From: Dipodascopsis uninucleata var. uninucleata
Lineage: Eukaryota > Ascomycota > Lipomycetes > Lipomycetales > Lipomycetaceae
Assembly (NCBI GenBank): GCA_030568195.1
Contig: JAJLTO010000004.1
Span: 620,001 to 684,000, forward strand
Length of the DNA: 64,000 nt
Reading direction: 5' to 3'
Shown here: piece after piece, positions 1-64,000 of the stretch
How the letters are laid out: every line of letters begins with the position of its first letter
Position numbering within the stretch: position 1 is the stretch's first letter
Made by a program: the position numbers and the translations under genes
The notes under the pieces: generated by a model
What the model was told of the DNA's origin: nothing
Seen by the model: the letters and a program-made list of their open reading frames with translations, nothing else
Database searches by the model: none

Positions 1-706
1 AAAGAGATCGATCCGCCAGTACATCCTCTGGCGAGGTATTATACTGTAATTCTTCGTCCTCTTCTATGTCGTCTATAGAAGTATTTGATAGCATCGACTG
101 TAATCTGATAGTAGTATCCCTAACTCTATTTTCTTCTTTATCATAATTAACACTTGAAACGAGCTCAATGTCAATTCCAGAACCAATCCTTCGCGTTCGG
201 TCACCTTGTTTCTGACTAGAGTCTACGTCAAAGCTATCGTAGATATTACTTTCTGTACGCTGAACATGAATTTTATTTTCAGAATTTGATAAATTCTCTC
301 CACTGATGTCCATTTCTTCGATTGTAAAATTACGATCTAGTAAAGGCGATGCTAGCGGGGACTTTGCAGCAGACAATGACCTTATGGACGAGGTTCTGCA
401 CGATGGAGTCATGGCCAAGTCATCTAGCTCATCAGTAGTTCCGCGATTATCCGTCAAGGACTGGCCATAATCCTTGAAGTCATTTCCTGCTTTCTCAATG
501 CATTGGGGATATGATAACGAAGACGTCGTCGACGCTGATAATCGGTGTTCTTCTATCCTAGCAGTGTCGTCAATTGAGCTGTAAGCCAACTGACTACCCA
601 CACTTTCCATTGAAGAAATGCCTATTCCAGGAGGAAGAAATTGATCTGATAAAGGCCTGGGTGAATCGGTGAGATCTAACCCTGTAACATTTTCTATCGC
701 ACTCAT
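1..706 (-). CDS. 5' part of an unrecognised acidic, Ser/Thr-rich protein (runs off the left edge)
   Basis: An open frame of 235 codons runs from an ATG at 706-704 to the window edge without a stop, so this is the N-terminal part of a longer protein. It begins MSAIENVTGLDLTDSP. It is rich in Ser, Asp and Glu, has several SP/TP sites that could be phosphorylated (for example TDSPRP, MTPS, KSPLASPLL) and ends in an acidic run (DDIEEDEE). No domain was recognised. The composition suggests a disordered regulatory or scaffold region. A three-codon upstream ORF (ATG at 714-712) ends in a TGA that overlaps the start codon. Coding status rests on the long open frame and biased composition. The function is unknown. 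Confidence 0.75.
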   Translation of the reverse strand, partial: MSAIENVTGLDLTDSPRPLSDQFLPPGIGISSMESVGSQLAYSSIDDTARIEEHRLSASTTSSLSYPQCIEKAGNDFKDYGQSLTDNRGTTDELDDLAMTPSCRTSSIRSLSAAKSPLASPLLDRNFTIEEMDISGENLSNSENKIHVQRTESNIYDSFDVDSSQKQGDRTRRIGSGIDIELVSSVNYDKEENRVRDTTIRLQSMLSNTSIDDIEEDEELQYNTSPEDVLADRSL

Positions 707-2511
707 AATTGCATGGTCCTATCCTTGCACTTGGAGATATTCGTACTGATATTATTGACTAGTCTTGCTGTCGTCTGCGCCCCGGCCCATACAGATCAGT
801 CTTACTCTGTTGTCGCAGTCCTAAGCGACTAATTCTATCCACGCTTTATGGGCCCTAGAAACGCTTCAATACTATTACTGTATGAAGCTAAATCAAATTT
901 CTTGCGATTTTACTTCTGTCGACAGTTGCAGTTGCTAGTCTTATAATCCCCAAAGGGTTCTCAGTGTGGTTGATGGACAATCTGTAGTCTCAAATTTAAT
1001 TTTTCCAGGGCATGTATATTCTGCGCTTTAAAAAAACTGATTTTGAGATATTGATAATATTTGTATCTCTGTGAATTTACTATATAAATGTGGTCGAATG
1101 AACTATGGAGGAAGACAGTAAACGAAAATATCATCTGAATTGTGGCAGCTGTCCCACACTTTAAAGTAACAACTTCTTAGGCCAGCCGCGAATTTGGTGC
1201 GAGTCAGAATATTTAACGCCGTATTTGAAAACACGCTATTTTTTTAAATAATTCAGCTCAGCATACAGTCATCAAATAACAAGACAACTTAATTATCTAA
1301 TTGAAATTATAGTATTTCCAATGAGTCGAATATATCCAAGATCAAAGCTAAGAAGGCAAATGTCCATTCAATCGGGTGGTCTAAAGATAGGAAGACAATC
1401 TGATATACTGGTATGTAAACAATAGAGTGTTAGTCTCGACGGTGGTATGATAGAATGCTTACAGAAAATACATCCATTAGATGTACCTTGACAGTATTCT
1501 TTTTATTGAAAGGTAATCGATCTGTATTTTTGCATCAGGGTAGTCCTGATCGCTCTATGGAATGAAACTTTCTCATATCAGATCAGGATTGCCAGAATTC
1601 ATTGAAATGTGTTGCACACATTCGGCACCTACCTGATACTAATTATTACTTGTAGATTGATGAGATGCGCAAGGATCCAGGCAAGAAAAGAACGCTCTAA
1701 AATGATACACCAGAGACATATAGAGAATGTCATCGAGTCCGTCCTGAATGAATTTAGAGGATAACAAAGCTAATTACAATGACGATATCTTTCTTTATTA
1801 ACGATAAGAGTTTCACCGAAAAGCAGATAAAAAAGCTACCGGCGCGTGGGGTGGTAACAAGATCATGTACTGAGGGTACAAGAGATTCTATTATTTTACT
1901 TCTATGACTATTTGTCTCGTGTGTCATGGGCAACTGAAGTTTAGACTGTATCGAGTTACGATACGACACTCCAATACGTGTAGGGCCTCAACTTGTACGG
2001 CGGCATTCGTCTTTAGGAACTGATATTTTATATCAGAGACCTCTTAATTGGCACATTTATCACGATATACATGAATGCCGGCAATGGATATAGCAGATTT
2101 TAATGGTATTTGGACTATCACGTTTTCCGTAATGGATTGTGAGGACATTGAAGTGAACAGGACGTCAATATAGTAAATTACTATTGAGAAAAATTTCTAA
2201 ACAATTCCAAGAACCAACCGATATGTGATAGTAAAAGCACAATAAAATAGTAAGATAATTGATACATTTAAAAGAAGCTTGTAAAACCGCCACAGAACTC
2301 GAAAACTTGCTAAATTATCAAATACAAACAAAAACCGAAATATGACTGTGAAATAAATACAAACGGATATTATAACATCAAAAGTTAAACATAAGATACA
2401 GGATTGATATGAGTACATATACTCGCAGTTTTCACATCGTGACTCAGATACATACATATATGATGAGTATGCCGTCAGCTATTAATTAACTCAAGCTAGA
2501 TGATCGTATAA
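707..2511. other. Intergenic, 1.8 kb, no gene seen
   Basis: This AT-rich stretch lies between the start of the left-edge gene and the stop of the histidine kinase gene. Only short open frames of fewer than 90 codons occur; they lack recognisable motifs and plausible codon use. It must contain the promoter of the left-edge gene and the 3' end of the kinase transcript. No tRNA-like B box was found. Confidence 0.6.
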
Positions 2512-5500
2512 CTAATTCTTCAAAATCTCAAGCAAAACATTCTTGAAGTTGATGAAGTCAATAGGCTTTGTTATATATCGCGTAAATCCAACAGCAGCAC
2601 ACTTTGCAGCAACATCAGGCATTACATTCGCACTAAACGCAATGATAGGACGTTGAATGAATCCATTGCTCTCTTCCCATCGACGAATCTCCGAACAAGT
2701 TTGAAAGCCGTCTTTTTGTGGCATATGAAGATCACATATGATCAATTTGTAATATGTTGCCGGTGATTGAAACACCTTCTTTACGCATTGCTCTCCATCT
2801 GACACAGTATCAACTATAAAGCCACATCTTATCAAAAATTGGTTCATCACTTTCTGATTCACTGGATTGTCTTCGACCAATAATACTCTATACTGCTCCC
2901 CATCCAATGCTTGTCTTAACTCTTTGAAAATACTAGCATTAGACTGCGGCTTACTCCTACGAACCTCTTCCTCACGTATTCCATGACTGTCAGTTAACAC
3001 ATTTAATTCTTTACTGCATACCTCGTACTTGCCAGACGAAACATCAGTAGCATCATTTTTTGGATTGAATATAGCGGCTAGTCTCGAAAGTCTAATTGGC
3101 TTAGACACGCAGAAGAAGCGCTTGCCTAGCTCCGCATCAATTGTCTTATAATCTAATAAATCTGTCAATACGCTTCCAGAGTTATTAATATCCTTCGGTT
3201 TAGTGGATTCCAGATCACCGTTCTCTTTGTGAATATCTGTACGTAGAGTTTGCATAATTGCCGTCTTCTGCATTGGCGTTGTAATAGCAACAATTTTAGT
3301 CTTGGAGTAGCTATTCAATTTGAAAACCAACGATGTGAGCGACATAATTTCCATGAAATCTGCTAGATTGATGACAATATGAGTAAATGTTAAGGATTTG
3401 ATAGAGTCAGGCTGTTGCACATCATTAGAGAGAGATTTTAGAGTATCGATTGCTGAATTGTAATCTGTTACATGTGCAGTTTCAAGATCAACGTTATCCA
3501 CCAAAGAGCTCTTAATGTGATATGTGATAGCCTCAGTCGTAAATGGATATTCACATACTACTAAGGCAAAAATACTATCCTTTCCAGATTCGTGATTTAA
3601 CAAAGGAGTAGATTCACCTAGTATAAGCTTTTCATCCGAAGTCGCACCTGTATACACTTTCTTATCACTACTTTTTCTCTTTAAAGGATCGGCAGGAATA
3701 CGTAATACCATCTGCTTTGGATCTTTGTGAGAACTCACCATGAATCCGTTTAGGTTATTCAAAGTGCTCACTTCCGCAGATCCAGATGAAAACTCTCCTC
3801 TCAAATCCTCTACTGAAGGGGAATACACATCATGAACGGAATTTACAGGATTCGTATGTAGCAATGTCTTCTCATCGATACCACTAGCTGCTTTTTCATG
3901 TGATACCGGTACGAGCCTAGTACCTGTATCAGTTCTTTGAAAGACGACTATTTTCTCCTCCTCAGATGGAAGACCAAACTCCGCCGTAAAATAGAAAGTC
4001 GATCCACATCCCTTTTCACCCTTACAGGTGATAGTGCCTCCATGAAGTTCAATCAATTGGCGAGAGATAACAAGACCAAGCCCGCTACCACCATGCTTCC
4101 GAGTCATGGTACCATCAATTTGACTGAAAGGTTTGAACATGAGAAGCTCATCTTCCTTAGTGAATCCAGCTCCAGTATCATGACATTCAAAATGAAGTAT
4201 AACTTTGTCATCTTCTAATTTCTGAACAGAACACCTTGTAAATACTTCCCCAACGGATGTAAATTTAATAGCATTTCCGATGATATTGAGCAATACTTGA
4301 CGAATTCTAACCCGATCGCCGTTTACAATCGGAGGAACGTCATCCTCGACAATATAATTCAATTCTAGATTTTTGGAAATTGCTAGAGTACTAAGAAGCT
4401 CATTTGCATCCTCAATAAGCCACCTAATGTGAAATAATTCTCGATGCAAACTCATCTTGCCAGCTTCAGCTTTTGATAGATCGAGAATATCATTGATAAC
4501 AGTGAGGAGAGCTTCCGCACTACTTGAAATGGTATGACAGTACTCAAGTTGCTCTGCAGTCAAGGAAGTGTCCATCAGGAAATTTACCATACCAGATATT
4601 CCAATTAGAGGCGTGCGAATTTCATGAGACATATTAGATAAAAATCTTGCTTTAGACTCCATGGTCTTCTGTGCAGCATCTTTTGCTTCTTGAAGTTTTT
4701 CTTCGACCATTTTATGATCATGAATGTCAGTACAAGTACCAAACCATAACATATCTTCTATCGACTCTTTTTCGTTTTCTGCGTAGTCTGATTCCGATGA
4801 ATCTGAACGAACACATTGCACTAAGTGCCACCTATAGTCTCCAGCAGCATTTCTCAGTCGCACTTCAGAAGTATATCGACTACTTGATTCCATAGAAGGC
4901 AAAAAGCCTTTGGTCCTATCATCAGGATGTAAACTCTCCAAAAATCCAAATCCAAGAGCCTCTTCACCTGAACGACCTGAGTATTTTATCCAATGAGTGT
5001 TAACATATGTGATGCCATTTCTGGCACAAGCTGTGAATACAATTAATGGGCTGCATTCTGCTAGTATTCTGTATTTACGTTCAGCAACAAATCGCTCTGC
5101 CTGTCTAACTGATTCCAATTCTGCCATCTTTTGATCATGGACGTCAATACTAGTACCAAACCAATTTACTACTGAACCTTTAGAATCGCGTAAAGGAACC
5201 ATACGAGTGATGAATATCCTATAAACACCATCAAATCGAAGTAGTCGCAATTGCAAGCTGAGACATTCACCTTTCTTTCTTGCCATCCTCCATCCAGAAC
5301 GAAATGCAGCTCTGTCATCTGGATGAATTCTCTTCGGATACTCCTTACAAAACATGTCAGATGATATACCATGGTATGCCAAGGTCCTAGCTGAAACCCA
5401 TGTAACATGCCCATTACTTGGATCCATAATAAACAGATGAACAGGAATTGAGTCTATTATAGCACGAAGTACACTAGTAGGAGGAGAGCCAGAATCGGAC

Positions 5501-6583
5501 ACACTATTTTGTTTTATACCTATAACTCTTCGTAAACCAGATTGCATAGATATTGTAGAAGATGATGGAAGCTCTGTGGAAACCGGAGATCCAGGAGCAG
5601 CAGGCGATACCGACGATGAAAACGATGACACAGGAGATTTTGGCTCGAAGTCATGAGGTAATGATACCGCTGAAACACTTCCAAACTTATTAAACGATCG
5701 TTGAACTCGATTATTCCTATTTCCTGGAGAAGATGTAGGCGACGTACCAAACGACCTCGGGGACAGCGATGCATGTACAACCGAGAAGCCACTTTCTGGA
5801 ACTTGACCATTCCTCGAAAGAGAGAAATAGCTGTCACTGCTATTTGTTCTTCTTGTCAGCTGTATCGCTCGACGATTAGAACGCGAGCTACTTTGACGAT
5901 TAAAGGTTTTGATGTTTTGAGATTGCTGCCGACGAAGTGAAGTACAATCTGATTGAAACTTAGATGACATCTCGATTTGATATTTCAAATTAGAATACGA
6001 TTGTGCAAGTGAAAAAGAAGCAGCTAAATGTGACGCCACAGCAGTTAACGACTTTAACAGAGACATGGGGTATGGAATGACATCAGATAATATAGAAATA
6101 ATAGCAATGGGGACTACTGTGCTCGAACTGCCAACAACAGCACTTCCGGTAGAGCGGAGCGCAGAAGGATGAATCAACGGAATATGTACAACCGAATAAC
6201 TCGACTCTAAACCAATAGCATTTACAGAATGGTGGTAACAGTCATCAGAAGCAGGCAAATCAGAATCTGATTCACCAAATGCATCATCTAGAGCCTTTCC
6301 AGAGGGATCCGAACTGAAAAATGGATTTTCCTGGCCATCTTTCTGGATAGCCGGTGACGGCGCTGGAGATCTCGACCATGGTGACATTATTGACTGTTCA
6401 TAGTCTTGATATGGCAGTTCAAATGTAGGCGACCCAGCTTGCTGTTGTGACAACTCATTGCCTTCAAACAGATCTCTAAGATGAGATATTCGCATAGGCT
6501 TCAAAGCACGTTGCGCAGGATTATCTATATTTAAGCGCCTCAAAGAACCCAATTGTTGTTGTTGTTGTTGTTGCTGCTGCTGC

Positions 6584-6662
<79 letters not shown>

Positions 6663-8292
6663 GCTGTTGCTGTTGATCTTCAAAATTTCGATATTCTCTC
6701 TGCAGAAGTACTATTTTCCCGCGCTGTAAGACACGACTAATACCAGGAGAATCTATCAGCGGATCAATATCCGATTCAAGAGGTCTGAGAGAAGAGTAGA
6801 CCATTGCTGTACCTTTCGCCACGTTCTTATTTGTTCGAGAAAGAAAAGGTAATTCATCAGTATCAGACAAACTATTATAATCGTCTGCAGGAAAATCACC
6901 AGTCAGCGTGGTTTCAAAACCAGGTGTACGGTCATCGTTATTGATAAAATTAAATTCATGATCATCAACATCCGTGTTTTGATCATCGGCAGAGATTGAA
7001 GATGTACGAGATGCAGACTGAAATGAACTATCAATCGTACTAGAATACGGTGAACCATTCTGACCATCCAACATATCTTCCCAGTCATCATCATCATTGC
7101 AATCGTTAGTTTCTCCACCAAAAACACCAGCGACACAACTATTTGCTATAATATTATCGATATTACAGTTTTTAGCGTCAGGAGGTTTTAAATCAGTCTC
7201 ACGATCTATACACTGTGCAATCTGAGAGTTTCGATGATGCTGAAGTTGAGACAAAGCCCACGGTATTGAGTTAGACGTCCAGACACCCTTGATACCCCAA
7301 GGAGTATTTGCTAGATCAGTAAGATCATTAGGAATGCTTAATGTGGCTCTCTTAGCCAAATAATACTTCTCAAAAATTTCTGTGGTATTCTTCCAGAAAT
7401 CATCCAAACCAGGATCCGAGTTAATCTTGAGTAGAACCTCTTGTAATCTTGGTGCGGGAAACTCAGGTGATTCATAATGGACAAACTGCGATTGAGGACT
7501 ATTGGTATTGCTTTCTAAGCTATTATTAAAATGAATAGCATCTTTGGTATTTACAGATCTTGATCGTAAACCACCATCACTGTGCTCGACTGGATTACCA
7601 CTAGAGACTGGATTACCAGTAGCAATCCCATTAAAATCGTTAGTAGTGATATCAACTTTGTCCGTAGAACTGTCAATATCTCTTCGCGAAGCGGGACTCA
7701 TTGCTATGTATTTTTGATTATTTAGTGATTTAAAATCATTGATACCGAAAACATGACTGCTGTTATCATTGCCATTTTTGTTATTGTGATATCGGTGTTG
7801 TTGTAGTTCAAATTCGTGGTGCCGGTTCAGTTGAGCCGCGTTGACAGCTTGCCGCAATGAATATAAAGTATCATTGTTGTCCGACTTCAAATTTAGCCTT
7901 AAAGGAATCGAAGAAGGTCTTTGGATCTGTCTCTGCTTACTAGGCTCCTCTTGTTCTTGACTAACGTCATGGTCATCATTATGGTCGTGGTGGTGGCTGT
8001 TATGACGGCTATAGTTACGGCGATGATGGTGGTTTCGATGATGGTGTCGATGTCGATTTAAGTCATGATGCTCCGGTGATTCAGCTGGAGACGAAAATGT
8101 ACCATCAATGCTTATTAACTCCTTATGTCTGTAATCTTGTTTTAATGCATTCCGACCAGAATGGCCTAGTAGAGACGATGATTTTAAACTTGAACTTTGA
8201 GATAGCGAGGTCGAAGTAGACACAGTTTGACTAGAACCTTTGGCTCGCAGATCATCGCCGACGACTGTAATACCCTTCTCGTCTGAGACCAT
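2512..8292 (-). CDS. Hybrid histidine kinase with GAF-like, two PAS, HisKA, HATPase and receiver domains, plus a polyQ insert
   Basis: This single-exon gene encodes about 1926 aa. The start is the ATG at 8292 (MVSDEKG); the in-frame TTG four codons upstream is not a eukaryotic start. The order is: disordered N-terminus with a His-rich patch; a GAF-like region in two halves (about residues 280-340 and 720-790) separated by a polyQ tract at 540-580; PAS about 944-1060; PAS about 1074-1200, each with the HPDDR motif; HisKA with phospho-acceptor His about 1223 (MSHEIRTP); HATPase with N, G1 (DTGAGF) and G2 (GGSGLGL) boxes; and a C-terminal receiver with phospho-Asp about 1854 (LIICDLHMPQKDG). All catalytic residues are present. 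The architecture, without a Ser/Thr kinase domain, resembles S. pombe Mak1/Phk3. Such kinases feed a phosphotransfer protein upstream of the stress MAPK (family knowledge). The ligand is unknown. Confidence 0.93.
6553..6675 (-). repeat. Polyglutamine microsatellite inside the histidine kinase gene
   Basis: There are forty-one consecutive Gln codons (residues about 540-580). Twenty-six CAA codons in a row are uninterrupted (6586-6663); CAG codons occur only near the two ends. The tract lies between the two GAF-like halves. Confidence 0.97.
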
Positions 8293-8728
8293 TATATAAT
8301 GCAATATAATCCAATCTCGTCTTATTATTTCAGTGAGAAATAGAAGATGCAGAGTGCAATACTTAATATATGCGTACCTGCTTATTTCAGTATATTAGAA
8401 ATTGTCAGTCATCAGATCAAAGCATGTGTTAAAAGTTATGTTACTTACCGTCAACTTTACACAAAATAACTAAAAGAATCTCAAATTGGTTCTTTATCTT
8501 AAAGCGAACCTGAATTAATGTAGAAACCCATCAAAGTCAATAAAAATGTAACATCTGAATTGGCCACATTGATTTTGCGTTTCCAAAGGTAACATGTAAT
8601 AATATATAGCTTTAATAAGGGAACCCCCGGGATACCAGTCTCACGCCAAATTCATTCAAGCTTCTTCAGTAAAGCAATGTAAAGCAATGTACGATTAAAC
8701 TTCTCAAGTATATCGAGTATACAATAGC

Positions 8729-8731
<3 letters not shown>

Positions 8732-8759
<28 letters not shown>
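8732..8759. repeat. (AT)14 dinucleotide repeat
   Basis: A perfect run of alternating A and T over 28 bases, about 440 bp upstream of the histidine kinase start codon. Confidence 0.95.
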
Positions 8760-8763
<4 letters not shown>

Positions 8764-9417
8764 AGATTTATGTCAGGTCAGGCGCGCTGGCAACAGATAA
8801 TTTGTCTCAGAAATCACAGCAGATTTAAGAAAGCAAAACTGTTAAATAAGTATCGTTCTGACAACCTTGAAATCCAAATCGATTCTTTCGCTAAGCAAAT
8901 ACTTGAAATACTTAAATTATTCCGTAAGTGATTAATCGAAAATATTTCGAAACTGTCATGTAAAAAGAAATCAGACGATCACTATATTGGTCCAGATGAA
9001 ATCGAAACTCTCTGCATACACTCCACGAAAAGATTGAAAATCCCCCAACCTATAACGAGACCAAGCCAAAGATGCTCTGAAACGAAATATTTTGAAACTG
9101 GATACAGTTGTATTATCGAGTCTTTGTGGTTGCTTTTAGATGATGTGTTGATGACCTGTCGCACTAACCACCGAAAATACCGATTATGTAACACAGATAG
9201 CACTTGCGAAGGCGATAAATGCGTCTTTTATATAGCGTGATTATACTTAATCACAGCTAATGTAAGTAATTCTGGTCTCTTTTTGACGTTTGAAAGACCA
9301 AGTTATATGGGGAAATATATTGAAATGAAGCAAAAGGCGAAATCAGCTAGAAAATAAAAAAAGGAAAGAGTAAGAGAAATTACAGAGTTGGAAAAACGAG
9401 TGAACCTCATCATAAAA

Positions 9418-9418
<1 letters not shown>

Positions 9419-9452
<34 letters not shown>
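9419..9452. repeat. (TAA)n trinucleotide repeat
   Basis: About eleven TAA units in an AT-rich intergenic stretch. Confidence 0.95.
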
Positions 9453-9454
<2 letters not shown>

Positions 9455-10287
9455 TAGTAGTAATTACAAGGTTTTACTTTTCCATACTCGAAAGTGTAAT
9501 AAATAGCACGATCAAAGTACAAAACTAAATAAACTAAAACAAATTAAATTCTGAACACAGTACTATACATATAATTAATTTCAATATTTCCGCCTGCAAA
9601 CTCGCATATTACAGATATTACATAGATTATACATAGATTACATATACATTAAATATATATATAGGCGAAGGTTTGAAAATGATTTATATGGCTCACAACA
9701 GATATCGTAGAGCTTTTCAAGGCCGCATTTTCTTAACTGTGTAGCATCCACCTTACTGCCACAATTAAGATGTTTATAACAGGAATATTATTAGCTGCGT
9801 GAGCCGAAGATTTCTTAATGTAAGAAGGTAGACGATACTATTAGAGAAACCGCTCCTAATCACGGCAACACAGCACGTATTTACCGGCTGGTTCCTACAA
9901 ATCTTAAGATCTCGTCGACGTACAATTTTTACCGAATCTTCCAGACTTCTTTCTTACCTGTAGATATGCTACACTTTAATGACGATGGCTTAAATCAAAC
10001 CCAAACGAGTGATGGAAGAATGCAGAAGAGCAGAGAAGCAACCTTTCAGAAAAATTAAGGCAAATAATTGTGCGGGAAACTTTTCACTGTTACATTTTGC
10101 TTTCGAGTAGAAAATTGTATTTCACTTGTGATGGCCGGTACTGGTGATTCCTTCCGGCACTTACAGTTCAGCTTTGCATCATCGGGCATAAAAGTATGCC
10201 AATAATCAAAATGCTGGTCTATGATCATGAAGAGAAGTAGGCCGTAAAAAATATGTTGCCGGAAAGAGATATTTGCGACTTTCTTAC

Positions 10288-10347
10288 CTGGCCCGTCAAA
10301 ACTAGGCAGTGAGTGCACCCCTCCTCTCGCCTGTTAGCCACTACCAT
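10288..10347 (-). other. Possible short first exon of an unrecognised minus-strand transcript
   Basis: An ATG at 10347 opens a 20-codon frame (MVVANRREEGCTHCLVLTGQ). It ends exactly at a good 5' splice site (CAG followed by GTAAGA). The CRE palindrome at 10447-10454 lies about 100 bp upstream. No convincing downstream exon could be assembled, so this may be a non-coding spliced transcript or chance. Confidence 0.2.
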
Positions 10348-10446
10348 GTATATTTATTTGTACATCATCTCAACCGCCGTGATATCTAACTAGTCTTACT
10401 GTTCGTTTTAGTTGGTTTGTATCCGGGTAACTCATCGACGCAATAA

Positions 10447-10454
10447 TGACGTCA
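10447..10454. promoter_or_regulatory. Palindromic CRE (ATF/CREB) site between two possible short transcripts
   Basis: A perfect TGACGTCA lies about 146 bp upstream of the small ORF at 10593 and about 100 bp upstream of the minus-strand ATG at 10347. A related ACGTCAT sits at about 10499-10505. Such sites bind ATF/CREB bZIP factors (family knowledge). Use here is inferred, and one 8-mer is expected by chance in a window this size. Confidence 0.4.
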
Positions 10455-10592
10455 TAATAAACTTCCCGCGGCGAAAAGAAAACTTAAACGCGTATAATAC
10501 GTCATAATTATTTGGACCCTGCTCTCCGCGGATTCGTGCTTTCGGAGGGACTATACGCATCCAAATCTATTGGCCTCATCTCAAGCGGACAT

Positions 10593-10751
10593 ATGAGGAG
10601 GCTTACTAAAGAAACCTTTCCTTCTAGTTTTAAGAGTGCTGACGTCGATGAGAGCTACGTCCGCGACTATAGATTTTTAAGAAGCAACAGCTTCGCAGCT
10701 TCTAAAGCAATGCAAGCCATGCACAGTGCCCATATGCGGCACATTATTTAA
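10593..10751 (+). CDS. Possible small protein of 52 aa, unrecognised
   Basis: The frame begins MRRLTKETFPSS and ends AHMRHII. It has few rare codons, is rich in Ser, Ala, Met and His, and has no recognisable domain or membrane segment. The frame is open for a further 32 codons upstream of the ATG (from about 10497), so it could instead be a terminal exon. The CRE-bearing segment just upstream would be a plausible promoter. An inverted repeat GCTGAT...ATCAGC follows about 40 bp after the stop. Coding status is uncertain. Confidence 0.3.
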   Translation: MRRLTKETFPSSFKSADVDESYVRDYRFLRSNSFAASKAMQAMHSAHMRHII

Positions 10752-12107
10752 TATTCAACTAGAACACAGTATTATAATAGAGGAAACGCTGATGTTGAAA
10801 AAAATCAGCAGAGTGTAAGCTCTTTATCTATATTCTGTATATAAATTTTGTATATATGTGGTCTACGTCTTCGTTACTTGCTGATAACCGTCATGAATTG
10901 TTTGTGTAGATTGAAGCCGTTGGCCAAAAAAAAGATTATCCAGAAAGTTGGGATATAGAAACTTCGTGGATGAACTCGGTGTTTGCTTGTTGGTTTGTGT
11001 TCGTCTGGGAAAGAATAGTGGTGATCGAAGGTTTGTCGGGGAAGCATACAACAGATTATTTCCACAATAGATGGCTTATGAGACATTACACTGAGCATCT
11101 AGCATTGCAACGCTTAGCTAATAGAGACAACTTCATTCGATGAATACAACGAGAAAGAAGCATTATATTAGCCTTGCAGCTGCGAACAATAAAAACTGCG
11201 TATAGAGTAAGATTAACCTAGTTAGAAGTATGACATAGATACTACTTGCAGTTTAGAATTCCCATCTAATGACGGTCAGTAGTAGCGCAACAAATATATC
11301 CAAGCAGCCAAGATCCAGTTCGCAAACGTCGCTGCAAGAGTAGAAAATTGGAAAACTTTGGTATTTAACTCCGGTGCTTCGGAGACCTTGCATCTGCTAT
11401 CCTTGTTATTGGCAGAGAAAAATGATGTGAAATCTAATACCGCTTAGTATACGGAGAGATTCAGATACACAATAGCATTTAATGCATATGCCACTTACTA
11501 AACTATTGGCGTTTCTACAGCAAGCTCACTTAGTTTGTATTTTACTTAGCTAAGGTAGATTGTTGACATGTTCTGTCTAGTTGCCTTTCAATTGAGATAG
11601 ACAAGATAAATAAGATTCGATTTTAAATCGTGTTAAAGTTATGCAAACCGCGTCGTATTAAATATTTCTTGACGTTATTTATTGCATATTTAGTACATTT
11701 ATCTTTTCTTTTTCTAAATATGTCCGAATACTCTTTAACTGCTTTAGTACCAACTAAACTAGTAACTATCCTGGAGAGCTCAGTATAGACATTTAAGATT
11801 TAATTTGTTACAAGTAGCACAAGTGCACACTCAAAATACACAATTTAAGTTGAATATATTAGCGCCTAATGTAAAGCTACATTATGTATAATTGCGTCAA
11901 TCATTAGTTCGATCAAACACTTCCACGCTTGTTTATTATGCTCTCCAAAATCTAGCGAACAGCTAAGCATTTTCTTCAAGGGCTTAATCATAAATAATTA
12001 TTCTCCACATTCAGCAATAAATATGTGACATATATGTGATGTCTGAGAATGATAATCAAATAGTATGGTCATCTAGTACATATATAGTATAGCTCTCCTG
12101 TAATCGT
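10752..12107. other. Intergenic, no gene seen
   Basis: This 1.36 kb AT-rich stretch lies downstream of the small ORF and of the KDM8-like gene. Overlapping minus-strand frames near 10863-11098 have no conserved features and are treated as chance. Confidence 0.6.
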
Positions 12108-13903
12108 CTAAAACCAAAAGCTCACGCTAAAACTAGGCGAGAGCGACTTGACATAATGCCACCATCCACACTGTTGCGATAAATATCACGTAATTGTTAA
12201 TAATTATTAATATCCATGTAAATGAGACAGATAAGAAAGTTAAGACAGCTATGTTCCTAATACTCACCGGAATAAATAAAGCATCTCCTGGACCTAAAAT
12301 GCACTCGAAGTAATCAGATTCCCAGGGAAACTTATCGTACTTCTCACGATAGATCCTTTTAGGGTCAATTCGTTCACGCAATTTGCTGAAAGCATTGAAA
12401 TCAAAGTCATCGCCGAGCTCAGCCAGATGAGATACATCCTCGTCTCCGAAAAAGGCGCCAAAACAGCCCTTCTCAAGTTCCACTGAGCTCGTGTTCGACA
12501 TGTCGATAGTTTCGCTGCTATCTAGATTTCCCTCAGCTTCTTTTTTTTTGCTATTACTTATGGGATACATTTGATATTTGGTCAGGGTACGCGAATATAG
12601 CCGTACGTACTTGTAGCCCACCACTTGAACTAAAATATTGTCATGCGCATCCGTATGCAGTGGTGAAATAGTGCCTTCAGGTCCCACCCACGAGTTAATA
12701 CTAACATTTCCTTTCCGCCTGTTAGTACCATATTCTGAGGTACTAAAATCACAAAATACATAATCCGGGACCAATATATCTTTCCGTAGGAACGGAATCT
12801 GCGTTAACAAGTCGTATTGAGCTAAATAGTAAATGTTTCTCTCGTCTATGCTCTCGCCTTTGACATTATCAATCCAGCTACTTAGAACCTTCCTAAAAGG
12901 CATGATCTGTTGGCTCCATCTCTCAGATACATAACTATCACCTATTTCTATTGGGACAAGTCTCAAGCCATTATTCAATGCCATGAGGAGATAGTTAACG
13001 CAGTTCCATTTCTTGAATGCGGGCCACTGTTCTGCGACTCCTTTCAAATATAGAGGCTCAACCACAAGTCCGCTGTCGCTTTCTTGCAACGTCTCGGTTC
13101 TTCTCCTCTTGCTCTTTTGAAAACTTTCTATATATTTTTCGAAATCGATGTGACTAGGTCTAGTCAAAACTTGCATATGCCGTTGTATATGATGACTATA
13201 TCTCTGACAGATCTGATTTTTTACTTCGTCAGAACATAACTTATCGCCTTCATTGAGTTGTAAATTACTTCTGTCATAGTTGCGAAAGGCAGTGGCTAAA
13301 TCTTCTACTATCTGTCGTCTACGGTTTGAAATTAGCTGACCTGCAACTATTAGGCCGATATCAACACATTTAAAGAATTCTTCTTGAACTTCCTCTATGG
13401 ACTTCGCTTGTATGTTGTCCTTAATCCCTAGAATACCAAGTAAAATACAGCTGTCTGCAAATATTTCCAAATAGTAGTCAGGCACCAAAGAGAACGGATA
13501 CGCATATATTTTACTGTATACCGTAGCTTTCAATAACAAAATAGACTGCTTATGAGACTCTTTATGATCTAGAGATCTTTCACAGGCAATCATTTCGTAT
13601 AATTTCGCAATCGATTTTGGTATGCTGCCTACAATTGGAATCAAAAATGATTTACGTATCAGTCCGAGTCTCTTTCACACATATACACATAATCGACAAT
13701 CTTTTTCTCATAATTAGGATCTGAAAATCATTACAAGAATCTAACATGACCTTAAACTGTGAATAGGCTCGAAATTACATACTTGAATCAAACCTAAGTT
13801 TCGACTGCATCATGGCTTCACGCAGTGAGCTCTCAAGCATTGGCAGTAAATCAACTATAACGGCTTTACAGATCCGCCCATTGTCCGCAGAACTATTTGC
13901 CAT
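12108..13903 (-). CDS. JmjC-domain 2-oxoglutarate oxygenase, KDM8/JMJD5-like
   Basis: Three exons (13903-13783, 13628-12268, 12170-12108) join in frame to 514 aa. The first intron (154 nt) ends TTGTAG with a CTGAT branch site. The last intron (GTGAGT...ACAG) restores the JmjC C-terminus (CGWWHYVKSLSPSFSVSFWF). A KDM8-like helical N-terminal region precedes the JmjC domain. The Fe(II) ligands are present: His about 365 and Asp about 367 in PLHTDAHDN, and His about 499 in WWHYVKS. The PVEIG/YLAQ/PDY pattern matches JMJD5. Family members hydroxylate Arg or act on chromatin; the substrate here is unknown. The third iron ligand lies in a 21-codon terminal exon, so unspliced RNA would give an inactive protein. 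Confidence 0.88.
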
Positions 13904-14394
13904 CTTGTGTATAAGACGCGAATATTCAAGTTTCAAAGCATATCAGACCTTCCGTAAATTTTCACAGTGATTTATATGCTGTGTCCTATAATAACCACGA
14001 TCTAAGGTACATTAGTTAATTAAAGTAGGAAGGAGACGAGGAGCAAGAACATTTTTAGCCGCCCATACAGGATATATTCTATGTGACATTATGTTTAAAC
14101 CATATCTTATAGTTAATGCATACCTATATGACATAACTGGGTTGACTACTACCCAGTTACAACATATTTTAGTGGCCAAACACACAACGTTAGAACTTTT
14201 ACCGTAGTAGAGCGCTGCAGCCTTTCGTGCAGCAACTATTCTACTACTTTCACCACCAGTAAAGAAAGCAGCACCTTTTTTTAGGCAATTTTTTTCTCTT
14301 AATTCTTGACATTCAGTAGGTATCCCTATTCGAAATCTTCACAAAGAATACGGGATATTACATAACAGGATCTGAAATATTTGTGATTGAGAAG
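13904..14394. promoter_or_regulatory. Divergent promoter of the KDM8-like and TM9 genes, with a perfect dyad
   Basis: About 490 bp separate two divergent start codons. TAACTGGGT at 14134-14142 is repeated inverted as ACCCAGTTA at 14151-14159 with an 8-nt spacer, a dyad that could bind a dimeric regulator. Binding is inference only. Confidence 0.5.
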
Positions 14395-16704
14395 ATGAAG
14401 ACTGCAGCCGTCTTTTCTAGTACGGGTTTCGTTGTAGTCACTCTGTTGCAGCTCCTGTTAATAGCAGGTCGTGCAAGCGCGTTCTATCTTCCAGGAGTTG
14501 CACCAACGGATTATGAGGAAAATGACCCAGTACCACTTCTGGTCAACCGACTTACCCCCACAATTGGACCTAATGATGATCAGCTGAAAAGTGTTATATC
14601 CTATGATTGTAAGTACACATGAAACGAGAGTTCGAGTGACCAAACATACAGACCTCATAGCTTATGGTGTATTATCCCTGATCTGCTGCTGCTGATGTAT
14701 GCAAGAGATGGATATCGCGGTGTTGAATAAATAATATATGTTTATGCGCTTGCTCCTTTCCGCTTTTCTTGCGAATGAGAGTTAATTATGATATCTACAG
14801 AGGTGGAAGCTGGATACGTGTTGTGGTAGATAATGGTTAGTTTCACTCATTTAGATGCAGCTACTAATATTTATCTTTAGATTATCATCCTGCTTTTCAT
14901 TTCTGTCGTCCTCAGAATGGTGAGTACTTATAACGCTGTATTGACTGATTGAATTGTTTGTGAGAGCAAGGCGAATGCGATTATCATACATGGTTCTATA
15001 TGATTCTACTACGCAATAAACTGGTATGCTAATTTAAACTGTAAAGGTCCCGAGAAACAGTCTGAGTCGCTTGGATCTATTCTTTTTGGAGATCGTATTT
15101 TCAATTCTCCATTTGATTTAAGAATGCTGAAGAACGAAACATGCAAGACTCTTTGCACACAGACATTTGAGCCTAGAGCTGCTAAATTTGTCAACAGAAG
15201 AATTCGACAAGATTATTCTTTGAATTGGCTTATTGACGGTCTGCCAGCGGCTCGAGTAAAGTTTGACGAAGTTACAAACTCAGAGTTTTACTCCGTCGGA
15301 TTCGAATTGGGTACGATTGAAGCTGATAAGAACCCATACTTTAGTAATCATTATGACATTATTATCGAATATCACCAGACTCGTACTGGAAAATATCGTG
15401 TTGTTGGTGTTATTGTTCAGCCTTTCTCTCGTCGTACCCAAGTTGACAATAATGGTCAGGTTTCAACTTGCGATGTCGATGAGAAACTCATGCTCAACCG
15501 CGATCATAACACAGAAGTTACCTTCACATACTCAGTTATGTGGACTAAGTCTGATACTGCCTGGGCAACCAGATGGGATAAATATCTCCACGTTTTTGAT
15601 CCCCGCATCCATTGGTTTTCTCTTATAAATTCTACCATTATCGTCATATTTTTATCAGGAATGGTTGGCGTTATTCTTATGCGTACTTTACATAAGGATA
15701 TTGCACGTTACAACCAGTTGGATCTTAATGAGGACGTCCAGGAGGATTCTGGGTGGAAACTTGTACACGGTGATGTTTTCCGCTCGCCGAAGAGCTCACT
15801 TTTCCTCGCTGTCCTTCTTGGCAGTGGTGCTCAACTTTTTGTCATGACTGGCTGCACAATTATCTTTGCACTGCTTGGTTTTCTTTCGCCATCTAGTCGC
15901 GGTGCATTGGCTACTGTTATGATAATTTTGTACACTTTGTTCGGATTCATCGGCGGATATGTCTCCTCTAGAGCGTACAAGACTTTTGGAGGCGAAAAGT
16001 GGAAGCTCAATATTGCTCTTACTCCTCTGTTTGTTCCAGGGGTTGTATTTTTGACGTTTTTTATTTTGAACTTTTTCTTGATCGCGTCTGATTCGTCAGG
16101 TGCTGTACCTCTTGGAACTATGGTTGCGCTTATTGTTATTTGGTTTGTGATTTCAGTTCCTCTTTCTGCAGCTGGATCGTATTTTGGTTTCAAGTCACTA
16201 GTGCTTGAGCCACCAGTTCGTACAAACCAGATTCCTCGCCAGATTCCTGAACAACCCATTTACTTGAAATGGGCTCCAAGTTTGCTTCTTTCCGGATTGC
16301 TACCGTTTGGTGCTATTTTCGTTGAGCTATACTTCATTATGAACTCGATTTGGTTCCATAAGCTTTACTACATGTTTGGTTTCCTATTTGTTTGCTTTGC
16401 AATCATGATTATCACGTGTGCTACAGTTACCGTATTGATAGTCTATTTCTTACTCTGCTCGGAGAACTACCACTGGCAATGGCGAAGTTTCATCACCTCT
16501 GGAGCTTGTTCAATTTTTGTATTCTTACATTCAATACTTTACTTGGTTTCCAAGCTGTCTCTTGGCGGATTTGTTAGCAATGTCTTGTATATAGGTTACA
16601 GCTTGCTTCTTTCATTTGTGATCTTTGTTCTTACTGGTACTATCGGATTTATTGCCAGCTTTTTCTTTGTACGCAGGATCTATGCTTCTATCAAGATTGA
16701 TTAA
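14395..16704 (+). CDS. TM9/EMP70-family nonaspanin (endosome/Golgi membrane protein)
   Basis: Three exons (14395-14608, 14881-14919, 15047-16704) give 636 aa. The 39-nt middle exon encodes the conserved FHFCRP segment and is bounded by a TACTAAT branch and GTGAGT. The true start is the ATG at 14395 (MKTAAVFSS). A signal peptide (about 1-26) precedes FYLPGVAPTDY, a hallmark of the family. A lumenal domain follows with SLGSILFGDRIFNSPF, then nine predicted membrane segments from about residue 250. The C-terminus ends in KID, matching the KxD/E COPI-binding Golgi-retention signal of TM9 proteins. Family members help sort membrane proteins and affect adhesion, copper handling and vacuole traffic. 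Which of the TMN paralogues this is was not determined. Confidence 0.94.
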
Positions 16705-17348
16705 ATCGTCTTTTTGATAAAAGTAATAAATATGCTATTGTGTTATATACAGAATTCTAAAATTTTAATGTTACTAGTGACAAAATAGGTGGAGCTATAT
16801 ATGGCTGACATACGTTGAAGTTTAGTCTAATCTTATAATAGTTCTTATGATTGACTATTCATCTATAATTGCTTGTACTGCATGTAAGCTGATATGATAT
16901 AGATATAATCATACTTTCTATATTTATATATCTTTAATTAAGATGGATGGACGTGGTGCTTGCAGCGATTTGTTTTGGCTACAATATGTTATGCTGCTGT
17001 AGTGGTTTAGTTTTCAAACTTAAAAGAATATAATTATCGTCCTTTGTTGATAATTCCATTCTTGTATTACAATTTGCTATAATTCAAGTTTTACTGTAAT
17101 GATGTAGCTGGCTGGGCACGAATCTTGAGTATCTTGTATCCAGTAATTATCAATATATCATAATAATAGTAATAATAGTAATAACAATAACGATAATAAG
17201 TACATAAATGAAAGGATACGCAATAGACAAAATATTTATGATCTCACGCATGCAAAACTTTTCTGATCACAAGATAAATCTGTGAAGTATATAATAAATA
17301 TAGACGATTAAAGTGACAAAACTTGGTGACAAATAGCCACATCTATAG
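16705..17348. other. Convergent 3' intergenic region
   Basis: This 640 bp AT-rich stretch lies between the TM9 stop and the Zuotin stop. It contains an interrupted (TAA/TAG)n stretch at about 17157-17200. No gene was seen. Confidence 0.7.
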
Positions 17349-18778
17349 TTAAGCAAGCAAAACTTTGAAATCAGAATCCTTAGCTTTTCCGCCACTAACC
17401 AAAGTTTGAGCAACAGAAACGAATATCTCTCTCACGGCTGTTTTCTCAGTTAGACCTGTGAGCTTCTGAGTGAAGTCGCCAAGTTCAAGATCATCAATCT
17501 TCTCCAAGATAAAATCAACATCATTTAAAGTAGAGTCAATAATACTTGCAGAGGGAGAGGCGTCATCCACGAAGTAGTTGTTGTCCTTGACAGCACCCTT
17601 GACAGCACGACGATTTTTCTTCTTAGCGTTCTTTGCAGCTTCCTTTGATTTCTTATTGTTAGCTTTTTCAGCCTTCTGGCGCTCCTCTTCTTCCTTTGCC
17701 TTCTTCTCGGCGTCCTCTTTTGCCTTCTTCGCTTCCTCAGCAGCCTTTCTGGAATCAGCTTCACGCTCCCACTTCTTCTGTTCCTTTGCCTTTCTTTCAG
17801 CCTCCTTGAACATTCTGACACGTGGATCAGAAGTAAGACAGTCATCGACAAGTTTTCTCAAACGAGCAATGTCTTCTGTCTTTCTCTTCTGTCTTGCAGT
17901 CTTATTCTTACGCTCGATATAACGTTTATGGTCACGATTATCACTGTCATCTGGGACATCTTCATCGAGATACTCGAATGTTCGCCAAGAATCAAAGTTG
18001 TAGAAAAAGTTATAGAAAAAATCGACTTCTTCTTTCGTAGACTTTTGATCTCCAAGTTTAGGAACTGGGTGCTTCTTAGAAAATCGAGCTTCAGATTCAA
18101 ACACGGGCCCCCATAGCTTGTAAAAGTCGCCCTTCGCCTTACGACTGGGTGGATTGACATCTGCTTCCTCGTCCACGGAATCAAACTGGCGACGTCTGAC
18201 AGGATCTGACAATATTTCCATTGCCTTCTGAATACACTTAAAAAAGCCATCATCATCAATGCCACCAGAGGCAGCCTTCTTATCAGGATGATGCTTCAAG
18301 ACTTTCTTACGATGCGCCTTTCGAATCTGCTCATCGGTCGCCTTGTATCTATACTTCGACAGACCAAGAACCTTGTAGTGATCCTGATTCTTCCAGTCTT
18401 TTGGGTCTCTACTGAGCATTTCGGGATCTTCTTCCTCTTCTTCTTCAGAGGTGACATCCTCCTCTACTTGCTTAACATCAAGCTCCGCTTGTATTCGCTC
18501 GTCTTCCGACCATGTTCTTCCTCTCAAGGCACGACGAGCATGAGAGAGGTACTGGGGACCTACTGGTTCAAGCGCTCTTGCAGTGAGCTCTTCACGGGAG
18601 ATATGAGTTAGAGTTATTCTTCCACATAATTTCCAAATAGCTTCATGCTACCGGCTATACTTATCACTCAAGTACTTCGATATATAATTTAATACATACC
18701 TGACAAATTAGCAAAAACCTGGAACTGATCCTTATCTGCCCTCTCTGCTGGGAGAGGTGGAAGCACAGCAGTAACCAT
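17349..18778 (-). CDS. ZUO1: Zuotin, ribosome-associated DnaJ (Hsp40) cochaperone
   Basis: Exons 18778-18700 and 18589-17349 give 439 aa. The intron starts GTATGT, has a CTAAC branch and ends GAAG. The N-terminus (MVTAVLPPLPAER) leads into EPVGPQYLSHARR, then the J domain with HPD about 126-128, the Zuotin homology region (FDSWRTFEYLDEDVPDD...RDHKRYIERKN), a charged K/E/A-rich ribosome-binding coiled coil, and a C-terminal helical bundle. Length and content match fungal Zuo1 and lack the SANT domains of animal MPP11. With Ssz1 it forms RAC, which recruits Hsp70 Ssb to nascent chains at the exit tunnel (family knowledge). Confidence 0.96.
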
Positions 18779-19638
18779 CTTTCTGTGTAGATATCCTTTA
18801 CCGTATACCACCTTAAAATAAATTACAATCGTTCAACAAACTAATTGCACAAAATAAAGAACAGTTCTTGTAAGAGCATATATGCCCACAAACGAATACA
18901 AGTCTGATTTTATATTGGGGAGGACAGAAATTAGCCGCTGGATAGATATATAACTAGTTAAAGATTTTTACAAAAAATTTCTTTCAGCTCTCTTTCAGTT
19001 AAAATTTAGCAAGTTGCGTTTATTCCATAAATGCATAAGTACGTATTTATGGCACAAATATAAAATTAGACCCTGCCATATACTACAACGGTATATTCGT
19101 TAAAAACGTATCAATAAACGGTCATTCGAATTTCTGCTCAACGATTGGCGCTTAAGCTAGCATCGCGCCGCTCGAATCCTCTTATTTTATATACGTACTG
19201 GCCAGCTGCACGTACACCGTACCAACTATTTTCTATTCAAAAGAATGAAAATAACAATAAATACTAATCTGCAGAATCAACTAGTTATATAGACCTTTTG
19301 TTATTCTTCAGGGTTTAATCGAAATGAGAAGGGCCAAATTACCGATCTAAACTTAATACAGTTAATTAATTTTCCTAATTTAGTTAATTAGGTGGTGATT
19401 TAAGGAATTTGATAATCAATATGGCTGAGTACAAAACTGCGAGGAGGATGCTTGATTAGAATACAAGCGTAATCAGAACTTGCTTATGATTCTTTGTTCT
19501 CTTCACCTATCGACCGGAACCCCGTAGCAGTGCGTCACGGGGTCTTTAAGAGAAAATTACGATAATAGCAAGTTAATTTCAGATTTGTTCATTGGATTAT
19601 CTGATCAGGCGATAACCGGCACGCTTTAACAGTTAAAA
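18779..19638. promoter_or_regulatory. Divergent promoter of Zuotin and the metallophosphoesterase gene
   Basis: This 860 bp region lies between divergent starts. ACCCCGT at 19519-19525 and ACGGGGT at 19537-19543 form an inverted repeat with an 11-nt spacer, about 95 bp upstream of the phosphoesterase ATG. The CCG/CGG triplets resemble binuclear zinc-cluster factor sites. No gene was seen here. Confidence 0.45.
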
Positions 19639-21513
19639 ATGGTTGGAATCAAAAGGGCACTGGCGCTGTTATGTATAGCCGACTATCTGTCATGGAACAG
19701 CTATGCAGCTGCTAAGCAAACTCCTATCGTATTGCGGCAGCCAGAGAGCGAATTACCTCATAAAGTTCCCCTTCGTTCTATAGAATGGGGTCAGCTCAAC
19801 TTCATTAGTACTACAGATACTCATGGGTGGCTCGCTGGACATGTCCTTCAACCAAGTTATGCTGCGGATTGGGGCGACTATGCTTCATTTATTGAGCACT
19901 GCCATCGCATTGCAGATGAGAAAGGAGTCGATCTGATCGTGATTGACGATGGTGACCAGCATGACGGTAATGGCCTTTCAGATGCTACGTTTCCGAACGG
20001 TCAAATCAGTCAGCAAGTTTTGATGATGGCTCCTATCGATCTCATGAGTATTGGTAACCATGAGTTGTACAAATGTGAGGTGACCCAACAGACATATGAT
20101 ATGCTTGCTCCTCACTTTGACGGCCGCTATCTAACTTCCAACGTTGAGATAAAGCTTTCTAATGGGACTTGGGTTCACATTGGAAAGAGATCGTATCGGT
20201 TCAAGACCAAAAACCAGGGTATTGATATTATGGCATTTGGTTTCCTGTTTGATTTCAAACTGAATTGTGATAATTCAAGGGTTACAGACGTCGAAGACGT
20301 TGTACATCAATCTTGGTTCCAGGCTGCGATCCGAGAACCAGGTATTGATATGTTCATTGTTTTCGGGCACTATCCTATTAGATTTTGGCCAGAGATGTGG
20401 GCTATTCATAAGGCCATTCGTGCTGTCCACAAGACAATTCCTATCCATTATTTTGGTGGCCACTCTCATGTTCGCGATTATACAGTCCTTGATTCGCGTG
20501 CTGCAGCTCTGCAGGCTGGTAGATTTTTGGAGACTATTGGTTGGGCTAGTGTAAATGGTTTACAACCAGGAGTGCCAGAGAATTCTCCCGAATATGGAAA
20601 GGCTTTGAAGTTTACGCGTCGATACTTGGACTTCAACCCATATTCTCTCAGCTTCCAGTCAAATACGACTCTCGGTCCAGATGGAACTTTTATGACAGAG
20701 AAGGGTAAACAGATTTCTAAAGTAATCGCCGACTATAGACTCGAGCTTAACTTGACTTATGCATTTGGTTGCGTGCCGCGTGATTATCTTCTCGAAAAAG
20801 CTAAATATCCAGGACCAAATAGTTTACTCAGTTTGTTGGAGGAAGAGGTTCTTCATAGACTAGAGAGTAGCGAAAAAGTATATCAAGACAAATCACGACT
20901 TATCTTTATCAATTCGGGTAGCTTGAGATATGATATGTACGGCGGAGTCTTTACCTTGGATTCTAGCTTTATTGTTTCGCCCTTTGAAAATGCTTGGCTT
21001 GTATTTTCAGATATGCCATACAGTATAGCAAAACGGATTCTTGGTAGACTTAATGCTCTGGATTATATCTTTATGGAGCTTACTACCCCAATATCGCGTA
21101 CAATGTTAGTTCGTGAGCTTAACCTTGGGAATACCTTCGATATCAATGTGATGTCTTCTTACATATCATCTATGAAAGTTCCAGAGGGCGAAGACTTCCG
21201 AACCACCGGATACGTGACCATAGATGATCTTGGGATGGATGGAGATGATACTCCCCACAAGCCGTATCCAATGTACTATTTACCAAACGCTATTGCATCT
21301 AAAGATAACTTTCCGTCTGATGGATCAGATCCCGAGGTAGTGGATGTTGTTTTCCTTGATTTTATGAAGCCTTTCATTCTCGATGCCTTAGCGGATATAG
21401 ACAGAAACACTCCCATAGATGATTGGAAAATCGAGCCATATGGTGGCAAATCAGTCAAAGAACTTATTAAAGATCATGTTTCTGACTGGGGAACTGAATG
21501 CTTGAAGAAATAG
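19639..21513 (+). CDS. Secreted/vacuolar calcineurin-like phosphoesterase of the 5'-nucleotidase family (YHR202W/SMN1-like)
   Basis: One exon, 624 aa. The N-terminus has a hydrophobic signal-like stretch (about 1-25). The dimetal motifs are all visible: DTHG at 60-63, GDQHDG at 105-110, GNHE at 139-142, GHYP and GGHSHV. A 5'-nucleotidase-type C-terminal domain follows, with NSGSLRYDMYGG and the HHDP-like substrate region. The fold and motifs match S. cerevisiae YHR202W and filamentous-fungal relatives, which are secretory-pathway or vacuolar proteins presumed to cleave phosphate esters such as nucleotides. Substrate specificity is not shown by the sequence. Confidence 0.88.
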   Translation: MVGIKRALALLCIADYLSWNSYAAAKQTPIVLRQPESELPHKVPLRSIEWGQLNFISTTDTHGWLAGHVLQPSYAADWGDYASFIEHCHRIADEKGVDLIVIDDGDQHDGNGLSDATFPNGQISQQVLMMAPIDLMSIGNHELYKCEVTQQTYDMLAPHFDGRYLTSNVEIKLSNGTWVHIGKRSYRFKTKNQGIDIMAFGFLFDFKLNCDNSRVTDVEDVVHQSWFQAAIREPGIDMFIVFGHYPIRFWPEMWAIHKAIRAVHKTIPIHYFGGHSHVRDYTVLDSRAAALQAGRFLETIGWASVNGLQPGVPENSPEYGKALKFTRRYLDFNPYSLSFQSNTTLGPDGTFMTEKGKQISKVIADYRLELNLTYAFGCVPRDYLLEKAKYPGPNSLLSLLEEEVLHRLESSEKVYQDKSRLIFINSGSLRYDMYGGVFTLDSSFIVSPFENAWLVFSDMPYSIAKRILGRLNALDYIFMELTTPISRTMLVRELNLGNTFDINVMSSYISSMKVPEGEDFRTTGYVTIDDLGMDGDDTPHKPYPMYYLPNAIASKDNFPSDGSDPEVVDVVFLDFMKPFILDALADIDRNTPIDDWKIEPYGGKSVKELIKDHVSDWGTECLKK

Positions 21514-22093
21514 GATCTTAATTCTGAGTATATCACTACCAGTTGATATCATCGTATAACACATTCTGTTTCATTGGCGCTAGAATCGAATATTTACCTA
21601 AAGCTTTAGTGAACACATATTCGACATATTCGCTGGTCTCATAGTTTCAATCCGTTATATCCTTCTCACCTGTCTCCTAGATTTGATTTCAGTGCTTCAG
21701 CCTTTTAGTTTAATATTTTGGTACGAACGGTTTTATGTCATGAACATCTTCACTTTGTTGAGACTTCTTTTACAATACTTTGCAATACTAGACGAATAAA
21801 TTATTCTCATGAGTCAAATATCAATTGTCATAACGAGTAGTTAGATATATAAGAATTGCGTGATTTTTTGGAGGTAGATTGGTATATAGCTATTTTGTAG
21901 CATAGAATGAAAGTCCGTTTTATTTGTTGTCACCGATAATTCTTCTTAACCAAAAGAAAAAGATTATAACTATAAAACTTTTTTTATTTGAACACAACTA
22001 GTTAACACATTATATATGAAACAGACGTAAGAGAAACTATAAGTATAATACGAGCCGGTACCCAATACATCCGCTATCTCACGAAATAAATTT
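21514..22093. other. Convergent 3' intergenic region
   Basis: This 580 bp AT-rich stretch lies between the phosphoesterase and eS4 stops. No gene or repeat was seen. Confidence 0.7.
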
Positions 22094-23089
22094 TTACTTG
22101 GCATGTTGAGCACGACGCTTGTCTCTCTCCTCAGCGATAGAAAGCTTGATACCTTTACCCTTTGGAAGACTGATCAATGGCTTATTATCCTCACCGATGA
22201 TAAAAACGTTAGATAATCGGGTAGTGAAGGTGTTGTCAAGAGAATCCTTGATGTGAACCATATCAAAACCACCCTCATGACGTTCACGGTGGGTAATAAC
22301 ACCAATACGGCCAATGTTACGACCACCAGTAACAACAGCAAGATTTCCAGTATCGAACTTGATAAATGACTGGATCTTACCTGTGCTAAGGTCGATCTTA
22401 ACAGTATCATTGACTTTGATAAGAGGGTCTGGGTAACGAATTGTGCGACCATCGTGTGTAACAAGGTATGGGATACCTTTCTTTCCAAGTTGGACACGCT
22501 TAACCTTGCCAAGCTTATAAGAAGCCTCCTCTTCAGTGATACGATGGACAGTGAAACGACCCTTAATGTCATAGACAAGACGGAAGTGCTCACCAGTCTT
22601 CTCAAGAGAGATCACATCCATGAAGCCAGCTGGAAAAGTGGAATCAGTGCGAACCTTACCATCAACCTTGACAAGACGCTGCATGAGAATAGACTTAACC
22701 TCACGACCATTGAGAGCGTATTTCAAACGGTTTCGTAAGAAAATGATGAGTGGCAGAGACTCACGCAATTTATGAGGGCCAGCAGATGGACGTGGTGCCT
22801 TAAATTCCGTTAGCATGAAAATCATCTATTTGCACGAAAACATTTCAATTTCATCGAATATCTATTCTAAAAATATGTGCGTATCTCCAACCTCAACATA
22901 TACCGATCGCAAATCTTCCATGATGGCATAAAAAATTTACTTACATAGGCTCCGGAGAGCTTGTCGAGAAGCCAGTGCGACGGCGCTGCCAAACGCTTCA
23001 TATGTTTTTTACTAGATTAATATCATTAGTATCTAGTATTCAAGAATCATTAGTCTATAATCAGTAGGAACTTACGGTCCTCTAGCCAT
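22094..23089 (-). CDS. RPS4: Ribosomal protein eS4 (40S subunit)
   Basis: Exons 23089-23076 (14 nt), 23011-22945 and 22798-22094 give 261 aa, exactly the family length. The first exon encodes MARGP only; exon 2 gives [20 protein letters not shown]. The splice sites are GTAAGT/CTAG and GTAAGT/TAAG with TACTAAT and CTAAC branch sites. The S4 RNA-binding, central eS4 and KOW segments ([16 protein letters not shown]) are all present. Two 5'-proximal introns are typical of fungal ribosomal protein genes. Confidence 0.98.
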
Positions 23090-23485
23090 TTTGATTGTCT
23101 AATGTATATTGAAAAGGCCGATGTGAAGAGGAGAGAAATATAAATTTGATAGCAACTTCTAGTTTCTCAAATTGTCTTCATTCGCAAAGGCTCAAAGCCG
23201 CTCTACGTATAAGTTCTGTGTGTGTTGTCTCTAATAGGGTTAAAACTACAAAACGCAGTCACATACTTTACTATCTTAGGGTTTATTCTCCGCTCGGAGA
23301 AAATAGGTAGGGTAATAATTTCTCCGGAAGCCGTTAACCATTGATTATCTCCAGAGTTAAAATTGAATATATGCTATTGCTCTTATACAGCTGGTTATAT
23401 CGTATAGTTACATGGATAACAAAATTCATTTCGCCAAATAAACATGCATGATTTTCTTAATACAATACAAATAAGTTTATAAACC
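23090..23485. promoter_or_regulatory. Upstream region of the eS4 gene, 3' region of Sof1
   Basis: About 400 bp between two tandem minus-strand genes. TAGGGTTAAAACTA at about 23236-23250 and TTAGGGTTTAT at about 23276-23286 contain TTAGGG/TAGGGTT motifs. These are like the telomere-repeat-type elements often found at ribosomal protein promoters bound by Tbf1-class factors. The binding role is inferred. Confidence 0.4.
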
Positions 23486-24974
23486 CTATGATTCGTCATG
23501 ACTCTGAAGTGATTCTTTAATTGCTACGCCGATGATGTGACGCTCGCGTTCCTTTTGAAAAGGAACACTACCTTTTTTACTTCTCTTCCGAACGTTCTCC
23601 TCTTTTCTTTTGATACTCTCAATCTCAATTCGCTTTGTATTCGCAGTATTCTTAAGATATTTGGGTAGATGTCTGTGGCGGCTAATTCTTTTAATTTCAG
23701 GCATGTTCTTGTAGCGCTCCTTCACTGCATTGTCGTATTCAAGCTTAGCCCGTTCCCTGGCTGACTTCACTCCAGTTCTGGCAGACGCATCTGCTCTCCA
23801 TAATCGAATGTTACCTTCATCAGAGCCGCTGATAATAAATCTGGAGTCCATAGTAAATTTGACCGTAAAAACCTTTTGCATACGCTTGGTATGATAGATA
23901 TCTCTAGAGTGACCGTCACGAGCTCTGAAAATTCTGATTGTCTTATCGTAGGATCCAGTAACGAGCTCCTGACCAGTAGGAGAGAAGTCTATATCCATAA
24001 CAGCAGCAACGTGATCTTTATACACGTTGAGCGATCTCGTCAGCTTTCTCATATCATATAAATAGACGTTGTGATCCTCATTTGCAGCAGCGAAATTGAA
24101 GGCTTCCATTGGATTCCAACATAGTGAATTTGTACGCATTTGCGTAACTAACTTTTGAACTGCATTATTTGTACGAATATCATGAATTACAATAGATCTA
24201 TCACTACCAGTAGATGCAAGTATAGACTGCTCGGTTTTATTGAATCTTACTGTATTGACATTGTCGGCACCCCATGAGAGATCACCAATTGGCTTTGATC
24301 TGTTCACATCCCAGATCTCAACACCTAGAGATGACGTTGCGAAAATAGACTCAGATCTATGATGGTCAATCCCAGAAAAACCACTTGACCCTAGATATGT
24401 ATTAACTGGACCTTCTGAAGCATCAGAGGTGACACTCCATAGCTTTACGGAAGCATCCATACCGCAGGATAGTAAATTCCCGTCTAAAGTTACAGCTAGA
24501 TCATTGACTATACCATGATGAGCCTGTACAGAATAGGTTTCCTCTTGAGAGCTTAAGTTCCAGTACTTTATGACTCCATCACCACTGCCACTAGCAATTG
24601 TATTGACTTTACCGAAGTTTTTAGCTAAGCAGTAGACACCGTCAATGTGACCATTTCCAAGCTGACCTACGAAAGGTTTCGCAAATACTCGTTCCTTTGC
24701 CGCATTTATTAGTAATTAAATCACTTAATATAATGGTATACTATATATGTTATACACCTACCAGTTTAGTTGCATTTAATGCTCGAGTATACTCTCTAGC
24801 TCGTTCAAAAGGATGAAGAGCAGGATCGAGATTTCGCGGAAGCTTGGAATACTCTGTGTTCTTAGCCGGCAGGTATGTATCCGATGATCTGCTTATAGTT
24901 TTCACTTTCTGTATAACATTAAAATCAATTCAAGCCAGTTAACTCTTGCTCAAATACAAAACTTCACTTACCAT
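23486..24974 (-). CDS. SOF1: Sof1/DCAF13 WD-repeat protein, U3 snoRNP/SSU processome factor
   Basis: The start codon is its own coding exon (24974-24972) followed at once by GTAAGT. Exons 24908-24762 and 24694-23486 complete 452 aa. The junctions restore the conserved MKVKTISRS start and ALNATKLERVFAKPFVGQL. Seven WD repeats (about 60-340; for example SGSGDGVIKYWN and TGSYDKTIRIF) precede the Sof1-specific Lys/Arg-rich C-terminal domain (LPKYLKNTANTKRIE...KRKEENVRK). It works in 18S rRNA processing in the nucleolus. The length agrees with the family. Confidence 0.95.
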
Positions 24975-25216
24975 CGTGTGATTATATTCAGGCGTTAGGT
25001 CATCTGCTATCCAAACTACGACTTTGAAAATCTTTTTGAAGAAAAAAATTAATAATTAAAAAATTTCGGGATTGGGAGATTAAGTTGCCAAGGTAACCTG
25101 TCTCAAAATTGTAAATAGTCGTCACATCAGCAAACTTCAGACCTGTTATACATGTGTCCAAGGAGTGACATGGGCTGTAGGATCTATATAAAAAATAGTC
25201 ATAGGAGAGATGAACT

Positions 25217-27038
25217 ATGGGTGTTCCAGGGTGAGTTCAGGTCTGGCCAGTATGTCACATTTGATTCTAACTAGCTCATAGGCTATGGGAATATTTTAAC
25301 GAAAACCAACTCGGGCAAACGATCTGTATGTAGAATATTAGTGCCTAGATTGTAATTAGATGTGATCTAGAATTTCGAAATATTCTAACAATTCATTTTA
25401 ACAGATCCAGTGAAGCTTGCTGAGAAGGCGGATCAGTTAGATAATCGGCGATTGAGAATCGCGATTGATGGTACCTTGTGGAGCTTTAAGAATAAGAAGA
25501 GTGAAGTCTCTCCACAAAAGACATTTTATTACAGGCTACAGAGACTGTTGGCCCAGAACATACAATTTTTATTTGTGTTTGATGGCCCTGAGAAAGCAGT
25601 ATTCAAACGAAACAAATTGATCTCAAGGCTGCAGCCATCAGATGTTGTATGGATGCGAGAAATAATTGAATATTTTGGTTTCGAGTCGGTAGTTGCTCCA
25701 GGAGAAGCAGAAGCCGAGTGTGCAGCTTTACAGAAGTGTGGGATTGTTGACTATGTAGCGACTGACGATGTCGATGCTTTAATGTTTGGTGCTCAGAAAG
25801 TACTTAAAGGGTGGAAACATGAAGATTCGTCCTTGTCGTCAGTTTCTGCACAATATTATGACTTAGAAGAAATTAGACACCAAGTTAAACTTACACCAGA
25901 AGGAATGGCATTGGTCGCTCTCATGGCTGGCGGTGACTACAATACGGCAGGGGTCCTTAAATGTGGAGTGAAGACAGCTATAGAAGTAGCTCGTGCTGGC
26001 TATGGTGAAGCTTTGATGAAATGCGGTAATGACCAACAGCTTTTGTCAGAATGGAAAGAGAAGCTGTCAGATTCCTTAAGAACAAATGAATCAAATGAAT
26101 TCAAAAATAAGCACAGAGCTATAATATTTGCAGACGAATTCCCTCAATTAGAACTATTTAACAGCTATCTTCGGCCAATAGTGTCCTGTGAACTTAAATT
26201 TGTGACATGGAAAAGAAAAGTGAATCTAAAAGGTATAAGACAATTTGCTCGTGCCTTCAGAATAGTAGAGGATGATGACGAATTAGCTAAAATCCTGTCT
26301 CCAGCATTATTGACATGGCAGTTAGCGAACCAAAATAGTATGGCAGTTCGCGATGTGTCACGTAAAAGAACACATAAAAATACTGGATTTGTTAGTGAGT
26401 TGCGAGTATCAATGATTCCGGCAGATGTAGTGGGTTCCGATATAATAGACCGGTACAGGGCAAGCACTGAAACGTCATTCAGTTCGGAGTCGTCCAGTCA
26501 AAGTGAAGGCGATCTATGTACTGATGCTTTTGAATTACCTCCAACAGCTGTAACGAAGGTATCACGCGTATGGATTGCTGAATACATTGTATTGAAGTCC
26601 GCTAAAGATAAAGTAGTTGCATATCAACAAAGCCAGCTCGCACGACATTTGTCAAAGGCTTCCAGTCGTACTAAAGGAAAATCCCTTAATAGATATGGTG
26701 GAAGGACTGTGAAACAGTCTCAATTTGTTCAAAAAAACACGATTGATAAGTATTTTCGACCTATCAAGCAAGTAGAAACTGTGATATCGGCACCAGGATC
26801 GAAAACTCAATCAGACAAATCAAAGTCTTTTCCACCATCGTCACCACCGCTGAACAAAAAGACTACTAACATAATAAACATATCATCATCTTCGTCGCCA
26901 TCTACGCAGTCATTCATAAATGCTAAAAGATCAACATCACGTCAGCCGGAATCAGCGTTTTCGAAAAGTACTAGTACTACCCATGAGGAGGATGACACTT
27001 TAGGCGTCATAAATATCATATCTACAGACTCCGATTAA
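25217..27038 (+). CDS. YEN1: Yen1/GEN1-like XPG-family structure-specific endonuclease
   Basis: Exons 25217-25230, 25282-25325 and 25405-27038 give 563 aa. The first two exons encode MGVPG and LWEYFNENQLGQT, the start expected for the XPG N domain; the introns are 51 and 79 nt. Active-site acids are visible: Asp41 (RIAIDG), Asp79 (VFDG), Glu120 and Glu122 (PGEAEAECA), Asp140 and Asp143 (TDDVDAL), Asp197 (GGDY). A helix-hairpin-helix region follows, then a disordered Ser-rich tail. The tail has a PIP-like KNTIDKYF (about 463-470) and a terminal SIM-like VINIISTDSD. Family members resolve Holliday junctions and flaps during DNA repair. GEN1/Yen1 fits better than FEN1, EXO1 or Rad2 because of length and domain spacing. 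Confidence 0.88.
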
Positions 27039-27343
27039 GAATATCGGCCACGTCAATTCGACATATACGTATATAGAATACCCAATAAAACTTTTTCATA
27101 ATGCCAGCTCCCCGGTTTTATATGAGATTCAGGTAGCACTTACTGAAAGCTGCGTTGTGTAGTGTTAATGCAGTATGTAGCGTATATGGGTTTAGGTTTC
27201 GTATTTTGTTGGTTTCGTTAGGAGCCATCAATTTTTTCCTCGCTCACTGAAAGGTTCCGACATCGAAAATTATTTTCTAGGTTCTCCGTATATTAATAGC
27301 TGCATACTTCACTGACGCCATATATTAGGAAGGAGCAGGAAAT
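27039..27343. other. Short intergenic spacer between two plus-strand genes
   Basis: About 300 bp holding the 3' end of the nuclease transcript and the promoter of the mitochondrial ribosomal protein gene. No specific element was recognised. Confidence 0.6.
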
Positions 27344-28270
27344 ATGGCATCGTATTACTGGACTGCATGGCGTTTAAAATTCGGAGCGGGGGAAGCAAAT
27401 TTGTTTAATAAAATTGGCTCGAAAATAATAGGTACTCGATCACCAGTGGAAGTTAGAGGCTCTAGCCTGAAATCCATAAACATCAACCTTCAACAAGAGT
27501 TTACGCAAAAATTTGGTAGTCAAGTTCGAGAGTATGCATCAAGTTCGCGAAAACGATCAGGAGGAAAAACGAATAAAGAAATTGCAAAAATTCGAGCAGG
27601 TCGCGAACCGTATATCATTACGAAGTCATACTTAAAGAAAAATCAAATTCAAGGAACCAACCCTATATTCGGAACTTACTCTCCTTTAGTGAGAGAACTT
27701 TTGCAATCTTTGAACTCGGAGGATAGCAGACTTGGAAATTCGTCATTGCCTGAGTCATCGCCTCTAAACGTGAAGTCAACTGATCCAGCATACGGATTCA
27801 CAGTTGAGGAGGTTGAGACAATCGTTCATGGAGTCAAGCAAGCAGAGGTTATCCGACATGCTGTTGCTCGAAGGCCATTGCCAGTTGAAATCAGGGACAT
27901 AAAGGAGCGACAAGAAATCCTTCAGAGAATCACAAGTCTTCGTCGTAGTAACTTGAAAGAATGGCAGAAGCACCAAATTCGACAGGTGATCATTGAGTTT
28001 GGCAAGCATGAACTTGACACAGGCACTGCTGAGTGTCAATCTGCTGTCCTCACGGTTCGCATCCTCGGAATTGCTGAGCATTTGCGATATAATCCAAAGG
28101 ATTATTCATCCAGCCGTCGTCTCACAATGCTTGTTCAGCAGCGTAACAATACACTAAAGTATCTACGAAAGAAAAGTATTCTTCGCTACACGAACTGTAT
28201 CAAGAAGCTTGGTCTCAATGACTCTGTAGTGCTGAAAGAATTTAGATATTCTCAAAGACTATTGGAGTAA
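27344..28270 (+). CDS. MRPS28: Mitochondrial ribosomal protein uS15m
   Basis: One exon, 308 aa. The N-terminus is basic and low in acidic residues (MASYYWTAWRLKFGAGE), as expected for a mitochondrial presequence. The C-terminal third (about 190-290) is an S15 domain with GTAECQSAVLTVRI, HLRYNPKDYSSSRRLTMLVQQR and LKYLRKK, the 18S-type RNA-binding helices. Extra N-terminal length beyond bacterial S15 (about 89 aa) is usual for fungal uS15m. It assembles into the small mitoribosomal subunit. Confidence 0.93.
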   Translation: MASYYWTAWRLKFGAGEANLFNKIGSKIIGTRSPVEVRGSSLKSININLQQEFTQKFGSQVREYASSSRKRSGGKTNKEIAKIRAGREPYIITKSYLKKNQIQGTNPIFGTYSPLVRELLQSLNSEDSRLGNSSLPESSPLNVKSTDPAYGFTVEEVETIVHGVKQAEVIRHAVARRPLPVEIRDIKERQEILQRITSLRRSNLKEWQKHQIRQVIIEFGKHELDTGTAECQSAVLTVRILGIAEHLRYNPKDYSSSRRLTMLVQQRNNTLKYLRKKSILRYTNCIKKLGLNDSVVLKEFRYSQRLLE

Positions 28271-28564
28271 ATACAGATACGATCTAGGGCATGGATCTAG
28301 AAGAGAGTGTAAATATGAGTCTAATAAAATCATTTAAATTATAATTGCTATAATTGCATCGTTATAACGCTCAATTGACGTATATAGATGTTTGGGCTCA
28401 TTTTATATCTGCCTATTTACCATTTTTGCATTATGCAAATAGATATTCCAACCAGATGCTTATAAATTGTTCTGCAGTCAATCCATTTATATAAGACGGA
28501 AAGTCACAAAACTGCGTAGAACTTTTGATTCGAAACCGCTGATGCAAACTACTTTCTATCATCT

Positions 28565-29809
28565 CTAATAAGACTTTAGCCGCTTAGCAAGATCTCGCTG
28601 CTTCGCCACTGCACTTAACCAAGGATTCTCCTGGCCCACTGGTATCTGATTAGCAATGCCTTGCAATTCTTTATCATCTCCGAACACAATCCAAAATTCT
28701 CCTCCTACACGCGCCAGAGATTGCGAGGAATAAATGACTTGCAGATAGAGTGCAGCATACGAGGATTTGTCTGAAATCTGAGGGAGGACGTCCTTCATCG
28801 TTTGCTTCAAATCCGCCGCACACTGGTAGATAAATGATGAGAGTAGCTGATTACCTGAATCAACCACCAAGCCTTCTTCCTTTGACTTCCCTTCGTTCTT
28901 AACCATCGAAATTTCTGTAGATAGTCGATCGACAGAATTTCCAATCGCATTATCTTCATCTTCTCTAGGGAAAATCGAGCGAAACCCAACAATGGCAGAG
29001 AAAACATATTCTCTAAAAAACTCAATATAACGCTTAAGATACTTCTCAGGAATGGATTTCATCGGTTCAAGAGAGCTCAGCTGGCTGCGTAAATGAATTG
29101 AACGCGACAAGAGATATATATATTGTAATTCTAAAGTGGGGTTGGGAGAGTTCTGAAAGGGCTGTAGACGTCGTAGATATGAAATCACCTTAATAGCGGT
29201 CGGAAGTTGCACATTTTCTCTAAGTAATCGTAAAAGTAACGTAGTCATCTCTAGAAGAGCATCATCAACTTCTTTTTGAATCATCTCGATCACCTTTACA
29301 TTCTTGTATCTGATTCCTAGTCGGCGAACATGTCCTACAAGATCGAGAGCTTCTGCGTAATAGCCACTTCTAATGCACGTCAGGACTAGCGAAGGAAGTT
29401 CCAGGATATCGAGGATCTTATCCACATTCGAGAGCAAAGTCGCTGAAGCTTGCCTGTCGTTAACAGGCTTAAATTTTGACGCATTAGACTCAAGTTCAGG
29501 TACAACTTCAGTAAGAAGCGGAACCGATTGAGAGAGCAACTTGTAGTGTGTGGTGAATGATTGTAAGGTCTCTGAAGTAGAGATCAGATGGGGTCGTGAC
29601 TCTACTGCTAACTTTGTGAATTCTTTATCGAGATTTTGACCTTCTAAAGCAAGTTTATTCGATTCTATTACCAGATCTGAAACTGAGACCGTCCTGAGTT
29701 CTTGAAGATAGCTTAGTGCAGTTGATTGCAGGCGTCCATCTACCTCCACTTTCTCTGCTACGTTTTTGGGCAGATATTTCCTTAAGACATCAAGTAGCGG
29801 ATCCGCCAT
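28565..29809 (-). CDS. COG8: COG8 (Dor1-like), conserved oligomeric Golgi complex subunit 8
   Basis: One exon, 414 aa, starting MADPLLDVLRKYLP. The N-terminal Dor1 block is clear (LSYLQELRTVSVSDLVIES...LDKEFTKLAVESRPHLIST). It is followed by coiled coil, the LDILELPSLVLTCIRSGYYAEALDLVGHVRRL segment and a helical C-terminal part. The protein is shorter than human or S. cerevisiae Cog8 (about 610 aa) and seems to lack the last helical domain. COG tethers retrograde vesicles at the Golgi. It faces VMA6 divergently across a 920 bp spacer. Confidence 0.9.
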   Translation of the reverse strand: MADPLLDVLRKYLPKNVAEKVEVDGRLQSTALSYLQELRTVSVSDLVIESNKLALEGQNLDKEFTKLAVESRPHLISTSETLQSFTTHYKLLSQSVPLLTEVVPELESNASKFKPVNDRQASATLLSNVDKILDILELPSLVLTCIRSGYYAEALDLVGHVRRLGIRYKNVKVIEMIQKEVDDALLEMTTLLLRLLRENVQLPTAIKVISYLRRLQPFQNSPNPTLELQYIYLLSRSIHLRSQLSSLEPMKSIPEKYLKRYIEFFREYVFSAIVGFRSIFPREDEDNAIGNSVDRLSTEISMVKNEGKSKEEGLVVDSGNQLLSSFIYQCAADLKQTMKDVLPQISDKSSYAALYLQVIYSSQSLARVGGEFWIVFGDDKELQGIANQIPVGQENPWLSAVAKQRDLAKRLKSY

Positions 29810-30730
29810 GCTGGACTGTTGTAGTCGATATATATCTGCGTTTCTGCGTAGTGTTATGCGGTTGTATCACAAGATTGCTTAGTAGTATAAGCTCAGCTAA
29901 CGTTCATTAACTGTTACTTGCTCAGTAATTGACTTTAACGTATCTCTCAATGGCTACTTGTTCCCTCATGAAACAAATATAACATATTTATCAGTCAACG
30001 GATCGTACAGATTTGACCCCTCACTGTGTATTATATATCAGTTAAGTTTTTCTGGTCTTTAAGACAACTCTCCCGCTCCTATATCTACTTCCTTTGCTTC
30101 AGATTTTTCACTTTCTTATGTTCTTACACGCTTGCTTTTTGGCTACCTCTACAAGCCTTTCTGGCTGTTCTGCACACGGCACGATCTATGCATCATAATA
30201 GTCACATTTATGCCACATAAACACAACATAGTAAGAGTGCTTATTATTATCGGCAGACCCTCAGCCACAACCCTAATATCACTTTAGATAGCCCTCTCAG
30301 GGTAACGAGGACCGTGGAGCTATGCCAATCTAGAGCCCGAGGATTCGCTGCGGTTAAAGCCTAACAATATCTCTGGCGTTCACCTCTCGAACTAGCAGCT
30401 TTCTTCTAGTAAAAAATACAGATAGCACGAACAAGAGTCCTCAATTCATAGAACAATAAAGGGCCCTGAGGATAGTTTTGCATATAGTAAGTATTGAAAT
30501 TTTTTTGCGAAGTGAAAGAGTGAAGGAGGGAAAGGTAATAATACGAAAAGAGGCAAGAACAGGAAGAGAAGTACGGTTTTGTTCGTGGATAGATGAACGG
30601 TAGTGGTTTGAGCGACTCGTCAAGCGTGAACTACCAGCGTAGACGATATGGCTAACTAAACAGATTTTGCTTCACTGCTTGCAATTGTATAGGAGCTGGT
30701 CGGCATTAATTTCATCATAAATAGTTCACA
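29810..30730. promoter_or_regulatory. Divergent promoter of COG8 and V-ATPase subunit d
   Basis: This 920 bp region has a pyrimidine-rich patch at about 30046-30170 on the plus strand. Short frames here show no conserved features. No tRNA was found. Confidence 0.55.
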
Positions 30731-32847
30731 ATGGAAGGAGTCTTTTTCAACAATAACAAGTAAGTGTGTTTGATAAAGGATTTATATATAGAATGGATAT
30801 AAGTGAAGGAAATTGTATAGCACAGTTTGTCTCTCTGTACACTGGCGCAGCGAGTATATGGCACTTAAATAAGACGACGATATATTTAATATATTACATT
30901 GTGTGCGTGTGTATTCTTGATGGTCTCTTGGTTCTGATGCTGTGTCTCTATACGTGTGAAGACGACCAAGGGTGACTGCTACACTACAGGTTGCCTTGCT
31001 GCATCTAGACGTCTTAATAACTGCTTCTGCTATACTCGCAGACGGGATAGATAAGTCTTATGTGGATGCATGGTATAAGTGACATACTACAGTTTTGTGG
31101 CATACATGTTTCTGTAGATGATAAGGATGAAGGTGATAAAAGGAAACTACTGTCTATTCTGGATTAGGCAGCTTAGATTTCCAAGTGAATGAAAACTCGT
31201 TTCTATTCATTCAAGCTCAACCAAGGCTATTTCATCTAAAGATAGATGCATTAGAATATAGTATTAAGCAGAGACATTGCTATATAACGTCTGGGATCCA
31301 GCGAACAGTTTAAATTGTCAAAATTTGAGTGTATACACAAGATAAACAGATGGGCAGATAACCAAAGTGAGAGTGGTGGACTGTGCGGATAACAACACTA
31401 AGATAAGGATGGCCAAACCATCTACATCGATGCACACGCACACGTACGAATAAGCATACATCCACACGCGCATGTGTAAAAATTTTTTAAGTTCTTGTTA
31501 TAGATATATGATTGGATGTACTGAAAATTAAAAAAAAATTTTGGAGCTGAGAAGGGACTGTAATGTTGAGAATATGGTGGCCAGGGCTATATTGACATGA
31601 TTTTTTTAGTGGTTACATCGAGGGCATAGTCCGAGGATATCGTTCTGCTCTCTTGACGGGACCAATCTACTCTAATTTAACTCAATGTGATACTTTGGAG
31701 GGTGAGTATTTTAATAATTCTAAAAGCTTTTACAGAAATATTACAATTGCGATACTAACGATCGCTTGTTTACCTATCACAGACTTGAAGCTTCAGCTGT
31801 CCGCCACAGACTACTCTAACTTTTTGGCCAATGTTCCCGGGACATTGTCTACCTCGATAATTGCAGAGAAGGCTACTCAAAAGTTGATTGATGAGTTCCG
31901 TTATGTTCGTCAGCAAGCTGTAGAGCCTTTGAGTAAGTTTATGGATTACATCACTTATGCATACATGATTGATAATGTCGCGCTTCTGATTACTGGAACT
32001 CTTCATGAGCGTGATACTCATGAACTCTTATTACGTTGTCATCCTCTCGGATGGTTTGAGTCGCTTCCAGCTCTCTGTGTAGCTACTAACGTTGAAGAAT
32101 TGTACAACTCTGTCTTGATTGATACTCCTCTTGCTCCTTACTTTAAGGACTGTTTGTCCGCTGCTGACCTTGATGATCTCAATATTGAAATCATCCGTAA
32201 TACACTTTACAGAGCATACCTTGAGGATTTCTATGAGTTCTGCAAGACTTTGCCACCTCCATCGAATGAAGTCATGACAAGACTCTTAGAGTTCGAGGCC
32301 GACAGACGTGTCATCAACATTGCTCTTAACTCTTTCGGTACTGAGATTAGCCGTGATGAGCGTTTGGCATTGGCTCCTAAGTTTGGTAAACTTTGGCCTG
32401 CTGGAACCGAGGCTCTTGCATCTGCTGATGATATTGAGCAGGTAAGTAGCGATTGTTAGACTACCAGACTATATCAGAGTCTATAGATTTCTAACTAAGA
32501 GTGTTCTATCAGGTTCGTTTGACTGTTGAGTCTGTTGGCGAATACAAGGGCTTTTTCGATAGTTCAAACAACAAATCTCTCGAGGACCACTTCTACTTGC
32601 GAGAAATGGAATTGTGTCGAAATGCTTTTACTCAGCAGTTTACATATAGTGCTATCTGGGCTTGGGTTAAAGCCAAGGAACAGGAAATCAGAAACATTAC
32701 TTGGATCGCTGAATGTGTAAGTTCATATTTGATGAGATACAATTCTCTCAGGTTTGTTTTTCAACAGATGGCTAATGCATTAAATTTTTTATATAGATTG
32801 CTCAGAACCAAAAGGAGAGAATTCAGAACTATATTTCTGTTTTCTAA
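30731..32847 (+). CDS. VMA6: V-type H+-ATPase V0 subunit d
   Basis: Five exons (30731-30759, 31610-31701, 31783-32441, 32513-32716, 32797-32847) give 344 aa, matching the family (345 in S. cerevisiae). Exon 1 encodes MEGVFFNNN and exon 2 completes [15 protein letters not shown]. Conserved blocks include [56 protein letters not shown] and [16 protein letters not shown]. Intron 2 has a canonical TACTAAC branch. Intron 1 is 850 nt, far longer than the other introns here. Subunit d couples the V1 central stalk to the c-ring of the vacuolar proton pump. Confidence 0.97.
30760..31609 (+). other. 850-nt first intron of VMA6
   Basis: It begins GTAAGT and ends TTTTTTTAG; both flanking exons encode conserved protein sequence, so the intron is real. 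It includes a CA/CG-rich stretch at about 31430-31480. No open frame in it looks coding. It may host regulatory or non-coding RNA elements, but no clear snoRNA boxes were identified. Confidence 0.8.
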
Positions 32848-33183
32848 GTTTTAGAAAATTTTTTAATACATAATGATTTACTCTGTCTTTTTGATTTGTA
32901 ATGACGCTGGCAATCAAACATCAAGAGCAATTCCTCCTGTGAAGAGTAGAAGAGGAAGATTGATGTAAATAATTTTTTCATCGGGTTTCCTTTTGTTCTT
33001 TTTTGGTATCGAAAAGCAATATATATATATATGCACATATATATTAAGAAAAAAATAAATAAAAGCAGAAAGATTCATAGAGTTTTGTTTCGCTAATTCT
33101 GTACCGAGTGGTCTACGTGGGTGATTTGTCAATGGTTACTACTTTTATTATCAATACTGTCCAGTTCTTCGATTACTATTACT

Positions 33184-33212
33184 ACTATTATTATTATTAT
33201 TATTATTATTAT
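33184..33212. repeat. (TTA)n trinucleotide repeat
   Basis: A near-perfect run of ATT/TTA units downstream of VMA6. Confidence 0.9.
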
Positions 33213-33660
33213 AGTACTTATTCTTTTTATCTAGTTTCAATTATTTTTCTGTTTATTACTTTTTTAATTACATGTGTTCCATTTCTTTGATTTACTACTT
33301 AATCATGTCAATTTCGTATACTATTGTGGAATTTATCGAGTTTCGACCTCGAAGTCTGATTAATTTTGCGACTGTATATGATATTATATAAACTATATAT
33401 ATATACTACATAATAGTCACAAGTGTCTTCCAAATTTGACAGTTTGTGTCGGACTGACCAAACGTCTCTTATCAGAATTTCCCTGTAGTGGAAACAAACG
33501 ATCTTCTGACGAGCTTTGGTGTAAATATTTGAAAGGCTGCTTTCTCTACTGGAATATACGAGTTGGGTACAATTATTACCCATTCTAGTCTGAAATTATA
33601 CAACATGTTCCATTCGTAAGCAAATTTTTTTTCGTAGTAACTGTTCTGAGATTATATACA

Positions 33661-33696
33661 GTCCTATTAGTATATTATAATCAATATTGATAGGAC
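33661..33696 (+). repeat. Inverted repeat, 13-bp stem with 10-nt loop
   Basis: GTCCTATTAGTAT pairs with ATATTGATAGGAC. The two non-Watson-Crick positions would be G-U wobbles on a plus-strand RNA but A-C mismatches on a minus-strand RNA, which favours a plus-strand structured RNA if it is functional. Confidence 0.6.
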
Positions 33697-34382
33697 TAGA
33701 CTACTTATGCCTCTCGAGCTTCGAGGGTATGGGTATGAGTGTTTCGATTGAGGATAGAACTTACGAGGTGTAAGTAACACGACCAACGAACTACGGAAAT
33801 AAGAACGCTTGGAAATACCATACTACAGGATTAATCTTTAAGGTCAAGTTTATATAGCCGAAGAGGAATTGCGTGTAAGTATGTATTATGTAGGCGATAT
33901 ATTTATGTGGGCGCGGAGAAATTATAAATGTTTATACAAATGTTTAAATGGTCCAGTTACAAATTAGTGCAAGATAGAGCTAACCATCGACTGGATTTTA
34001 AGTAGAGAACTGGCAAGAGATAATAGGTCTCTTTCACACATTTTATAAAGGGCAGAAGGTATGATTGCTATATAAATTTTGTAAGACAGTTTGCTTTTGT
34101 TAGGAAATATCTGCGTCAGGATAACTGAAAAATGTAATATGAACGAGCGATTTAGCTGAACAGCCGTTTCGTTCATGGAGTTTAAAAACAGCAGTAAACA
34201 GTTCCAAGCACTGTTGTCCATATACATTATATCTGTTGCAAATTCCTACCTAATTACAAAAATTTTAATGGCTGTTTTTACTGAACTAAATTCTGTTACA
34301 AGAAACTAATTGTCCTTTATTGCTTGTCAGGTACCGAGAACAGTAATTCTGATAGACGCGAACAAGATAATATCACGGCGAA

Positions 34383-35295
34383 ATGCAGGATCCTCTTGCT
34401 ATTACTTATCCTCAGGAACTGGAGATATATTTGAACCGAGTATTCGGTTCACTTGGTCTTCCGATGCTAACACACCATATACATGAGGTTGTTTTATCGT
34501 TTGTAATATATGAGACGCTGTTCATTCTTGGACCTTTTTTTGGATCTTTTATACCATCATACAAGAATTTGCCCGAACGATCACGGTTAAATTTCGACAT
34601 TCACATTGTCTCTCAAGTCCAGTGTTTATTGATATTGGCTCTTTCTTTTGTGGCTTTTTTCGACGATGAATTGAAAAGTGACCACGTCTTTGCTTACTCG
34701 CCGTATGGTGGTCTTGTGTATGCGTTTGCCCTCGGTTATTTCACCTGGGACAGTTATATAAGTATAAAATACGTGAAATGGTTCGGTCCGGGATTTGCTT
34801 TGCATGGAATTGCATCTTTCTCTGTATTCCTCTTGAGTTTCGTAAGTATTATTACTACTGATTACTTTATCAAGACGTGAACTATTAGAACTTAGCTAAT
34901 TATATATTCAATTAATACTCAACTAGAGGCCATTCCTTATGTATTATGGTCCTATTTTCCTCTTTTTTGAGCTATCTACACCATTTTTGAATGTCTATTG
35001 GTTCTCGAACCATCTTCCTGCTGGAACTATTCCCGAAACTATTCAGACAATTAATGGTGTCTGTCTGTTGATTACTTTCTTCTTCGCTCGTATTGTCTCC
35101 GGATTCTATCATGTTTGTCTACTTGCATTTGACATGTATGCAGTTCGAGACAAAATGTCATGGTATCTACCATTAATTGTTCTCACATCAAATGTTTCTT
35201 TGGACTGTCTAAATATTTTTTGGTTTTCCAAGATGATACGGACAGTTATGAACCGTGCAGCAGGTCCTTCAAAGAACGCGTCTCACAAGGAGTAA
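34383..35295 (+). CDS. TLC-domain (TRAM/LAG1/CLN8) multispanning membrane protein, TLCD4-like
   Basis: Exons 34383-34841 and 34927-35295 join in frame (GTAAGT...ACTAG) to 275 aa. There are about six to seven hydrophobic segments. The RPFLMYYGPIFLFFELSTPFLNVYW block is characteristic of the TLC domain in the TMEM56/TLCD4 group. The ceramide-synthase His-His motif is not evident, so this is not a Lag1-type ceramide synthase. Family members sit in the ER or related membranes and affect lipid composition. The exact role is unknown. Confidence 0.85.
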
Positions 35296-35836
35296 AATGG
35301 ATGATTAACTGTGTGAATGCACAGTATTTGGGTTACTTTATATTATATCTGCGTCTTTCAATTCTGAAATGCTGAGATATAATCAATGTATGTGTGTATT
35401 AAAAAGACTAGCATACTATATGTGATTAGTTCGAAGCTATGGGTTTTTGCCTCTCGTCTGGTTTCTATTTAATCATCTGGTAAGTTAATCTCATTCATTC
35501 TCATAGAAATTTTTTCTGTTGGAATTCTCGGTTCTCGGTTTCTTTGGTTAATCTCGGTGACTAACAGTTTATATCAGATTAATATCTGTTGAAATTGTTC
35601 TTCTAAAGTTGCCCCTTCTCTAGTTTACGCCAAGACCACAATTTTTGGTTTGGTTACGTGATATATAATTTTATTATCGACCAATGCAGCTTTCAGTAGA
35701 AAGCGCAATAGAATTTGATTCCTGGAAAGTTTTCAACTTTTCTTCTCCGCAATTTTTCATATAAGAATGCCAGCGACAACTAAGTAAACCAAACTCCCAC
35801 TCCCCTAGAAGTATTTGATAGATTTGAGAACTTTCA
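35296..35836. other. Convergent 3' intergenic region
   Basis: About 540 bp between the TLC gene and SPB4 stops. No gene was seen. Confidence 0.7.
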
Positions 35837-37931
35837 CTATATATCATCAAAGGAAGCTTCCGATATTTTATTTTTTCTCTTTCTATCAGTAACCAGTTCT
35901 TTCCAATCCATTTCCAGTTCGCTATCAGAACTATCCGTATCAATGATATTAAAGTTATCTTCTGCAGTTACCGTCTGTTTTTGAGAATAGTCCCTTCTAG
36001 CCTTCTTCTTCTCTCGCCGGAAATCTCTGCGCTCTCTTCGTTCACTTTGCTTAGACCAGGCCGAGTTGTTAGCAGCCTTTATTTTTGCGGCTTCCATAGT
36101 TTCTAATTTAGCGCATGTACGTGCAGTCTTGTCCTCCAGCTCAGCCAGTCGTGCAGCTTCTTTCTGAGGATTACTGTACTTATAACTATCCATGTCAAAT
36201 CCATCAACAAGCCACCCACTTTTTGGCATATTTGGTATTCTTCTAAGTTCCGGCATGCTTGGCAGACGAATTAGGCCATATGCTTTTGCATATCCCAGAA
36301 AATCGAAGTCTGTTATTCTAAATATCGAAGTCATGGTATGCTTCGTGTAGAATCTCACCATGCTAACATATGCTCGGGTAGCCTAGAAATAAGTTAATTT
36401 CTTGATTATTCTTAATGCAGCCATTTACTACAGTTTACAATCACTTACAATCTCATGCCTCTCACGACTCTCCAACATCCATTTTCTAAACAATTCATAG
36501 AACTCTCTGCTAACGTCTGAAATGTCACCGAGTGAAGTTTCCATCATATAAACTTTCTTGACCTTCATTAAATCAACAAATCCCTCTTCTCGCCCAGGAG
36601 TAAGAAATACATAAGCTTCACCGTACCTGCCGGCACGCGCTGCACGTCCTGCTCGATGTAGGAACATGTTTGGTTCATAAGGAGGATCAAATTGAATAAC
36701 AATATCAACATTAGGAATATCTAGCCCTCGAGCGGCAACGTCTGTAGTTAGAAGAACTGATTGAGATGTCGCCTTAGCATACTTTGCCAACGTCTTTGTT
36801 CGTGATTCAAGTGCAAGTTTACCATGTAAGGAGAATAGTTGAATATTTGCGGTAGTAGTAGACTTCAGTTTACCTCTTATGGATAGCAGCACATTATAAA
36901 AGTGCATTACCGACGCACAGGTTGGGAAATAGATTATCGCTTTTTTATACTTTAGAGTATCAATGTATTTTATCAGTGCCGGTAGCTTGCTTCCAGCTCT
37001 CATCAAATTGTATGATATTGATAATGTTGAAGGTACCTTTTGCTCTCTTTCGCCTTCTCCAACTTTAACCATTACCTTAACTGGATTCCTAAGACCTACA
37101 CGAACAAGTTCATCAACTGCTCCCGTGATAGTAGCGGAAAATAACCCGGTTCTACGCTGTTTAGGTAGATGGTGAAATATGCCATTGATTGTTCCATCAA
37201 AACCCAGGTCGAGAAGACGATCCGCCTCATCCAAAATAAGCACCTCGACTCCTGAAGTCTTCACTCTAGGTGAACTTAAAAACTCAAGAAGACGACCCGG
37301 CGTCCCTACTACTAGCTGCGGGTGATCGAAAGAATATTTTTCAATATCCACCAATACGCTATTTGCGCCCCCTATAAGAAGCTGTGCCCTGATCAAACGT
37401 CTGCTTGTGTGCTCACTCTCCTGCCCTTCTTTGCCAGCGGACAGATATTCGTCGTCTTCAGTTGCCGAAGGATTCTGAAATTCCAGTATACTATTTAGAA
37501 CCTGATAAATCTGATTCGCCAGCTCTCTAGTAGGAGCCACGATAATACCGCTCAGCTGATTATTAGTTGGCCCAGCTGTTCGCTGGATTATCTCAACTGC
37601 TGGAACTACGTATGCAATAGTCTTTCCTGATCCTGTCACGGCCTATGAATTAGTTTTACTTTAGCATTCTTGACCTTCTATAATAATATTCAATCTATTT
37701 AGATTATGATATCCTACCTCAACTACCACGTCCTTATTATTACAAAACAAAGGGATAGAAGATGCCTGAACAGGTGTCATCTTTCGGTACCCGAGCGACC
37801 TGATTCCATTCAAGCTGTCGTGTCTGGTGTTAGTTCTAGAGTATTTAATCATATTCACTTTTCCACTTCTTTACTCACATCCATGCAGACACGTAAGGCT
37901 CAAGAGCACTCCAATCTCTTGAAGATGCCAT
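35837..37931 (-). CDS. SPB4: DEAD-box RNA helicase Spb4 (60S ribosome assembly)
   Basis: Four exons (37931-37879, 37814-37718, 37642-36449, 36382-35837) give 629 aa. The N-terminus [30 protein letters not shown]... leads into the Q motif TPVQASSIP. Helicase motifs are intact: [43 protein letters not shown] and [10 protein letters not shown]. The Spb4-specific C-terminus ([28 protein letters not shown]) is followed by a basic, acidic-tipped tail. The introns fall in the N-terminus, inside motif I, and before the C-terminal domain. Spb4 acts in the nucleolus on pre-60S particles. Confidence 0.95.
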
Positions 37932-38521
37932 TATGTCTCTCTATAAGAATGGTAGAGAAATTCTACTTCCGTTTCACAGGTCGTCTTCTCATTTGAATGT
38001 TAGTGGAAAAAATTTATTATTGGGACATGCCGCATATACGCAGAACTCTTGCATATATATGGACTACATGTCGCTGAATATACACTTACGTGCGGCTTAT
38101 ATCAGTGCAATGAGAAACTTGGACAATACCCCGGGGAAGAAAAAGTCTCTAAAGGATTTTTCAGTTGAAAATTCTGCTTCAAGATTCTTAGTTGGCAGAG
38201 TCACGCCGTCACTTTGCTACTAGCGCATTGGTGCAGTCAGAACGTACGTTAGAGAACGACGGAATATATTTTTTTCAAGTACAAGATAACGTACTTTCAA
38301 ACCCGTTCTTTTTCACTAGTGAACCCGACAAGAGTAGGTTTGAATCGTTTATCTACCAAATTGGATAGGTGCTTGGCTGTGCAAATCCTTGTCTATACAA
38401 TTTAGAAAGACTAGCAAGTGCGATACTAGGAATTCTGGTACTACAACAATTCTAGTAGCATCACATATAATAAAAGTTGATCTTAATCGTTCTATCGTAC
38501 GATTAATTTGAAACTTCACCA
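37932..38521. promoter_or_regulatory. Divergent promoter of SPB4 and PRS5
   Basis: About 590 bp between divergent start codons. Short open frames overlap it without conserved content. No specific element was recognised. Confidence 0.5.
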
Positions 38522-40023
38522 ATGGTTCGAAATTTGGTGGTCTTTGGTGGTTCCTCACATCCAGAACTTGTAGATCGCATTTGTGCGACTCTTGGAGTAG
38601 AAAAAGGAGGCCTTCATACTTCAAAATTCAGGTAAATAGTCTGTCAAACAAGTCATATATGATCTGGAGGATGCAATATATTGGCATCATGCATTTCTAC
38701 TATTGTAGATGAGTTTCCAATAGAGAATAAATTATTTGAAGATAAAATATTCTGACAGATGATTTAGTAACGGTGAAACTTCGGTTTCTATAAAAGAATC
38801 TGTACGAGAGAAGGATGTCTATGTAATCCAATCGGGTAAGTTATTATACATATGTCAATATAGAGAGAGGAGTTTTCTCTGACATATCTACCGGAAATTT
38901 AGGATGTGGTCATGTTAATGATAACTTCATCGAGCTGCTCATTACTATCTCTGCGTGCAAGACGGCATCAGCAAGACGTGTGACTGCAGTAATGCCTCTG
39001 TTTCCATATAGTAGACAGCCTGATGCACCATATAACAAGCATGGTGCACCTCTAGCAAAGAATAGTTACTCCTCGAGATCGGAAAAGTCATACACCTTTG
39101 AGAGTATTCCACCTTCGCCCCGCCCTCATAGCACACATACTGGTATGAATGGGAATGAGTACCCATTCTTATTATCTCAACAGAGACCGAACTTTTCTCT
39201 AGATCGTGAGTTAGAGAAAAGGCTTAAGGAGAAAAGACAAATGTGGGTTCCAGAAGGCACCGCAGAAATTAACACGGGATATAAGGAATGGGTTGCTCAG
39301 TCTGGTACTTTGGTTGCCGGTCTGCTTACGTGCGCAGGTGCTGATCACATAATAACTATGGACCTCCACGATCCTCAATTTCAGGGATTTTTCGATATTC
39401 CTGTAGACAATCTTTACGGAAGACCGCTATTACAGCATTATATCACCACATCTGTTCCTAACTTTCAAGAGGCAGTGATAGTATCCCCAGACGCTGGTGG
39501 TGCCAAACGAGCTACTGCTATTGCTGATGCCCTTGGAATGGACTTTGCCCTAATTCATAAAGAACGTCGAGCTCCAAAAATTTCTGACCGTCAGGAGCGT
39601 TCTAGCACAGCCACTATGATGCTAGTGGGTGATGTTGCTGACAGGGTTGCTTTGTTGATAGATGACTTGGTTGACACTTCAAACACAATTACCCGTGCCG
39701 CTAAGCTTCTAAAGGATCGAGGTGCAACGAAGGTTATCGCTATTATCACTCATGGTATCTTTTCTGGTGATGCAATTGAGAGAATACAGGCTTCAGCGCT
39801 TGATAAAGTGGTGACTACCAACTCTGCTCCGCAGGATCAGCATAAGGTAGAGCTAGGTAGTAAGCTCGAGATTCTTGACATCAGCAACATTTTTGCCGAA
39901 GCGTAAGTTCTTCGTTTAAGTTGTCGATATAGTGTATCAGTTCTAATATTGTTTATATTTAGCATTCGACGTATCCATAATGGAGAGTCCGTTTCAATGC
40001 TCTTTGATGTGGGTGGTATCTAA
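38522..40023 (+). CDS. PRS5: Ribose-phosphate pyrophosphokinase, PRS5-like
   Basis: Four exons (38522-38631, 38768-38835, 38903-39902, 39963-40023) give 412 aa. Fungal PRPP synthetases make PRPP from ribose 5-phosphate and ATP as hetero-oligomers. Conserved elements are [55 protein letters not shown], the [11 protein letters not shown] segment, the flexible loop [13 protein letters not shown], and the PRPP loop [12 protein letters not shown]. An insert of about 80 residues with disordered character follows PYSRQ, before [17 protein letters not shown]; such a non-homologous region is a mark of the Prs5 subfamily. The C-terminus is [15 protein letters not shown] regulatory or assembly role of the insert is inferred. 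Confidence 0.92.
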
Positions 40024-40636
40024 TATTTTGGATTACTTTCACTTATTAAGCTACGACATCGTGGGAAGAATCCGACTATGGCTGATGCTTATTCAATGAT
40101 TCGGTTAGATGCTATTCTCACATATGACGTCACATTGTAAAGGTGCTGCTTGCTATAGTTTCTTAGGAAATTTGAATAATGCCGTCCAAAAAAATCCGAT
40201 ATAACATTGATTGATATGAGTTAATGAAAAGAAAAAATAGTTGTCATGTTTGTAATGGTTTTTGTATTTCTTTATTTTCTTCACGTAGGAGTTGACTATT
40301 GTTCATATTGATTGTGATGATTTAGATCTAAATCAAGAACTATTATCAGATTTACAATGTAATGTCTACTTGTCACATCCTTCTTTGATATTGCCAGTCA
40401 TAGGTTTTCCATGGCATAAGGATAGGACATATAAAGCGAATATTATGTAGAAGAATAACTATCTATTAAACAGATACGTACCAATCAAAAATAAAGAAAG
40501 CATATACAATAAGTGAACGAAACTTCATAAACATGGTAAAAGGAATATTGGATGACAAGAAATGTTGTAAATATACATTAGACTAAAGGAAGAGCAAACG
40601 AGACGAGATCAGTAGCTAAATCACGACTACTCATAT
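40024..40636. other. Convergent 3' intergenic region
   Basis: About 610 bp between PRS5 and NOP58 stops. A TGACGTCA palindrome at 40125-40132 is in a 3' context and so is not taken as a promoter element. Confidence 0.65.
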
Positions 40637-42505
40637 TCACTCATCATGCTTATGCTTAGCCTTCTTTGATTTTTTATCCTTCTTTTCTTTCTTTTCCTTC
40701 TTTTCCTTCTTTTCCTTCTTTTCCTTCTTTTCCTTCTTCTCCTTCTTTTCCTTCTTTTCCTTCTCTTGCTTCTTTTCTTTCTTTTCTTTCTTTTCTTTCT
40801 TTTCTTTCTTTTCCTTCTTCTTCTCATTCTTTTCCTCTTTCTTTGGCGAAACCTCTTCTTCTGAGTCATCATCACTGACTTCAACATCTGACGATGGTGC
40901 GACCACTTCCTCTTCTTCATCATCTGAGTCAGATTCGTCTTCAATCTCTTCAACTTTTCGCTTGCTAGACTTCTTTGCATCGCTAGTTTGTGTCAAAATA
41001 ACATCAGCATCAAGATTATAAGCTTTCTGTGTAGCAAATTCGAACTTGGGTTGCTGTCGGACATTAGTAGGAGCCTTGCTGGTAATTTCTCTACCTTCAA
41101 GACCTTGTAGTCGGGATTCGATTTTCAATCTGTTTTGTAGTCCAATAGTAGCGACATCTTCCCTGTCCTCAGCCAGTGCATCAAATCGTAAACTGACAGC
41201 AGCCTTTGCAGCCAGCATACGAGCAATCTTTCCTTTATTTCGTCCAGTAGCCTGGCCAATAAGAGAAGCATGATAGATGATGCCATACTTAGGAGTATCA
41301 TGTTTTGTCTTTAGAGCACGAAACAATGCTTTCTCAGCTCCAAGAATCTGAATTGTGGATGCAGGAGCCTTGGCTAAAGATATTAAACTTCCTGCATGTG
41401 CAATGAGTCTAGCACCAACAAGTTCGCCAACAAGAGCGGTAAGATTTGGAGCAATTGCAGCCATACGAGCATTGAGATAATTAGACAGCTGTTCTCTGTA
41501 CTCAGCTAAATCAACGACCTGATCGGCCAATGCATTAATATTATCCAAATCATATTGAGTGATTTCAGTACCCATAGAAACTTCAGCAGCTGCTTTAAGT
41601 ACCTGTTCAATCTCCTCAGGAAGAACGGCAGAGAAATCCGTTTCAGCTGCTTTTGAACGGAAACCCATTAGCTTGATAACGCGTGCGTAGGCGATGTTGT
41701 CTTGAACAATTTTAGCCATCTCAGGGAAATGCCAGCCATACCATTCCTTGACACGCATAGCATAGGTATTAAGTTCCTTGTCTAAATCATCTAAGAGACC
41801 GATAGCTTGGACAATCATAATATCAACTTTGTCAGTGGAAAACTTTAGCTTGTGTCGTCCCAAAGAGTGAGCAAGACCCAGAGACATCACTGATAAATCT
41901 TTCTCTTGTAGTCCAGGTAACAACGAAGGTAAGTGTTCTCTGATAGCCCGGTAAAGGTCCTGCGTTGTTGAGTCCGATACTATCTTAAAAGAGAGATTTG
42001 GCAAGCTGTTAATAGCATTTCCGAGCTTAGGATCTGAGACAACAAGCTTGGTCTTTTTTTCACTATTCTGTTCGCTTAACAGATTTATGAGTTTTGATGA
42101 CACCTTTCCTTCTACAATCGCATTAACCTCATCTAGAGCGCTAATAGCAGATTCGAACTTCGCAAAAGACTTGATCTTAAGTCTATTAAACCGTGAAAAT
42201 AATTCATGTCAGCAAGTTATCGCCTAAGAGTGGCTCACCACACAATACAGCTGTCTCCAGTTTCACTTGATACAGCAGGTATCCTCCGCAAACCTGATAC
42301 ACCACGTACAAAATGAAGCAAGCATAGAATATCATTACACAGGCATTAAATGCATACAGTAACTAGGAAACTATTAAAAAAATTATTTCACTTACGCTGA
42401 CAGGACTCCTTCTGGAGTCAGTAACTTGTCTGGTGAGTCGAGAATTTTTTTATCTTTAGCCTTGAGTAAGGCATAGCCCGCGGAAGTTTCTGTCAAAATC
42501 AGCAT
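40637..42505 (-). CDS. NOP58: Nop58, box C/D snoRNP core protein
   Basis: Exons 42505-42396 and 42182-40637 give 551 aa. The start [20 protein letters not shown] and junction [15 protein letters not shown] match the family. The coiled coil and NOP domain are present ([96 protein letters not shown]). The C-terminal tail is acidic, then a long KKE-repeat run (about 470-545) typical of Nop56/Nop58 tails. It holds box C/D guide RNAs for 2'-O-methylation in the nucleolus. The 213-nt intron is long for this window. Confidence 0.97.
40673..40842 (-). repeat. KKE-repeat coding tract in the NOP58 tail
   Basis: Tandem AAGAAGGAA-type units encode Lys-Lys-Glu repeats. On the plus strand they appear as TTC/TTT-CTT-rich sequence that opens spurious Pro/Ser/Phe frames. 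Confidence 0.9.
42183..42395 (-). other. 213-nt NOP58 intron, candidate snoRNA host
   Basis: The intron runs from GTAAGT to AATAG. Inside, on the sense strand, are a box-C-like AATGATA (42330-42336), a CTGA (42209-42212) and a hairpin CAGGT...ACCTG (42276-42296). The box C match is imperfect and the terminal stem was not demonstrated, so a snoRNA is only a candidate. Confidence 0.3.
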
Positions 42506-43026
42506 TTTGTGCTTTTATTGTCTCCCTAAATCCTCTATATGGCTCCTTCCTGTTATATATATATATATATAAATTGGCCCGAAATCCGTTATTTTTACGT
42601 CCTGATCCACACGAATTCAAAATGATGAAAGAATTTTTATCAAGCATATTTTTTCTCAAATTTTTTTGATTACTGAAATGACCCTAACCCATAGTACCTC
42701 ACAGAGGTACATTTAAGCCATAAATAAAAGCGCCTTGTCCATTTATGAGTACAATATTATAATACGCAAATAGCTGGTACCAGATATTTAGTCTTATCGA
42801 ACGTCAGACGGGAATTTATGAACAATTCTAGATATAGCCAGCACAGGCCAGCCGAAAGACTATATACAAGACTGTGATTTAGATTACAATTTGGATATAG
42901 TAGGCCAGATTAAGTACAATTTATATATAACAGAGACACACGTCTAAATCATTCAGCTGGAAATACATATTGTAAATAGAATATTAACATCTTGTTAAGA
43001 TTTCTTGATCATTATTAGTAAAGATT
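42506..43026. promoter_or_regulatory. Divergent promoter of NOP58 and the amidase gene
   Basis: About 520 bp with an AT run at about 42554-42571. No specific regulator site was recognised. Confidence 0.5.
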
Positions 43027-45109
43027 ATGGCAAAGTGGGAAGAGATTGCAGCAGAGAAGCGAGCACAGCTCGCTGCCGCTATCCCTAAGGAATATATGAT
43101 TCCAGATGACCAATTACCACCAGCGGACAGATTGGACGTTTCTAAGGTTCCAGAGGAATTACTTCCAAAGGAGGTTATCGAGATTACGGAATTGACAGCT
43201 GTCGAGATCGTGGATGCGATCGCTAAGGGCAAGTACACCGCTGTGGAGGTCATCACTGCCTTTATTAAGCGAGCAGTTCTTGCTCACCAGCTCGTAAGTA
43301 TATTTATTTGTGGTCTTTTGCTCCAATTCATAATTTCAATAGATTTATTCAGATATTTCCAAAGAATTGTCCGATTATAAAGAAAATCAGAAGCTAACCT
43401 GTGCAATTCTGATAATGAACAGCTGAATATCTTCACGGAGTTTTTCCCCGATTTAGCTCTTAAGCGTGCTGCAGAACTTGATGACTATTACAAGACTAAT
43501 GGAAAGACAATCGGTCCTCTTCACGGCCTTCCAATATCACTGAAGGTAAGTAATTGACGCTTGACTGAATTGCATACAAGATTTTGTTCTAATTCATTAT
43601 ATTTTTGGCCTGTTAGGATCAATTCCGAGTGAAGGGAATTGAGGCATGCATGGGTTACGTTTCATGGATCGGAAAGCCGGATACTGAGAACTCCGTAAGA
43701 ATTATGTTATTCATAGCTTTGTCAAGCTAGACAGAATATGTTCTAACATTGATCGGTAATTAGACTATCGTTGATCTTCTATTAGATGCGGGTGCAGTCT
43801 TCTTTGTTAAGACGAACATTCCAACTTCTCTTATGGCCGGTGAGACCAGGAACTGCGTTTTTGGGCAAACTGTGAACGCCTATAATCGTACACTGGCTCC
43901 TGGTGGTTCTTCTGGTGGTTAGTAGCTGAATAACCTAGTATTGTTCATTCCAATATTGACATCTTTGGAATAGGCGAGGGTGCTATTGTTTCAATGAAGG
44001 GTGCTCCAATCGGCATCGGAACTGATATTGGTGAGTCAATTTCGTGATGAGTTCAATTAACTCGTGACGAATATTAATATTGGTGATACTTTAGGTGGCT
44101 CCATTCGTATCCCATCTTCTTTCAGTGGTATTTACGGCATCAGACCTTCGCATGGAAGATTCCCATACTTGAAGGTGGCGAACAGTGTATGTCACAAATT
44201 TTGTCTTGAAATAATAGTGTCTGTCTAGAAAATCTAACTATTTCATAGCTTGAATACAATGAGGCTGTCGTTTCCGTTGATGGTCCGCTTGCAGGATCTG
44301 TGGAAGATCTTGTTCTTTTCTCTAAGGCTCTGCTTCAGAACGAGCCATGGAAGCACGATCCTCGTGTAATTGCTCTTCCATACAAGGGCTATGAGGTTCC
44401 AAATAGACCTCTTGTCTTTGCTATAGAGCCTAATGATGGCGTTGTTACTCCGCATCCACCTGTACTCAGAGCTATGAAGATGGTAGCAGAGACTCTTAAA
44501 AATGCTGGCCACGAAGTCTTTGAGTTCAAGTCGTACAAGCCGGCTGAAGGTCTTGATCTTCTCATCCGCGCTTGGACTGTAGATGGTGGCGAAAACATCC
44601 AGTCTGACTTAGATGCTTCTGGTGAGCCAGGTATTCCAGATATTATGCCGTTTGTCAAAGGTTACAAGGCTCTGACGATGACTGAGCTCTTCAAGTTCAA
44701 CAAGGACAAGCTTGAGTACAAAACTGAGTTTCTTGAGTATATGAATGCCGCTCGCTCACCAAATGGCAAGAAGATCGATGCCTGGATTCGACCAGTTGGT
44801 GTTGTTTCCTCTGTTCCTGCTGGACAGCTCAAGCTCAGATATCTTGGTTATACTGGTCTTCTTAACCTTCTGGATTACACATCCGTTGTCATCCCAGTGA
44901 CTAAGTGTGATCCTACCATTGATCTCCCAGCTCCTGCTCCTGGAACCGGTATCTTTACAGAAGTTGAGAAGCTTTCTTGGGAAGATTATAAGCCAGAAGA
45001 TTTTAAAAATGGCCCTGTCGGTGTTCAGATTATTGGTGGACGTTTGGAAGAGGAGCGTATGCTCTCTATTGCTTCTGTCGTTGACAAAGCTTTGAAGTCC
45101 GCTAAGTAG
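43027..45109 (+). CDS. Amidase-signature enzyme, fungal acetamidase-like
   Basis: Seven exons (43027-43293, 43423-43545, 43617-43694, 43764-43917, 43974-44030, 44095-44186, 44249-45109) give 543 aa, the usual fungal length. The Ser-cisSer-Lys triad is present: Lys in GLPISLKDQF, Ser in [12 protein letters not shown], and nucleophile Ser in [14 protein letters not shown]. The start [25 protein letters not shown] matches AmdS/general amidase proteins. The exons around the signature are short (57-154 nt), with mostly GTAAGT donors and two GTTAGT/GTATGT variants. These cytosolic enzymes hydrolyse small carboxamides to acid and ammonia, often for nitrogen supply. The natural substrate is unknown. 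Confidence 0.94.
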
Positions 45110-45743
45110 ATGCGATTGCGGCTCTGGCTCCGTTAATCTATATATTGTGGCACTGAATCATTAGACAGGCTGTTATAAGTTGGGTCAAATTCTCCTTATT
45201 ATTTATGATTTAGCTCTTTTTCGCTTAGGTTATAGATATCTGTGCCTGTTTATTAATACAATACTTTACCCTATTATACCAGTCTTCCCCATAATCTGAT
45301 AAATTTTTGTAGAGTTTTTCGGTTGCCATCATGCACATTTAGTAATTGTACAATATGAGTCTGTATATTCGAGTTGCAGACGATGTTATAACCATTGCTA
45401 GCAATCGATGTAGATTAATGAACTAGATAGCAATCTATTTGAATATATTTTGACACTGCTCATAATTAGATTGTGAACATCGTAACGCTAATAATAAAGT
45501 TAAAGTTTTGTTAGCTCCCATGCAGAGAAAACCGGCTTTAAATTTTGTTTTAACTATTCATCCAAAACGTCCTCGATGTACCAGCATAGCCTTAATGACG
45601 ACTATAATACTTAAAAAGCCAAGAAACGGGCATTTTTTCCCCTTTGACTCCAAATTTTCTTGCACAATTTCTCATAATTATCTTATTTTCAGATAAAACT
45701 TGTCCAGTGTAATATTAGCAGTTAAAGTAGGCTATTCTTAACT
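45110..45743. other. Intergenic spacer, amidase 3' end and Het-C promoter
   Basis: About 630 bp, AT-rich. No gene or clear element was seen. Confidence 0.6.
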
Positions 45744-48700
45744 ATGTCTGGCGCTATTCGATCAGGTAATAGCAGCTCACGAGCAATCTTGATCTTGCTC
45801 TGCTCTGCTCTGATGGCTGTGCTTATTTTCCCTCGTAAAGTACAGGCATTTGGAGCGGGAAACATTCCGTCTATCTCTGCAATTGAAGGCAAAAATTTCA
45901 GGCATGGTGATATCGAGGACATATTAGCTACGCTTGTAATGACAATGTCTGGAAACATTTTTCATAAGCTTACAGGTGGGAAGAAGTTCAATGAAATGGC
46001 AATAAAGCGTGTATACTTTGTAAGTTGGATTCACTAAACACTTATTAACTGACTAAAATACTAACAATATCTGGACATATAGGGAAATTGGCTGCGAGAT
46101 TATTCTCAGGTGATTGCGATTTTATTAGTCTAATACAGTAGTAGAACTGATTTAATGCTACAAAGATTTGGCATATAGTTTATTGCTACTTATCAGACGA
46201 ACTCCCGTTGACATATTGTAACATGTATAGGCAGTCGATGTTGGTACACTTTCCAAAGGCATTGAGCTAGAGACTATTCGAGTTCTCATTTGGGTTATGT
46301 CCTTTTTAGCCTTTGGATACGCAACAGAAGAGTTTGAAGTCACAAAGGAACGCTTAGGAACGTATAGACCAGAAGGTACTTATCGCTTGATTACAATTTA
46401 CATGCTTAATTATATAATACTGACGCAAGTCTCCAACTTCATTTTAATTTAGAGCATATCGACAATCCAAAGGTATCATTTATTTATTTTAAGAGAACTC
46501 ATGATGTTATTCTGTTTAAGGAACGATCCCACTATAATTCCTTTTACTAACTTGTTCTATAGGATTATGCAGATAATAAGGATGCACGCCAATATGACAG
46601 TCGTCTTCGAGGGCCTGTTGCTCTTGTAGAACTGGAAATCGACAATCGTACTGGAATGAAGAATTACATTGCGAATGACAATGGTGGATGGGCAACTTCG
46701 CGTCAATTTATTAAAAGCAGTATCAAAGCAAGTATTCATCATGGTCGAATGTACAGTTCAAAACAAGATAAAAATGATCATTACGAAGCTCTAAGATTAC
46801 TTGGCCAATCTCTCCATTGCTTGGAAGATTTTTCTGCTCATAGTAATTTCATTGAACTGACACTTCGAGAACTTGGTAATAGAGACGTGTTTCCTCATGT
46901 AGGATCGCAGACAATGATCAACCTTAACGGAAAACAAGTTTACCCTCTTGTAACAGGCACCTTTGGATCTCTAGACTTCTTGCATTCTATGCTCGGAGAA
47001 GCGCAGGATCATCTATCACAAACTGAGATCGAGGAAGTCAATACCTCAATATCGAATGGAAAGAATTCAAAAGACTCTGCTTCAATTCTGAAATCTCTTT
47101 TGGGTAAGCTGCCGATTTCCCTTCCTTCTATCCCAGCTCAGCGAGATATCGGTGGATCCTCGTCGCGTGCCGCAGGTGGTGGTGCCTATCAATCACAATT
47201 TCCGTCTACTGTTTATGGAAGTCAATATAGCCAGGAATCTCAGAGTGATTCTAGTAATATCGGTACTGAAATTGATAACCTTACCACAAGCTCTCAGGCA
47301 GCTGCAGTAAATGCAAACAACATGTCAGTGGACGAAATTGTCAAAAAAATATATCCTTTCCTTGCCTTCCGTGATAGAATCATGAAGGGAATTGATGCTG
47401 CACTAGAAAAGGTTCCCTTTTTGAATGAACTCATTGATAAAATTAGCGAGCAGCTTACTATCTTCGTTATGGGTTTAATTGCTCCCTTCATAACACCTCT
47501 TATTGAAGGTGTATTGAAACTGATGCAACAAGGATCGCAAACCGCAGTGGATAATAAAGATCAGGAAGAAGTCTGGCATAACCCTACTTCACATAATCCA
47601 ACTCACAGTTATCTATCAAAGGATCACTTTTCTCTATATCTCAATGAGCCTGCTGGGTTGATTGCCAAAGAGGTTGTGGCTTTTGTCGTTCCAATGGTCG
47701 TAGAAGCCTGGGAGAACTATGATATTTCTGATGATCAGGTGGTGGATCATATCACGGAAGTTTTCCATCACCCAGCAATGTGCTGTACCAACATTCAGCA
47801 GCAAATGCGATCAGTTGTTGAGCATTGGTTAAACGATCTTGGCAGTGAACGATCTACCGTGCTCAGAAGTTTAACATCAGATGGAGTGCTTCATGGAGCG
47901 AACCACGTTGGAGGAAAGCCTCCTGTTGGTGGCCATAGTCATGGTTCCGGCAGTAATGCCAAACCTCAGAAGCATAAGCCTTCACATAACACCTCGTCAT
48001 CGTCAGGATTGATGAATAGTGTTGTTAATCAAGCTGCGCAGAGCGCTGGTCTGGGACAATATGTCAGCAGCAGTGGTATCAATCTTCCTAGCGCAGGTAA
48101 AATCGCTAGTAAATTTAATATACCCGGTGCTAATCTTCTTGGAGGTAAGATAGATTATCTTTTCAGAGAGAATGACCAAAATCGAAATGCTTCTGTGACT
48201 TCAACAACCAGTTTTTATCATGCTAGTGAAGATTCTAGATTGTCACTTGGTGATATTTCTGAAGGTTATCGTCATCCAGGTACAGTTGGGGCCTCTTCGG
48301 ATTATTATTCGCAGGAAAGTTCCGCTACTAATCATCCCAGTGCTTATTCTGGAGTCGACTCAATCTCAAATGCAATGGGACAATTGAAGGTTGATGAGTT
48401 CGCCCAACATGAAAGTTTTAGTTATAGTCAACGCGAGTCATCATCCTACGATCCAGTCAACAGTGAAGTGCAATATCAAAATACATCTGAATTCTCCACG
48501 CCTGAGAAACATGATTTATTTGATTCTAGATCACAGCAATATGAACATCGTACTAGCACAAGTAATCAAGGTTATCAAGAGGGCTTGAACCACCAGTATG
48601 GCACTGCTCAAGAGGAGTACTCAATTTCTATACCGTATGAGAATATAGCAGCGAATAATTATAGTAGCTCTGGATATAATAAGACGCAATATCAACCAAG

Positions 48701-48929
48701 CTATGATGCGAGAGGATACAGTGAATCATTAGGACCACAATATGCTAACGAGTACGATGACTATAGGGCTCCCGATGGTCCTCCTCCAGGATGCTACGGG
48801 CCCGGAGGAGAGTTCAATGGCAATGAGTACAATGATTCACAGTACTATTTTCATCAACACCATCCTCCTCCGAATCCACATGGTCCTCACCATATGGGTG
48901 GTTCAAATAACGGGCCCTACAGTGGCTAG
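45744..48929 (+). CDS. Het-C family secreted protein
   Basis: Five exons (45744-46019, 46083-46109, 46231-46375, 46453-46472, 46563-48929) give 944 aa. The N-terminus has a signal peptide (about 15-38). The conserved Het-C core follows: FRHGDIEDILATL, KRVYFGNWLRDYSQAVDVGTL, EEHIDNPKDYAD, LRGPVALVELEIDNRTGMKNYIAND and LLGQSLHCLEDFSAHSNFIEL. The C-terminal 350 residues are low-complexity (Ser, Tyr, Gln, then Pro/Gly/His). Two internal exons are only 27 and 20 nt. Het-C (PF07217) is known from heterokaryon incompatibility in Neurospora. In most fungi it has no known allorecognition role, and the sequence does not show one here. Confidence 0.92.
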
Positions 48930-49527
48930 CATGTAATGATTTTGTGTTGAAAGTTGCGAATACATACTATAAAACTAAACGATAATTTGTCTGACGTAAC
49001 TACTTAACAATAATGTCTCTAATGATTGATATTATGTGACAGTATTCGTATCTTAGAAAATAAAAATTTGTAGTCCTATCATTTATGTAGATGTCGTTTG
49101 CTGACTATTGCAGCATGGCATAGAAACAAATTGTTTGATTCGACCTGACTCTTTTAGGGTGCTGGATTTTATCCCAAGCCGAATAATTTAAGTGGAACGT
49201 GGCATTTGAGATCTAGAATTAAATTGTTTTACGAAAATCATTTCGTAACTTCATTAAAATTTACCTACATGCTAGTTAAAATAGGTCTTATTCGTTGTAT
49301 GACGTTTTATCAAGACGAAATAGACTGGCTCTTTCAAGATATTCAAAATCGGAAGTTGCAAAGATACAAGTATAATTGCTTGTGAGGTTTTTAGACTGCT
49401 ATTACGAAGGGTAGTAAAAGTGCGTCCCTTAGGTTGATTATTTGTCTCGAACTCGGATTCTCAAGCGCGCGACTTCAATAACTGCTATTGGTGTTTTAAG
49501 AGAAAAATAGAGTGATCTTCGAAGAAG
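48930..49527. other. Intergenic spacer, Het-C 3' end and SEC63 promoter
   Basis: About 600 bp, AT-rich. No gene or recognised element. Confidence 0.6.
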
Positions 49528-51863
49528 ATGAGTGATTCAAGGTATTCTTATGATGAGAATGCTGAGGTATGGCCATACTTTGCTGCCACTCTACTGTCGC
49601 TAGTACTGTTTCCATCAACCGTGAAAGTGACGCTGAAGGCATTGAGTACGAAAGGTAAGTTCAAGAATTTTACTTTGGGAACAAGTTAAATCCGTGAATG
49701 GGCTTCTGTGTATGTCTATATATTAAGATGCTGATTGATAAATAGATGTGCCTTCCTTGCGAAAGAAGTCATTGTTTGTTCCAGAAAACAATGAGTTTAT
49801 TCAGAAGTTTAGAAGTCGTCACGGAAGATCCAAGATATTGAATAGATTGTAAGTTAATATCTCAAGTGAAGATTTGATTTACGCGAATTTTTCGGTAAGA
49901 AAGAGTAGTCATTTTATTGTGCTAATTTGTTAATTTCAGCAACATATTTCTTGCTTTGGGTTGGGCTGCACTTTTGTTCACCATATACTTTATCTATTCC
50001 CAGGAGTCTACCGAAGACGTCAAGCGATTTGATCCTTATGAGATTCTAGGTATTTCATATGTAAGTTATAATATTATCTTGAGATATGTCAGATTTTGTT
50101 TGAGTCAAATTTTTTGTTCTAACGTGCAGTAATATAATATAGTCTGCCTCCGAGCGAGAGATCAAGAGTAGATACAGAAAGTTGTCTGTAAAGTTCCATC
50201 CTGACAAGATTCATAATGTTGAAAATACAACTCGTGAATTTTTAGAAGCACAATTTGTGGAGATGACGAAAGCATATAAATCGTAAGTTCGATAATTCCT
50301 GACTTGGTAATACTAAATGTGCAGATGCTAACATTTCCGATCAAAGTTTGACCGATGAGGACACACGAAAGAACTTTTTGGAATATGGTCATCCCGATGG
50401 CCCTCAACCAGTAAAGCAGGGCATTGCTCTTCCAAAATTTTTAGTAGAGGAAAGAGGTACTCCTCTTGTTATCCTTGGTTATGGATGCTTAGTGGGTGTT
50501 GCCCTCCCATTCTTTGTAGTATGTATTTATTGCTTATGTTATGTTTCGAATTCGTTCTAATGACTCTCCATAACAGTACAACTGGTGGAATGGTACCAAA
50601 AAGTATACAAAAAATGGAATTCATTCACGTACTGCTTCTATTATTTTTGAGACACTATCGAAGGAAGATTTCGATAATATAACTTATGATTCGTTAGTCG
50701 ACCTCTTGGCAAGCTCTGAAGAGTATAAGTATATGTTCCCAGGTACTTCGCCTGCCGAAATATCAGTGTACTTAAAAGCCTACCTTGAAAGAAAGCCTGT
50801 AACTGATGAACTTTTAAAGCTCTCATTAGTTTCGAAGTCACTAATTATACTCGAAGGAATGCTTGATATTGCCTCCGCATTTAAGAATTCACTCCTTCTG
50901 AAGAAAATTATAAAGTTGCAGCAAGCTTTTATTCAGGCTGTTCCACCCGAATCTAATGAGTGCTTACAACTTCCATACGTTAAGGCAGAAAATATCAAAA
51001 ATGCCGATGAGAATTTGAATAGCTTGCTTTCAAAGCCGCAAAATGAAATCAAGGATATTCTTGGTCTCGAAAACGAGGAGCAAACAAAGTCTGCAATTGA
51101 AGTCGCAAAACAAATTCCTAAACTTGAAATAGTCAATGCTTTTTTCAAAGGTACTACAGTATATATTATATTATGTTTGATTGACTGCTAACATTACTGA
51201 TTTGTAGTTCCTGGTGAAACCACTGTTTCTCCTCAGTCATTTGCACATTTGGTTATCAAGTTTAGAATTCATTATCCTGGTTCGGAACGCAAATCTATCA
51301 ATGTAGATGATTTACTTGATAAAGATACGGCTATAACCCTCAAAAAACCACTAGCTACTAATGACGATGCTCCTCTTTTGGATATGGCGTATGCTCCTTA
51401 TCTTCCAATCTTTGTAAGACAAAAGTGGATTGCTTTGTTAACGAATCCACGGGATGGCAAGCTTTTAGAGCCAGCAAACAGTATAACCAGAATGTATACT
51501 GATGGCACTATCAGTACTTTTAAGATACAGCTTTCAGCGCCTGTTCCGGATCGAATTGGCGAATTTAAGTTTAGACTTGAACTGCTTTCCAACACCTATA
51601 TAGGATCTGATGATGCTACTAGTATCACTCTTAGAATTGAGCCCTCAGATAATATGGATGTTCAGGACGACGAAATTTCGGATCCTGAGGAAGATTCCAT
51701 CGCAGGTGCTATGGCTCAGCTTCGGGGAGGAAAGACCAAAAAGCGTGTTGAGGCACAAGATGACAGTGAAGAAGGAGAATATGAGAGCAGCAGTGATGAG
51801 GAGGATGAAGAAGATAGCGACACTGATATCAATACTGATACCGAAGATGAATCACAAGATTAG
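49528..51863 (+). CDS. SEC63: Sec63, ER translocon J-protein
   Basis: Seven exons (49528-49654, 49746-49848, 49940-50060, 50143-50282, 50347-50518, 50577-51150, 51208-51863) give 630 aa. Two membrane segments flank the start region (about 14-34 and 78-96). The lumenal J domain carries HPD at 136-138 and ends at LTDEDTRKNFLEYGHPDGPQ. A third membrane segment (LVILGYGCLVGVALPFFV) is followed by YNWWNGTKKYTKNGIH, then the Sec63/Brl domain and an acidic C-terminal tail (EEDEEDSDTDINTD...) that in yeast binds Sec62. It recruits BiP/Kar2 to the Sec61 channel for post-translational import. Confidence 0.97.
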
Positions 51864-52545
51864 CAGTATTGAGATAGCAGGTTACATTGGGAGTATAGTT
51901 AAATAGTGCATTGCTAAGGAGGAAGAAGAGTGAGTCAAAGCATTGTCCCTACTACATCGAAGTCTTGAAATAGAATTTTTTATTCAATTGTTGTTGCATC
52001 GTTTATTAAACGTGCCATAAATTCATATTTTCTCAACCTTCTATATAACTATGAATTGAATCTCATGGAATAGGTGTTGAAAATGATGCTGAAAGGGTAT
52101 CAGAAAAGTTGACATAGTAAATTGGTCTCTTGGCATCTGTCCGGTTCAAAGCGCTTTGAGTTCTAAGGAAAAATATTTAATTTCAGATACAATGTACAAA
52201 GTGAAAAAGTAATAATTATAAACATGTATGATAGCGAAAATGCAATATTTTGAAGCAGGTTTAAGCGTAAAACTATATCTCTTTGCCCGGCCACTTGTAA
52301 ATCAACCCTCATCAATCATAGTATCTACTAGAGTTCACTTTATCATTCGGAAATGCACATATGTCAACTAATTTGTTTAATTTATTACTCAAGGTATTGA
52401 TTCTTTCTAGCCCGTTAGTCAACTGAGATTCAAGAGCAACATGTATAACATAATGAGGTATGCAATAAAGTGAACAATCAAGAAACCGACACAGTATTAA
52501 AACGACAAGATATTATTGAAACTCATTGGTAAACGTAGGTATAAG
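51864..52545. other. Intergenic spacer
   Basis: About 680 bp between SEC63 and the unrecognised three-exon gene. No gene or recognised element. Confidence 0.6.
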
Positions 52546-53755
52546 ATGATTGATATAATCAATACTAAGTATGCGCCGGTGTTTGAATCAATAGGAATTT
52601 CCGAGAGAGAGAGAGAGGACTTTACTAAAGAGATAATGGAAGTGACATCAGAACACTTACCATTCCTTACACGTCTTGACCGAGTTCGTGACTATATCTC
52701 CAAATACAGCGTCCCAGAAAGCTATCTTCTTAGGGTATTATTCATCAGATACTTGATACACCAAGAGAAGATAGGTATGCCTTTGCGACAAGACGACTTC
52801 TTAGCGCTACTTGACTTTATTGAAGCTGTCGACCTAAGAGACATTGTTCTCGACAATACTCTTGCAATCGACTTCATTCAAAGCCTTCGAAGACTGCGTG
52901 TGAGTTCTAAGATGATGAGCGAAATAATACAAAAATTTCCTCTTAAGCAAACAGCTGAGAACGCTAAAATCATCAATCTGGCCAAAGAATGGTCGATATT
53001 TTATAAGGTTCAGTTTATAAGATACATAGCTAACGAAACTGAGCATTTTCTAACTGATTCTCTGGCAGGATAACGACAATCAATCTAGTTGCGAAGTTGA
53101 ACACGGAGACTCAATAAATGATAGTACAGATAGGGCTGTACTTGAATATACAAGTCTGAATAAATATGGCTTCATAGGAGAGAATGATGACAGCTGTGAT
53201 CAGGACACTATTAGTAGCATTGACGTTGACATCGGTCAAGTTCAATCCAAGATAATCCATAACCTCGATAGCTCTCCATCCACTCCAAAACCTTTTCAAT
53301 CAACCAATCGACAACAAGAGCCTACTTCAATTAGGACATACGGCTTACCAATACCCCATTATCTCGATTATGAGACAAGCTCAACAATCGATCGCGATAC
53401 GCAAATAAGAACGCGACCTCGGAGATTATATCAGGTACACCTAAATCTGCTCTCTTTATTGCAACGTATATTACAAAGAAGTGAGTCTGCTAACCAATTG
53501 ATCCCTATTTATGATATATAGATGCATATAGACCTAGAAGAATCGAATCAGCGAAACGGCTACTTATGCATACCATTAGCAATACCAAATATCTTTACGA
53601 CTATTCCGAAGCGATTCTACATTATCCTAGCCACTCTTTACACCATGCTAAACAGATTACCATTAGTTTCTCGTACCAGTGGGTATATTCCTCTCTACTC
53701 TAGTGGTATTTCTGGTGATAATTCATATTTTCAAGACCTTGATCTCGACGAATAA
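52546..53755 (+). CDS. Unrecognised protein of about 353 aa, three-exon model
   Basis: Proposed exons are 52546-53007, 53069-53434 and 53522-53755, all phase 0. Exon 1 encodes a helical, Leu/Ile/Arg-rich region (about 1-154; for example LLRVLFIRYLIHQEKIG and LLDFIEAVDLRDIV). Exon 2 is acidic and disordered (about 155-276) with SSPSTPKP. Exon 3 ends in a short mixed region with FYIILATLYTMLNRLP and an acidic tail DLDLDE. Intron 1 has a CTAAC branch and CAG end but a weak GTTCAG donor; intron 2 has GTACAC, CTAAC and TATAG. All three frames stay open exactly between these signals, which is the main support. No homologous family was recognised. Exon 1 alone (a 176-codon frame) is the safest part. 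Confidence 0.6.
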
Positions 53756-54293
53756 GCTTTTCACATCCGTTTTATATAGGCAAAATAATAGCGAATACAA
53801 CAGCATCATTTATTCGATCCAACTAATAACGATTACAGGTTTACCTACTTATCTTCATGCATTCTTCGACTTGAATTCTGTATTATAGATCTAAGCTTGA
53901 ATGCTAGCAAATGTAATTTTCATATAACCCTAAATTACAGTGATGTCAGCATCTGCCCTTAAATAACCTAACCACACAATGGCTGTAGTTGTCGCTTTAA
54001 ATTAGACTAGAAACCGCTCTACGCAGATGGACTGCGAGGAATAATAAGGCTGGTCAAGATTCAAAATAGATAAAGAAGGAAGCGGAGTAACTGCACATTT
54101 GTCAAAATTAGACACCAGAAGATTAATACAAACAACCGAACGTATATAGATCCTTTAGAAGTTAGGCTATATCGAATTTGTTCAAAGAAAGAACACAAAT
54201 CAAACGCGCCGATCGAAAAGAATAGGAATATAATCTTAGGACACGAAGACCGTCAAGGCTAGAGAGGAGTACGACGGTGGGAAATAACGCAGA
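53756..54293. other. Intergenic spacer upstream of the WASP gene
   Basis: About 540 bp. No gene or recognised element. Confidence 0.6.
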
Positions 54294-56394
54294 ATGCCGT
54301 CTCTTATCTCGTCGGCAGATAAAGAGAAAATCAAGAGAGCTGTGCCAAAATCAACCAATAAGGTGATAGAATCTGCGGTTGCTCGATTGTATATCGCATA
54401 CCCGGATCCGAATGCTTGGACTTTCACTGGCGTATCTGGAGCAGTAGTCTTGGTGAATGACTTAACAGGAAACACATTTTTCTTTAAAATTGTGGATATA
54501 ATCGGCAATCGAGGTGTGATATGGGATCAAGAGCTCTATATTGATTTTCAGTATAACCAAGATCGAGCTTTTTTCCACACTTTCGAACTAGAGGAATGCT
54601 ATGCGGGACTTCTATTCGCTGACGACTCAGAGGCACACCATTTCCTCAAAAGAGTCCAACAGAGAGATAAGCATGCATCGAAAGCTACTCTGAATAATAA
54701 GAATGCAATTGCTCTAAAAAAATCACCGAGCGCAGCTGTTGCTGGGCCTCGCGGTGATGTTTTGAGATACCAAAAGATGGGAAACAACTATACCTTGGCA
54801 CAAATACATACGGAGGAATCAGAGCCGAATACGGAGCGTAAAAGCTCAGAAGCCGATGATGAAGATATAGATCCTTCGTGGAAGAAGCTGTTTTCTCAGC
54901 TTGAAGAGATGGGAATCTCGGAGGAAATGATAGCCAACAATGCCGACTTCATTAAGGATTATATTACCAAGGGAGAGCTACCCCCATCTCGATCATCTAC
55001 AATAGACAAGAAGTCAAAAGGACCGCCACCTCCACCACCTTTGCAGCCTCCGACTTCTCGCTCGAGTGCACCGTTACGAAATAATGTACCACCACCATTC
55101 AACAGAGATAACAGCAGTTATTCCAATTCTGGGTCGTCATCACCAGTCGGAGCTGGAACACCTCCACCACCTCCACCGAAATCACCACCACCGCCTGCAG
55201 GTCCGATGTATAAAGTACCACCGCCATTCATTCCACCAGCAGGTGCACCTGTTGGAAGATCTTCTAGTCAATTGTCTCAGTCACCAGCATCTCCAGGTTC
55301 AGGCTCAGACTCTGTTACACCCGTCGTTGAACGTCGAACACCAGCACCGGGCCATAAATATAGCCTACCACCTCCTTTTCCAGGTGTAGGATCTAATGTA
55401 ACGTCTGTTAGACCGCCTTCAGCTTCTCCATTATCACCACCACCATCTTTCGGCAATCCAACCGTGACCGGAAGAGCACCACCGCCATTGCCTGCGCGCG
55501 AGAATTCTCCTGGTAATGTAATGCCTCTGCCTCAAAATATTGCGAATCGACCAGTACCGCAACCTCCTTCACTTCCGCCGCGAGGACCAGTGCAGAACGG
55601 TTTAGCACCAACATTCGGTGCGCCGCCCATGTCTGGTAGGGCCGTTCCTCCGCCTCCACCACCTCATCGTCATGCTTATTCGGCCTCGAGCAAGCCTTCT
55701 ACGCCTGCATATCAGCCTGTGTCGTCTCCAGGTCCACCACCACCACCTCATCCGCCGGGTTATGGGAATGGTGCGACGTCTTCTCGTCCTACAGCTCCGA
55801 TGCAAAGCTTCGCTCAACCACCGCCACCACCACCGCCTCCTCCATCATATGGACAGAGTCAACAAAGACCAGCAGTGAATGGTTTCGGCATGCCATCTAA
55901 TGGGCCACCACCACCACCACCTCCTCCTTTGTCATATTCTAGTAGTCCTTTAAGTAATACCGCAACTAATGGTGGACCGCCGCCACCACCACCACCGCCG
56001 CCGTCATTCGGCTCTGCTATGGACACCAATGACTTTGCAACAGCACCTACGGCAGCACCTGATACTAATATTGATGGTCGCGATGCCCTTATGGCTTCAA
56101 TTAGAGGTGCTGGTCTAGGTCAGCTAAAGAAGGTGGACAAAACACATCTTAATCAGCCATTAGTCGTCAGTACGGGCAATGGGCCAAGTAAATCGAGTAC
56201 TCCAGCTCCAGATAGCTCAGGTCCAGGTGGAAGTCTACAGGATGCGATATCTGCCGCATTAAACAAAAGGAAGACGCGCGTTGCAGGTAGTGGTAAGTCG
56301 TTCTTTTGGTCCTTAAATCTATCTGTCTCAAATTTGGAGTTATGTACTAATAATCTTTACAGATGATGAAGACGAAGGCAGGGACGAATGGTAG
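54294..56394 (+). CDS. LAS17: WASP/Las17 actin nucleation-promoting factor
   Basis: Exons 54294-56292 and 56363-56394 give 676 aa. A WH1/EVH1 domain (about 20-125; ARLYIAYPDPNAWTFTGVSGAVVLV, FHTFELEECYAGLLFADDSEAHHFLKRV) binds WIP/Vrp1-type partners. No GTPase-binding CRIB motif is evident, as in yeast Las17. A long Pro-rich region (about 240-585) with many PPPPPP runs offers SH3 and profilin sites. The VCA end is a WH2 motif (GRDALMASIRGAGLGQLKKV, about 595), a central helix (LQDAISAALNKRKTRV) and, in the 32-nt second exon, the acidic DDEDEGRDEW with terminal Trp that contacts Arp2/3. It drives actin patch assembly in endocytosis. Confidence 0.96.
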
Positions 56395-57231
56395 TCGGTA
56401 TAGTGTTTTTGTTCATTTAGTGTATACATGTATATGCCAATCACGCGTATGAAAGAACACACATTTGACTGAAATATTCAATTACACATCTCGGTTTCGG
56501 GCACTTAAGTCAAATGGTAAAAGAACTTTCAAACTTCAATTTCTCTTAAATCATATAAATTTCTATTCACCTCAAGCGCTTTTTATTTACTGGTTTACTT
56601 TCTCTTACTGATTCATCTGTTCACGTTTCTCTTATTCTTATTTCTTAAAGATGTAATTTGATCATATATCTGGCATTTAGGTTGTCTTATTAAACATATT
56701 CACATTGAATCGCCATGATGTAATTCTATAGTACAATTGATTGTCGACTTCAATAGCTTACTGGTATCCTGATCATTAAAGAATAGATCATTATAGCTGA
56801 TCGAAAGTAATAGCATTACAAAATTTACGACCTATAATATGTATTACTGTAGTAGCAATATTAAGGGTTTAAAATATTATGTGACTGCTTTTTACTAAAT
56901 ATCGCTACCACATTTTATTATGATCAAAGTTGGTATACATTTGTAAAACAAGGGTTCTAGGGTATACCCATAATACGATCGACTAGACACCAAAACTTCT
57001 GGAGAATAGCGATTTTGTTAAAACTGACAGCAAGAAATAGCGATAATCAGCTATTGTACAAGTACATCAATAAGCAGAGATACTCTAAATCTTAAGATAG
57101 ATTACAGATCTCGACCAAAAAATCTAGAAACTATTGTATAGTGTATAGCACTTGTATAATTACTGCACTGCTGTTTCGATACAGAGACGTCAGAATCTTC
57201 ACGCGTGATTTGGAGAGAAAATAAAGTCGAT
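56395..57231. other. Intergenic spacer, LAS17 3' end and NAC beta promoter
   Basis: About 840 bp, AT-rich. No gene or recognised element. Confidence 0.6.
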
Positions 57232-57942
57232 ATGGATGCACAAAAATTAGCAAGACTTCAGGCTTCAGTACGAATTGGTAGGTTCTAAAATCGTTATGTG
57301 ATTTTTCAATTAAAAAGTAATACTGACCAACTTTAGGGTATGTGATCTCGACTGGAAACTGATTGATTGACGTTGTCAATTGCGCCGAGCCATTAAATTG
57401 ATGTGGAGACTCTGGATGAATGGTCATAGAAAAGAGATAGATTGCTAACTATAATACAGAGGAAAGGGAACCCCTCGAAGAAAGACTAAGAAAGCCACAA
57501 AGTCCAGTGGAGCTGACGACAAGAAGCTACAGGCTGAACTTAAGAAGCTGAATGTTCAACCTATCCAGGCTATTGAGGAAGTCAACATGTTCAAAGAAGA
57601 TGGCAATGTCATTCATTTCACCGCACCAAAGGGTTAGTTTTATTATATTTTATTGCTTTATGTGTGTATTATTGTTAACTGAGATCCCGCCGTATAGTTC
57701 AAGCTTCAGTCGCTGCTAATACGTTTGCTGTCTACGGTAACCCCGAAGAAAAGGAACTTACTGAGCTTCTACCTAGCATTTTGACCCAGCTCGGACCAGA
57801 ATCTCTTAACGATTTACGCAGATTAGCTGAGCAGTATCAGTCTTTACAGCTTAACAATAAGAAGGAGGGAGAGGAGGAAGATGACGAAATTCCTGATCTT
57901 GTCGCTGGTGAGGATTTCGACAGCAAAAATGATGTTGAATAA
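57232..57942 (+). CDS. EGD1: Nascent polypeptide-associated complex subunit beta (BTF3-like)
   Basis: The best model is 57232-57277, a single base at 57337, 57460-57632 and 57698-57942, giving 154 aa. It begins [27 protein letters not shown], with the double Gly expected of NAC beta. The NAC domain follows ([44 protein letters not shown]), then [14 protein letters not shown] and an acidic tail ([17 protein letters not shown]). Both introns around the single base have good donors (GTAGGT, GTATGT), CTGAC/CTAAC branch sites and AG ends. The simpler alternative, one 184-nt intron ending CAGAG at 57461, would drop one of the two Gly. NAC shields nascent chains and blocks mis-targeting to the ER. 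Confidence 0.93.
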
Positions 57943-58281
57943 GTGCTTACTGCATGGATAATCATGCTTTGTGAATAATATATCTTACATAAAATGTATT
58001 AGCTCTCATTTACTCTAATTCGCATATATAAAAGTTCTTGCCATTCATTGTATCACGTAAGTTCAACTACCCATTTCTGTGATATAATTTTCTTGTTACT
58101 TCAATATCTTGGTAATTGCTAGCATAATATGTTGTCTCTGTATACTGGAATGATCGAGTCAGGAATTTAGATTATTATTAGGGCTGGGGTTTATGTGACG
58201 TAAATACTTTAAAACCCAGTTTCAGGACTGCGGATCCTAAGTCGGTAGAGAAATCATTGACAAGAAACATAATATATAAAG
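57943..58281. other. Short intergenic spacer
   Basis: About 340 bp between the NAC beta stop and the FMP46-like start. No recognised element. Confidence 0.6.
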
Positions 58282-58839
58282 ATGTTTAGTGCATTTAATA
58301 CAGCGAGAAACGTGATTACGGTATTGTATGTAGTAATGTTAAAGTAGATAACAATAATTTATCGAATCAGGCATGTGCATCTACTAACGTAGCTCTTTCG
58401 GATATTTAGTCATTCACCGCTATCACCGGCATCGAAGAGGATAGTCCAGGCAATAAAGGCCGCGCGAAGTGCAAAGCCAAATTCTCATGTGGATGTTGAG
58501 GTGCTTGAAAGGGCACCTACCGCAGATCAACTGAAAACTATTGTTGAATATGCGGGTGGCGCACGCCGAATTGGGTCTATAGTGCCTGGAGCAGAGAGCT
58601 TTGCGGATGCTGTCAAGAAACTTGAAACAGCAAGTGGCACCGCAGAAGGTGTCATAGTTAGGCCTATTGTTGTCGACTGGCTAAATGGAAAGGTATGAAA
58701 TAAACCAGTGACTGTCCATTGCGGACAGACTTTTACTAATTGACTGTTATTGATAATAACGATTATGTTCTGACTAGTTTGTTAGGCTGTTCTTGGAGAT
58801 GATGAGCAAGGAGTTAAGAAGTTAATAGAAAAGGCTTAA
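58282..58839 (+). CDS. Fmp46/DUF1687-like small mitochondrial thioredoxin-fold protein
   Basis: Exons 58282-58325, 58410-58692 and 58786-58839 give 126 aa. The start MFSAFNTARNVITVFHSPLSPASKRIVQAI has the beta strand and helix opening of this fold. PTADQLKTIVEYAG and VIVRPIVVDWLNGKAVLGDDEQGVKKLIEK complete it, as in S. cerevisiae Fmp46 (133 aa). The redox Cys of thioredoxins is absent from the whole chain: there is no Cys in the residues read, so a classical dithiol activity is unlikely. The family is annotated as putative mitochondrial redox proteins; the reaction is unknown. Confidence 0.8.
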
Positions 58840-59058
58840 TAAAAGCTGACTTTATGTGAACTAAGTAACAATATGCTTCGAATATGCATCTTATTATTAA
58901 TCTGCTGTATATATGAGTTACATCAATCGTCAGACTCATAGTCATGATCCATAGCGACAGAGTTGAGAAAATGTACCTAGATGTAATTAATAAATTTAGC
59001 AAAGAATAAACTCATCTTTCCCTTATGTCGATGTGAAAAATGATAACGCCAGCCATAA

Positions 59059-60054
59059 CTAGTGAAAAGACCAACTTACAAAAGGCTGAGCAGGTCGCAA
59101 GAGCTCGAGTATAACTTGTACCGGACTTACAGGTGCGTCTGAAGCGAAAAGCTCATCTGGAACTGAAGTACGAAGTACGAAAGAACGTAGCCGTAGCAGA
59201 GCAATTTCTGGATGATCTTTCGCAAAAGCTTTCGGACTTTTCTTTAAAGCATCTTCACTGTTCATTTGCACAAAACTTTGGATGGGATCGTCCTCTTCAC
59301 CTTTTCCTGTCGCCGCAGGCTCTGCATTTGGAAAATACACAGAAACAAGTGAAGGTGACGATATGATCTCCTTCAAGCGTCTAGCACCCTTATCAATAGT
59401 TTGCCGAATCGCCAATAAGCCCTCTGGATTGCAATCTGCTAGATGCCACATTCCAGCACCTACTCGGCAATCACCGTCGGGCTCTATATGCACATAGTAG
59501 TGAGCGTAGTAGCCACTGCGCCCAGTACGAGAAAAAGCGGCGGAAAAGCTCGTTCGATATGGAGTTTTATCGTTCGTAAATCTCACATCTCGGTGTATTC
59601 TATATGTGAGGTCGCGTACGGGTAGTATAGGCACTGTTTGGTCTATATTTTGTGAGATAGCATTGGATAACGCATCGACGAAGCTATCAAAATCATCCTT
59701 TGCCGCGCGATAGTCGTTCTCATGTGCCCAAAACCATTCGCGCTCATTGTTTTGCTTCAGGTCACGTAGAAATGCCATTGTGTCTGGATGAAGACGCTCC
59801 CTAACATATGGTATAGTCGATTTCGCTCTTTTTGTTTTCGGTACGAAGACTTCTCGTCCATCGAAGGAGTTGTCTGAATCATGTCCATCCTTGACAGCCT
59901 TCTGTTGTTTTACTTCAGGTCGTTTGGCGCCTGACTGGCCCTTCTCTTCATCGTTGTAGTCATTGAATTCCACCAAATTGTCTGCTTTCTTCTGCCTCTT
60001 TGAGGTACCATTTACCAGAGATGTTTTTGATTTCTTGACGCGTTTAGTAACCAT
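59059..60054 (-). CDS. DUF2461 (TIGR02453) family protein
   Basis: One exon, 331 aa. A basic, disordered N-terminus (MVTKRVKKSKTSLVNGTSKRQKK) looks like a nuclear localisation signal. The DUF2461 domain (about 90-320) shows the usual TMAFLRDLKQNNEREWFWAHENDYR, PVRDLTYRIHRDVRFTNDKTPYRTSFSAAFSRTGR and YYVHIEPDGDCRVGAGMWHL. Its biochemical function is unknown across bacteria and fungi. It is convergent with the FMP46-like gene (219 bp apart) and tandem with the decarboxylase gene. Confidence 0.9.
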   Translation of the reverse strand: MVTKRVKKSKTSLVNGTSKRQKKADNLVEFNDYNDEEKGQSGAKRPEVKQQKAVKDGHDSDNSFDGREVFVPKTKRAKSTIPYVRERLHPDTMAFLRDLKQNNEREWFWAHENDYRAAKDDFDSFVDALSNAISQNIDQTVPILPVRDLTYRIHRDVRFTNDKTPYRTSFSAAFSRTGRSGYYAHYYVHIEPDGDCRVGAGMWHLADCNPEGLLAIRQTIDKGARRLKEIISSPSLVSVYFPNAEPAATGKGEEDDPIQSFVQMNSEDALKKSPKAFAKDHPEIALLRLRSFVLRTSVPDELFASDAPVSPVQVILELLRPAQPFVSWSFH

Positions 60055-60405
60055 ACTGGCCGTATCTGTTGGAAAAGTTTCGCGAGTAGTAAAGAGGTTG
60101 TAAGCAAATTCAGATTAGTTCATAAGCCGCGAAATGCTTAAACTACAACCATCGCAGAACAGAACGAAGCTATAAATACTACAATGTTACAGATCATGCA
60201 CATTAAAAGATAGAAAAACAAAGTACACTATATTGAAATTAAAAAAAATCAAAAAAAAATTTACTTCTGTATTAGATTTTAGACTCTTACCCAAGATACT
60301 ACAAAATTCACGACAATAGATTAAATCAAAACAGTGAAGATTTCAAAGATCTTCTGCAGCCACATCAGTATGACAGTACTTAAATTGAAGAATACATATA
60401 ATGCA
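60055..60405. other. Spacer between decarboxylase 3' end and DUF2461 start
   Basis: About 350 bp. It includes two short A-rich runs near 60239-60260. It must hold the DUF2461 promoter. No specific element was recognised. Confidence 0.6.
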
Positions 60406-61980
60406 TTAGCATACTCCCTTGAAGTTTCCGTGGTTATGGCTGTGATGACGACCAGCAGAGTGATTACTACCACCATGAGACGGCGTAGTTACTCTACTGA
60501 TAGGTCCGAGTGAGCTTTCAAGAACGCGACGACTGTGAGCGATACGTAAAGGGTGCTCACTAGAAGCAATGTTAGAAGCAAAAGTTTCGTTCTCAGCAAG
60601 AGCCTGAGTAACAGTAAATATATCACTAATCAAGCGATCAATAAGGTCTCGCGACATAGAGGCACGAACGACAACACGCAGAATTTCAATGTTTGACTCA
60701 TTGGGTGGTAATGGGTAGTTGGGAATGATATATCCCTTTGCGCGTAACAAAGTAGAAATAGATGACTGTTGAACCTTTGGGTGAGCTGCCTTATAGCGAT
60801 CTGAGAGATGGAACGCAACAACAGGCAAAGCTGGAATATAACCATCACCCTGACCACTTATGTCAGTGCGGTGGACATCTGAAACGACAGTGAAGTCTGG
60901 AGAGTTGTCAAGAACAGAAGCTAAGCGCCTAGCATTGGCAAGTGAGTCGCTATGAACTGATGTGTAGCCAGTACGTCCTAGACGAAGGAAATTGTAATAC
61001 TGCTGCACAACCTGATGTCCTGGTCGAGAAAAATTAAGAGTGTAGGACTGCTCAACACCGCCAAGATACGCAAGCTCAAAAATGAGATGCTTTGGTAAGC
61101 ATGCCTCAGAACGCCAGACGATCCAACCAAGACCTGAGCTGACAAGACCATATTTATGGCCAGATGTATTGATAGAGTGAACACGAGGAATTGAGAAGTC
61201 CCATTTGACATGAGGATGACAGAAGGGCGCTATAAATCCACCAGAAGCACCGTCAACATGGATTGGTATGTCAATTCCAGTGCGCTCCTGAAACTCATCG
61301 AGAATAGCAGCGACCTTCTCAACTGGCTCATAATGACCAGTGTATGTTGAGCCCAAGATGACGAAAACACCGATGGTGTTCTCATCGAGTAAATCAGGCA
61401 ATTTGGTGACATCCAAAGCATGATTAGATTGCTGCGAAACTGGAACAAGACGAGCCTCAACATCGAAATAACGAGCGAACTTCTCTAGTGCTACCTGAGC
61501 ATTAGCACCCATGATGATATTGGGCTTGGAGCTATCCTTTCCTGCCGCCTGGCGGCGCTCTACCCAGGCACGCTTCATGGCTAACCCTCCGAGGTGGATA
61601 GCTTCAGATGATCCAGTAGTAGCGGAACCAATCGCAGTGTCAGCTGGATTTGCATGCCACAGATCAGCCAGAATGTTGACACATCGAGCGTGGATATCAG
61701 TAAGAGCAGGATACTCATCAGAATCAGCCAGATTCTTGGTGAGGTTCTCTGAGGCAAGCAGTGCGCTCTCCTCATCAACAGCTGTTGTGACGAAGGAAGC
61801 TAAATTGAGGTTGGGACGTCCATCGAGCTCTAGATCATCTCGAATAACTTGATAAGCAGCCTTACCGGAGACACCTTGCTTGGGGATTCTATGCTTTGGC
61901 GTTGAGGCAATAGTATATCGCTCGTCGGCAAGATACTGCTGTTCAACCTGAGAGCCACCAGTTGTCTGTTTAGACAGCAT
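60406..61980 (-). CDS. GAD1: Glutamate decarboxylase
   Basis: One exon, 524 aa, starting MLSKQTTGGSQVEQQYL. This PLP enzyme turns L-glutamate into GABA and CO2. Visible marks are NLNLASFVTTAVDEE, GSATTGSSEAIHLGGLAMKR, the PLP-binding HVDGASGGFIAPF (Asp contacting the pyridine N) and SINTSGHKYGLV with Schiff-base Lys about 276. GWIVWRSEACLPKHLIFELAYLGG and RPGHQVVQQYYNFLRLGR also fit GAD. The last 25 residues are His-rich (SAGRHHSHNHGN) and end in Cys, unlike the catalytic core. The gene has an unusually long upstream region with stress-type motifs. In yeast, GAD supports oxidative stress tolerance via the GABA shunt. Confidence 0.97.
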   Translation of the reverse strand: MLSKQTTGGSQVEQQYLADERYTIASTPKHRIPKQGVSGKAAYQVIRDDLELDGRPNLNLASFVTTAVDEESALLASENLTKNLADSDEYPALTDIHARCVNILADLWHANPADTAIGSATTGSSEAIHLGGLAMKRAWVERRQAAGKDSSKPNIIMGANAQVALEKFARYFDVEARLVPVSQQSNHALDVTKLPDLLDENTIGVFVILGSTYTGHYEPVEKVAAILDEFQERTGIDIPIHVDGASGGFIAPFCHPHVKWDFSIPRVHSINTSGHKYGLVSSGLGWIVWRSEACLPKHLIFELAYLGGVEQSYTLNFSRPGHQVVQQYYNFLRLGRTGYTSVHSDSLANARRLASVLDNSPDFTVVSDVHRTDISGQGDGYIPALPVVAFHLSDRYKAAHPKVQQSSISTLLRAKGYIIPNYPLPPNESNIEILRVVVRASMSRDLIDRLISDIFTVTQALAENETFASNIASSEHPLRIAHSRRVLESSLGPISRVTTPSHGGSNHSAGRHHSHNHGNFKGVC

Positions 61981-62505
61981 TTTTAAGAAGCAATTATAGG
62001 ATTACTGTACAATTAAATAACGACTGGAATTATAAGAACCAGCTTGAAGATAGAGACGGGAGAATCAGACAAATATATACTAGTGTACGATAGTTACATA
62101 CAAATACATAAATGTAGCGGAGAGAGGCGATAGGCGCAAGCTGGGCTGGTATTTTATATGTCTAGCCGCACAGATCCCAGCACATGTCCGGTTCAGTACG
62201 GTGAGTTTACGTGAATATATACCATGCGTGCTTTCGGCGGATGATCAGCGAATACCAAAGCCGGATTCTGAAGTTTTTTTTTCTGCTAAAAGTCGCTGGT
62301 GCGTCTAGGGCAAGGAACGAGAAGGAGAGCAGTCGAAGCAGGGTACTCTCTGCAACACAGGACTTGGCTGGGCCCCTCATGTGCCTGGAACCAGACTAAA
62401 ATCATCGTCCTACTGCTCGGGCTGCTCCTGTATAGACGACACATGCATTGAGATTTCTGCTTTCACTCTGACTCGTTCCTTCCCGCTTTTCTCTCCGGCA
62501 AACGA

Positions 62506-62513
62506 TGACGTCA
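62506..62513. promoter_or_regulatory. Palindromic CRE (ATF/CREB) site upstream of GAD1
   Basis: Perfect TGACGTCA about 526 bp upstream of the GAD1 start codon. ATF/CREB bZIP factors (Atf1 in fission yeast, downstream of the Sty1 MAPK) bind this site. Its use here is inferred. Confidence 0.45.
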
Positions 62514-62657
62514 ACTGCAGGTTATACCCTATGAAACACTATATACCCTAATTCACCAAGCCTCTCGCCCTTTTGGCGCGCCCGTATGTGCGGGGCTAAA
62601 ACAAGCATATGGTATAGGGCTTATGCCGTCAATGCGAGCAGGCACAGAACCTTGGCG

Positions 62658-62669
62658 AGGGGTAAGGGG
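62658..62669 (+). promoter_or_regulatory. Paired AGGGG (STRE-type) motifs
   Basis: Two AGGGG pentamers lie 7 bp apart, about 680 bp upstream of GAD1. Two more occur at 62773-62777 and 63162-63166. AGGGG is the Msn2/4-type stress element in yeasts. In purine-rich sequence such pentamers are also common by chance. Confidence 0.3.
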
Positions 62670-64000
62670 AGTAGAAGTATGGCCGGGTAAGTTACGAGAA
62701 CAGGAGGAACGAGAACAGAAGGGTAAGAATGCGGTCAGGGTCAGGAAGAGGCGGTAGCAAGAGTGAGCGAACAGGGGAGTGGGTAAAGAGGCTTGTAGGA
62801 GCTAGAGGAATGGCGGTGGGGCAGACTTAAGGGATAAGTGAATACGAAGCGGCGTAGATGTACAGCAGGGACGATATGGGCAGAAGATAGCATGGACTGG
62901 ATGGATTGCGTTGACTGGACTGATGCAGTGACTAGTTCGCTACACATTAATGCAGGCGGGACAGGGACGAAAGCAGCAGGCCGGCATAGTGCTTAACTCA
63001 CGAAAGCAGAACGACAGGACAACTGAGAAAAAGCTAAAAATAACAAACAGCACGAAAGGCACTGATAGATGTTACTGCTGGAATGATCTACAGTAAGGCT
63101 TAGCTGCAAGTTGCAGAAGTGCCGTAAATAGAGCCATAGAGCCACGACGGTGATGTCGGTCAGGGGAAACAAGGTTGCACAGTCGTGTTACAAGTACGCA
63201 ACGGGTAACGCAGTGTATGCAGCGTAAAGCCAGATATAAGCCAAATAACGGAACGCCAAAGAGACATATTCGATCCTCTAGCAGAAAGCAGCAAGCGAGA
63301 AGCGAGGAATTGGGTTTTGTTTATGTTTACGCTGTATTTCCCTTGGTTTCTGCGGGTGCCTTTTTGAAGTACGTGGTTGTGGGTGTACGTCCGAGACTCA
63401 GTCAGGCACAGTGCTCGTGCAACACGCGGGCTGCCGGCGTCTAGGAAGGTAGAATAACGCATAATAAACGCTAAAGTAAAAAAAGGGCACTTTGCGTCTG
63501 TAGGACTTGGAGCATTGGCAGTTGCTCAGTCGCGAAAGCAATGACGGCCGAACAATAGCGCGCAGCAGATGCGGATCTGAGGCAGCTTAATCTCCGATAG
63601 CCGGCAAAATTTGCCTTTTTGCACGAACACTGGTGTCTGCGCAGATATGCCATAAAATTGAGGCTAATCTGGAGACACGCATGCACGCTCTCGTAGGGAC
63701 GTGTGGTGGTGCGAGCAGCACAGCTTTCTGAGTCAGCGCCAACGACGGAGCCGAAGATCCCGGGAGCTTGAGTTACTAAGCAGTTCTGCGTAGTATTTTG
63801 TAGCTTTTGCTAGTGACGATATGATACGGTCGCTGTAAAACTTTACTGGCTGCGGCCACTTCGCACTTTCGCACACGCACTTTCTTGGCTATCCTGTCAA
63901 TCTCCATGCACCAGATCGCCGGCTACCACTAGTGCAGCACACCTGGCTGAAGTTTATCTATATATAGTATTGCGTTGGTGAGCTAAATTACCCTGTGCGC

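What the first reader, a model, noticed from the sequence alone, without database searches (positions are those of the whole stretch)
57277..57460. One-nucleotide internal exon in the NAC beta gene
Between coding exons ending ...CGAATTG (57277) and starting AGGAAAGGG (57460) lies 182 nt. It reads as two complete introns separated by a single G at 57337. Intron A (57278-57336, 59 nt) has GTAGGT, CTGAC and TTTAG; intron B (57338-57459, 122 nt) has GTATGT, CTAAC and ACAG. Splicing in the lone G gives ATT GGA GGA AAG, the [11 protein letters not shown] motif conserved in NAC beta. The single-intron alternative needs the second AG in CAGAG and loses one Gly. Exons this short cannot be recognised by exon definition, so stepwise (recursive-type) splicing is likely: removing intron A creates the G|GTATGT donor used for intron B. 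Single-nucleotide exons are very rare in any eukaryote.
Basis: partly seen in the sequence, partly recalled or inferred. Interest (0 to 1): 0.88.

Follow-up and report, generated by a model that had tools for sequence, protein, structure and literature searches.

The report
One-nucleotide exon in yeast NAC beta
In the yeast Dipodascopsis uninucleata a highly conserved gene appears to contain an exon that is a single letter long, and database proteins suggest that many other fungi share it and have this gene wrongly annotated because of it.

Summary
In detail: every coordinate and motif is as stated. The window is from Dipodascopsis uninucleata (Lipomycetaceae). Its deposited NAC-beta protein (P0001, 154 aa) equals the one-nucleotide-exon product letter for letter. 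In the DNA, the only canonical route to that N-terminus is intron 57278-57336, lone G57337, intron 57338-57459; no single canonical intron gives it.

The larger result lies outside the window. At the same junction, 24 of 120 annotated NAC-beta proteins listed by two capped searches read RIGGKG, against 62 of 63 contig-derived ones. The errors look like gene predictors bridging a one-nucleotide gap between ATT-G| and YAG|N-GGN-AAG. This suggests an old lone-G exon shared by Lipomycetaceae and Pezizomycotina. That is inferred from proteins; no relative's DNA was found, and a third search listed 5 of 6 new Pezizomycotina entries with Gly-Gly.

The claim that removing intron A creates donor B is wrong: donor B is intact beforehand, and both orders give the same mRNA. 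One-nucleotide exons are known in plants (APC11, VPS55) and Fusarium CYP621A, so this is a new, possibly ancient member of a known kind. No RNA was seen.

The parts
57232..57277 (+). Coding exon 1 of the NAC beta (EGD1/BTF3-type) gene, ending ATT G (phase 1)
   Evidence: product agrees with the start of P0001
57278..57336 (+). Intron A, 59 nt, GTAGGT...TTTAG
57323..57327 (+). Branch-site-like CTGAC of intron A
   Evidence: sequence; start of the motif that matches once in the genome
57337..57337 (+). Single-nucleotide exon G, middle base of the second-last Gly codon (G|G|A) that starts GGKG of RIGGKG
   Evidence: left in the mRNA by both canonical routes to the deposited protein
57338..57459 (+). 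Intron B, 122 nt, GTATGT...ATACAG
57445..57449 (+). Branch-site-like CTAAC of intron B
   Evidence: sequence
57460..57461 (+). AG directly after the CAG acceptor (CAGAG); using it gives the in-frame RIGKG alternative through a GAG acceptor
57460..57632 (+). Next coding exon (GKGTPRRK ... TAPK), starting A GGA AAG (phase 2)
   Evidence: P0001
57633..57697 (+). Ordinary downstream intron, 65 nt, GTTAGT...TATAG
57698..57942 (+). Last coding exon with stop TAA (57940-57942)
   Evidence: P0001; exon matched in the genome

Best explanation
G57337 is a constitutive single-nucleotide exon of the NAC beta gene of Dipodascopsis uninucleata. Two ordinary short U2-type introns (59 and 122 nt) lie back to back with one G between them, and each carries its own donor, branch site and acceptor. 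They are removed one after the other by intron definition, because acceptor A and donor B overlap and can hardly both be bound at once. The joined codon G|G|A restores the conserved RIGGKG next to the RRK motif of the N-terminus. Shown: the sequence, the frame, the uniqueness of the route, and the identity of the deposited protein with this product. Inferred: that the deposited protein rests on RNA; constitutive use; stepwise removal; and the order (A first somewhat more likely, since it is shorter and fully transcribed earlier).
For: P0001, the NCBI protein of D. uninucleata, is identical over 154 of 154 residues to the lone-G product. Enumeration of the pre-mRNA 57232-57632: 0 single GT/GC-AG or AT-AC introns of 20 nt or more give the protein, and 2 two-step routes do, both leaving G57337. 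The single genome-wide match of the branch-AG-G-GTATGT motif lies here. BTF3 chains of solved structures also read VRIGGKG, as do 36 of 37 annotated proteins from outside Pezizomycotina newly listed by one search, whose query itself had Gly-Gly (RIGGKG or a close variant). An experimentally verified 61-nt Lipomyces suomiensis intron has the same GUAGGU donor (PMC7138796). The error pattern in annotated relatives fits the same one-nucleotide gap.
Against: No RNA read was seen, and the depositors' exon list was not seen. An in-frame single-intron product (RIGKG) is possible through the second AG of CAGAG, and 10 of 120 annotated relatives were given that form. The whole-genome motif count is no higher than its control. 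The intron survey of this genome was too small and noisy (17 introns; 46 real against 30 decoy calls) to score splice-site strength.
Confidence: 0.91

Rival explanations
1. One intron, 57278-57461, using the second AG of CAGAG; the protein is [10 protein letters not shown] with one Gly.
For: In frame; 10 of 120 annotated relatives carry RIGKG.
Against: It needs a GAG acceptor directly after a CAG, and GAG is a poor acceptor (recalled). The deposited D. uninucleata protein has Gly-Gly. 62 of 63 contig-derived relatives have RIGGKG or RVGGKG; the one miss, P0114, still has Gly-Gly (RTGGKG).
Confidence: 0.04
2. Assembly error: one G is missing at the end of exon 1, and the true gene has a single phase-2 intron ATTGG|GTAGGT...ACAG|AGG.
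For: A one-base error in a short G run would mimic the phase gap.
Against: The deposited protein can be obtained from this sequence canonically only by splicing in G57337. The same phase gap is indicated in many separately sequenced genomes. A rare motif would have to lie in the intron by chance.
Confidence: 0.02
3. A single non-canonical intron (borders GT-CA, TA-AG or AG-GA) gives the Gly-Gly product without a separate exon.
For: Three such cuts give the same protein.
Against: None has accepted borders, while two complete canonical introns are present.
Confidence: 0.01
4. It is a nested stwintron (internal intron inside the donor of an external intron), as in the Lipomyces reticulon-like gene.
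For: Complex introns removed in two steps are proven in the same family (PMC7138796).
Against: Both introns keep unbroken donors, branch sites and acceptors and lie in series; no nested two-step route gives the mRNA. The evolutionary origin could still be related.
Confidence: 0.02

Closest known systems
APC11 single-nucleotide exon of Arabidopsis and other land plants (PMC4674806, Results and Discussion read; PMC8831610, section 12 and passages read)
   Same: One base between two introns; required for frame; missed by annotation; conserved in most land plants; sequential splicing proposed.
   Different: Plant; the lone base is A; 422 nt of intervening sequence in Arabidopsis; proven by cDNA and altered constructs, whereas no RNA was seen here.
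VPS55 1-nt microexon of land plants (PMC8831610, section 12 and passages read)
   Same: Conserved one-base exon, missing in reference annotations.
   Different: Plant gene; transcripts with and without it are known in some species.
CYP621A one-nucleotide exon of Fusarium (PMC12940212, parts 1-2 of 3 read)
   Same: Fungal; local sequence AGGGT; middle base of a Gly codon; a phase-1 exon facing a phase-2 exon; short introns.
   Different: P450 of one genus, rarely expressed, with SRA reads; here a conserved core gene in another subphylum, with signs of wider conservation.
Stwintrons of Lipomyces (PMC7138796, parts 1-3 of 5 read)
   Same: Two U2 introns at one position, removed stepwise, in the same family of yeasts.
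   Different: Stwintrons are nested; here the introns are in series with one exonic base.
Recursive splicing at Drosophila ratchet points (PMC8605326, only the start of the abstract in the listing)
   Same: Acceptor and donor juxtaposed; stepwise removal.
   Different: Ratchet points lie in long introns; here introns are short and one base is kept.
Placozoan mitochondrial cox1 single base pair exon (PMC5436844, title and abstract start in the listing)
   Same: A one-base exon.
   Different: Mitochondrial, not a nuclear spliceosomal case.

Membership tests
Single-nucleotide exon | One base flanked by AG and GT within an intervening sequence | tested here: met
   AG-G57337-GT
Single-nucleotide exon | Each flanking segment has donor, branch site and acceptor of its own | tested here: met
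   sequence
Single-nucleotide exon | The base is required for the conserved protein; no ordinary intron explains it | tested here: met
   against P0001
Single-nucleotide exon | The base is present in mature RNA | not testable with these tools
   No reads available; only the deposited protein
[D] stwintron (strict sense) | Internal intron interrupts a splice element of an external intron | tested here: not met
   Both two-step routes are two intact introns in series
NAC beta (EGD1/BTF3) | NAC domain PF01849 | tested here: met
   PF01849, 88.8 bits against cut-off 21.3
NAC beta (EGD1/BTF3) | Full-length similarity to BTF3, including the RRK-type N-terminus | tested here: met
   phmmer match to BTF3 chains over query residues 1-152
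Recursive splice site | Upstream removal regenerates the downstream donor | tested here: not met
   Donor B GTATGT with G at -1 is already intact
Ancient NAC-beta lone-G exon in Ascomycota | AG|G|GT in the DNA of relatives | tested here: inconclusive
   4 of 4 scans found no NAC-beta locus of a relative; protein signatures only

The most novel reading that the evidence does not exclude
The lone-G exon of NAC beta predates the split of Saccharomycotina and Pezizomycotina and persists in Lipomycetaceae and in many Pezizomycotina. It would then be among the oldest conserved one-nucleotide exons known, and the hidden cause of wrong N-termini in many annotated Pezizomycotina NAC beta proteins.
Probability: 0.7. 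Interest if true: 0.82.

Novelty: new member of a known kind. Interest (0 to 1): 0.7.

Why it matters
It places a one-nucleotide exon in a very conserved gene of a yeast family already used to study intron evolution, and gives an easy system for asking how two spliceosome assemblies share one base. If the wider reading holds, one missed base explains a systematic error in a core ribosome-associated protein across many fungal genomes. The exon would be a test case for gene finders and for why such an arrangement survives.

Tried and rejected
DNA of relatives: the search for related loci in viral contigs and genome contigs found no NAC-beta locus in 4 of 4 scans, so conservation could not be tested on DNA.

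Intron statistics: coding-score surveys of the window plus 200 kb gave too few and too noisy introns (17 introns; 46 real against 30 decoy at the loosest setting). I drew no splice-strength numbers from them. One search scores coding flanks with the same crude model; at the NAC-beta site its best join was not the true one.

RNA structure: the region 57260-57480 folds no better than shuffles (z = +1.21, 181 of 200 shuffles at least as stable), so structure-assisted splicing has no support.

No RNA family and no tRNA gene was found in the window.

Counting slips: one search counted P0122 and P0114 as Gly-Gly; searches use the strict counts given in this report. Annotated or contig-derived labels were transcribed by hand from the source columns (163 annotated, 77 contig-derived). 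Assignment to Pezizomycotina or Lipomycetaceae is by name from memory. I take the short-contig proteins to be mostly transcripts because some read through a 5' leader; their origin was not verified.

Full report
What is in the sequence. The NAC beta gene lies on the + strand at 57232-57942. Exon 1 ends ATT G at 57277; 182 nt later the coding sequence resumes with A GGA AAG at 57460. The first exon ends in phase 1 and the next begins in phase 2, so one base is missing. Inside the 182 nt stands TTTAG-G-GTATGT. To its left is a complete 59-nt intron (GTAGGT, CTGAC, TTTAG) and to its right a complete 122-nt intron (GTATGT, CTAAC, ACAG). The lone G gives the Gly codon G|G|A, and the reading is [12 protein letters not shown]. 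Direct joining frameshifts, retaining intron A stops after RIGRF, and the second AG of CAGAG gives RIGKG.

Which organism and which protein. The best database hit is the NCBI protein of Dipodascopsis uninucleata, 154 aa, 100% identical over the whole lone-G product (letters). The taxonomy places it in Lipomycetaceae, Saccharomycotina. It has PF01849 and aligns over residues 1-152 with BTF3 chains of solved structures, which also read VRIGGKGT. Only this locus matched the protein in the genome search.

Uniqueness. I enumerated the pre-mRNA 57232-57632. No single GT-AG, GC-AG or AT-AC intron of 20 nt or more gives the N-terminal part of the deposited protein. Three single cuts do, with borders GT-CA, TA-AG and AG-GA. 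Exactly two two-step routes do, and they are the same pair of introns in either order, leaving G57337. The depositors' model therefore very probably contains this exon. Since gene finders seldom propose one-base exons (recalled), it probably rests on RNA. That is an inference; I did not see the model or any read.

Chance. The motif CTRAC-N(4-20)-YAG-G-GTATGT has 1 match in 16.2 Mb, both strands, and it is this one; the reversed pattern has 1 + 1, so one per genome is the chance level and the point is its position. In 528,000 strand-bases, 6 places match the consensus with any lone base, about 0.002 per 184 nt. Of these 6 only this one has a clearly coding downstream flank; its upstream score is weak, and 3 of the other 5 offered no usable intron pair and 2 scored below zero.

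Mechanism. Both introns are of ordinary fungal size and have fungal-type signals. A GUAGGU donor on a 61-nt intron is experimentally proven in Lipomyces suomiensis (PMC7138796, parts 1-3 of 5 read). Acceptor A (..TTTAG) and donor B (AGG|GTATGT) share bases, so both can hardly be occupied at once and removal should be stepwise (inference). Either order works on paper. I favour A first, because it is shorter and fully transcribed before acceptor B, at perhaps 70:30 (judgement). Guo and Liu reach a similar stepwise view for APC11 and cite a 9-nt potato invertase exon where the second intron goes first (PMC4674806, Results and Discussion read). Predicted RNA structure offers no help (z = +1.21).

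Relatives: an unexpected pattern. In search 1 (query with Gly-Gly), 23 of 61 annotated proteins read RIGGKG or a close Gly-Gly form, against 58 of 59 contig-derived proteins (Fisher 4.5e-14). With the new entries of one search (query RIGTGKG, which favours aberrant forms) the counts are 24 of 120 and 62 of 63 (1.3e-27). New entries of one search (query with Gly-Gly) read Gly-Gly in 41 of 43 annotated and 14 of 14 contig-derived; all three together 65 of 163 and 76 of 77. Entries are related and the lists are capped, so the P values are only a guide. The 96 aberrant annotated proteins of searches 1 and 2 fall into RIG-X-GKG (44), RIGKG (10) and other (42). In 89 of 96 exon 1 is normal up to VRI or ARI (or RT) and the reading departs at this junction; 7 (P0104, P0148, P0159, P0160, P0165, P0176, P0180) are altered further upstream, and P0170 lacks GTPRR.

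Reading the errors. Suppose exon 1 ends ATT G| before a GTNNGT donor and the next exon begins YAG|N GGN AAG. A predictor that cannot place a one-base exon can slip the donor by four bases: ATT GGT NN| + N gives RIG-X-GKG with X encoded by donor bases 3-4 and the first exon base. GTATGT then gives I, GTACGT T, GTAAGT K or N, GTGAGT D or E, GTGCGT A. Observed X in 45 proteins: I 19, T 14, D 3, K 2, E 2, N 2, H 2, A 1. Thus 43 of 45 fit a donor with a purine at +3, and H (2) needs the rarer GTCAGT. RIGKG fits use of the second AG when the first exon base is A, as in this window. Two further checks used the 'other' class. Where the residue before GKG is R or S (as an AGN codon gives), the residue before it is T, Y, H, D, N, S or F in 16 of 16, as YAG|N demands; several of these 16 are near-relatives, four of them ending FIDRGKG. 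Where RI is followed by something other than G, it is A, V, E or D in 17 of 17 (P0122, miscounted there, would be an eighteenth, D), as ATT G| demands. The remaining 'other' models were not explained one by one, and this scheme was fitted after seeing the data.

That these are misannotations rather than real proteins rests on three points. X differs between near-identical proteins: A. filifer T and A. unguis I against A. venezuelensis Gly-Gly, with tails 100% and 99% identical to the last. Sphaerulina musiva appears twice, once with RIGGKG (P0006) and once with RIGTPRR (P0078), with identical tails. Contig-derived proteins with 100% identical tails to the aberrant Hortaea (P0110) and Exophiala viscosa (P0094) models read RIGGKG (names, identities).

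Taxonomic spread. Among the new annotated entries of one search, 36 of 37 from outside Pezizomycotina read Gly-Gly; the exception, P0234, has a substitution (RTGSKG), not an insertion. In the same list 5 of 6 Pezizomycotina entries also read Gly-Gly and one, Peziza echinospora, reads RIGIGKG. In searches 1 and 2, 18 of 112 annotated proteins outside Lipomycetaceae, by their names Pezizomycotina, read Gly-Gly. In Lipomycetaceae 6 of 8 read Gly-Gly, while L. kononenkoae (N) and L. oligophaga (K) fit the slip of a GTAAGT donor. Orbilia brochopaga (RIGKG) and Peziza extend the pattern to early branches of Pezizomycotina (branching order recalled).

So the simplest reading is one old lone-G exon shared by Lipomycetaceae and many Pezizomycotina. 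Its limits: no relative's DNA could be read; the protein signatures show a one-nucleotide gap, not where the base lies; independent origin is not excluded; and species with Gly-Gly may have the exon, an ordinary intron or none. P0074 (Variospora), for instance, could be spliced with matching phases.

Prior work. One-nucleotide exons: Arabidopsis APC11 (PMC4674806); APC11 and VPS55 conserved in land plants and missing from reference annotations (PMC8831610, section 12 and passages); Fusarium CYP621A, described by its authors as the first in a fungal gene (PMC12940212, parts 1-2 of 3 and passages). VPS55 does not occur in that paper's text, so its claim to be the second example appears to overlook it. 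A placozoan mitochondrial case was seen in a listing only. Searches for single-nucleotide exon, one-nucleotide exon (17), 1-nt exon and variants (41), 1-nt microexon (60), stwintron with nascent polypeptide-associated complex (20), that complex with microexon and fung (42) and D. uninucleata with intron (18) listed no paper that, by title and abstract start, concerns a NAC beta exon. Most subscription journals and all bioRxiv preprints are missing from that library.

Verdict. The recursive wording is only partly right. The kind is known; the gene and the family are new to what I could search, and the probable age is the interesting part. Interest 0.7.

Noticed in passing
P0002-P0183, annotated NAC beta proteins: 96 of 120 annotated proteins listed by searches have an aberrant string at or near RIG^GKG, including entries named Aspergillus fumigatus, A. 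flavus, A. oryzae, A. niger, many Penicillium and lichen fungi: it looks like a systematic annotation error in a core gene.
   Followed up: yes
window 57460-57461: The acceptor of intron B is a CAGAG tandem; its second AG offers an in-frame one-Gly isoform (RIGKG) that could exist as a minor product.
   Followed up: partly
PMC12940212: The Fusarium paper calls itself the second example of a one-nucleotide exon, but VPS55 in plants (PMC8831610, 2022) was published earlier and is not mentioned in its text.
   Followed up: yes
window 54294-56366 +: A 690-aa ORF just upstream of NAC beta has a WH1 domain (107.1 bits), long proline runs and a sub-threshold WH2 match (20.2 against 23.1), so it looks like a WASP/Las17-type actin regulator; its C-terminal end may run into an intron (guess).
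   Followed up: partly
window 60406-61980 -: A 524-aa ORF matches the pyridoxal-dependent decarboxylase family PF00282 (200.8 bits), glutamate-decarboxylase-like.
   Followed up: partly
window 59059-60054 -: A 331-aa ORF matches DUF2461 (PF09365, 205.3 bits), a conserved family without known function by its Pfam description.
   Followed up: no
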